Part shown: positions 1 through 40,042 of the stretch, piece after piece
Layout of the letters: each line of letters begins with the position of its first letter
Position numbering within the stretch: position 1 is the stretch's first letter
NCBI GenBank assembly: GCA_903906135.1
Contig: CAIVJE010000165.1
Location: forward strand, 1 to 40,042
Reading direction: 5' to 3'
DNA length: 40,042 nt
Source: an uncultured Verrucomicrobiota bacterium
GTDB taxonomy: Bacteria; Verrucomicrobiota; Verrucomicrobiia; Opitutales; Opitutaceae
Program-made: the position numbers and the translations under genes
The notes under the pieces: generated by a model
The model's input: only the letters and a program-made list of their open reading frames with translations
Told to the model about the DNA's origin: nothing
Databases searched by the model: none

Positions 1-75
1 ACTGGTGTTGAGAAGCGACGTCGGTCCCGCTCCAAGTACGGCGTTAAGCGCCCGAAAGCCGTTAAGGCCTCCTAA
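1..75 (+). CDS. rpsL: 30S ribosomal protein S12, C-terminal end only
   Basis: The window opens inside this gene. Frame 1 reads TGVEKRRRSRSKYGVKRPKA and then four more residues to a TAA at 73-75. The RSKYGVKRPK block is the hallmark C-terminus of S12, the decoding-centre protein of the small subunit. Only 24 codons are visible, so nothing can be said about the streptomycin-resistance positions. It leads the str-type cluster, and rpsG follows 23 bases after the stop. Confidence 0.93.
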   Translation, partial: TGVEKRRRSRSKYGVKRPKAVKAS

Positions 76-98
76 CCCTCGTTCTTTTTTAAGCCGCC

Positions 99-572
99 AT
101 GTCACGTCGCCGTAGAGCTACTCACCGTCCTCCCGTCTCAGATGTTCGCTATAATAGCGCTCTGGTGACGCATCTTATTAATGTAATTATGAAAAGCGGT
201 AAGCGCACGCTTGCTGAGCGTATTGTTTACGGTGCTTTTGAGCGCGTAAGCGAAAAGCTGCAGAAGGGCGATCCCGTTGATTTATTGATGGGGGCGATGG
301 AAAATGCGCGTCCCAAGCTGGAAGTTAAGAGCCGTCGCGTCGGCGGGGCTACCTATCAAGTGCCGGTAGAAATATCTTTTGAGCGCCAAGAATCATTGGC
401 CCTTCGTTGGATGGTTAATGCTGCTACTGGCCGCAAGGGAACCCCAATGCGCGATGCTATCGCCGCAGAAATTATCGACGCGTACAATAATACGGGTTCG
501 GTGGTTAAGAAGAAAGAAGAGATGCATAAGATGGCCCAGGCGAATCGCGCCTTTGCTCATCTCCGCTGGTAA
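99..572 (+). CDS. rpsG: 30S ribosomal protein S7
   Basis: This is the 157-residue S7, which binds the 3' major domain of 16S rRNA and nucleates the 30S head. The N-terminal MSRRRRATHR block, the VGGATYQVPVE hairpin region and RWMVNAATGRKGTPM are classic S7 signatures, and the length is normal. The start is preceded by GCC with no Shine-Dalgarno. The stretch just upstream contains AACCCTCGTTCTTT, which recurs before rpsJ. It lies between rpsL and fusA as in most bacteria. Confidence 0.97.
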   Translation: MSRRRRATHRPPVSDVRYNSALVTHLINVIMKSGKRTLAERIVYGAFERVSEKLQKGDPVDLLMGAMENARPKLEVKSRRVGGATYQVPVEISFERQESLALRWMVNAATGRKGTPMRDAIAAEIIDAYNNTGSVVKKKEEMHKMAQANRAFAHLRW

Positions 573-584
573 GGAATTATAAGC

Positions 585-2777
585 ATGTCTGTCTCTGCCT
601 CACCTAGTATTCTTGTCGTTACCGATAAAGCGAATATCTCGCCGGTTAACTCCAAGGATCGTCCTTTCCCTCTCGAGTGGACCCGTAACATTGGCATTGC
701 TGCGCATATTGATGCGGGCAAGACGACCACGACCGAGCGTATTTTATTTTATTCTGGTGCCGTCCATAAGATGGGCGAAGTTCACGAGGGTACCACCGTA
801 ACCGACTGGATGGAGCAAGAGCGCGAGCGCGGAATCACAATCACGGCCGCGGCCATTTCCTGTGCTTGGAATGCCTCCTGGGGTCCTTGGAAAGGGATCA
901 AGCAGCGCATTAATATTATCGACACACCAGGCCACGTGGATTTTACCGCTGAAGTTGAGCGTTCCTTGCGCGTTCTTGATGGGGCGGTAGCCGTATTTTG
1001 CGCAGTAGCTGGAGTGCAGCCTCAGTCTGAGACCGTTTGGCGCCAGGCCAACAAATATAAAGTTCCTCGCGTTGCCTTCATTAATAAAATGGACCGCACT
1101 GGGGCTAATTTCTTCCGAGCAGTCGAGGAAATGCGTGAGAAGCTCAAAGCCAATGCTCATCCTCTCTTCCTGCCCATTGGCGCTGAGGAGAATTTTACCG
1201 GCCTCATCGATTTAGTGCAGCAGATTGCCTATATTTTTGACGACACGACGGACCCACTCGGCATGAATCCGATTACTAGCGAGGTTCCTGCCAATATGAA
1301 GGCGCAGGTGAAAGAGTACCGGGATAAACTCATCGAGGCTGTTTGTGATTTTGATGATGTCATCGCGGAAAAATACATCAACGGACAAGAAATTTCGGTG
1401 CCGGAGCTTTTGCTTGGAGTGCGTAAGGCTACGATTTCCCTTCAATTTACCGGGGTGATTCCTGGCTCCGCGTTTAAGAAAAAAGGGGTGCAGCGTCTCC
1501 TTGATTGTGTTGTTAATTATCTTCCAAGCCCCATCGATGTTCCTCCGATGCAGGGTCAAGATAGTGACGGACAGCCTGTGCAAGCCGTCGTTAACGATAA
1601 GAGCAAGCTCGCTGGTTTAGCCTTCAAACTCTGGACGGATCCCTTTGTTGGAAAGTTGGTATTTTTCCGTGTGTACACTGGCACATTGCCTCGTGGTATG
1701 GCCGTTTATAATCCGCGGACTCGCCGCAGCGAACGCGTTTCTCGGCTGGTATTAATGCGCGCCATCGAGCGCGAAGATATTGATATGGCTTACTCGGGCG
1801 ATATTTGCGCCGTCGTTGGCGTGAAAGATGTTATTACAGGTGATACGCTCTGCGACGAAGATTTTGATATTCGCCTGGAGCCACCTTCTTTTCCCGAGCC
1901 GGTTATTGCGATGTCGATCGAGCCTAATTCAAAGGCAGATCAAGAGAAAATGGGCATGGCTTTGCAACGCTTAGTAGCAGAAGATCCCACACTCCGCGTT
2001 AAAACAGATCAAGATACGGGTCAGATCATTATCGCCGGTATGGGCGAGTTGCATCTTGATATTATCCGCGATCGTATGAAGCGTGAATTTAAGGTCGAGG
2101 CTACCTCGGGTAAGCCGCAAATCGCCTATCGCGAAACGATCGCAAAGGCTGCTGATGGTGAGGGTAAATTTATCCGTCAGTCTGGCGGTAAGGGCCAATA
2201 CGGCCACGTTGTCATTAAGCTCGAGCCAAACGTGAAAGGTAAGGGCGTCGAAGTTATCAATGAGACAGTCGGCGGTTCAATTCCTAAGGAATTTATCAAG
2301 CCGGCGACCGAAGGTATTTTGGAAGGCTCAAACAATGGAGTTGTTGCTGGGTTTCCGGTTGTGGACGTCATCATTCGCATCACCGATGGTTCCTTTCACG
2401 AGGTCGATTCGTCGGAGCTCGCATTTAAAATGGCTGGTATTTTCGCTTTTAAGGATGCGATGAAGCAGGCTGGACCAATTTTGCTTGAGCCCATCATGGG
2501 CGTAGAGGTGACTACCCCAGAAGAGTACCAAGGCGATCTGTTGGGAGATATCAATCGTCGTCGTGGTCAAATTCAGAGCATGGAAAATAAGTCAGGAGCC
2601 TGCATCATCACAGCGCACGTTCCTCTTGAGTTACTCTTTGGTTACGTCACCGACATTCGTTCGTTATCGAAGGGGCGCGCTAGCGCTTCCATCACACCTT
2701 CTCACTTCGCGCAGGTTCCAAATTCGCAGCTCGCTAAGATTGTCGAGACCAATGCGAAGGGCCCTGCTCGTACCTAA
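585..2777 (+). CDS. fusA: Elongation factor G
   Basis: EF-G is the ribosomal translocase GTPase; this one has 730 residues. The P-loop AHIDAGKTT, the ERGITI switch region, DTPGHVD and the NKMD guanine motif are all present, followed by the usual domains II-V. About 22 residues precede the normal N-terminus (the [11 protein letters not shown] block). No in-frame ATG, GTG or TTG lies between codon 1 and the P-loop, and AAGGAA at 571-576 is well placed as a ribosome-binding site, so the extension appears real. rpsJ follows directly, with no tuf gene between. Confidence 0.97.
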
Positions 2778-2803
2778 TTTCAACCCTCGTTCTTTATATC
2801 GCC

Positions 2804-3112
2804 ATGAAAGGCCAACGCATTCGCATTAAACTCCAAGGCTACGATTATCGAGTTATCGATCAATCCGCTGTGGAAATCGTGGAAACCGCCAAACGTTCTG
2901 GGGCTCGCGTCTCGGGGCCTATCCCGCTACCCACTCATATCGTAAAGCTTTCGGTCAATCGCTCTCCGCACGTCGACAAAAAATCAATGGAGCAATTTGA
3001 ATCGCGTACACACAAGCGCCTCATTGATATTCTTGAGCCCACTGCTCAAACCGTCGATGAACTCAAAAAACTCAATTTACCTTCCGGCGTCGATATCACC
3101 ATCAACGTCTAA
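2804..3112 (+). CDS. rpsJ: 30S ribosomal protein S10 (NusE)
   Basis: This 102-residue S10 has the family blocks [26 protein letters not shown] and [11 protein letters not shown] and the normal length. S10 also acts as NusE in antitermination. The start is preceded by GCC, with no Shine-Dalgarno visible. The leader at 2782-2795 matches 14 bases of the rpsG leader exactly. It begins the S10-operon part of the cluster, 26 bases after fusA. Confidence 0.97.
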
Positions 3113-3212
3113 ACTTCACTTCTCACCATCTTAGCAGCCAGCCGGCTAACCCCGGCCCTTGTTAAAGTAGGTCTAAACAAACGGTATTCAACTGCCACCT
3201 ACCACTTAGCCC

Positions 3213-3854
3213 ATGATCGCTACACTATTAGGAAAAAAAATCGGTATGACCCAGGTCTATGACGCTCAAAACGTCTTGATCCCTGTCACCGTTGTGGAAG
3301 CCGGCCCATGTCCGGTTGTTCAAATTAAGACGGTTTCGTCTGACGGCTATAATGCCGTGCAACTTGGCTTTGGCGCCCAGAAGACGAAAAATGCGTCTAA
3401 AGCGGAAAGCAATCACGCCAAAAAGGCCGGCTTAGATGCCACGCCGCGCGTGTTAAATGAAGTGCGTTTGATCGAGGTTCCTACGGTAAAGCTCGGCGAT
3501 ATTATCACCGTTGCGATTTTTGCTGAAGGCCAAATCGTGGATGTTATCGGCGTGTCAAAGGGCAAAGGCTTTCAAGGCGTTGTGAAGCGCTTTCGGGTTG
3601 CCGGTGGTCCAGCCGCGCACGGTTCCATGTTCCATCGGCGCATTGGCTCAGTTGGTATGCGTCAGACTCCTGGGCGCGTTTGGAAAAATCAACGCATGCC
3701 TGGTCATATGGGCAGCCAGTACCGCACGGTACAGAATTTGCGGGTGGTGCAGATCATCGCCGACAAGAACCTCATTCTCGTCAATGGCTGCATTCCTGGA
3801 GCTAACGGCGACGATGTAATTATCCGCGCCGGCAAAAAAGCCAAGCAGGCCTGA
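3213..3854 (+). CDS. rplC: 50S ribosomal protein L3
   Basis: L3 has 213 residues and reaches into the peptidyl-transferase region. MIATLLGKKIGMTQVYD at the N-terminus and the AAHGSMFHR to GMRQTPGRVWKNQRMPGHMG loop identify it. The glutamine of the RQTPG loop corresponds to the PrmB methylation site in E. coli. The 100-base gap before it holds only a weak five-pair hairpin (GCCGG/CCGGC). The start is preceded by CCC, with no Shine-Dalgarno. Confidence 0.96.
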   Translation: MIATLLGKKIGMTQVYDAQNVLIPVTVVEAGPCPVVQIKTVSSDGYNAVQLGFGAQKTKNASKAESNHAKKAGLDATPRVLNEVRLIEVPTVKLGDIITVAIFAEGQIVDVIGVSKGKGFQGVVKRFRVAGGPAAHGSMFHRRIGSVGMRQTPGRVWKNQRMPGHMGSQYRTVQNLRVVQIIADKNLILVNGCIPGANGDDVIIRAGKKAKQA

Positions 3855-3874
3855 TCATCGGAGAACGTCATTAC

Positions 3875-4507
3875 ATGAAGCTCACTATTTTTACACCTGA
3901 CGCCACGCAAAGCCGCGAGGCTGATTTTAACCTTCCGACGTTTGAGGGCAGCAAAGGCCTGCAAGCCGTCAAAGAAGTCGTCGTTGCCCATAAAGCCAAT
4001 GCGCGTCTCGGCACGCATTCAACCAAGACGCGCGGGGAAGTCCGCGGTGGCGGTAAGAAACCTTGGGCCCAGAAGGGGACTGGTCGCGCTCGCGCGGGTT
4101 CTATTCGTTCTCCTTTATGGGGTGGCGGTGGCGTTGTCTTTGGTCCTAAACCGCGTGATTATTCCAAGAAGATTAATGGTAAAGTTAAGCATCTCGCTTT
4201 CAACCGCGCTTTGTTTGATCGCGCTCTCGCTGGTGACATCAGCGTCATCGAGGCTTTTGTTTCAAAAGAGATGAAGACCAAGGTCATGAATGCGGTTATC
4301 GCGCGCATTGCCCCTAAGGGCAAGGTCCTCATTGTTGATGATCCCTTTACGAGCGAGACCACTCGCGCCGCGAGCAATCTTGCTCGGGTCACACTTCAGG
4401 CGGCTGCTAAACTCAACACGCTCGATCTTTGCACTTACGCTAAGATCATTGTGTCGACCAAGGCCCTTGAAAAAATCATCACCCGCGCCAACGGAGCCCA
4501 GTCATGA
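3875..4507 (+). CDS. rplD: 50S ribosomal protein L4
   Basis: The 210-residue product carries the L4 loop TRGEVRGGGKKPWAQKGTGR, which lines the peptide exit tunnel, and then the GGGVVFGPKPRDYS block. In E. coli L4 represses its own S10 operon; no comparable leader is evident here. GGAG at about 3859 may serve as ribosome-binding site. Its last codons overlap the rplW start by 4 bases, which suggests coupled translation. Confidence 0.96.
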   Translation: MKLTIFTPDATQSREADFNLPTFEGSKGLQAVKEVVVAHKANARLGTHSTKTRGEVRGGGKKPWAQKGTGRARAGSIRSPLWGGGGVVFGPKPRDYSKKINGKVKHLAFNRALFDRALAGDISVIEAFVSKEMKTKVMNAVIARIAPKGKVLIVDDPFTSETTRAASNLARVTLQAAAKLNTLDLCTYAKIIVSTKALEKIITRANGAQS

Positions 4508-4788
4508 TTAACGCCGACACAGTCCTCAAACATCTCCGTCTTACGGAGAAGTCTAATAAGCTCTCTTCCAACTACGGGCAATACACCTTCGACGTGTTCT
4601 CGTCTGCCACCAAATATACGGTGCGCGAGGCCATCGAGCAGACCTTTAAGGTCTCTGTTACTCGCGTTAATATCATCAACCGCAAGGGTAAGCCGAAGAA
4701 ATCACGTCGCGGTCAACCTATCACTACTTCCGATAGCAAGCGCGCCATCGTCACTCTAAAACAGGGTGATAAGATCGAACTTAGCTGA
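4504..4788 (+). CDS. rplW: 50S ribosomal protein L23
   Basis: L23 has 94 residues and lies at the exit-tunnel rim, where it docks trigger factor and SRP. The L23 pattern is visible in LRLTEKSNKLSSNYGQYTFDV, the TKYTVREAIEQTFKVSVTRVN block, and a C-terminal KRAIVTLKQGDKIEL. The start overlaps the rplD stop in an ATGA arrangement. Length and gene order are normal. Confidence 0.95.
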   Translation: MINADTVLKHLRLTEKSNKLSSNYGQYTFDVFSSATKYTVREAIEQTFKVSVTRVNIINRKGKPKKSRRGQPITTSDSKRAIVTLKQGDKIELS

Positions 4789-4808
4789 GCCCAGGAAATT
4801 AATCCACC

Positions 4809-5675
4809 ATGGCCCTAAAATCTTTCCGTCCTCTCACTCCGTCCCTCCGGTTCACTACGTTGAATCGTCCGGATGATATTTCCACTAAGCGCCCCGAGCG
4901 TTCCCTCGTCGAGTCGAAGAATAAGACTGGCGGTCGTAATGCGTATGGTCGCATCACGTCACGCCGCCGTGGCGGTGGTCATAAAAAGCTTTATCGGATT
5001 ATCGATTTCAAGCGCACCAAGCTCGACATGCCTGCTAAGGTTCAAGCGATCGAGTATGATCCTAATCGCAGTGCCTTGCTTGCGCTTCTGGCTTATGCTG
5101 ATGGCACAAAAAGCTACGTGTTGGCTCCCCAGGGTTTAAGTGTCGGCGATACTATTTATAATGCGCTAAAAACTGACACTAATGATTTTCGCCCAGGTAA
5201 TTCCTTCCTGTTGTCTGCGATACCTCCCGCTACGAAGCTTCATGCTGTCGAGCTTATGCCTGGGCGCGGTGCTCAAATCGCACGTTCTGCCGGCACTTCG
5301 GTCGAGCTGATTACGATCGAGGATGGTTACGCTCAAATCAAGATGGCCTCAGGTGAGACTCGTCTCGTTAACGCCCAGTGCCGGGCTAGTATTGGCGAGG
5401 TTTCTAACGCTGATCATAGCAAGCGGAAGCTCGGCAAAGCTGGTCGTAATCGCTGGCTCGGTCGTCGGCCTCGTGTGCGCGGTGTCGCCATGAACCCGGT
5501 CGATCACCCCAATGGTGGCGGTCAAGGCAAGTCCAAGGGTGGTGGCGGTCGTCAACACTTGGTTTCTCCGTGGGGTCAACTTGCCAAAGGTTTCCCTACC
5601 CGTCGCCGGACTAAGCTCTCGAGTTCCTTCATTCTCATTCGCGCCAACGGCCGTCCGCCGCGCGGCAAGAAATAA
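4809..5675 (+). CDS. rplB: 50S ribosomal protein L2
   Basis: L2 has 288 residues and is needed for subunit association and peptidyl transfer. Diagnostic blocks are NAYGRITSRRRGGGHKKLYR near residue 45, the RGVAMNPVDHPNGGG histidine loop near residue 225, and the basic tail TRRRTKLSSSFI. The loop histidine corresponding to E. coli His229 is present. The start lies in an ACC-ATG-G context with AGGAA about 13 bases upstream. Confidence 0.97.
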   Translation: MALKSFRPLTPSLRFTTLNRPDDISTKRPERSLVESKNKTGGRNAYGRITSRRRGGGHKKLYRIIDFKRTKLDMPAKVQAIEYDPNRSALLALLAYADGTKSYVLAPQGLSVGDTIYNALKTDTNDFRPGNSFLLSAIPPATKLHAVELMPGRGAQIARSAGTSVELITIEDGYAQIKMASGETRLVNAQCRASIGEVSNADHSKRKLGKAGRNRWLGRRPRVRGVAMNPVDHPNGGGQGKSKGGGGRQHLVSPWGQLAKGFPTRRRTKLSSSFILIRANGRPPRGKK

Positions 5676-5693
5676 TCCCAACGACTTCGTACC

Positions 5694-5972
<279 letters not shown>

Positions 5973-5998
5973 GGCCTCGGCCTAACTGGAACACCATC

Positions 5999-6340
5999 AT
6001 GGAAATTCAAGCTCTCACCCGCAACGCGCACATGTCGCCTAAAAAGGTTCGCGAAGTCGCGCGCCTTATCCAGGGCCGTGCCGTCAACGAAGCGATCGAC
6101 TTTCTCACGCTCATCCCGCGCAAATCTTCTCGCCTGCTTGTCAAGACGCTCAAGAGCGCCGTGGCTAATGCGGAGAATAATAATAGCATCTCGGCTGACC
6201 AACTCGTGGTACATCGTGCCTTGGTTGAGAACGGTCCAGTCTTAAAGCGATTCAAGGCCGGCGCTCGCGGTTCAGCTAAGCCTCGCGTTAAGCGCATGTC
6301 GCATCTGCGCATCATTCTATCCGACGGCAAAACCAACTAA
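5999..6340 (+). CDS. rplV: 50S ribosomal protein L22
   Basis: L22 contributes the tunnel-constriction beta hairpin. MEIQALTRNAHMSPKKVREVARLI at the N-terminus and the C-terminal KRFKAGARGSAKPRVKRMSHLRIIL block identify it. The frame is open from a TTG at 5969, but that would overlap rpsS and add ten residues unlike L22. The ATG at 5999 gives 113 residues, close to the family norm, so I chose it. Confidence 0.95.
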   Translation: MEIQALTRNAHMSPKKVREVARLIQGRAVNEAIDFLTLIPRKSSRLLVKTLKSAVANAENNNSISADQLVVHRALVENGPVLKRFKAGARGSAKPRVKRMSHLRIILSDGKTN

Positions 6341-6349
6341 TTTTTTACC

Positions 6350-6979
6350 ATGGGACAAAAGACTAACCCTACAGGCTTTCGCCTCGCCGTCCGTCGCAAC
6401 TGGCAGTCACGCTGGTTTGCGCGCAAGAAGGATTTCGCTAAGCTCCTCCATGAGGATCAAGTCATCCGCACCACGCTCATGGAAAAGCTGAAGCAAGCCT
6501 CCGTGCCGCGCATCTTCATTGAGCGGGCGGGTAATCGCGTTCGCGTAAAGATTTTTACTGCGCGCCCTGGCATTGTCATTGGCAAGAAAGGCCAAGAGGT
6601 CGAAACGATGAAGCTGCAACTGGCTAAACTCACGGGCAAGGAAGTCTTGCTCGACATTCAGGAAGTGAAAAAGCCTGAAGTAGAGGCCCAGTTAGTCGCC
6701 GAGAATGTGGCGCTCCAACTCGAGCGCCGCATTGCCTTCCGTCGCGCTATTAAAAAATCCATTCAAATTGCAATGTCCCTCGGTATTGACGGGATTAAGA
6801 TTCAGTGTTCTGGCCGCCTTGGTGGTGCAGATATCGCGCGCCGTGAGTGGCAGCGTCAAGGTCGCATCCCGCTACAGACTTTGCGTGAGAATATTGATTA
6901 CGGATTCGCTGAGGCCCAGACTGTCTGGGGCAAAATCGGCGTTAAATGCTGGATCTGTAAAAAAGACGAAGCCAACTAA
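6350..6979 (+). CDS. rpsC: 30S ribosomal protein S3
   Basis: S3 has 209 residues and lines the mRNA entry channel. MGQKTNPTGFRL at the N-terminus, the KH-domain GIVIGKKGQEVE loop near residue 75 and GRLGGADIARREWQRQGRIPLQTLR in the C-terminal domain are all textbook. The start lies in ACC-ATG-G, nine bases after the rplV stop, with no Shine-Dalgarno. Confidence 0.96.
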   Translation: MGQKTNPTGFRLAVRRNWQSRWFARKKDFAKLLHEDQVIRTTLMEKLKQASVPRIFIERAGNRVRVKIFTARPGIVIGKKGQEVETMKLQLAKLTGKEVLLDIQEVKKPEVEAQLVAENVALQLERRIAFRRAIKKSIQIAMSLGIDGIKIQCSGRLGGADIARREWQRQGRIPLQTLRENIDYGFAEAQTVWGKIGVKCWICKKDEAN

Positions 6980-7025
6980 ACTGTTCACCTGGCCCTAAGC
7001 TTATCGCTCAACGCCCACTGTTCCC

Positions 7026-7451
7026 ATGCCTGCTCTCTCACCCGCCCGCACTAAATACCGCAAGTCGATGAAAGGCTCCCGCGCTGGCAATGCCAAGCGC
7101 GGCAACACTCTCGCCTTCGGTGAATTCGGCCTGCAATCTCTCTCGCGCGGTCCCATGACCGGTCAACAGATTGAAGCTGCTCGCGTTACCATTGCCCGCC
7201 ATCTTAAGCGCAAGGGTAAACTCTGGATTCGAATTTTCCCCCATAAGCCGGTGACTAAGAAGCCGGCTGAGGTACGTATGGGTCAAGGTAAAGGTCCGGT
7301 CGAATATTACGTAGCTGTGATTAAACCAGGTGCGGTGTTGTTCGAACTGGCCGGCGTATCGCTCACCATTGCTCGGGAGGCTTTTCGCCTAGCCGATGCT
7401 AAATTACCTTTCCGCTGCCGCTTTATCGTCCGCGAAGGCTTCGCAGCTTAA
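7026..7451 (+). CDS. rplP: 50S ribosomal protein L16
   Basis: L16 has 141 residues and sits near the A-site tRNA elbow. The family pattern shows in [19 protein letters not shown], the [24 protein letters not shown] helix region, and [16 protein letters not shown], which holds the arginine hydroxylated by YcfD in E. coli. The N-terminus is a few residues longer than usual before TKYRK. The start is preceded by CCC. Confidence 0.95.
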
Positions 7452-7472
7452 TTTTACAGGAGAACGACTGTC

Positions 7473-7673
7473 ATGAATTCCAAAGAAATCCGCGATCTCG
7501 CCCCAGCTGAGATTATTACTAAAATTCGCGAGTCGCGCGAAAAATTGCTCCAACTGCGCCTGCGCAAGCACACCGGGCAAATTGAAAAGCCTCATTTGCT
7601 GCGCGAATATCGTAAAGATATCGCACGCCTTGAGACCATCTTGAAGCAGAAGCAAACCCCGCAGGTTGCCTAA
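7473..7673 (+). CDS. rpmC: 50S ribosomal protein L29
   Basis: This is a 66-residue, all-helical L29 at the exit tunnel. It has the usual [14 protein letters not shown] opening, then a heptad-like [44 protein letters not shown] about ten bases upstream is a good ribosome-binding site, one of the few clear ones in the cluster. Confidence 0.94.
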
Positions 7674-7698
7674 AGCCCAGCGCTAACCGCTTATTATC

Positions 7699-8052
7699 AT
7701 GTCCACTCACGCCCGCCAAAATCGCCGCAAAACAGTGATTGGTTTCGTCAGCTCCAAGATGGGCGACAAATCAGTCAAGGTTACCGTGCCCTACAAGACG
7801 CCGCATCCACTTTATCACAAGGTGATCAATCGTAAAACCGTCTTGCATGTGCACGACGAGAAAAATGAAACTAAAATCGGGGATAAAATTGAGGTTATGG
7901 AAACCCGTCCCATTAGCCGATTGAAGCGCTGGCGTGTTATCCGGATCGTTGAGGCCTCGGTTGGCCTTAATCTCCTCGCCGTCTCTGAACATGACGTCGC
8001 AGCAGCTGTGCCCACTAAGACCACCAAGTTGAATCAGGCTGCGAAAGCCTAA
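7699..8052 (+). CDS. rpsQ: 30S ribosomal protein S17 with C-terminal tail
   Basis: S17 is an OB-fold protein that binds 16S rRNA helices 7 and 11. The core carries RRKTVIGFVSSKMGDKSVKVTV, the YHKVINRKTVLHVHDEKNETKIGDKIEVMETRPISRLKRWRV block and then VRIVEA-type residues. The family is usually about 85 residues; this product has 117. The extra 25-30 residues (AVSEHDVAAAVPTKTTKLN and onward) form a tail rich in alanine and lysine. The stop lies in a clean frame, so the tail is part of the gene. Confidence 0.94.
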   Translation: MSTHARQNRRKTVIGFVSSKMGDKSVKVTVPYKTPHPLYHKVINRKTVLHVHDEKNETKIGDKIEVMETRPISRLKRWRVIRIVEASVGLNLLAVSEHDVAAAVPTKTTKLNQAAKA

Positions 8053-8074
8053 TTAATTTCCAGGAGACACTACC

Positions 8075-8440
8075 ATGATTCAGATGCGTTCTATTTTAGA
8101 TATTGCCGATAATACTGGCGCGCGGCGCGCGTCCATGATCGGCAAGATCGGGCATCCTTCCCGCTACGCTCACGTCGGCGATATTATTACAATCAATATC
8201 AAAGAGAGCAGCACCGATGCTACGGTGAAAAAAGGTGAGGTCGTCAAGGCCGTCATCGTACGGACGCGGGCTCCGCTGCGTCGCGCCGACGGCAGCTATC
8301 TCCGTTTTGACAGTAACGCGGTGGTTATTATTGGGGAAGATGGCAATCCTAAGGGGACCCGCATTTTCGGCCCGGTTGCTCGCGAGCTCCGCGCCAAGAA
8401 TTACATGAAGATCATCTCGCTCGCTCCGGAGGTCCTCTAA
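8075..8440 (+). CDS. rplN: 50S ribosomal protein L14
   Basis: L14 has 121 residues and lies at the subunit interface. [18 protein letters not shown], the [14 protein letters not shown] strand, the [10 protein letters not shown] block and the [14 protein letters not shown]-terminus are all diagnostic. AGGAGA lies about nine bases before the ATG. It opens the spc part of the cluster and is followed one base later by rplX. Confidence 0.96.
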
Positions 8441-8441
8441 C

Positions 8442-8723
8442 ATGCAGAAATTCCATATCAAACGTAACGATGCGGTAATCGTCATCGCTGGTTCCCATAA
8501 AGGGAAGCAGGGCAAAGTTCTCGAGATTCGTGCGGCTAAAAATCGTGCAGTCGTTGAGGGCGTAGCGATGATTAAAAAACATCTTAAGAAATCTCAGGAA
8601 AACCCACAGGGGAAAATTGCTGAACGTGAGGGCACAATTCACGTCTCAAATCTTATGCTGCTTTCCCGATACGAGCAGTCTAAGCGCACTAAACTGCCAG
8701 CCACAACCGTGGCGAAGGCCTGA
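8442..8723 (+). CDS. rplX: 50S ribosomal protein L24
   Basis: L24 is an early assembly initiator for the 50S; this one has 93 residues. The KOW motif region is VIVIAGSHKGKQGKVLEIRAAK near residues 12-34, and KKHLKKSQENPQGKIAEREGTIHVSNLML follows as in L24. It is about ten residues shorter than the E. coli protein at the C-terminus. GGAGG sits inside the end of rplN, 8-12 bases before the ATG, so the two are likely coupled. Confidence 0.94.
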   Translation: MQKFHIKRNDAVIVIAGSHKGKQGKVLEIRAAKNRAVVEGVAMIKKHLKKSQENPQGKIAEREGTIHVSNLMLLSRYEQSKRTKLPATTVAKA

Positions 8724-8789
8724 GCCTGCAGAGATCTCGATTATTTATATTAACCATTAAGCATCCGGCTCGGAAACCCGGTCGCACCC

Positions 8790-9368
8790 ATGAGCAAACC
8801 ACTCACACCTTTACAAAAACACTACGTCGAAACGGTTATTCCCGCTTTGACTGCCGCTCGCGGTTATACGAATAAGCATCAGGTGCCTAAGCTTGATAAG
8901 ATTGTTATCAATACTGGCATTAGCTCCGAGGCCGACAAAAATATCATCGCGGAGACTGCTCGTGATATCGGCCTAATAGCTGGCCAGAAGCCTGTGCTTA
9001 ATCGTTCGAAAAAGGCCATCGCCAATTTCAAGCTTAAACCTAATCAAATTACTGGGTGCCACGTTACGTTGCGGGGTGAAAGTATGTGGCATTTCTTTAT
9101 GCGTCTCCTTGCTGTGGCGCTGCCGTCTATTCGAGATTTTCGCGGGGTGCCTAATAAATTGGATGGGCAGGGAAATTATACCATCGGCATCACCGATTTT
9201 ACTATTTTCCCAGAAATCGTTGTTGAAAATAACAAGCGCCAGATGGGGCTTGATATTACTTTTGTGACCTCGGCCGAGACGGATGATGAAGCTCGCGAAT
9301 TTTTAAAACTCATGGGCATGCCGTTCCGCCGGATCGATCCAGTGCCTGCTAAATCCACCGCTGCTTAA
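8790..9368 (+). CDS. rplE: 50S ribosomal protein L5
   Basis: L5 has 192 residues and anchors 5S rRNA and contacts P-site tRNA. Supporting blocks are VPKLDKIVINTGI, the TGQKPVLNRSKKAIANFKL equivalent near residue 70, the RGESMWHFFMRLL segment and the GIGD-like ITDFTIFPEI. The 66-base spacer before it holds no recognisable binding site, and the start is preceded by CCC. Confidence 0.95.
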   Translation: MSKPLTPLQKHYVETVIPALTAARGYTNKHQVPKLDKIVINTGISSEADKNIIAETARDIGLIAGQKPVLNRSKKAIANFKLKPNQITGCHVTLRGESMWHFFMRLLAVALPSIRDFRGVPNKLDGQGNYTIGITDFTIFPEIVVENNKRQMGLDITFVTSAETDDEAREFLKLMGMPFRRIDPVPAKSTAA

Positions 9369-9380
9369 CCTTACCGCGCC

Positions 9381-9686
9381 ATGCCGAAAACCTCTGCTAT
9401 CGAACGCAACAAGAAGCGTATCCGCCTTACCGCTAAGCATGCTGTCAAGCGTGCGGAGCTAAAGGCGATTCTCGCCAATCCCGCCACTACCGACGAAGAA
9501 TTTTTCGCCGCACAAAAGAAGCTGGCTAAATTACCTCGTAATTCCTCAAAGGTCCGCATTCGTAACCGTTGCTCGCTCAGCGGTCGACCGCGCGGCTTTC
9601 ATCGCCGTTTCGGTGTCTCCCGCATCACGCTCCGCGAGCTCGCGCTTGCCGGCAAGATTCCTGGAGTCACTAAATCCTCCTGGTAA
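9381..9686 (+). CDS. rpsN: 30S ribosomal protein S14, zinc-free long form
   Basis: S14 has 101 residues and binds the 30S head near the A site. The C-terminal half [27 protein letters not shown] is unmistakable. The protein is the long form without the CxxC...CxxC zinc ribbon of the short form. The start is preceded by GCC. It is followed by a 59-base spacer that contains a perfect seven-pair hairpin before rpsH. Confidence 0.96.
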
Positions 9687-9704
9687 AACACTTTCCCGCC
9701 GGAA

Positions 9705-9721
9705 GTCGGATATGATCCGAC
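9705..9721 (+). other. Perfect hairpin in the rpsN-rpsH spacer
   Basis: GTCGGAT and ATCCGAC flank the three-base loop ATG, giving a perfect seven-pair stem. No T-run follows, so it is unlikely to be an intrinsic terminator. It could affect mRNA stability or translation of rpsH; S8 is a known translational repressor in E. coli, but its target there lies elsewhere. No function is assigned. Confidence 0.4.
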
Positions 9722-9745
9722 GGGCAATCTAACCTCCATCCATCC

Positions 9746-10138
9746 ATGACCGATCCGATTAGTGATTTTTTGACCCGCCTACGCAATGCGTCGAAGGCCG
9801 GTCTCGCCGAGTGCGTAATGCCGCACTCTAATCTTAAGGAAAGTCTCGCCGGCATTCTTAAAGCCGAAGGCTTCGTACGTGCAGTAGCCACCGGGACTGA
9901 AGAGCGCGGGCATAAGACTCTCATCGTAACGATGAAGTATGTTGATAGCGCTCCGGTTATTACTGGTCTCAAACGCACTTCAACGCCTGGCCGTCGGATT
10001 TATACAGGCTACTCTGAAATCCCGCGTGTCTTGAATGGCCTCGGTCTTTCGATCATTTCCACTTCCAAGGGTCTCATGAAGGACCAGGACGCTCGGCGCC
10101 ATAAACTCGGCGGCGAACTCGTCTGCACCGTCTGGTAA
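9746..10138 (+). CDS. rpsH: 30S ribosomal protein S8
   Basis: S8 has 130 residues and binds 16S rRNA helix 21. MTDPISDFLTRLRNASKAG opens it, and it closes with GLSIISTSKGLMKDQDARRHKLGGELVCTVW, the characteristic S8 C-terminus. The start is preceded by a short ATCC repeat (ATCCATCCATG) and lacks a Shine-Dalgarno. Confidence 0.96.
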   Translation: MTDPISDFLTRLRNASKAGLAECVMPHSNLKESLAGILKAEGFVRAVATGTEERGHKTLIVTMKYVDSAPVITGLKRTSTPGRRIYTGYSEIPRVLNGLGLSIISTSKGLMKDQDARRHKLGGELVCTVW

Positions 10139-10152
10139 GGAGAATAACCACC

Positions 10153-10698
10153 ATGAGCAGAATCGGCAAACAACCAGTACAAATTCCTGACAAGGTCAAA
10201 ATCGATATTAAAGACACCACCGTGTCTGTCGAGGGGCCTAAGGGCAAAGTCTCCAAGACTTTTGCTTCAGTCGTTAAAATTGAAAAGAAAGATAACACCA
10301 TTTGCGTATCGCCGCTCGATGAGACTCGGTTTTCTCGTGCGATGTATGGCACGGCTCGCTCAGTCATAGCCGGCATGGTTAAGGGCGTAAGTGTCGGTTA
10401 TCTTAAAGAGCTTGAGATTCAAGGGGTTGGTTTCAAAGCCATCCTAAAGGGTAACCAGCTTGATCTCGCCTTGGGCTATTCGCATCCGATTCTTCACGAT
10501 ATTCCTGAAGGCATCAAAGTTACCGTCACCGATCAGACCAAATTAAAGATTGAGGGCGCTGATAAGCAGCTCGTTGGTCAGGTCACCGCTGAAATTCGCG
10601 CTTACTATCCGCCAGAGCCTTATAAGGGCAAGGGCGTGCGTATTGTCGGCGAGTACGCTGAACGTGTCCGTCGTAAGGAAGGTAAGACCGTCGCTTAA
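10153..10698 (+). CDS. rplF: 50S ribosomal protein L6
   Basis: L6 has 181 residues and lies near the factor-binding site. MSRIGKQPVQIPDKV, EGPKGKVSKTF and the C-terminal RAYYPPEPYKGKGVRI signature are present. AAGGAGA overlaps the rpsH stop 11-17 bases before the ATG, giving one of the stronger ribosome-binding sites here, and the start itself is in an ACC context. Confidence 0.96.
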   Translation: MSRIGKQPVQIPDKVKIDIKDTTVSVEGPKGKVSKTFASVVKIEKKDNTICVSPLDETRFSRAMYGTARSVIAGMVKGVSVGYLKELEIQGVGFKAILKGNQLDLALGYSHPILHDIPEGIKVTVTDQTKLKIEGADKQLVGQVTAEIRAYYPPEPYKGKGVRIVGEYAERVRRKEGKTVA

Positions 10699-10712
10699 AC
10701 GAACCACCACCC

Positions 10713-11075
10713 ATGAAAACAGTTTACAAAGCTCAACTCCTCCAGAAGCGCAAATGGCGCATTCGCAAGAAAGTGACCGGTACGGCCGTGCGCCCTCGCC
10801 TGAGTGTCAAATTCTCTGGCAAACATATTTACGCGCAGGCGGTAAACGACGATGCGGGCGCGACCCTCGTATTTCTTTCTACGCTCGATCCCGAGACCCG
10901 GAAATCGAAAGTAAAGGGCAATGTTGCCGGAGCCAAATCGCTAGGCGCTGCTTTTGCGGCCAAAGCCAAAGCCGCTGGTATCACTGGGGTGGTTTTCGAT
11001 CGCAACGGTCGTCTCTTCCACGGTCGCGTCAAAATCTTTGCTGATGCTGCCCGTGAGGGTGGTCTACAATTTTAA
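10713..11075 (+). CDS. rplR: 50S ribosomal protein L18
   Basis: L18 has 120 residues and binds 5S rRNA with L5. The block VTGTAVRPRLSVKFSGKHIYAQ, the AKSLGAAFAAKAKAAGI segment and VVFDRNGRLFHGRVKIFADAAREGGLQF at the C-terminus are typical. The first 20 basic residues match the usual flexible tail. The start is preceded by CCC. Confidence 0.95.
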   Translation: MKTVYKAQLLQKRKWRIRKKVTGTAVRPRLSVKFSGKHIYAQAVNDDAGATLVFLSTLDPETRKSKVKGNVAGAKSLGAAFAAKAKAAGITGVVFDRNGRLFHGRVKIFADAAREGGLQF

Positions 11076-11084
11076 TCTCCGCTC

Positions 11085-11597
11085 ATGAATTACAATTCAA
11101 CCAGATCGTCTTCCGGCCCGCGCTCCAATAAAGAATCGGCTGAGCCCGGCATGTACGAGAAAGTAGTTTTCATCAATCGATGCGCCAAAGTAGTTAAAGG
11201 CGGTCGCCGCTTTAGCTTTTCGGCTTTATCTGTCGTGGGCGACGGCAAGGGCAATGTCGGCATCGGTTACGGCAAGGCTAACGAAGTGCCTGATGCGATT
11301 AAAAAATCTACCGAGTCAGCCAAAAAGCGGATGGTGTCGGTAAAACTTAAGGGCAGCACAATTCCGCACGAGGTCCTCGGTGAATACGATGGGGGTAAAG
11401 TATTTCTTCGCCCTGCTTCCACTGGCACTGGCTTGATTGCTGGCGGCGGGGTGCGAGCGGTTCTTGAAGCCGCTGGCGTCCACAATGTCCTTACAAAATC
11501 GATGGGCTCAAAAAACCATATTGCCGTTGTGCATGCCACTTTGAACGGACTGCGCCAACTCCGGCTAGAAGAGGATTTCAAAGCTCTCCGCGCTTAA
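11085..11597 (+). CDS. rpsE: 30S ribosomal protein S5
   Basis: S5 has 170 residues and contributes to decoding fidelity and mRNA unwinding. [29 protein letters not shown] is the dsRBD-like N-terminal signature, and the [24 protein letters not shown] block is in the C-terminal domain. About 20 extra serine-rich residues precede the core. In most bacteria rpmD follows; here the next gene is rplO. Confidence 0.96.
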
Positions 11598-11619
11598 TTT
11601 AATTAATCAAACTCCGAGT

Positions 11620-11641
11620 CGCGCCTCATCGCTGAGGCGCG
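11620..11641 (+). other. Perfect nine-pair hairpin in place of rpmD
   Basis: CGCGCCTCA and TGAGGCGCG flank a TCGC loop, a very stable GC-rich stem. It lies in the 68-base spacer between rpsE and rplO, exactly where rpmD (L30) would normally be. No T-run follows, so a canonical terminator is unlikely. mRNA processing, stability or a protein-binding role are possible. Confidence 0.55.
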
Positions 11642-11665
11642 GCGAACTAATCAGGAATATCTATC

Positions 11666-12112
11666 ATGCGTCTTCACGAATTAAAAAATGTCCCCGGTGC
11701 CGTACACCGCAAGAAACGCGTTGGCTGCGGCGAAGGCGGCGGTCACGGTAAAACGTCCACGCGCGGTGGTAAGGGCCAGAGCGCTCGTTCCGGCAGTTCT
11801 ATCCGTCCAGGTTTTGAGGGCGGCCAGATGCCCCTTTACCGTAAATTGCCTCATCGCGGATTCAATAACTACGAATTTCGTACCAGCTATGCGGTTGTTA
11901 ATGTCGGCGATCTCGCGCGACTTGATGCCGCAATTTCTGAAGTGAATGCAGAGGTATTGGCGCAAGCTGGCCTCGTGCGCAGGGGCATCAAGACGCTTAA
12001 GATTCTCGGCGATGGTGAAATCACCCGCGCCCTCAAGGTGACTGCGCAGAAATTTACGGGCTCGGCTAAAGCTAAACTCGAAAAAGCTGGCGGTCAGGCT
12101 ATCACGGCCTGA
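11666..12112 (+). CDS. rplO: 50S ribosomal protein L15
   Basis: L15 has 148 residues and is a late 50S assembly protein. MRLHELKNVPGAVHRKKRVGCGEGGGHGKTSTRGGKGQ is the glycine-rich N-terminal extension typical of L15, followed by GFEGGQMPLYRKLPHRGF. AGGAA lies about 11 bases upstream. secY follows after 59 bases without an obvious hairpin. Confidence 0.96.
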   Translation: MRLHELKNVPGAVHRKKRVGCGEGGGHGKTSTRGGKGQSARSGSSIRPGFEGGQMPLYRKLPHRGFNNYEFRTSYAVVNVGDLARLDAAISEVNAEVLAQAGLVRRGIKTLKILGDGEITRALKVTAQKFTGSAKAKLEKAGGQAITA

Positions 12113-12171
12113 GTGGGGCAGTGTTAGCCATCACTCGCTTCTTGCGTAACTTTGCTTCCTGATTCTCCAAA

Positions 12172-13671
12172 ATGTTCTCTGCCTTCACGAACTCCCTGAA
12201 GATTCCTGAGCTTCGCTCGCGGATCCTTTATACGCTTGGGCTGCTTTTTGTGGCACGTGTTGGTGCGCACATTCCGCTTCCTGGCATCGATCCGAAGCCG
12301 TTGCAGGCATTTTTTGCTGATCAAACGGCCAATGGAGGCGGCGCTCTTGTCGGTCTGTATAACATGTTTACTGGTGGGGCTCTTGTGAAGGGAGCCGTCT
12401 GCGCTCTTGGCATCATGCCCTACATTAGCGCTTCCATTATCTTCCAGCTTTTGACCGCCGTAGTGCCAATGCTCAGTCGCTTGCAGCAAGAGGGAGATGT
12501 TGGCCGCCAAAAACTCACGCAGTATACGCGTTATGCGACTGTCATTATTTGCTTAGTACAAGGAGTCCTTTTGATTTTAGCTCTCGAAAATCCTGCCCGG
12601 CTTTTTTCTGGATTTGATGTTAACCAGTACGGACAGATTGTCATTGTGAGCAAATTTTGGTTCATGGTGCAGTCGACCATCTTTATGACGGCCGGAACCA
12701 TGTTGCTCATGTGGCTCGGCGAGCAGATCACCCAGCGCGGCATAGGCAATGGTGTTTCACTGCTCATTACCGTTGGCATTTTGGCCGATATCCCGGGGGC
12801 TGCGATGGCCACCTACCAGTTGTTTTTTGCCCCGATCGGCGTTGCCAAGCTTGGCTTGCCGCAGGCGACCATGATGATCGCTCTTTTTATTATTGTAACG
12901 ATGGGAATCATCGCCGTTACCCAGGGCCAGCGGAAAATCCCCGTGCAATACGCCAAGCGCGTAGTCGGTCAGAAGGTGTACGGCGGGCAGAGTTCGTTCC
13001 TCCCGCTTAAGGTCAATTACTCGGGCGTCATGCCGGTCATCTTCGCTAGCGCGATTCTACTCTTCCCACAGCAGATTCTTTCCCAACTTGGAGCCGCCTT
13101 TGCGCTACCGTTCCTCGTCGAATTTTCCAATAATCTGCTCCAAGGCCACTGGATGTATTATACGTTCACGGCATTACTCATTCTTTTCTTCAGTTATTTT
13201 TGGGTCTCGGTTATGTTCAAGCCGATCCAGATTGCCGATGACCTCAAGAAATACGGCGGCTATATTCCCGGCGTGCGCCCTGGCGAGCCGACGGCTAGCT
13301 TTCTCGACTTCATCATGACCCGCCTTACTTTGGCTGGTGCGGTTTTCTTAACCATTATTTCCATTCTGCCCGACTTACTGCTATTCCAATTATCGGTACC
13401 GCCACGCGTTGCTTATTTCTTTGGTGGTACGGGTATGCTGATCACGGTTGGCGTGATTCTCGATACGATGCGTCAAATCGAAACTTTTCTCTTGCAGCGT
13501 CATTACGATGGGTTCCTGAAAAAAGGGCGCATTCGTGGTCGCACTACTTCAGCGAATGTTGCAATTGGTGAAGCGGCCAGCGATAAGTCAGTTATGCAAC
13601 TGACTGCCGTTATGGTTATTATACTTTTAGTTGGCCTGACTGCATGGGCCGTCCGCCACTTTGCTCTTTAA
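12172..13671 (+). CDS. secY: Preprotein translocase channel subunit SecY
   Basis: SecY forms the protein-conducting channel in the inner membrane and works with SecA, which is encoded later in this window. The 499 residues contain about ten hydrophobic segments. Family hallmarks are ARVGAHIPLPGID near residue 25, the GIMPYISASIIFQLL plug/TM2 region, RQKLTQYTRYAT, the GIGNGVSLLI segment and the cytoplasmic GQKVYGGQSSFLPLKVNYSGVMPVIFA. It is some 55 residues longer than E. coli SecY, mainly through longer loops. The start (CCAAAATG) has no Shine-Dalgarno. Confidence 0.96.
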   Translation: MFSAFTNSLKIPELRSRILYTLGLLFVARVGAHIPLPGIDPKPLQAFFADQTANGGGALVGLYNMFTGGALVKGAVCALGIMPYISASIIFQLLTAVVPMLSRLQQEGDVGRQKLTQYTRYATVIICLVQGVLLILALENPARLFSGFDVNQYGQIVIVSKFWFMVQSTIFMTAGTMLLMWLGEQITQRGIGNGVSLLITVGILADIPGAAMATYQLFFAPIGVAKLGLPQATMMIALFIIVTMGIIAVTQGQRKIPVQYAKRVVGQKVYGGQSSFLPLKVNYSGVMPVIFASAILLFPQQILSQLGAAFALPFLVEFSNNLLQGHWMYYTFTALLILFFSYFWVSVMFKPIQIADDLKKYGGYIPGVRPGEPTASFLDFIMTRLTLAGAVFLTIISILPDLLLFQLSVPPRVAYFFGGTGMLITVGVILDTMRQIETFLLQRHYDGFLKKGRIRGRTTSANVAIGEAASDKSVMQLTAVMVIILLVGLTAWAVRHFAL

Positions 13672-13683
13672 TACTTTACTTCG

Positions 13684-14151
13684 GTGAACAGGGCTGAACA
13701 CTCCAGCCCCTTTTCCAATTTTGCTTCGGCGAAATCGAAAGTCATTCTCCTTGGTCCGTCGGGCTCGCATTTTGCGGGTTTGATCCTCCAAGGCCGTTCT
13801 TTGAATCTTGAGCACGTCTCTCCTGCGTTTTTTGTGCAACAGGAGATTTCGCGACGCACGCCACTGGGCCAACAAGCCCGATTGGCGATCACGCGCGGCT
13901 TTGCCGTGCCTGACCAAATTCATCTCGCAGTAATGCGTAAGTGGTTTTGGGCGCGCAAACCCGATGCGGGATTTCTTCTCGAAGATTTCCCGGCTACGCT
14001 GCTCCAAGCGTTGGTGTTCGACGAGTGGCTCGAAGCTCGCGGTGAGACTATCACTTGCGGCTTTGCGTCTGATCCGCTTTCTGCGGACCTCGTTGTCACC
14101 CACTACCGCACTTACGGACTCCTCTTAGGAGCCATTCCTGCCGCCGCTTAA
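13684..14151 (+). CDS. Degenerate adenylate kinase-like protein (predicted pseudoenzyme)
   Basis: This gene occupies the usual adk position between secY and map, and its 155-residue product still aligns with adenylate kinase. VILLGPSGSHFAG (residues 20-32) matches the P-loop strand, TPLGQQARLAITRGFAVPD matches the NMP-binding segment, and GFLLEDFPATLLQA (96-109) matches GFLLDGFPRT. Key residues are gone: the P-loop lysine is Phe30, the GKGT glycine is His29, the arginine after the NMP-binding STGD-type turn is Gln52, and the FPRT arginine is Ala104. The LID is nearly absent; 120-150 may be a remnant of the C-terminal helix. The GTG start lies 12 bases after secY, and the stop abuts the map ATG. 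An intact frame suggests a retained non-catalytic role. Function is unknown. Confidence 0.72.
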   Translation: MNRAEHSSPFSNFASAKSKVILLGPSGSHFAGLILQGRSLNLEHVSPAFFVQQEISRRTPLGQQARLAITRGFAVPDQIHLAVMRKWFWARKPDAGFLLEDFPATLLQALVFDEWLEARGETITCGFASDPLSADLVVTHYRTYGLLLGAIPAAA

Positions 14152-14925
14152 ATGATTCCTATAAAAAACATGGAAGCAATTAAGCGGATGCGCGAATCCT
14201 GCCTCATCGCCGCGACGGTTCTCGCCCGGCTGAAGGAGCAGGTCCGTCCCGGTATCACGACTTACGACTTGGATCAAATCGGCCGCGATCTCATTGCCTC
14301 GTTTGGCGCTCGCAGCGCCTGCTACGGCTACCAGTTGCACGCTCAGCGCTATCCAGCCTACACTTGCCTCTCAGTTAATGAAGAGGTGGTTCATGGCATT
14401 GGGTCCCTAAAGCGCGTCCTGCGTGACGGTGATATTATTTCGCTCGACGTCGTTATTGAATATAACGGCTACATCGGCGATAATGCTATTACGGTCCCAG
14501 TCGGCGCCATTGCGCCCCAGACCGCTAAATTACTGGAAATCACTGAATCCGCTTTGCGTATCGGCATCCAGCAAGCGCTACCCGGTAATCGAATCGGTGA
14601 TATCTCTAATGCCATCCAAACCTTTGTTGAATCTCACGGTTTCAGCGTAGTGCGAGATATGGTTGGTCATGGAGTCGGTTGTGCGATGCACGAGGAGCCA
14701 CAAATCCCCAATTTTGGCCGGCGCAATGCCGGCGAGAAAATTAAAGCGGGGATGACGCTGGCGATCGAACCGATGGTTAACTTTGGCCGCTTTGAGGTAA
14801 AGACGTTAGCTGATGGTTGGACGATCGTCACGCGTGATGGTTCGCCATCCGCCCATTTCGAACACACCGTGCTGACAACTGATTCTGCTCCAGAGATTCT
14901 CACTATTCTTCCCGCTGCTTTTTAA
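14152..14925 (+). CDS. map: Methionine aminopeptidase, type I
   Basis: The enzyme removes the initiator methionine from nascent proteins. All expected residues are visible in the 257-residue product: His81 in VVHG, metal ligands Asp99, Asp110, His173 in GHGVG, Glu206 in AIEPM and Glu237 in HFEHT. There is no N-terminal zinc-finger extension. The ATG follows the previous stop with no gap, so translation is probably coupled. infA and rpmJ, commonly next, are absent before rpsM. Confidence 0.96.
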   Translation: MIPIKNMEAIKRMRESCLIAATVLARLKEQVRPGITTYDLDQIGRDLIASFGARSACYGYQLHAQRYPAYTCLSVNEEVVHGIGSLKRVLRDGDIISLDVVIEYNGYIGDNAITVPVGAIAPQTAKLLEITESALRIGIQQALPGNRIGDISNAIQTFVESHGFSVVRDMVGHGVGCAMHEEPQIPNFGRRNAGEKIKAGMTLAIEPMVNFGRFEVKTLADGWTIVTRDGSPSAHFEHTVLTTDSAPEILTILPAAF

Positions 14926-14974
14926 TTTATTCCTTTTTTTCACTCTCAACTCCTAACTCTTAACTAAAACATCT

Positions 14975-15364
14975 ATGCCTCGTCTCCTCGGCGTCGAACT
15001 CCCCGCCAAAAAGAAAGTCAGCTTTTCCCTCCGCTATATCTATGGCATTGGTCCCGCTCGGGCCGATCTCATCATTGAGGCCGCCGGCCTTGATGCCAAC
15101 ATGCGCGCCTCGGATCTTTCCGAGGAGCAGCTGAATAAAATCCTCCATATTATCACTGATAATAAATGGGTGGTTGAGGGCGATTTGCGCCGCGATATCG
15201 CGGGCAATTTGAAGCGCCTTCAGGCCATCAATTGCTATCGAGGCATTCGTCACCGTCGGAGCCTGCCGGTACGTGGTCAACGTACCAGCACCAATGCCCG
15301 TACCCGTAAGGGCCCGCGCAAGACCGTCGGTGTTACTAAGGTCAAGGAAGTCTCTAAATCTTAA
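14975..15364 (+). CDS. rpsM: 30S ribosomal protein S13
   Basis: S13 has 129 residues and bridges the 30S head to L5 and the tRNAs. The helix-hairpin-helix region [22 protein letters not shown], then [36 protein letters not shown] and TNARTRKGP are diagnostic. The usual first residues MARI..V are replaced by [10 protein letters not shown], a minor variant. The 49-base leader is pyrimidine-rich and lacks a Shine-Dalgarno. Confidence 0.96.
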
Positions 15365-15375
15365 AACTTATCTCC

Positions 15376-15990
15376 ATGTCCGAAGAGAAATCTGTTCCCA
15401 AGAAGGAAAAGCTGCCTAAGAAGGCCGCCGCTGCTGCCGTCGATACCGCCCTCGCGGCTTCTGCTGCTCCTGCCGGCAATCGTCCTGATGCACCTGCCAA
15501 GGGCGGTAAGGAAAAGGCCCCTAAGGCCGAAGCCGCTGCGCCCGTTGAATTAGTCGGTGGCGTACCCAAGTCCGTCACGGCTGAGGATCTCCTTAAGGAG
15601 GAGCTGTCCTCTGTAAAGGTCCGCAAGGCCAAGGGGTCTAAAAACATCACCTCCGGCATCGCGAATATTGCAGCGACGTTTAATAATACCATTGTCTCTA
15701 TCACGGACGGCAAGGGTAACGTCATCTCGTGGTCGAGCGCTGGCAAATGTAACTTCCGCGGCTCGCGTAAATCGACTGCCTACGCAGCTCAGGTTGTGGC
15801 TCAGGATGCTGCCCGCAACGCCATGGCTCACGGCCTTAAAGAGGTCCAGATTCGAGTAAGTGGCCCTGGTCTTGGTCGTGACTCAGCCATTCGCGGTCTT
15901 CAGGCGATTGGTCTAGAAATTTCGTCTATCATCGACGTAACCCCGGTGCCACATAATGGCTGCCGTCCCCGTAAACGTCGTCGCGTATAA
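15376..15990 (+). CDS. rpsK: 30S ribosomal protein S11 with long N-terminal extension
   Basis: The C-terminal core (from about residue 83) is clear S11: [32 protein letters not shown] and the tail [16 protein letters not shown], whose Asn-Gly is the known isoaspartate site. S11 lies on the 30S platform. The protein is 204 residues against about 129 normally. The first 75-80 residues are rich in Ala, Lys, Pro and Glu and look disordered. No in-frame ATG, GTG or TTG exists between codon 1 and the core, so the extension must be translated if the protein is made. Confidence 0.95.
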
Positions 15991-16022
15991 TCTGCCCTTT
16001 AACCCGCTAACTATTTTTTACC

Positions 16023-16634
16023 ATGGCTCGCTACACAGGACCATCCACTCGCATCAGCCGTCGTTTCGGCCAATATATCATTGGCTCGGCCAAGGTGCTC
16101 GAACGCCGCAATTTCCCACCTGGGCAACACGGCCCAAAATCACGGCGTAAGCTTTCCGAATATGCGGTTGGCCTCGCTGAAAAGCAGAAGCTCCGTTTTA
16201 TATACGGACTTTTGGAGCGCCAGTTCCGGCGTACCTTCGCCATTGCCAAGAAGGAACGTGGCGTTACCGGCGAGCGTTTTCTCCAGTTGCTTGAGACTCG
16301 CCTCGACAGCGTAGTGTATTTGTTGGGTTTTGCGAAGAGTCGTGCGGCGGCTCGCCAGTTGGTCAATCACGGCCATGTTCGCGTTAACGGCCGGAAAGTT
16401 GATATCGCAAGTTACTCAGTTTTGCAGGGCGATGAGGTGGAAATGAAGGCAGTTAATTCCTCTCGGCAACTTGCTACTCGCGCAATCGAAGAAAATCGTG
16501 CGCGGGTTGTGCCGGCTTGGTTAACGCGTAACGACGAGGCTCTCAAGGGCGCTGTCACGCGCTTGCCCACTCGTGACGAGATGGAGCCATCGATCAACGA
16601 ACAGCTCATCGTCGAATACTATTCCCGCTTCTGA
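16023..16634 (+). CDS. rpsD: 30S ribosomal protein S4, zinc-free form
   Basis: S4 has 203 residues, is a primary 16S-binding protein and often a translational repressor of its operon. MARYTGPSTRISRRFGQ, EKQKLRFIYGLLERQFRRTF and the S4 RNA-binding domain RLDSVVYLLGFAKSRAAARQLVNHGHVRVNGRKV are present. The N-terminal zinc cysteines of the C+ form are missing. The start is in an ACC-ATG-G context with no Shine-Dalgarno. Confidence 0.96.
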   Translation: MARYTGPSTRISRRFGQYIIGSAKVLERRNFPPGQHGPKSRRKLSEYAVGLAEKQKLRFIYGLLERQFRRTFAIAKKERGVTGERFLQLLETRLDSVVYLLGFAKSRAAARQLVNHGHVRVNGRKVDIASYSVLQGDEVEMKAVNSSRQLATRAIEENRARVVPAWLTRNDEALKGAVTRLPTRDEMEPSINEQLIVEYYSRF

Positions 16635-16731
16635 GCCTGCTCGGCTCATTTTGCCAAAGCTCTGCGAGCTTGGGCAGATCTCTTACTCTTCACTCATCCA
16701 GTTCCAGTCTCACTCAACTATCATTCCTGCC

Positions 16732-17733
16732 ATGCCCAAGCGCCTCGGAAAGTTCGAAATTCCCTCCAAGCTCACTAAGATTGAGGAGGGTTCCACCAAC
16801 ACCTACGCCAAGTTTATCGCCGAGCCTTTCGAGGCTGGTTATGGACATACCATCGGCAATTCTCTCCGTCGAGTTTTGCTGAGCTCAATTGAGGGCAGTG
16901 CGATCAGCTCGATTAAAATCGAGGGCGTGAACCATGAATTCCAGAGTGTGGACGGCGTGGTCGAAGACGTGACGGATATTGTTCTTAATCTTAAAAAAGT
17001 TCTTATCCTTTCAGAAAAACGCGAAACGCTAAAACTGCATCTGAAAGTTAACCGCGAAGGTCCAGTGACCGCTGCCGATATTCAGGCCGACGCAAATATT
17101 AAGATCGTCAATCCCGAGCAAGTTATCTGCACCCTCGACACGAAGCGTACCTTTGAAGCCGAGATTGAGATTAAAACAGGCCGCGGTTATTGCCCTGGCG
17201 AAAATAATAAAAAAGAAGAACAGGCGATTGGAGTCATCCCGATTGATTCTCTTTTCTCTCCTGTGCGCTTGGTTCGTTATTCGGTGGAAAATACCCGCGT
17301 CGGTCAGATCACGGACTATGATAAGCTTGTGCTCGAAATCTGGACAGATGGTCGGATCACCCCTGACGATGCCCTCAAGCAATCAGCCTCCATCCTTAAG
17401 CATCACCTTGATGTGTTTGATCGCGTTTCTCAGGAGAATTATGAGTTTGAGAGTGTGGCCGCAGAAGTTTCTGAGGAGCAGAATAAACTCCGCAAGTTGC
17501 TGAACATGTCGGTTAACGAAATTGAGCTCTCAGTTCGTGCGGCAAATTGCTTGAATAACGCTAATATCACCACTGTCGGAGAGCTGGCCATGAAGACTGA
17601 GCAAGAGATGCTCAAGTATCGTAACTTCGGTAAGAAATCACTTAACGAGATCAAAGAAAAGCTTGAGGCCCTTGGGTTGTCCCTCGGCATGAAGTTTGAC
17701 GAACGTCTCCTGGACACTAAAAAAGAAGCCTAA
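16732..17733 (+). CDS. rpoA: RNA polymerase alpha subunit
   Basis: The alpha subunit scaffolds RNA polymerase assembly and binds UP elements and activators. The N-terminal domain contains PFEAGYGHTIGNSLRRVLLSSIEG near residue 30. The C-terminal domain has IELSVRAANCLNNANITTVGEL and YRNFGKKSLNEIKEKLEALGLSLGM, including the arginine used for DNA contact in E. coli. The frame is open from 16573, but that would overlap rpsD. The ATG at 16732 gives 333 residues and the canonical start, so I chose it. A 97-base spacer precedes it. Confidence 0.96.
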   Translation: MPKRLGKFEIPSKLTKIEEGSTNTYAKFIAEPFEAGYGHTIGNSLRRVLLSSIEGSAISSIKIEGVNHEFQSVDGVVEDVTDIVLNLKKVLILSEKRETLKLHLKVNREGPVTAADIQADANIKIVNPEQVICTLDTKRTFEAEIEIKTGRGYCPGENNKKEEQAIGVIPIDSLFSPVRLVRYSVENTRVGQITDYDKLVLEIWTDGRITPDDALKQSASILKHHLDVFDRVSQENYEFESVAAEVSEEQNKLRKLLNMSVNEIELSVRAANCLNNANITTVGELAMKTEQEMLKYRNFGKKSLNEIKEKLEALGLSLGMKFDERLLDTKKEA

Positions 17734-17760
17734 GCGCAGGCGCGAATATTGAATCGCGGT

Positions 17761-17802
17761 TGGTGGGTAAAGGCTCACCCCGTAGTTTTTTTCTACCTAC
17801 CA
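17761..17802 (+). other. Possible long-loop hairpin upstream of rplQ
   Basis: TGGTGGGTA and TACCTACCA can pair over nine positions with one G-U, around a 24-base loop that contains a run of seven Ts. The rpoA-rplQ spacer of 158 bases is the longest in the ribosomal cluster. The structure is only moderately stable and could be chance; a leader or attenuator role is speculative. Confidence 0.25.
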
Positions 17803-17891
17803 TTTATCACTTAATTAGGCTCTCGCGCCGTCCGCTGCCGCCCAACGCTGCGACCGGATTGCCGATCGGGGGCCAATAACCCAAACCACCA

Positions 17892-18401
17892 ATGCGTCAC
17901 AATAAACATCACGCCTCACTCGGCGTAACTCGCGAGCATCGTAAAGCGATGCTTTCTAACATGGGCGCCAGCCTGATTAAGCACGGTCGCATCGAGACCA
18001 CGCTAACCAAGGCTAAAGCACTCCGTCCTTTCATTGAAAAGGTTATCACTAAGGCTAAAAATGCTGCCGCGGCAGCCGTCAAAGCTGATGCGATCCATTT
18101 GCGCCGTATGGCGCTAAAGGATATTCGCGATGAGGGCGCTATTACGCTTCTTTTTAATGAAAAAGCCGCGCAGTTCGCTAAACGTCCAGGTGGCTATACA
18201 CGAATTTACAAACTTGGCCCGCAGCGCATTGGTGATGCGGCCGAGATGGCCATCATTGAGCTAATTAGCGCGGAAGATGAAGGTTACTCCAAATCTCGGG
18301 GTAAAAAGAAAGGATCAAAGAAAGCTGGCGCTAAGAAATCAGCGGTGGCCGCGGAATCTGTTTCAGCGGTCGAAGTTGCACCGGAAGCGCCTAAGGCCTG
18401 A
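17892..18401 (+). CDS. rplQ: 50S ribosomal protein L17 with C-terminal tail
   Basis: L17 lies at the exit side of the 50S. MRHNKHHASLGVTREHRKAMLSNMGASLIKHGRIETTL is the near-universal N-terminus, and the core ends around residue 128 (GYTRIYKLGPQRIGDAAEMAIIEL). About 40 further residues rich in Lys, Ala, Ser and Val make 169 in total, against roughly 120-130 in the family. The gene closes the cluster and is followed by an intrinsic terminator. Confidence 0.95.
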   Translation: MRHNKHHASLGVTREHRKAMLSNMGASLIKHGRIETTLTKAKALRPFIEKVITKAKNAAAAAVKADAIHLRRMALKDIRDEGAITLLFNEKAAQFAKRPGGYTRIYKLGPQRIGDAAEMAIIELISAEDEGYSKSRGKKKGSKKAGAKKSAVAAESVSAVEVAPEAPKA

Positions 18402-18430
18402 AGAAAAAGCGAGTCCATTGAATTATCGAA

Positions 18431-18459
18431 AGCGTCGACTTAAAGGTCGGCGCTTTTTT
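18431..18459 (+). terminator. Intrinsic terminator of the ribosomal cluster
   Basis: AGCGTCGAC pairs with GTCGGCGCT over nine positions with one G-U wobble, around a six-base TTAAAG loop, followed at once by six Ts. It lies 30 bases after the rplQ stop. It is the only clear rho-independent terminator I see in the window. Confidence 0.8.
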
Positions 18460-18502
18460 ATTTCATCTTGGCTCCGGCGTTACTTGGTGTGAACTGGGGT
18501 GC

Positions 18503-18739
18503 GTGGCCATTGTCCCTGATTTCACCTTTGATTTGCTTGCCTACGGAGTGCCGGTGCTTGGTGGATTTGGCTTTTTATGGCTTTATTACGATCAACGCGA
18601 TCGACTGTTTTACGACTCCGAGCGTCGCAAGATTACGTTCCATTGCATCCGCTGTGATCATCTTTACACGAAAAAAACCGGCACTGACCTGGCACAATGT
18701 CCACGCTGCAACCATCTTAATACTCGCTTGAAATTCTAA
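18503..18739 (+). CDS. Small membrane-anchored zinc-ribbon protein, function unknown
   Basis: The 78-residue product has one hydrophobic segment (about residues 10-28, LLAYGVPVLGGFGFLWLYYD). A soluble end then carries two CxxC pairs, HCIRC and QCPRC, separated by about 15 residues, as in a zinc ribbon. The start is a GTG preceded by a G-rich stretch. The gene lies alone between the rplQ terminator and guaA. Some automated pipelines might label such ribbons HypA-like, but nothing else here supports a nickel role. I do not recognise a characterised family. Confidence 0.72.
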   Translation: MAIVPDFTFDLLAYGVPVLGGFGFLWLYYDQRDRLFYDSERRKITFHCIRCDHLYTKKTGTDLAQCPRCNHLNTRLKF

Positions 18740-18774
18740 GGGGCTGGGGCGGGGTTATCAGGCGTAGCGTTTTT

Positions 18775-18802
18775 TTGATTTCACTTTAATAGAAACTATT
18801 TT
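18775..18802 (+). promoter_or_regulatory. Possible sigma70-type promoter for guaA
   Basis: TTGATT and TATTTT are spaced 16 bases apart, ending 10 bases before the guaA ATG. Each hexamer matches four of six consensus bases. The AT-rich spacer following a G-rich stretch is compatible with a promoter, but the match is weak. Confidence 0.25.
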
Positions 18803-18812
18803 AATTTTTCCT

Positions 18813-20351
18813 ATGGCGCAGACAATTGCTGTTCTCGATTTTGGATCTCAACTCACGCAGGTAATTGCCCGCCGAATTCGTGAGTGTCAGATTTATTCCA
18901 AGATTTATCATTTCAGCACCCCCGCGGCAAAATTGCGTGAAGACGGCGTGGTGGGGGTGATTCTCTCTGGTGGTCCGCAGAGTGTTTACGCCAAAACGGC
19001 GCCGCATCCGGATGCCGATATTTTTAAACTTGGCGTGCCGGTGCTTGGGATTTGCTATGGGGTGCAGCTCATGGGCTATTTTCTCGGGGGTAAGGTCGCG
19101 CTCAGTAAGGCCCGCGAATATGGCCTTGGTCAGTTAACGATCAAACGGCCAGGGAAACTTTTTACTGGCTTACCTCGGCAACTGCGGATCTGGAATTCGC
19201 ATGGAGACAAACTCACTAAATTGCCGCCGGGTTTTGTGGCAACCGCGGTGTCTGAAAATTCGCCCTTCGCAGGTATTGAAGACCGTCGTCGGGGGTTTTA
19301 TGGGATTCAATTTCATCCGGAGGTTTTTCATACCGAGCGCGGGGTAGATATAATCCGAAATTTCCTGGTCGGTATTTGCCGCGCAAAGCAGGACTGGACG
19401 ACGAAGGATTTTATTGTTCAAGCGGTCGCCGACATTCAGGGGAAGGTGGGTAAATCTCGAGTCCTGCTTGGTTTGTCGGGTGGAGTTGATTCCTCCGTGG
19501 CAGCAGCCTTATTGCACAAGGCTATAGGTCGCCAATTAACATGTGTGTTTGTGGACAACGGGCTATTGCGTAAGGATGAGCGGGCTTATGTGGAGGCACT
19601 TTATAAGAGGAATTTTAAAATCGATTTACGCGTAGTCGATGCATCCGCTCTTTTTATTAAGCGGCTCAAAAGGATTGTTGACCCTGAGGCGAAGCGCAAA
19701 ATTATTGGACGTACCTTCGTAGAAGTTTTCGAAAAATCGCTAAAGTCTATTGGGGGTGCGGAATTCTTAGGGCAGGGGACTTTATACCCAGATGTCATTG
19801 AAAGTGTTTCCATTGCCGGTAATCCCGCATCGTTAATCAAGACTCACCATAATGTTGGTGGATTACCCGATCGAATGAAGTTGAAGCTGATCGAGCCACT
19901 CCGGGCTTTGTTCAAAGATGAGGTTCGTCAAGTGGGGGCGGCGCTCGGTTTGCCGAAGGAAGTTGTCTGGCGTCAGCCTTTCCCCGGTCCCGGCTTAGGC
20001 GTCCGCGTAATGGGTGATATCACGGCCGAGAAATTAGAAATCCTCCGCAACGCTGATGCGGTCTTGCAGGACGAGATGATGCGCTCAGGTTATTATTGGA
20101 AGGTCTGGCAATCGTTTGCGGTTTTTCTGCCGGTGAAAACGGTTGGGGTTTTCGGTGATGAGCGCACGTACGATTACGTGATCGCCTTACGCATTGTAGA
20201 AAGTATCGATGCCATGACTGCCGACTGGGCGAAGTTGCCGCATGAGTTGCTGCAAAAAATATCCAGCCGAATCACTAATGAGGTGCGCGGAGTTAGTCGG
20301 GTCGTGCTCGATATCAGTTCCAAGCCACCGGCGACCATCGAGTGGGAGTAA
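18813..20351 (+). CDS. guaA: GMP synthase (glutamine-hydrolysing)
   Basis: The enzyme aminates XMP to GMP using glutamine and ATP in the cytoplasm. The 512-residue protein has the class I glutaminase first, with Cys81 in GICYG and His168/Glu170 in FHPEV. The ATP-pyrophosphatase P-loop LSGGVDSSV follows near residue 219. The dimerisation domain ends in KPPATIEWE, the universal GuaA C-terminus. FPGPGLGVR, a GuaA signature, is also present. Length and domain order are normal. Confidence 0.97.
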
Positions 20352-20407
20352 ACGACCCGATGCAATAATTGGCGCCGCAGCCTAATTGGCGGCCTCCGCT
20401 TGAGTTA

Positions 20408-20809
20408 ATGAACGTGCGGTGCCTTGTTTTTATAGTGAGCGCAGTTGGGTTGCTGCCCATGGTATTATGGACCGAGAGTGCTGAGCAGATTATCGCGAAA
20501 GCCCGAGCTTATCTTGGAAGTGAAAAGGCGCTCCAAGCTGTCCGCACCATTCATTTCACGGGCGCTTTAGAAATTGATGCGCATAACCTTGGCCGCCTGG
20601 TAAAGACTGAGACGGAAAGCAGGCGAGAAATTCGCGCAGTAGGCGAAATCATCGGACAAGGAGTTCGTTTTCCTAGGAAAGTTATCAACAAGGTGGCTAA
20701 TGGTCAGACCACCCGCATCATTTTTGATCGAATAATCTTGAATGAGCCAATTCCAGCTGGCGAGTTTGCTGTACCGGCAGTGCCTCGCGTTAGGATGGAG
20801 TCCGCGTGA
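20408..20809 (+). CDS. LolA-like exported protein, apparently shortened
   Basis: From the ATG at 20408 the product is 133 residues; a TTG at 20369 would add 13 unlikely residues. Residues 1-20 form a signal peptide. The next 30 residues (AEQIIAKARAYLGSEKALQA and onward) resemble the start of LolA-like lipoprotein-sorting proteins. The end, GVRFPRKVINK and IILNEPIPAGEFAVP, resembles their C-terminal beta strands. Such proteins are usually above 200 residues, so the middle beta sheet seems missing, as if by in-frame deletion. Whether it folds is doubtful. The family call is by eye. Confidence 0.5.
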   Translation: MNVRCLVFIVSAVGLLPMVLWTESAEQIIAKARAYLGSEKALQAVRTIHFTGALEIDAHNLGRLVKTETESRREIRAVGEIIGQGVRFPRKVINKVANGQTTRIIFDRIILNEPIPAGEFAVPAVPRVRMESA

Positions 20810-20935
20810 GCCGTCCTTGGGTGATACTATTTCTACCAAGGCCTAGGTAAAAATCTACTGTCTGTGAAACTGTGGTGTTGGGTTGCGGCTTTGCTTTGCA
20901 ACAGGGCGAATTTATGCTCTTTTGTATTCTTACCC

Positions 20936-22231
20936 ATGCAAAAGACCGCCCTGCTCAAGATTGATGATAAAGAAATCTCCTGCCCTGTGATGATGGGGAC
21001 AGAAGGGGAATTGGCCATCGATGCGCGTAATCTGCGCAAAGATAGTGGATATATATTTTACGATCAGGGTTACGGTAACACTGGTTCCTGTGAGAGTTCG
21101 ATTACCTTCCTTGATGGCGATAATGGCATCTTGCGTCATCGTGGCTACCCGATCGATCAACTCGCTGGTCGCAGCGAATATGTCGAAACTGCTTACCTGA
21201 TGATTTACGGTGAATTACCGACTCAGCAGCAGCGCACCGCCTTTGGTCAATTGTTGCGGGAGAATGCGGCAATCGAGACCCAGATGCAGAAAATCTTTGA
21301 AGGTTTTCCTAAGGATGCGCCGCCGATGGCAATGTTATCCTCCATTGTGGGTTCACTCGCGGCACATTACCCGCAATTGGCGACCAATAATTTCGAGAAA
21401 GATTTGCAGCATTTTGACCTCGCGGCGGCGATGGCAATTTCAAAAATTCGTACAATTGGGGCGATGATTTATCGTCACTCGCGTGGCTTGCCCTTCTTGC
21501 ACCCCAAAGATTTACCGTTCTGCGATAATTTTTTGCATCTGATGTTTTCTGAGCCCTATCAAGATTACGCGTTGGTTCCAGAGGTCACCAAGGCGCTCAA
21601 TCTCATTTTGCTTATGCATGCTGATCATGAGCAAAATTGCAGCACCTCGACGGTGCGGATGGTAGGCTCGAGCGGGGCTAATTTATTTACTTCGCTCTCT
21701 GCGGGGATCAATGCCCTGTCGGGACCGTTGCATGGCGGGGCGAATACGGCGGTCATGCAAATGCTGCAATCCATCCATGATGAGCATGATGATGGCACAA
21801 GATTTATTTCCGCCGCCAAAGGTGGTAGTAAGAGCAATCGGCTCATGGGATTTGGCCACGCCGTTTACCGCAATTTTGATCCACGGGCGCGGATTATTGG
21901 CGAAGCTTGCGGCGTGGTACTTGCGAAGTTGGGTAAGTCTGATCCATTGCTGGATATTGCTAAAAATCTCGAACAGGCCGCGCTGAAAGATGATTACTTC
22001 ATCTCACGGAAGCTCTATCCGAACGTCGATTTTTACAGCGGCATTATTATGCGGGCACTTGGGATACCAACTAACATGTTCACGGTTTTATTTGCCATGG
22101 GGCGGGCGCCAGGTTGGATCGCTAATTGGCGCGAGGTTGCTTCGAACCCGAAGGGCCGTATTTACCGTCCTCGGCAAATCTATGTTGGTCCAGTAAAGCG
22201 CGATTACGTACCTATTCAGCAGCGCGGCTGA
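20936..22231 (+). CDS. gltA: Citrate synthase, hexameric (type II) kind
   Basis: The enzyme condenses acetyl-CoA with oxaloacetate to open the TCA cycle. The 431-residue protein has the catalytic triad: His266 in GPLHGGAN, His308 in GFGHAVY and Asp365 in NVDFY. MHADHEQNCSTSTVR is a strong family block. The N-terminal beta domain (ITFLDGDNGILRHRGYPI) is that of Gram-negative NADH-sensitive enzymes. The frame is open from a GTG at 20864, but the extra 24 residues are unlike the family; the ATG at 20936, preceded by CCC, is chosen. Confidence 0.96.
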   Translation: MQKTALLKIDDKEISCPVMMGTEGELAIDARNLRKDSGYIFYDQGYGNTGSCESSITFLDGDNGILRHRGYPIDQLAGRSEYVETAYLMIYGELPTQQQRTAFGQLLRENAAIETQMQKIFEGFPKDAPPMAMLSSIVGSLAAHYPQLATNNFEKDLQHFDLAAAMAISKIRTIGAMIYRHSRGLPFLHPKDLPFCDNFLHLMFSEPYQDYALVPEVTKALNLILLMHADHEQNCSTSTVRMVGSSGANLFTSLSAGINALSGPLHGGANTAVMQMLQSIHDEHDDGTRFISAAKGGSKSNRLMGFGHAVYRNFDPRARIIGEACGVVLAKLGKSDPLLDIAKNLEQAALKDDYFISRKLYPNVDFYSGIIMRALGIPTNMFTVLFAMGRAPGWIANWREVASNPKGRIYRPRQIYVGPVKRDYVPIQQRG

Positions 22232-22251
22232 GGCGGAGGGCGCGGCGAAAG

Positions 22252-22995
22252 TTAAGCGGCGGCATCACCCTTGGGCGGCTGAATATTCTTGGGCGGTGGT
22301 GATTTAAGAATTTGGTCAAGGGTAAGGCCGGTGGCGACCTGGAGTCCCTTGAGTAGACGCCAGAGTGCATACATCATCATGGCCATGCTGGGAATAGAGA
22401 TCCCGAGGAGACTGACCCAATGCATGCGGGCTAATTCCGCATTAAACATTTCGGTCCCTGGTGCGCTCCGGATAATTAAGCGAGCGAAGCCGTAGTTCAG
22501 CGCGGCGCTAAGTAAAAATGAGGCGGCGAGCAGATAGCTGGCTGCTTGCATTAAGCGCTGAAACTCAGGCTGCATTCCGCGTTCGTTGAGCGCGGTCTCG
22601 ACGCGCTCAACATCAATCACTTGGGGGTTATAGAGCATTTCGTGGACGAGGGGCTCCTTCGCTTTCATGGAGGCTAGTACCGCGATCCCAATGAGGGCGG
22701 GCAGTGCGCCATCTTTAACGGCAAACCAAAAACCATCGAGATTCATCAACCCGAATCCCCCTGAAATTAGCACGCTACTGAAGCCGATGATAGATATAAA
22801 ATTCATCCGCCGCCGGCGAAGAAAATCATGGACGCCGTAGGCGAGAGGGAAGATGAGGGCGACGAGTAAGCCTGCTTTTGGTCCGAGCAATTGATCGCCG
22901 CTGCACCAAGACATAATGGCGGTGGGAAGACCAACATTGCAGATGAGATTAAGCAGCAGATTCTCGGGTTTGGGCTTAGCGGTAGTCACAGGCAT
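22252..22995 (-). CDS. VC0807-family integral membrane protein
   Basis: The 247-residue product has about six hydrophobic segments (near 12-30, 38-56, 65-84, 93-110, 150-170 and 193-216). A basic FLRRRRMNF stretch follows the second, and the C-terminus is proline-rich. The pattern LGPKAGLLVALIFPLAYG...RRRRMNFISIIGFSSVLISGG fits the VC0807 family of unknown function, recognised by resemblance only. The frame is open to 23127, but that would overlap pdxJ; the ATG at 22995, preceded by CCC, is preferred. It converges with gltA (20 bases apart) and diverges from pdxJ. Confidence 0.72.
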   Translation of the reverse strand: MPVTTAKPKPENLLLNLICNVGLPTAIMSWCSGDQLLGPKAGLLVALIFPLAYGVHDFLRRRRMNFISIIGFSSVLISGGFGLMNLDGFWFAVKDGALPALIGIAVLASMKAKEPLVHEMLYNPQVIDVERVETALNERGMQPEFQRLMQAASYLLAASFLLSAALNYGFARLIIRSAPGTEMFNAELARMHWVSLLGISIPSMAMMMYALWRLLKGLQVATGLTLDQILKSPPPKNIQPPKGDAAA

Positions 22996-23097
22996 GGGCT
23001 TCAGAGAAGGGGAACGCGGTAAAACGGAAAGGAAGAAACCGCGTGGAGGGTAAATTTCCTGATTCCCAGTATTCTTAATTTCAGTATTATATTTTCG

Positions 23098-23847
23098 ATG
23101 ATTCTCCTGGGCGTAAATATTGATCACGCAGCAACTTTGCGGCAGGCTCGCTACCGGCAGCTCGGCGACGTTGTGGGCGGTAATATTGAGCCAGATCCGG
23201 TCGCGCTAGCGTTCCGGTGTGAGCAGGCCGGCGCGGATGGGATTACGATTCATTTGCGCGAGGACCGGCGGCATATTCAAGAAAGTGATGTGCGGCGTTT
23301 GAGCGCAGTTAAAGAAACTCGCTTAAATTTGGAGATGGCTTGTACCCCGAGCATGACCAATTTCGCTTTGCAGTTGAAGCCCCATTCGGTGTGTCTCGTT
23401 CCAGAAAGTCGCGAGGAAATCACGACGGAGGGGGGGCTCGATGTGGTAGGAAATTTAGAGCGGGTCGCGCGGGTGACGGACGCCATGAATGCGGCCGGCA
23501 TTAAGGTGAGTCTCTTTATCGATCCCGACCTTGAGCAAATCGAGCTCGCGGCAAAGCTGAAGGCTACTTGGGTTGAGTTGCATACGGGGGCCTACGCCAA
23601 CGCCTATTATAGCGCTGGGCGGGCGGCAGAGTTTGCACGTTTAATTATGGGCGCTCAGCAAGCGCACGCGGCTGGGCTCATCGTTAATGCAGGTCACGGG
23701 ATTAATTATATAAATATCACGGAAGTTCGCACCCTCCCGCATCTCTGTGAATTAAATATTGGGCACAGCATAATTAGCCGGGCTTTATTTAGTGGAATTG
23801 ACGAGGCGGTGCGCACGATGAAAGCGCTGATGAATCCGGGGCAGTAG
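23098..23847 (+). CDS. pdxJ: Pyridoxine 5'-phosphate synthase
   Basis: PdxJ closes the pyridoxine ring from 3-amino-2-oxopropyl phosphate and deoxyxylulose phosphate in the DXP-dependent vitamin B6 route. The 249-residue TIM barrel starts with LLGVNIDHAATLRQARY. It contains GADGITIHLREDRRHI, the ELHTGAYANAY block and NAGHGINYIN near the end. The length is normal. It precedes acpS, a pairing conserved in many bacteria. Confidence 0.95.
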   Translation: MILLGVNIDHAATLRQARYRQLGDVVGGNIEPDPVALAFRCEQAGADGITIHLREDRRHIQESDVRRLSAVKETRLNLEMACTPSMTNFALQLKPHSVCLVPESREEITTEGGLDVVGNLERVARVTDAMNAAGIKVSLFIDPDLEQIELAAKLKATWVELHTGAYANAYYSAGRAAEFARLIMGAQQAHAAGLIVNAGHGINYINITEVRTLPHLCELNIGHSIISRALFSGIDEAVRTMKALMNPGQ

Positions 23848-23939
23848 TCCTTTGCGAGAAGCAAAAATTGTTGCCTGAACTTTCTGTTTTTAGCGGTTAA
23901 TTTATTTACCATCTGCTTCTCCCCGACGGAAACTGCACC

Positions 23940-24350
23940 ATGAACATCACCCTTCCTCCCGGCGGTACCTTGATTGGCCTTGGCTGTGACCTCATTGAGG
24001 TTGCGCGCATTCAGGCTATCTTAGCGAAGCATGGGGAGCGTTTTCTTAAGCGAATTTTTACCGAAGAAGAACAAGTGTACTGCAACTCGCTCAAATATTC
24101 GCACAAACACTATGCCGCGCGCTGGGCGGCGAAGGAGGCGGTTTCGAAATGTTTCACGACCGGCATAGGTGAGCATCTCGATTGGACTTCGATCTCAGTT
24201 TATCATGGAGCACGGAAGGAGCCATTGGTGCGACTGGACGCAAAGGCGGCGGCTCTCCTCCAGGCCGTTGGCGCCACGCACGTGTGGCTAACTTTATCGC
24301 ATACGGAGAGCCATGCGATGGCAGTGGCTGCATTGGTAGCCAATCGTTGA
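23940..24350 (+). CDS. acpS: Holo-[acyl-carrier-protein] synthase
   Basis: AcpS transfers 4'-phosphopantetheine from CoA to acyl carrier protein. The 136-residue product has magnesium ligands Asp17 in LGCDLIEV and Glu66 in RWAAKEAVSK, and the family end TLSHTESHAMAVAAL. Eight or so extra residues precede the core. The start is in an ACC context with no Shine-Dalgarno, 92 bases after pdxJ. Confidence 0.94.
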   Translation: MNITLPPGGTLIGLGCDLIEVARIQAILAKHGERFLKRIFTEEEQVYCNSLKYSHKHYAARWAAKEAVSKCFTTGIGEHLDWTSISVYHGARKEPLVRLDAKAAALLQAVGATHVWLTLSHTESHAMAVAALVANR

Positions 24351-24455
24351 GCGCGGTAGAGTCGGCGCCTTATATTGGTGTCAGATTTTAGGGTTTAACT
24401 CAAACCGAGGCGGTTATTGCTTTTCTCTATCGGCCGCGCCGAGTAGGATCATGGC

Positions 24456-26018
24456 ATGGTTCAGCCGGCATCAGTTCCTGTTTTAAGTTGCGCGGAAGCT
24501 CGGAGGTGGGAGGCGGGGTTACTCAAAAATCAGGAGCTGGAGTGGGTGGCCATGCAGGCGGCGGGTGGGGGTCTGGCGCGGGCGCTGGAACAAGATTTTC
24601 TGGAAATAGGCGGATTGCCCGTGGCGCCGCGGTTGCTCGTCTTGGCGGGGAAGGGGCACAACGGAGGTGACGCCTTATTAGCCGCTCAAGTTTTGCTAAA
24701 AGGGCGCCCCGCTGCGACCGTTGATTTATTGCTGAATTTTCATCCGACTACTCTGCGGCCACTGGCGGCGCGGGCACTGATGGAGTTACGCCAAACGGGG
24801 GCGGCGCGGGTGCGTTTAGTTACCTTGACTGAATTGAAGGCCGAGTTGGCGAGTTATGAGATATGTTTGGATGGAGTTTTTGGTTTTAATTTTCGATGCC
24901 CGCTGGATGAGGTGAGTGAGGAATTGTTGGCTTGGGTGAATACGCATCCACGAATTCGATTACGCGCGGCGGTGGATTTACCCAGTGGCTTGGGCGAGGT
25001 GAATGCGGCGACTATCTTTCGGGCGGATTTTACCTATGCGACTGGTATCGTAAAATCGGCAGTACTCTTGCCGGCGAATGCGCATTGGGTGGGGCGGGTT
25101 CGTTTGGTTGATCTGGGGTTTTTAAAAGAGGCTGACGTTTCCCCGACCCAAGAAGACCGGGTGTTACGGCCAGCAGTGCTTGGTGCATTAACTCAATTTC
25201 GGTCGCCGCAATCGGACAAACGCACTTTTGGACATCTCGTTGTGATTGGGGGATCACACGGTTATCCAGGGGCCGTGTTGTTGGCTGTTCGTGCTGCTCT
25301 GCGCAGTGGAGTGGGATTAGTCACGGCCTTAGTTCCTGCGTTTTTAGTGCCTGAATATGCCGCGCGTTATCCGGAGGCGATGTGGGTGGCTTGCCCCATT
25401 GACTCGGCCGGAGGATTAGCGGCGAGCACCCTTCCCTTAGTTCGTGCACGGTTAGCGCGAGCTAATGCGGTTTTGATTGGGCCAGGCTTAGGCTCGGAGC
25501 CTGCCACGATCAGTTGGGTGGTGCAGTTAGTTCAAGAGTTGAAGGTGCCAGTCGTGCTGGATGCTGATGCTTTGCGCCCTGAAGTGATGGCGGCGGCCAT
25601 GCCGGGGGCATTCATTGCGACGCCGCACCGAGGGGAATTTCAGCGAATTTCCGGGGGGCTGACTTTGCCCGAATATTGTGCGAACCAGCAAGCGGTGGTG
25701 GTTTTAAAAGGCTCGCGCACGCAAATTGGTAGGCCGGCTTTCGCCGATAATCAGGTCAGCGGTAGCGGCTCGATTATCTATCACTCACTGAGTGGCGGGC
25801 CTGTTTTGGCGCGGGGAGGCAGCGGAGATATGTTGGCGGGCCTGATCGGCGGATTATTGGCACAGGAACCTGCGGACCTATTGCTGGCGGCGTGTCGCGG
25901 GGTGGTCTGGCATGGTCGGGCCGCTGATTTACTAGCTCGCTCTCACGGGCAAGTGGCCATAGAAATTTCCCAACTTTTAGAGCAGCTTGGGCCAGCGCTC
26001 ACCCCACTGCATGATTGA
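24456..26018 (+). CDS. nnr: Bifunctional NAD(P)H-hydrate epimerase/dehydratase
   Basis: This protein repairs hydrated NADH and NADPH. The N-terminal epimerase domain (about 1-215) carries GKGHNGGDALLAAQ at 65-79 and VDLPSGLGEVNAAT. The C-terminal ribokinase-like dehydratase domain has VIGGSHGYPGAVLLA, LIGPGLGSEP, VVLDADAL, TPHRGEF and ARGGSGDMLAGLIGGLLAQ. The full 520-residue length suggests both activities. GTAGGATC lies just before the ATG; a second ATG five bases upstream is out of frame. The end overlaps dprA. Confidence 0.93.
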   Translation: MVQPASVPVLSCAEARRWEAGLLKNQELEWVAMQAAGGGLARALEQDFLEIGGLPVAPRLLVLAGKGHNGGDALLAAQVLLKGRPAATVDLLLNFHPTTLRPLAARALMELRQTGAARVRLVTLTELKAELASYEICLDGVFGFNFRCPLDEVSEELLAWVNTHPRIRLRAAVDLPSGLGEVNAATIFRADFTYATGIVKSAVLLPANAHWVGRVRLVDLGFLKEADVSPTQEDRVLRPAVLGALTQFRSPQSDKRTFGHLVVIGGSHGYPGAVLLAVRAALRSGVGLVTALVPAFLVPEYAARYPEAMWVACPIDSAGGLAASTLPLVRARLARANAVLIGPGLGSEPATISWVVQLVQELKVPVVLDADALRPEVMAAAMPGAFIATPHRGEFQRISGGLTLPEYCANQQAVVVLKGSRTQIGRPAFADNQVSGSGSIIYHSLSGGPVLARGGSGDMLAGLIGGLLAQEPADLLLAACRGVVWHGRAADLLARSHGQVAIEISQLLEQLGPALTPLHD

Positions 26019-27138
26019 TTTATTAACGGAGCGTCAGGCGTTCATGGTTTTGAATGACCTGCCAAATATTGGACCGATCACTTTGAATCGCTTGCTGGAG
26101 GAATTTAGCGGTGATCCGCGAGCAATTCTTAATACGAATAAAAATCGGCTCGAATCGGTGCGCGGCGTGGGCCCGGAGACGAGTGCTGCTTTGCTCAGCT
26201 GGCGCACGCATTTTGATCTACCGCGGGAAGAGGCCTGGCTAGTTAAGGCAGAGGCATCTTTTATCACCCCGCGCGATTCAGGTTATCCGCGCTTATTGCG
26301 GGAGATCAATGATCCGCCGATTGGGCTTTATCGCAAAGGGGATTATTTATTTGAGCAGCCCTGCATTGCGGTGGTGGGTAGCCGGCGGACAACACTTTAC
26401 GGTCAGTCGATCGCGAAGAAATTGGGGGCCCAGCTTGCGCAGCTCGGGTTCTGTGTGGTGAGTGGATTAGCTCGCGGCATCGACACGGCGGCTCATGAAG
26501 GCGCGCTTTCGGTTGGGGGAAAGACCGCCGCGGTGCTGGGTTGTGGCATCGATATTGTTTATCCCCCGGAAAATCTTGATCTCTATCGACGAATAGCGGC
26601 GACCGGCGCGATTTTATCAGAATTCCCATTTGGCCGTAAAGCAGATCGACAATCCTTTCCCATGCGCAATCGGGTGGTTTCTGGGATGAGCGAAGGCGTC
26701 GTGGTGGTAGAAAGTGATGTGCAGGGTGGCGCCATGATCACGGCGCGCTTTGCCGGAGAGCAGGGCCGGTTAATTTTTGCGGTCCCTGGGCGCATTGACC
26801 AAGCGACAAGTAATGGGTGCCATCAGCTCATTCGCGATGGAGCTACTTTGCTTACGAGCGTGGATGATATCGTCTCGGAGCTGAGTTATCTCAATGGGCT
26901 GCATCCCAAAATAGCCGCGCTGACGGATGAGCCGAGTCTGCTGGAGCAACTCCTGCCGCAACTGGATGCACATGAGCAAAAAATAATGGAATCTTTTAAG
27001 GGAGGAGCGTTGCTTGGGATCGATGGGTTGACTGCCATCACAAATTTCCCAACGCCCATTGTGGCGGCAGCATTAATGAGCTTAGAGCTAAAAAAGCTCG
27101 TTACCAAACGAGCAGATGGCACGTTTGAAGCGCGCTAG
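26011..27138 (+). CDS. dprA: DNA-processing protein DprA/Smf
   Basis: DprA loads RecA onto incoming single-stranded DNA during natural transformation. The 375-residue product has an N-terminal HhH-like helical region (LPNIGPITLNRLL and SVRGVGPETSAALL). The Rossmann-like core carries VVGSRRTTLYG, SGLARGIDTAAHEGAL, VLGCGIDIVYPPEN, FPMRNRVVSG and a C-terminal winged-helix region. A TTG at 25987 is possible, but the ATG at 26011, overlapping nnr by eight bases, is likelier. Presence of dprA alone does not prove competence. Confidence 0.93.
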   Translation: MIDLLTERQAFMVLNDLPNIGPITLNRLLEEFSGDPRAILNTNKNRLESVRGVGPETSAALLSWRTHFDLPREEAWLVKAEASFITPRDSGYPRLLREINDPPIGLYRKGDYLFEQPCIAVVGSRRTTLYGQSIAKKLGAQLAQLGFCVVSGLARGIDTAAHEGALSVGGKTAAVLGCGIDIVYPPENLDLYRRIAATGAILSEFPFGRKADRQSFPMRNRVVSGMSEGVVVVESDVQGGAMITARFAGEQGRLIFAVPGRIDQATSNGCHQLIRDGATLLTSVDDIVSELSYLNGLHPKIAALTDEPSLLEQLLPQLDAHEQKIMESFKGGALLGIDGLTAITNFPTPIVAAALMSLELKKLVTKRADGTFEAR

Positions 27139-27160
27139 TATAAATTAGATTAATTTTTTT

Positions 27161-29263
27161 ATGAAAAATAAATGGTTGGGGTTCATCGGGGCAGTTTTAT
27201 TTTTAGCGGCAGGCATCGTTGGAGCTGCTGAGGCGATCAAGAAGCATGCCATTACTCATGAAGATGTTTGGTTGATGAAACGGGTTGGGGCGCCGATCCC
27301 AAGTCCTGACGGCAAGTGGGTGGTTTTTTCAGTGACCGAACCTGCGTATGAGGCAAAAGAGCAGTGGTCAGATCTCTGGTTGAAATCATTGAGCGATGAG
27401 ACACCGGCGCGGCGGATTACTTACAGTAAGACTGGTGAAGGCGGGGCTAACTGGTCGCCAGATAGTCAGAGATTAGCCTTCGTGGCTAAGCGAGAAGGGG
27501 ATGAAGTCGGACAAATTTACGTGCTTAATTTGGCCACTGGGGGCGAAGCCGAGCGCGTTACCTCGCTATCAACCGGTGCCAGTGCGCCTAAGTGGAGCGC
27601 CGATGGCCGCCATTTGCTTTTTGTGAGCAATGTTTATCCCGGGGCCGAGGATGATACCGCCAATAAAAAAGCGGCTAAGGAGCGCAAGGATCGCAAATTT
27701 AGTGTACGGGCCTACGAACAATTTCCTCCACGTTTCTGGAATCAGTGGCTCGATGATCGAAAGGCGCATCTTTTCGTGCAAGAGGCGCGCGCGGGCGCGG
27801 TGGCGCGAGACTTGCTGGCCGGCACTAAGTTGGCGGCCAGTCCTGGCTTTGGGGGTTCATTCGGCGATGATGGCCAGAATTTAGAGGCGGAGTGGACGCC
27901 CGATGGAGCGGCCGTTATTTTTACTGCACTCATTAATCGCGAGGCTGGGGCGAGGGCCTCGGTCAATGCGCAAATTTTCCAAGTGCTTCTTAGTGGGGGT
28001 GAGCCCCAGCGCTTGACCAATGATAATTATAGCTACGGTCAGTTGGGGTTTTCTCCCAATGGCGATAAATTACTCTGCGCCGTTGATTTTAATACCGCCG
28101 GTAAAATTTACGATCTCACACGTCTAGGCAGCTTTTCTTGGCCCTGGAAAAGCCCTGCTCCGAAAATTATTACCGGTTCGTTCGATCACTCGGTTTCCCG
28201 TTACGCTACGCCGGCGGGAGTAGATCGTATATTCTTTACCTTCGAGCAGGCCGGTTTGGATAAATTATATTCTGTGAGCTATGCGGGCGGAGATGAGCGC
28301 GTTGAGGTATCACCTGTAGCCGGGAGCATTGGCGCGTTGCGGGCGGGCGGCACGGCATTAGTGGGACTATGGGAGAGCGCGACTAGTCCTGCAGAAATTT
28401 ATTCATTCAATGGGTCGCCGAGAGCCCTCACGCAGATCAATGTGCTCCAGGTGGCCGCGATCGATTGGTTGCCGCTCGAGCATTTTACATTCCAGGCGGC
28501 GGATGGCCGCCAAATTCATAATATGATCGTGAGGCCAGCGGGCTTTGACTCAGCTAAGAAATATCCCCTCTTTGTGGTCATCCACGGCGGCGCCGCGAAT
28601 ATGTGGCATGATGCCTTTGGGTTGCGCTGGAACTACCATTTATTAGCTCAGTCCGACTATGTCTTATTACTGACGGACTATAAAGGTTCGACTGGCTACG
28701 GTGAGGAATTTGCCCGCGCGATTCAATTTGATCCGCTGAAGGGGCCCGCCGATGAAATCAATCAAGCCGCCGATGAAGCGGTAAAGCGTTATTCATTCAT
28801 TGATGGTTCGCGCCTAGCTGCGGGCGGCGCCAGTTATGGCGGCCACTTGGCGAACTGGCTCCAGGCGACCACCACACGCTATAAATGCATTATTTCTCAT
28901 GCCGGTGAGGCGGACCTCATGATGCAGTGGGGGACGAGCGACAGTGTTTTTGGCCGTGAGGTGAATAGTGGCGGGCCCATTTGGGGCGACAGCAAAGTAT
29001 GGCGGGAGCAGAGCCCGGCGCTGCAAGGTGGAAATCACGAAAAGGGGACGGGCTTTACGTCGCCAATTTTGATTACCATTGGCGAACAAGATTATCGGGT
29101 ACCGATAAACAATGCGCTCATGTGGTTTACCATGAATCAGCGCTTAAATGTCCCCAGCCGATTACTCGTATTTCCTGAGGCCGGTCATCATATTTTACGC
29201 GGAGAGGATAGTCGCTATTGGTATGGAGAGGTTCACGCGTGGCTGGCAAAATATCTTAAATAA
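27161..29263 (+). CDS. Secreted S9-family (prolyl oligopeptidase-like) peptidase
   Basis: The 700-residue product begins with a signal peptide (about residues 1-23). A seven-bladed beta-propeller region follows, with repeats such as PSPDGKWVVFS, WSPDSQRLAFV, WSADGRHLLFV and FSPNGDKLLC, and then an alpha/beta hydrolase domain from about residue 470. The catalytic triad is visible: Ser558 in GASYGG, Asp644 in GEQDYRVP and His676 in EAGHHIL. The type resembles acylaminoacyl-peptidase or dipeptidyl-peptidase families, probably acting in the periplasm on peptides. Specificity cannot be read from sequence. TATAAA lies about 20 bases before the start, with no clear -35. Confidence 0.9.
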   Translation: MKNKWLGFIGAVLFLAAGIVGAAEAIKKHAITHEDVWLMKRVGAPIPSPDGKWVVFSVTEPAYEAKEQWSDLWLKSLSDETPARRITYSKTGEGGANWSPDSQRLAFVAKREGDEVGQIYVLNLATGGEAERVTSLSTGASAPKWSADGRHLLFVSNVYPGAEDDTANKKAAKERKDRKFSVRAYEQFPPRFWNQWLDDRKAHLFVQEARAGAVARDLLAGTKLAASPGFGGSFGDDGQNLEAEWTPDGAAVIFTALINREAGARASVNAQIFQVLLSGGEPQRLTNDNYSYGQLGFSPNGDKLLCAVDFNTAGKIYDLTRLGSFSWPWKSPAPKIITGSFDHSVSRYATPAGVDRIFFTFEQAGLDKLYSVSYAGGDERVEVSPVAGSIGALRAGGTALVGLWESATSPAEIYSFNGSPRALTQINVLQVAAIDWLPLEHFTFQAADGRQIHNMIVRPAGFDSAKKYPLFVVIHGGAANMWHDAFGLRWNYHLLAQSDYVLLLTDYKGSTGYGEEFARAIQFDPLKGPADEINQAADEAVKRYSFIDGSRLAAGGASYGGHLANWLQATTTRYKCIISHAGEADLMMQWGTSDSVFGREVNSGGPIWGDSKVWREQSPALQGGNHEKGTGFTSPILITIGEQDYRVPINNALMWFTMNQRLNVPSRLLVFPEAGHHILRGEDSRYWYGEVHAWLAKYLK

Positions 29264-29297
29264 GACGGCGCGCCACTTCTGCCCTAAGCTCGATCAC

Positions 29298-29639
29298 TTA
29301 ACCCGGTGGCCAAGCCAAGGGGCGCTGACCGAGTAAGTGGATATGCAGGTGGGGCACGCTTTCGCCGCCGTCGCGGCCTTGGTTGATGACGAGGCGATAG
29401 CCTGATTCGGCAACGCCCAGTTGCTTGGCTACATGGGAAGCAGTGAGTAAAAGATGCCCCAGAAGAGCCTGATCGCTGGTGCTAGCATAGCCGATGCGTG
29501 GAATGAGTTGTTTCGGGATGATGAGCACATGAATGGGTGCCTGGGGGGTGACATCATGGATCGCGATGCAGAGTTCATCCTCGTGGATAAATTTCGCGGG
29601 GATTTCGCGGGCAATTATCTTTTGAAAAATTGTTTTCAT
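29298..29639 (-). CDS. HIT-family (HINT-like) nucleotide hydrolase
   Basis: The 113-residue product is a histidine-triad protein. FQKIIAREIPAKFIHEDELC opens it, and the active-site triad HLHIH (His97, His99, His101) lies near the end, with VPHLHIHLLGQRPL. HINT proteins hydrolyse purine phosphoramidates, including aminoacyl-adenylates. It is the last gene of the minus-strand set trpG-nrdR-unknown-HIT, 35 bases after the unknown gene, and converges with the S9 peptidase. Confidence 0.93.
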   Translation of the reverse strand: MKTIFQKIIAREIPAKFIHEDELCIAIHDVTPQAPIHVLIIPKQLIPRIGYASTSDQALLGHLLLTASHVAKQLGVAESGYRLVINQGRDGGESVPHLHIHLLGQRPLAWPPG

Positions 29640-29674
29640 GGCAAAGCCGTCGATGGCTCGTTCGTAGCGCGTAT

Positions 29675-30151
29675 TTACAGGAACAGCAGGTTGAGCGTAG
29701 CGTGCCGTAATGAGCGCGCGGCGGCTAATTCACGAATGAAGGTGAGGGTTTCATCGTATTCGCGGCGGCGGCGCTCGGTCCAACGTTTGCTGGGTGGGCA
29801 ATGGGCCGTACGCAGATTAGTGATCAGCAGGGTCGATTCTGAGTAACCGGCGAGTTGTTTTAAGCCCTGCATGACGCTCGCACGAGTGAAGAGCGGGGTG
29901 GCGCCAGTGTAATCAGCGCTGGCATCCCAGTGAAAGAATCCATGTTCCGACTGAGCTGAGCAAAGTCGTTGGAGTAACAGGGCAGCGGCCTGAACAAAGG
30001 CGGGATCACTGGGCGCTCGTTCTTCAGCTTCGCCGAGGGAGGTGCTGATGGCGTCATCAATTTGTTGCGCCAGGTAGAGGTCGTGCCCAGTCAGCGGGGC
30101 AAAGAGGGCGTTAAGAAAATGGAGCCGGCGCAGTTGCAGGGGGCGCGTCAT
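29675..30151 (-). CDS. Uncharacterised protein coupled to nrdR
   Basis: I do not recognise this 158-residue product. It is soluble, helical in character and has no signal peptide. Notable stretches are HGFFHWDAS (about 70-78), LITNLRTAHCPPSKRWTERR (about 109-128), which looks conserved or functional, and a hydrophobic LNLLFL end. The start overlaps the nrdR stop in an ATGA arrangement, so translation is probably coupled. The tightly packed position between nrdR and a HIT hydrolase supports a real gene. Confidence 0.68.
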   Translation of the reverse strand: MTRPLQLRRLHFLNALFAPLTGHDLYLAQQIDDAISTSLGEAEERAPSDPAFVQAAALLLQRLCSAQSEHGFFHWDASADYTGATPLFTRASVMQGLKQLAGYSESTLLITNLRTAHCPPSKRWTERRRREYDETLTFIRELAAARSLRHATLNLLFL

Positions 30152-30630
30152 TGCTTGGCTTTCACCGTCGCGGGTTGGTCGTGGGGGCTAAGATTACTGA
30201 TTTCATCGACGAATTCAGAGACATCGCGAAATTCTTTATAAACTGAAGCAAAGCGCACATAGGCCACTTGGTCAGTCTTGCGGAGGCGCTGCATGACATG
30301 CTCACCGATGGCGCTGGTCGGGACTTGATTGTCGTAGAGAGCTTCGACGGCATCGAGCACATCCTCGATGAGCATGGTCATTTGTTCATTATCGATCGGG
30401 CGTTTATGGCAGGCCGCCCGGACGGCGCGGAAAAGTTTATCGCGGTCGAAGGGCTCTTGGCGGCCATCGCGCTTAACTACCACCATGCTGTCGCGCACGA
30501 GCGTTTCCGAAGTAGTATAACGATTGCCGCATTCGAGGCATTCGCGTCGGCGCCGAGTGTTGTTGCCGTCGCGAGCAATGCGCGAGTCGATTACTTTATC
30601 GGCAATAGAGGTACACTTGGGGCAGCGCAT
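30148..30630 (-). CDS. nrdR: Transcriptional repressor NrdR
   Basis: NrdR represses ribonucleotide reductase genes in response to dATP/ATP. The 160-residue product has the zinc ribbon Cys3, Cys6, Cys31 and Cys34 (MRCPKC and CLECG), and then an ATP-cone domain (VVKRDGRQEPFDRDKLFRAVRAAC onward). The frame is open to 30711, but the MRCPKC start is universal in the family, so the ATG at 30630 is chosen. It starts four bases after the trpG stop. No ribonucleotide reductase gene is in the window. Confidence 0.96.
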   Translation of the reverse strand: MRCPKCTSIADKVIDSRIARDGNNTRRRRECLECGNRYTTSETLVRDSMVVVKRDGRQEPFDRDKLFRAVRAACHKRPIDNEQMTMLIEDVLDAVEALYDNQVPTSAIGEHVMQRLRKTDQVAYVRFASVYKEFRDVSEFVDEISNLSPHDQPATVKAKQ

Positions 30631-30634
30631 GACT

Positions 30635-31201
30635 TTAAGGCAGGGCGAGAAAATTTTGAAGAATCCGCATACCGCCTTCGGTGGCGATGGACTCAGGATG
30701 AAATTGGACACCGTAAATAGGGAAATGTTTATGGCGTAGGCCCATTATTTCTCCTTCGGCGGTCTCAGCCGTGATTGTTAGGCAATCTGGCAAGCTAGAG
30801 CGCTCGACTAAAAGGGAGTGGTAGCGAGTCGCGGTGAAAGGCGAGGGTAGTCCTTTAAAAATATCGGTCCCGCGGTGCGTGATGGGGGAGAGTTTGCCGT
30901 GCATCTGGCGATCGGCACGGATTACTTTCCCCCCGAATTGCTGGCCGATGGATTGGTGGCCGAGGCAGACGCCGAGGATCGGTTTTTTACCTGCAAAAGC
31001 TTTTATCAGATCGAGACTTACACCTGCTTCGGTCGGGGTGCAGGGCCCGGGAGAAATCAGGATCCGGTCGGGGTTTAGTTTTACGGCATCGGCGACCGAC
31101 AGCTCATCGTTGCGGAAAATGCGCATAGCAACACCCAGCTGGCCAAAATATTGGACCAAATTGAAGGTGAACGAATCGTAGTTGTCGATGACCAGCAGCA
31201 C
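30635..31201 (-). CDS. trpG/pabA: Anthranilate / aminodeoxychorismate synthase glutaminase subunit
   Basis: This 188-residue class I glutamine amidotransferase supplies ammonia to chorismate for tryptophan or folate synthesis. [25 protein letters not shown], nucleophile Cys79 in GVCLGHQ and His168/Glu170 in FHPES identify it. TrpG and PabA cannot be told apart here, because no trpE or pabB is next to it; one amphibolic subunit may serve both. The start is a GTG without a Shine-Dalgarno, and a candidate promoter ends a few bases upstream. Confidence 0.93.
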
Positions 31202-31209
31202 TTTTGATC

Positions 31210-31238
31210 AATCTACCCCGTAATTGACAGAGGGTCAA
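31210..31238 (-). promoter_or_regulatory. Possible promoter of the trpG-nrdR operon
   Basis: On the minus strand TTGACC is followed after 17 bases by TAGATT, five and four matches to the sigma70 consensus. The -10 ends eight bases before the GTG, which would give a leaderless or nearly leaderless mRNA. The spacing is ideal but the evidence is otherwise thin. Confidence 0.3.
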
Positions 31239-31348
31239 GACCGCGGACAGGGTGTGTTTACCATAATGAGATGAATCATCAGTCACTCGGGGCTACTGTA
31301 AGATGAATTGCTACCTCCAACCAAGACTGACTCATCATAAAAAGCCCA

Positions 31349-32506
31349 ATGCTTCCTCCCTTTCAATTACTCAAGACGGATCCCTCAACCGCTGCTCGCC
31401 GTGGTCGGCTGAGTACATTGCATGGCCAGATTGAGACCCCGATCTTCATGCCGGTCGGTACGCAAGGGACGGTCAAGGCATTGACGCCGGCGCAGATTCG
31501 GGAGACAGGTGCGCAGATTATTTTAGGGAATACTTATCATCTCAATTTGCGCCCAGGCTCTGAGTTGGTGCGAGATCTCGGCGGCTTGCATAAATTCATG
31601 GGATGGGATGGCCCAATTTTAACTGATAGTGGCGGGTTTCAGGTTTTTAGTTTGGCTAAACTCCGAGAGATTCGTGACGACGGTATCGCGTTTGCCTCAC
31701 ATATCGACGGCCAGAAACTTTTCCTTGGGCCGCGTGAGGTTATGGCTATCCAGGCTAATTTGGGGTCAGACATTGCTATGGTCATTGATGAATGTCCGCC
31801 TTGGCCCTGTACTCGCGAGGAGTGTCGTCTAGCCATCGATCGCAGTCTGCGCTGGGCTCAGCAGTGTAAGCAGATCGCCACGGATAATAATTTCCTGGGA
31901 TCGGGGCATCACGTTTTTGCGATTATTCAGGGCTCGACCTTTGATGATCTGCGGCGTGAGGCCGCGGAATCGCTGGCGGCGCTTGATTTTCCGGGTTATG
32001 CGGTTGGCGGTGTCAGTGTGGGAGAGCCGGAGCCAGAGATGTTGAAGCAGGTGGCGGCCACCATTCCCTTTATGCCGGCAGACAAGCCGCGCTATACGAT
32101 GGGACTGGGGACACCGCCCCAAATCCTCAAAATGATCGCGCTCGGCGTGGATCTCTTTGATTGCGTACACCCGACGCGGGTGGCCCGTAATGGGGCGGCC
32201 TTTACCCCAGATGGCTTGATCAATTTACGCAACGAGCGCTACCGCACCGATCCCAAGCCGCTGGTTGAGGGATTAGATAATTACACTTGTCGGCATTTTT
32301 CCCGCGCATACTTGCGTCACTTGGTCATGGCGGGCGAAATCCTCGCGAGCACTTTGATTAGTCTGCACAATGTGCATTTTTACCTCGATTTGATGGCACA
32401 GGCTCGGGCGCATATTGAGGCTGGCGATTACGGGCCTTGGCACCGTGCTTGGATTGAGCGCTTTGAGGCCGGTGAGCGCGCCGCTAAAAATACGGTGGCG
32501 GGGTGA
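31349..32506 (+). CDS. tgt: Queuine/preQ1 tRNA-guanine transglycosylase with altered zinc site
   Basis: TGT exchanges guanine-34 for preQ1 in GUN-anticodon tRNAs. The 385-residue barrel has MPVGTQGTVKAL, the active-site aspartate in LTDSGGFQVFSL, GGVSVGEPEPEM and the nucleophile region LFDCVHPTRVARNG. The zinc site is unusual: where most bacteria have CxCxxC, this protein has LDNYTC (309-314), so only Cys314 and the later histidine in SLHNVHFY remain. The surrounding fold sequence is otherwise intact. It starts 147 bases from the divergent trpG, and its stop lies three bases from the convergent opgB stop. Confidence 0.95.
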   Translation: MLPPFQLLKTDPSTAARRGRLSTLHGQIETPIFMPVGTQGTVKALTPAQIRETGAQIILGNTYHLNLRPGSELVRDLGGLHKFMGWDGPILTDSGGFQVFSLAKLREIRDDGIAFASHIDGQKLFLGPREVMAIQANLGSDIAMVIDECPPWPCTREECRLAIDRSLRWAQQCKQIATDNNFLGSGHHVFAIIQGSTFDDLRREAAESLAALDFPGYAVGGVSVGEPEPEMLKQVAATIPFMPADKPRYTMGLGTPPQILKMIALGVDLFDCVHPTRVARNGAAFTPDGLINLRNERYRTDPKPLVEGLDNYTCRHFSRAYLRHLVMAGEILASTLISLHNVHFYLDLMAQARAHIEAGDYGPWHRAWIERFEAGERAAKNTVAG

Positions 32507-32509
32507 TTT

Positions 32510-34345
32510 TCAGCGCAATTTATCCCACCGAGCCAATAGATCTGTTTTTAACAGCGTCGTTTCGGCGGTTTCGGATAAGGCGATCAGGTGCGACCCCGCG
32601 CCAGCTCGGCCTAAAAGTAAAACCCACCGATCGGATTGGCCGGTAACGACTCGAGGAAAGCTAGTCGCGATATCTTTTTCTTGGGCAAATAATAAATAGC
32701 GAGTTCCCCGGGCAAGCTCGCGGGCTTGTGCCGCTAGCCGTACGTCCCATTCGGCATCGAATTCGAATCGTAAGGATAGTTTATCGTGCTCATCTAGAGT
32801 TATTAGGACTGGTGCCCCCAGATGGCGCTTATCAATGCTGATCATGCCAGCTTTGAAATAAATTTTTTGACTCAATTGGGGGAAGTTCCAGAACTCGACA
32901 AAATTATCACGCCATGATGCGAGCACGGCCGGGTCATGGATATGGGCGATATCGCTATCTAATACATTCGGATCGAGGAGATTTCGGCCTAGGCCAATTG
33001 AGCCAGTGAAGCCCAGGAAGGGGAGTAAGGTAGGGCCGATATCAAAAGTGGAGCCGAGGCGGGAAATGCTCGCCCCCCTCTTAATTTTTGGGTCAAGGAT
33101 CAGGAATAAGTTTTTGCGGATGCCCCGATCCAGCAAGGCGGTGGCCTCGTTGGGCATAGCGATGTGATCAGAAACAATAACAATAACCGTGTCTTTACCC
33201 CACGGTGAAGCTTGGACGCGCCGCACGAACTTAACAATGTGAAGGGCGGAGGCCTTGACCGCGGTCAGCATACGATTGCTGCCATCACCGTACGGAGAGA
33301 GTTCATCGCTTTTTGAGGGCAGGCCGTGAGGTGAGTGGGTATTAAGCGTTAATAGAAATAAGCCAAATGGCTGGTGGTTGGCTGCGAGCTCAGTGTAGCG
33401 ATCATAGACGAGGTCAAGCAGGCTATCATCATACAAACCCCAGCCGTTAACATAAGTGGGATCTTTGAGCTTAGGTTCTAATTCTGCTCGGCCCAAGACC
33501 TCATCAAAGTGGTGGCTGTGTAAAAATTTCCCCTTGCCGCCAAAATTTAAATCAGCCCCACCCAAAAATGCTAATCGATAGCCCTCTTGGTGTAAGAGAT
33601 CGCTTAGGCCAATTGCGCCAGGCAAGAAGCTATCCATGCCTGACATCGAGTTGGGGTGTGAGGGGGTGATGAGGGGGATACCGCAATTACTAGCCACCAA
33701 TCCCCCCATGGTAAACCCAGTGCCGAGTAACGAATCAATGTTAGTAAAAGAAATGCCGCTTTGCTCTAATTGCTGCAGTTCGGGCACTAAATCCGGGAAT
33801 AGTTTATCATCCAAGTAGGTCCGCTCTAGGCTTTCTCCATAAATAAAAATAAAACTCTTGGGCTCTGGCGCAATGCGCTGAATTATGGGCCGGCGATAAT
33901 TTGCGTAGAAATCTTTGGCCTCTTCGGCCGGCCAATTTAATTGCATTAAATTCTTGGTGGCGGGGTGCAGTCCGAGGGCCCCGATGATCAAGAGGAAGGC
34001 AGTACTTAAGAATTTAGGGCGTAGCTGGCCAAGTTGCCCCCAGCCGGTGCTTTTCTTAACCAGGAAAGTGAAGATGAGTAGTCCGCTAGCGGTAAGCAGC
34101 AAGCTGGGCCAGCGGTCATAAATCGCCCCAGCATTTAAAAAGCCATAATGCAGGTGGAAGATCGTCGCGCCATTAATGCCATTCCCCGTGATGTTATCTA
34201 TCACGAGCCATGCAGCAGAAAGGGCGAGATGAAGGGCGACTATGCCTGCAAATATAAAGTGGGTGCGGCGACTTTTTCTGGTGAGGGCGAAGCAGATCAT
34301 ACTGCTGCCAAGGAGCAAATTGCTGGTGAGAAGAATAGAAAGCAC
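32510..34345 (-). CDS. opgB: Phosphoglycerol transferase I-like protein (OpgB/MdoB family)
   Basis: The 611-residue product resembles E. coli OpgB, which adds phosphoglycerol from phosphatidylglycerol to periplasmic glucans. About four hydrophobic segments fill the first 130 residues. A sulfatase/LTA-synthase-type domain follows. It has Glu171 in YGESLE, catalytic-type Thr212 in GFTMGGLVASNCGIPL, LTLNTHSPHG, and the metal-binding VIVSDHIAMPNEAT. RNLFLILD and LGLGRNLL also match OpgB. Its acceptor glucan here is unknown, as no opgGH is in the window. The start is a GTG without a Shine-Dalgarno; an ATG 15 codons in is an alternative. Confidence 0.85.
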   Translation of the reverse strand: MLSILLTSNLLLGSSMICFALTRKSRRTHFIFAGIVALHLALSAAWLVIDNITGNGINGATIFHLHYGFLNAGAIYDRWPSLLLTASGLLIFTFLVKKSTGWGQLGQLRPKFLSTAFLLIIGALGLHPATKNLMQLNWPAEEAKDFYANYRRPIIQRIAPEPKSFIFIYGESLERTYLDDKLFPDLVPELQQLEQSGISFTNIDSLLGTGFTMGGLVASNCGIPLITPSHPNSMSGMDSFLPGAIGLSDLLHQEGYRLAFLGGADLNFGGKGKFLHSHHFDEVLGRAELEPKLKDPTYVNGWGLYDDSLLDLVYDRYTELAANHQPFGLFLLTLNTHSPHGLPSKSDELSPYGDGSNRMLTAVKASALHIVKFVRRVQASPWGKDTVIVIVSDHIAMPNEATALLDRGIRKNLFLILDPKIKRGASISRLGSTFDIGPTLLPFLGFTGSIGLGRNLLDPNVLDSDIAHIHDPAVLASWRDNFVEFWNFPQLSQKIYFKAGMISIDKRHLGAPVLITLDEHDKLSLRFEFDAEWDVRLAAQARELARGTRYLLFAQEKDIATSFPRVVTGQSDRWVLLLGRAGAGSHLIALSETAETTLLKTDLLARWDKLR

Positions 34346-34695
34346 TGAGGATAAATAAAATGATGCGCCTGAAGGAGAGATAGTTAAATTAAGATTTAAC
34401 CGAGCCGCTTAATCAGCGTGACGATCATGTTCACGTTGGGGTTACAGGGAATCCTGCAATAAATGAATCTAAAGTTTTTTGTATACGGTGTTTTTGTGGA
34501 TTTTTACGTGGGGTGCGTCAAGAGCGTTGCCTGAGTTTTATCCCTATTTAAGAAAATTTTAGAACGACCGGGCCCGGTAAGATAGCGACAAATGATCGTC
34601 GTAGAAAATAACGCGCGACGGCCGGCGACGGCACCCTCTGACTGCAGGCTCGCCAAGGTGCTTGGGCTCTCTTTTACTTACTGCTTCCTCTTATT
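34346..34695. other. Intergenic stretch of 350 bases, divergent opgB / UDP-xylose synthase
   Basis: This is the only gene-free stretch above 300 bases. It should hold both outward promoters, but I find no convincing hexamer pair. It contains a perfect 12-base palindrome ACCGGGCCCGGT at 34567-34578, a GC-rich patch with the near-repeated CGACGGCCGGCGACGG at about 34616, and several T-runs. Short frames of 23 and 46 codons have no coding support. I see no tRNA or obvious riboswitch. Confidence 0.5.
34567..34578. promoter_or_regulatory. Perfect 12-base palindrome, possible operator
   Basis: ACCGGGCCCGGT is self-complementary over its full length and lies 118 bases before the UDP-xylose synthase start, in an otherwise AT-richer stretch. 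It could be a dimeric regulator site or a chance event. Confidence 0.25.
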
Positions 34696-35622
34696 ATGCG
34701 CATTCTCATCACCGGTGGAGCGGGATTTTTAGGTAGTCATCTTTGCGACAAACTTCTCGCGCAAAAACACGAGATCGTCTGTCTCGATAATCTTTTCACG
34801 GGCAGTAAGGCTAATATCGCGCACTTACTGGATCACCCCCGCTTTGAATTTGTGCGGCACGATGTGATTGATCCGTTTAAGTACGAGGTGGATCAGATCT
34901 ACAATCTCGCCTGCCCAGCTTCGCCGCCACATTATCAATTCAATCCGATTAAGACGACCAAGACTTCGGTGATGGGGGCAATTAACTGCCTCGGTCTGGC
35001 CAAGCGGGTGAAGGCCCGGGTCTTTCAGGCGAGTACCTCTGAGGTTTATGGTGATCCTTCGGTGCATCCCCAGCCCGAGTCCTATTGGGGCAATGTTAAT
35101 CCCATCGGGCGGCGCTCATGCTATGATGAGGGTAAACGTTGTGCGGAAACGCTCTTCTTTGACTATCACCGAGAAAACAAGGTCGATATCCGAGTGGTTC
35201 GTATTTTTAACACCTACGGCCCGCGGATGCATCCGAATGATGGCCGAGTCGTTTCCAATTTTATCGTCCAAGCGCTTAAGGGTGAAAATATCACCGTCTA
35301 TGGTGATGGGCAGCAGACCCGTTCCTTTTGCTATGTGGATGATTTGCTTGAGGGCTTCGTGCGCTTAATGGAGCAGACGGACACGGTCGGTCCGGTCAAT
35401 CTAGGCAACCCTGGAGAATTCACGATGCTCGAGTTGGCCGAGCAGGTGCTTAAGCTGACGAAGAGTAAGTCAAAGATCATCCATAAAGCGCTCCCCCCCG
35501 ATGATCCTAAGCAGCGTCGGCCTGATATTACCCTCGCGAAAAAATATCTTAAATGGGAGCCCAAGGTGCCGCTCGCGCAAGGGCTCAAGCTGACGATCGA
35601 TTATTTTAAGACAAAGATTTGA
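34696..35622 (+). CDS. UDP-glucuronate decarboxylase (UDP-xylose synthase)
   Basis: This short-chain dehydrogenase-type enzyme converts UDP-glucuronate to UDP-xylose for envelope polysaccharides. The 308-residue product has the NAD-binding GGAGFLGSH at 7-15, the UXS-specific [13 protein letters not shown] at 69-81, Glu116 in STSEVYG, and the YxxxK pair Tyr143/Lys147 in [29 protein letters not shown] also fits UXS. Length is typical of the soluble, untethered form. No glycosyltransferase gene is beside it. The ATG follows TTATT without a Shine-Dalgarno. Confidence 0.93.
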
Positions 35623-35750
35623 GCAGGGCCGGATGCAGGGAAGCCGCTATTTGCTAAATTTTTGATTCGAAGTGGTTTGCGGCAGGGGCTAAGTGCACGA
35701 TTTGTCATTTGCCAACCTGCCGTTGGCGGCTAACGATTGTACCTCTTTTC

Positions 35751-38735
35751 ATGCTAAGCTTCATTCTCAAGAAATTCTCGGGCCGTCACCATCGCAAGTA
35801 CGTTGAAAAATGCCGCCCGGTCGTCGCGCGCATCAACGAATTCGAGCTGCAATATCAGCAGCTCACCGATGAGCAGCTCCAAGCTAAGACCACGGAATTT
35901 CAGGCCCGGGTTCAGCAGGGGGAGACCCTTGATCAAATTCTCCCGGAAGCTTTTGCCACTGTTAAAAATGCCGCTCGTCGGCTTTGTGGGCGTAAGCTGC
36001 TCGTATGTGATCATGAGCTCACTTGGGACATGGTGCATTTTGATGTACAGTTAATCGGTGGGATTACGCTGCACGAAGGGCGGATCGCGGAAATGGCCAC
36101 TGGCGAGGGCAAGACGTTGGTCGCGACCCTGCCACTCTATCTTAATGCGCTGACGGGGAAAAATGCACAACTGGTGACGGTTAATGATTACTTGGCGCGC
36201 CGCGACTCTGAGTGGATGGGGCATTTGTATAATTTTTTGGGTATCACGGTCGGATGCATCCAGCAATCAATGCACTCCGAGAGTCGGCGGGAGATGTATA
36301 ACCGCGGCATTACCTATGGAACCGCTTCTGAGTTTGGGTTCGATTACCTGCGCGATAACGGCATGGCCACGCGCAAGGAAGATCAGGTGCAGCGCGATCA
36401 TTTCTACTGCATCGTCGACGAAATTGACTCCATCCTCGTCGATGAGGCGCGCACGCCCCTCATTATTTCAGGGCCCGCGCCGATTGAGCGCGAACAGCCG
36501 TTTACCCGGTTGCGGCCCGGCGTGGAAGAGTTGGTCAGTGCCCAATTGCGGCAGATCAATAATCTCGTCAAGGAAGCGGGCGATGTTCTCGCCAAAGCTG
36601 AGACAACCTCCGAGCAGCGGCAAGATGCGGCGATGAAAATGCTCCAGGTTAAATTGGGTATGCCGAAGAATAAGCAGCTACTCCGGCTCCAGGAAAATCC
36701 AGAATGGCGTAAGCTCCTCGATAAAACCGACGTCGAGATGCACAGTGATTTTAACAAGGACGAGCTCTACAAGTACAAGGAGCAGCTATTTTTCACCATC
36801 GACGAAAAAAATCACCAAGCAGATTTGACCGAAGTGGGACGTACTCAGTTGCGGCCAAACGATCGTGACGCGTTTGTGCTCCCAGATCTTGCGACGATCT
36901 TTATCGATATTGAAAAGGATGCGACGCAGACGCCTGAGCAGAAAGAGCAGGCTAAACGGGCGGCCCAGCAGCGCTATGAGGTAGTCTCAGAGGATATTCA
37001 TGCGCTATCGCAATTGCTGCGGGCCTATTCGCTCTACGAGCGCGACGTCGAGTATGTCGTGCAGGATGGTAAGGTCGTGATCGTCGATGAAAACACCGGA
37101 CGCATTATGACGGGGCGGCGCTGGTCCGATGGTTTGCACCAGGCGGTCGAAGCAAAGGAAAATGTTAATATTGAGCGTGAGACGCGGACGTACGCGACAG
37201 TAACGATTCAGAATTATTTCCGGATGTACGAAAAGCTCGCGGGTATGACGGGTACCGCCGAGACGGAAGCGACGGAGTTTAGCGAAATTTATCAACTGTC
37301 AGTTACGCAAATTCCCACGAATCAGCCGTGCATCCGCATTGATCGGAACGATTCTATTTTTAAGACCCGGCGCGATAAGTATGCCGCGGTCGTGAAGCAA
37401 ATTCAGGAAGCGCAAACGCGTGGTCAGCCCGTGCTTGTGGGCACGGTGACCGTGGAGCAATCCGAGGTCTTGAGTCGTATGCTCAAGCGCGCTGGCGTCA
37501 TTCATACGGTGCTCAATGCTAAATTTCACCAACAGGAAGCCGAGATTGTGACCCGGGCTGGTCATAAGGGTTCGGTCACGATTGCCACTAATATGGCCGG
37601 TCGCGGCACCGATATTAAGCTGGGTGAAGGCGTGCGCGAATTAGGCGGACTCTTTGTGGTGGGCACGGAGCGCCATGAATCTCGCCGCATTGACCGGCAA
37701 TTACGCGGTCGTTGCTCTCGGCAGGGCGATCCTGGGGCGACTAAGTTTTTCCTCTCGCTGGAAGACGATCTCATGCGGCTTTTCCTACAAGGGAACATTG
37801 CTTCGCGCATTATGGAAGGGGCCATGGCGGAAGGCGAAGAGTTGGAGCATTCATTGCTCAATCGATCGATTGAGTCGGCGCAGAAAAAAGTAGAGCAGCA
37901 GAATTTTTCTCAGCGTAAGCGTTTGTTGCAATATGATGATGTGCTCAACAAGCAGCGCGAAGTAATTTACGGGATTCGCAACGGGGCGTTGCACAGTGAT
38001 CGCCCGAAGGATGTTATTTTTGAGATGATTGAGGAAGAGTTGGCCGCGCGGTTAGAAGCGGCTGGCTTCGGGGAGAAAGGTGGTGCGACGGTGGCCAATA
38101 TTGAAAGCCTCATTGGTTGGCTGAACTCTCATTTCCCCGTCAGCGCCAAGGTCACCGAAATCTCTGAGCGCGCTGATTTTGATGATTTGCTCAAGCAATT
38201 GGTCGAGCGCATCAGCAAAGCCTATGCGCTGAAAGAATCGGTCGAGGATGGGGCGGCCTTGGGGGGCTTGGAGCGCTACATTGTGATCAACGCCATTGAC
38301 CATCACTGGCAGGAGCACTTGACCGAGATGGAGGAGTTGCGTCGCTCGATCGGTCTGCGCAGTTATGGGCAAAAAGATCCGCTGTCAGAATATAAAGGCG
38401 AAGCTTTCCGTTTCTTTGAAGAGTTGATGAACAATGTTCGTCTCCAGATTTGCACGAGTCTTTTTCGGTCGGCTACTAATCGAGACGCCTTCGAAAATCT
38501 TTTTTCGATTCTCTCGCGTTCGGCGCGTTTACAAGGTCCGGCTTCAGCCCCCACCGCTCTTAATTCGGCGGTCCTAGCGGATGCGAACCCGGCGGGTGCC
38601 AGTGCCGCGCCCGCTGAGAATGAAGTGAAACTTCCTTCCGTCACAATTCGCCGCGATACGCCCAAGGTCGGGCGTAATGATCCGTGTCCGTGTGGTAGCG
38701 GGAAAAAGTACAAGAATTGTCACGGGGCCGCCTAA
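35751..38735 (+). CDS. secA: Preprotein translocase ATPase SecA
   Basis: SecA drives preproteins through SecYEG. From the ATG at 35751 the product is 994 residues; a TTG at 35709 would add 14 unlikely ones. The Walker [10 protein letters not shown] contains Lys121, and [21 protein letters not shown] is the Walker B/DEAD region. A later helicase motif reads [12 protein letters not shown], and the scaffold and arm regions follow. The C-terminal zinc motif [14 protein letters not shown] is intact, suggesting SecB or ribosome contact. It is about 90 residues longer than E. coli SecA, largely through an insertion after the DEAD motif within the preprotein-binding region (about 235-335). lnt follows after five bases. 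Confidence 0.97.
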
Positions 38736-38740
38736 GTCCC

Positions 38741-40042
38741 ATGACGGCTGAGCCGATTCTCGCGCTTGATCCTTATGAGCCTAGGCTAACGCTATGGCAG
38801 CGGCGGCCGCATTTGGGTTGGGGTTTGGCGGTATTTGGGCTCACGGCATTTTTAACTTTTGCGGCTTTCCCCCCGCTTAATATTGGCGATGCCGGCTATG
38901 CATTCGCTCTCCCCGCCGTCTTGTGGGCTTACCGCCGTCCGCCTTTTTGGATTTACGCCGGGACCGTGCTGGGCGCACAGGTGGTGGCGTGGGTGGCGCT
39001 GCTGGGCTGGCTGCGGCATGTCACGTTACTGGGGCCGTTTTTGTTGGGATCTTTCGTCGGACTTTTAATTGGGAGTTGGTATTTGGCCGTATGGTGGGTG
39101 GTCCCGCGGTTGCGCGGTCACCAAGCCGTCGTACGCATCAGCGCTTTGTTAGGTTTGGCGGCACTGTGGGTTATGCTGGAGTGGTTGCGCACCGTGATTT
39201 TTGGAGGTTTTCCTTGGCTGACGCTCGCGGCTAGTCAGTGGCAGCGGCCGCTGGTGCTGCAGAGTGCGGCTTATGCCGGAGCGTGGTCGGTCTCCTTTAT
39301 CTTAATTTATTTCAACCTCGCTGGCGCGGCCTATGCGCATCGCATTTTCTACGAGGGATTCTCTGGCCTGCGGAAACGTAGTCCAGAGTTCATGGTCGCT
39401 TTGATGTTGTTGGTGTCGGCCTCGTTTCCCTTTTTGGCCGAGACGATGGGGGTACAGCGGCAAAAATTGGCCCGGATTACTCTGGTGCAACCCGGCATTC
39501 CACAAAATGAAAAATGGGATAGCGCTCGTGCGCAGGAGGTCTTGCAGACGATCGAACAAGTTACGTTTGAGGCCCAGAAGGGGGGGCGCGGTGATTTTAT
39601 ACTCTGGCCGGAGTCGGTGGTCCCATGGCCGCTGTTTCGTGATGCGAATGTTGAGCCATGGTTGGCCTCTGTGGCTAAGCGGGCGGGGCGGCCTTTACTC
39701 GTCGGCACGGTGTACACCGCGCTGGGCTCAGCGTCGGAGCCCGTTTCGTGGTATAACGGGGCCTTCGTGGTCGAGCCCTTGGCAGGTGTGGCGCGGGAAG
39801 GTTATGCGAAGCGCAAGTTGGTGCCCTTTGGAGAATATATTCCGCTGCGACCGGTCTTGGGTTGGCTGGATAAATTAGTTCCGATTGGGGGCGATTTTCA
39901 GCGCGGTACTGAGGCGCGACCCTTGCTGGTGCCGATGAGATCGGGTCAGGTGCGGGTGGGTGTGCTGATTTGCTACGAGGATATTTTTCCGGAGTTCGCC
40001 CGCGAGAGTACTTTAGCGGGCGCCGAAATGTTAGCTGTGTTG
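38741..40042 (+). CDS. lnt: Apolipoprotein N-acyltransferase, 3' end beyond the window
   Basis: Lnt adds the third acyl chain to lipoproteins in the inner membrane. The frame stays open for 434 codons from the ATG at 38741, preceded by CCC, to the window end. Hydrophobic segments fill the first 235 residues, with the family block EWLRTVIFGGFPWLTLA. The nitrilase-like domain shows all three catalytic residues: Glu291 in WPESVVP, Lys357 in YAKRKLVPFGEY and Cys411 in ICYEDIFPE, spaced as in E. coli. It is probably co-transcribed with secA. Some 80-100 residues are likely missing. Confidence 0.95.
   Translation, partial: MTAEPILALDPYEPRLTLWQRRPHLGWGLAVFGLTAFLTFAAFPPLNIGDAGYAFALPAVLWAYRRPPFWIYAGTVLGAQVVAWVALLGWLRHVTLLGPFLLGSFVGLLIGSWYLAVWWVVPRLRGHQAVVRISALLGLAALWVMLEWLRTVIFGGFPWLTLAASQWQRPLVLQSAAYAGAWSVSFILIYFNLAGAAYAHRIFYEGFSGLRKRSPEFMVALMLLVSASFPFLAETMGVQRQKLARITLVQPGIPQNEKWDSARAQEVLQTIEQVTFEAQKGGRGDFILWPESVVPWPLFRDANVEPWLASVAKRAGRPLLVGTVYTALGSASEPVSWYNGAFVVEPLAGVAREGYAKRKLVPFGEYIPLRPVLGWLDKLVPIGGDFQRGTEARPLLVPMRSGQVRVGVLICYEDIFPEFARESTLAGAEMLAVL

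Follow-up and report, generated by a model that had tools for sequence, protein, structure and literature searches.

What does a gene still do in the place of adenylate kinase (ADK) after the residues that catalysis needs have gone? The question is raised by a frame of 155 codons between secY and map in a contig of an uncultured Opitutaceae bacterium (Verrucomicrobiota); the window, by which we mean the whole stretch of DNA that was analysed, is 40,042 nucleotides long. The frame, called pseudo-adk here, is intact, as the initial annotation had stated, and it starts 12 nt after the secY stop codon in the operon order secY-pseudoadk-map-rpsM-rpsK-rpsD-rpoA.

12172..13671, + strand, secY, the 5' neighbour
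13674..13680, + strand, CTTTACT directly after secY, of which CTTTAC is at least 97% conserved in 122 aligned RNA-bearing slots
13684..14151, + strand, pseudo-adenylate kinase coding sequence, 155 codons, GTG start, TAA stop
14152..14925, + strand, map (methionine aminopeptidase), which begins directly after the pseudo-adk stop codon

In the slots fetched, secY stands before and map after pseudo-adk, and in the relatives examined the pseudo-adk stop codon overlaps or nearly abuts the map start. The relatives with names are verrucomicrobial MAGs, many of them labelled Opitutaceae, Lacunisphaera, Oleiharenicola, Opitutus or Candidatus Didemnitutus. CTTTAC after secY was not seen at the slot start of L076, L188, L199 and L202.

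Adenylate kinase ancestry and selection on the protein

We compared the frame with family models and solved structures, and it turned out that it matches the Pfam ADK model (PF00406) with 38.9 bits, above the curated cut-off of 26.8 (E=1.2e-9). Twenty NCBIfam models match it at E<=10, mostly adenylate kinases and all under their curated cut-offs, and solved adenylate kinases match the protein with 1.4e-9 at best. An AlphaFold model, made from an alignment of 58 sequences, has a mean pLDDT of 89.3, and its top PDB matches are adenylate kinases (E about 3e-8). The likeness to ADK, which had been noticed by eye, is thus confirmed by sequence and by predicted fold.

For the residue comparison, the reference was L076, a catalytic-looking homologue from the same slot. 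The P-loop of the window protein reads GPSGSHFA, with Phe30 and His29 in place of the lysine and the glycine, and the lysine of GxxGxGK is absent in all 58 aligned relatives. The AMP-binding arginines of adenylate kinase are R36 and R88 in E. coli numbering. The first of them is Gln52 in the window and the second is Ala104, which is Ala in 56 of the 58 relatives and Arg in 2; the LID and the stretch after it are deleted relative to L076. All of these losses had been read correctly for the window in the initial annotation, but the position of Gln52 still holds Arg in 25 of 58 relatives, so the first AMP arginine is not lost family-wide. By these comparisons the pseudo-ADK is a member of the adenylate kinase family and fold without residues that catalysis needs, and loss of catalysis is predicted. 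Compared with bacterial adk, as found in the slot copies of the sister family f24 and of L076, it has a like fold, the same slot and the SLNxEHVS, RxWFW and VFDEWLE-like blocks, but it is without the P-loop lysine, the second AMP arginine and the LID. The one f24 copy tested scores above the NCBIfam adk cut-off.

The order sample comprised 132 genomes, 120 of them SecY-positive, and the interval 3' of secY was fetched for 60. The own family (f1) has the pseudo-gene in 5 of 5 slots and the sister family f24 a full-length catalytic-looking adk in 6 of 6, and in the slots of other families there is neither adk nor pseudo-adk (0 of 49). L076, which comes from a named MAG, has a full adk in the slot as well. 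Intermediates also exist: L199 and L202 keep the LID region and have lost the P-loop, and L073, L078 and L188 keep the second arginine and have lost the LID. In a tree of the Map protein with 42 rows (L051 and L115 left out), 26 RNA-bearing rows form a clade with support 96/85, and these five intermediates branch beside it, outside; support is weak at the base of the tree, and L077/L198 cannot be placed firmly. Because f24 has a catalytic-looking adk in the slot and intermediate stages exist, the sequences indicate a stepwise loss of the active site, in place, from a catalytic adk in the secY-map interval of the Opitutaceae, in line with the decay within the adk slot that had been proposed.

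Matches to pseudo-adk at E<=1e-8 occur in 157 of 200 family genomes (including at least one, G249, with an empty slot and the match elsewhere), in 123 of 148 good ones and in 44 of 49 genera. Of 20 listed unmatched family genomes, 9 lack a SecY match in the assembly, in 8 rpsM comes next after secY, and in 3 the slot is decayed; 23 further unmatched genomes lie outside this breakdown. Pseudo-adk and map are both gone, with secY followed by rpsM, in those 8 genomes and in G249 (L190-L197, L200; genera g73, g77, g83 and g108). Their secY-rpsM interval has CTTTAC after secY in 9 of 9 cases and CAA(C/T)AACTTGC before rpsM in 8 of 9. In three genomes of family f2 (L161-L163), map was not found between secY and rpsM.

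Besides, the own genome contains two further ADK-domain genes, on contigs C63 and C215, where a true adk had been expected elsewhere; neither reaches the NCBIfam adk cut-off. The C63 protein (L002 1324-2550, G000:C63) has 408 aa with a P-loop, DGFPRT and a C-terminal extension. The C215 protein (L001 1396-2316, minus strand, G000:C215) has 306 aa with an intact P-loop, a four-cysteine LID and a contracted AMP-binding region. A further ADK frame of 293-779 aa is present in 23 of 25 family genomes (G000-G024), the two exceptions being 69% and 88% complete, and therefore a working AMP kinase elsewhere in the genome is likely, judged by sequence. Frames near 408 aa occur in most of G000-G024 and may be the housekeeping AMP kinase. 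Some genomes contain tandem double-ADK frames of about 460-500 aa (L031 1459-2922 in G009:C49; G010:C5; G017:C66; G023:C1 near 2315110-2316003); in the L031 frame both domains carry a P-loop, FPRT and a LID with cysteines. A split enzyme, in which the pseudo-ADK complements the contracted C215 ADK, was dropped because for G003 and G012, two relatives with one contig each, nothing but the pseudo-ADK and a long ADK is listed.

The protein itself is probably still under selection, as the codons suggest. The frame is intact in 125 of 126 unique island-bearing slots, of which about 1 would be expected from base composition, and the lengths of the 82 unique cores differ by multiples of three. In the codon alignment (without L186, L189 and L206, whose ends did not fit, and without L076, L199 and L202, which are full-length or LID-bearing), pairwise dN/dS is 0.50 overall for pseudo-adk and 0.17 for the start of map. 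It falls to 0.09-0.12 in codons 110-121 (VFDEWLEARGE), where synonymous sites are free, and codons 84-89 are similarly low with 0.05-0.21; higher values are seen for codons 2-37 (0.50-0.61) and codons 122-136 (0.54-0.76). Since dN/dS varies along the gene, protein selection is patchy. Retention after the loss of catalytic residues, as the initial annotation had supposed, is borne out by the purifying selection, the intact frames and a motif dN/dS of about 0.1. The initial annotation had named three findings that would speak against its reading, namely no significant structural match, absence from close relatives, and dN/dS near 1 as in a decaying pseudogene; we found a significant match, the gene in close relatives and dN/dS of about 0.5 (much lower in two motifs of the protein), and neither broken frames (125 of 126 intact) nor dN/dS near 1 (0.50) as marks of a pseudogene. 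The initial annotation was thus right about the ancestry and retention of a pseudoenzyme. Its proposal of a ribosome- or SecY-linked scaffold or nucleotide sensor gains no support from these results, which do not count against it either, and the probable structured RNA that shares the coding sequence had escaped it.

Evidence for a structured RNA in the coding sequence

In an alignment of 122 unique slots (without eight slots missing the GAGCACGTCTC core and without all six f24 slots), four islands stand out as distinct nucleotide blocks, and their third codon positions are nearly frozen. Hairpins lie between the islands, near the gene start and just before map. The elements, in window coordinates, are as follows.

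13716..13738, + strand, hairpin N1, arms co-evolve (z -6.7 with one sequence per genus)
13795..13823, + strand, island 1, CGTTCTTTGAATCTTGAGCACGTCTCTCC, synonymous sites frozen
13810..14005, + strand, RNA core by covariance model R1 (E=1.1e-30; the window copy is among the 71 training rows)
13819..13846, + strand, hairpin P2, compensatory changes (genus-level z -5.3)
13842..13853, + strand, island 2, GGAGATTTCGCG
13860..13912, + strand, P3a, hairpin region of variable length (genus-level z -6.0, 14 usable sequences)
13925..13941, + strand, hairpin P3b, weaker (genus-level z -3.8, inside the map-control range)
13951..13970, + strand, island 3, GCGCGCAAACCCGATGCGGG
13967..13992, + strand, hairpin P4, outer 4 bp invariant, inner stem co-evolves (z -6.7)
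13987..14009, + strand, island 4, TTCCCGGCTACGCTGCTCCAAGC
14116..14133, + strand, 3' hairpin just ahead of map, whose 3' arm contains AGGAG in the window (z -7.4)
P1, putative: ACGCTGCTC of island 4 could pair with GAGCACGT of island 1

In five-codon windows, synonymous differences fall to 0.07, 0.16, 0.31 and 0.16 of the expected number in islands 1-4; outside the islands this ratio is mostly 0.7-1.2, and its minimum in the start of map is 0.70. The stretch that separates islands 1 and 2 was extracted in 84 different sequences, nearly all of which form one stem-loop, with arms that differ yet are complementary. Swapping arms between species made the pairing weaker, with z -6.8 for P2, -6.6 for P4, -5.0 for P3b and -3.2 for P3a, compared with -0.2 to +1.6 in nine control windows (a tenth was without data). 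A scan for co-evolving hairpins found N1 and the hairpin before map in addition. In the scan map windows reach -5.1, so relatedness inflates the arm-swap statistic. With one sequence per genus (32; the planned representatives L168, L178 and L234 are left out, and the windows were chosen after the hairpin scan), N1, P2, P3a, P4 and the 3' hairpin, five of the seven tested, lie beyond all 36 map controls (minimum -5.0, mean -0.51), and P3b (-3.8) and N2 (-1.3) do not.

Other measures were taken on the alignment A1, that is 71 of the 82 unique cores, picked by a pattern that demands the islands. In its 71 rows, 89.6% of cells are paired, and the covariation score is 0.097 vs 0.070 +/- 0.003 for shuffled and 0.022-0.064 for slid structures, although slid structures equal or exceed the real one in three of the five measures, namely pairs changed on both sides (12 at -3), cells of that kind (67 at +2, where the real structure has 64) and pair types (36 at -3, where it has 32). 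Pair counts also support the compensatory changes in P2. The window core folds better than all of 200 shuffles (z -4.0); with RNAalifold, 13795-13865 is far more stable than column shuffles, and 13925-14060 is no more stable than they are (z -0.7).

The putative long-range helices P1 (GAGCACGT with ACGyTGCTC) and P3 (TTTCGCG with CGCGcAAA), which were kept in the covariance model, hardly ever vary, and covariation is therefore silent on them. As the A1 pattern demands the islands, they could hardly vary there; P1 is also invariant in the alignment A3, whose 43 RNA-bearing rows include some copies that the island pattern did not pick. The complementarity of the islands in P1 and P3 is no better than in shuffles (p 0.14 and 0.59), and when flanks are included their pairing probabilities are low (mean 0.28 and 0.26).

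Taken as comparative evidence, these results make it very probable that a structured RNA inside the pseudo-adk coding sequence of the derived Opitutaceae clade is real. It would account for the frozen synonymous sites. It is predicted to consist of a core of about 200 nt and further hairpins near the gene start and before map, and it appears to be conserved in its own right. The catalytic-looking slot copies lack islands 2-4, unlike pseudo-adk, and L076 has most of island 1.

Several other readings of the nucleotide pattern were set aside. The window contains an antisense open reading frame (13627-14103), and an overlapping or antisense gene there would not account for the co-evolution of hairpin arms. 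A promoter or protein-binding-site reading of the islands was weighed by eye. Column-pair mutual information over the slot gave no coherent helix, and the arm-swap test was used instead.

Distribution of the RNA and its persistence

We searched 61 family genomes with R1 and found matches in 50 of them at E<=1 and in 44 at E<1e-20. None of the genomes has more than one strong match, and all 44 strong matches are located inside pseudo-adk matches. In the own genome, the window copy is the sole match at E<=1. In a sample of the phylum, 18 of 194 genomes have matches at E<=0.001, all within the family. Weak matches (13-28 bits) in seven island-less slots (L114, L116, L073, L077, L078, L202 and L262) reflect coding homology and are not counted as RNA. 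Five of the genomes with secY followed by rpsM, without pseudo-adk and map, were searched and gave no R1 match, which shows that the element can be dispensed with.

Two lineages retain the RNA although the protein has decayed. L189 (G203) has a broken frame and has lost the protein motifs that follow island 4, and this copy, from outside the training set, scores 87 bits with R1. In L187 (G216) the frame is open with a scrambled protein, and R1 gives 75 bits for a copy in the training set. On the Map tree, each of them groups with a different intact relative (100/97 for both). The converse case, a protein without the RNA, is found in L073, L078 and L188.

The element matches no known RNA class that was searched for: Rfam 15 (4227 models) gave nothing at the element in window positions 8000-20000 (E<=5), and for 8 homologous loci (E<=10) no hit came close to the gathering score of its model. 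A tRNA/tmRNA search on 4 loci gave nothing credible.

Possible functions and related systems

We consider it fairly probable that pseudo-adk is a bifunctional relic of adk, which encodes a selected protein and carries an operon-internal cis-regulatory RNA in the mRNA. That the RNA controls the secY-pseudoadk-map-rps operon in cis is a more tentative proposal, to which we give slightly less than an even chance; it is put forward because of the fixed operon position, the loss together with map in one genus group, the single copy and the co-evolving hairpin before map. As a control element internal to the operon, the RNA would act within the secY-pseudoadk-map-rpsM-rpsK-rpsD-rpoA mRNA, and the translation or stability of adjacent genes would most likely be set by a ribosomal protein or some other factor that binds it; the identity of the ligand is a guess, and the context of a ribosomal-protein operon makes a ribosomal protein the natural first one. 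Ribosomes must cross the RNA to translate pseudo-adk and reach map, so translation and folding are likely linked, and ribosomes crossing the frame may remodel the RNA. The hairpin before map may act on map initiation; its AGGAG is about 20 nt from the ATG, which is far for a Shine-Dalgarno site.

A wider reading, on which we are evenly divided, is that a dead adk was rebuilt in place, codon by codon, into a new class of large regulatory RNA with several hairpins over almost the entire gene, which controls its operon neighbours, as a protein-to-RNA transition still in progress. Both products would still be made by most carriers, and two lineages would have kept the RNA longer than the protein.

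A stand-alone noncoding RNA, processed from or transcribed in the operon and acting in trans, with an incidental location, would fit the single strong match per genome, the highly conserved islands and the persistence without an intact protein in two lineages. We regard it as unlikely, since the strong matches sit inside pseudo-adk and the reading frame is kept through the RNA, pseudo-adk and map were lost together in one genus group, of which five genomes are without the RNA, and the searches gave neither a tRNA or tmRNA (4 loci) nor a credible Rfam match (window and 8 loci).

It is improbable that the pseudoenzyme protein alone is what matters, as the scaffold or nucleotide sensor that the initial annotation had in mind, with the nucleotide conservation coming from codon bias or translation pausing. 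The ADK fold predicted with high confidence and the strong purifying selection on two protein motifs, whose synonymous sites are free, are what such a reading would expect, but it does not explain why synonymous constraint is limited to the islands and found neither in other parts of the gene nor at the start of map, why hairpin arms co-evolve, or why RNA elements persist in L189 and L187 despite protein decay.

The pseudo-ADK protein could also bind its own RNA as an autoregulator, given that the retained nucleotide-binding fold (as predicted) is co-located with a single-copy RNA. This is quite improbable, as two lineages still have the RNA although their protein is no longer intact and, to our knowledge, adenylate kinases are not RNA binders.

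A functionless decaying pseudogene, kept by chance or only by translational coupling to map, is hardly credible and largely refuted: the lost catalytic residues, dN/dS of about 0.5 overall against 0.17 for the start of map and a stop codon that, in the relatives examined, lies across the start of map or very close to it would agree with it, but 125 of 126 frames are intact where about 1 is expected, motif dN/dS is about 0.1, the islands are frozen, and 123 of 148 good family genomes have matches at E<=1e-8.

For a bifunctional relic with an RNA in the operon mRNA, some known systems can be compared. In the alpha operon of E. coli, S4 exerts feedback. S8 retroregulation, a feedback in a ribosomal-protein operon, is cited in PMC2864571. 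Like these feedback elements (S8, S4), the present RNA is a structured mRNA element in a ribosomal-protein operon, here upstream of map-rpsM-rpsK-rpsD-rpoA. Unlike them, it sits in the coding sequence of a dead enzyme, its ribosomal-protein ligand is only presumed, and it has no Rfam match. It also resembles the candidate structured RNAs that PMC2864571 obtained by comparative genomics of intergenic regions in its invariant islands, variable co-evolving hairpins and narrow taxonomic range. The pipeline described there extracts intergenic regions, so an element inside a coding frame would be missed. Of the papers on Opitutaceae adk/secY, Opitutaceae noncoding RNA, Verrucomicrobia structured RNAs or ribosomal leaders, and adenylate kinase pseudoenzymes whose titles and abstract starts were compared, none deals with the RNA or with the pseudoenzyme. 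The pseudo-adk RNA is a structured mRNA element that is new in sequence and unusual in arising inside a dying enzyme gene.

Regulatory-RNA searches often start between genes, and an RNA in a retained coding frame escapes them. In this family, the whole path can be traced in living relatives, from a catalytic-looking adk through P-loop loss, LID loss and RNA gain to protein decay with the RNA kept, which makes it testable whether a dead enzyme gene can be reused as raw material for a regulatory RNA. The place in a ribosomal-protein operon points to control of the synthesis of the ribosome or the secretion machinery in a little-studied group.

We also compared the element with ribosomal RNA. The whole RNA core has no excess match to 16S or 23S rRNA, and a search of two family genomes for a 16S gene of their own gave none. 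Against E. coli 16S positions 378-392, island 3 agrees in 14 of 15 nt, a level reached by 0 of 200 shuffles but in one of 12 comparisons, and it is regarded as a weak lead.
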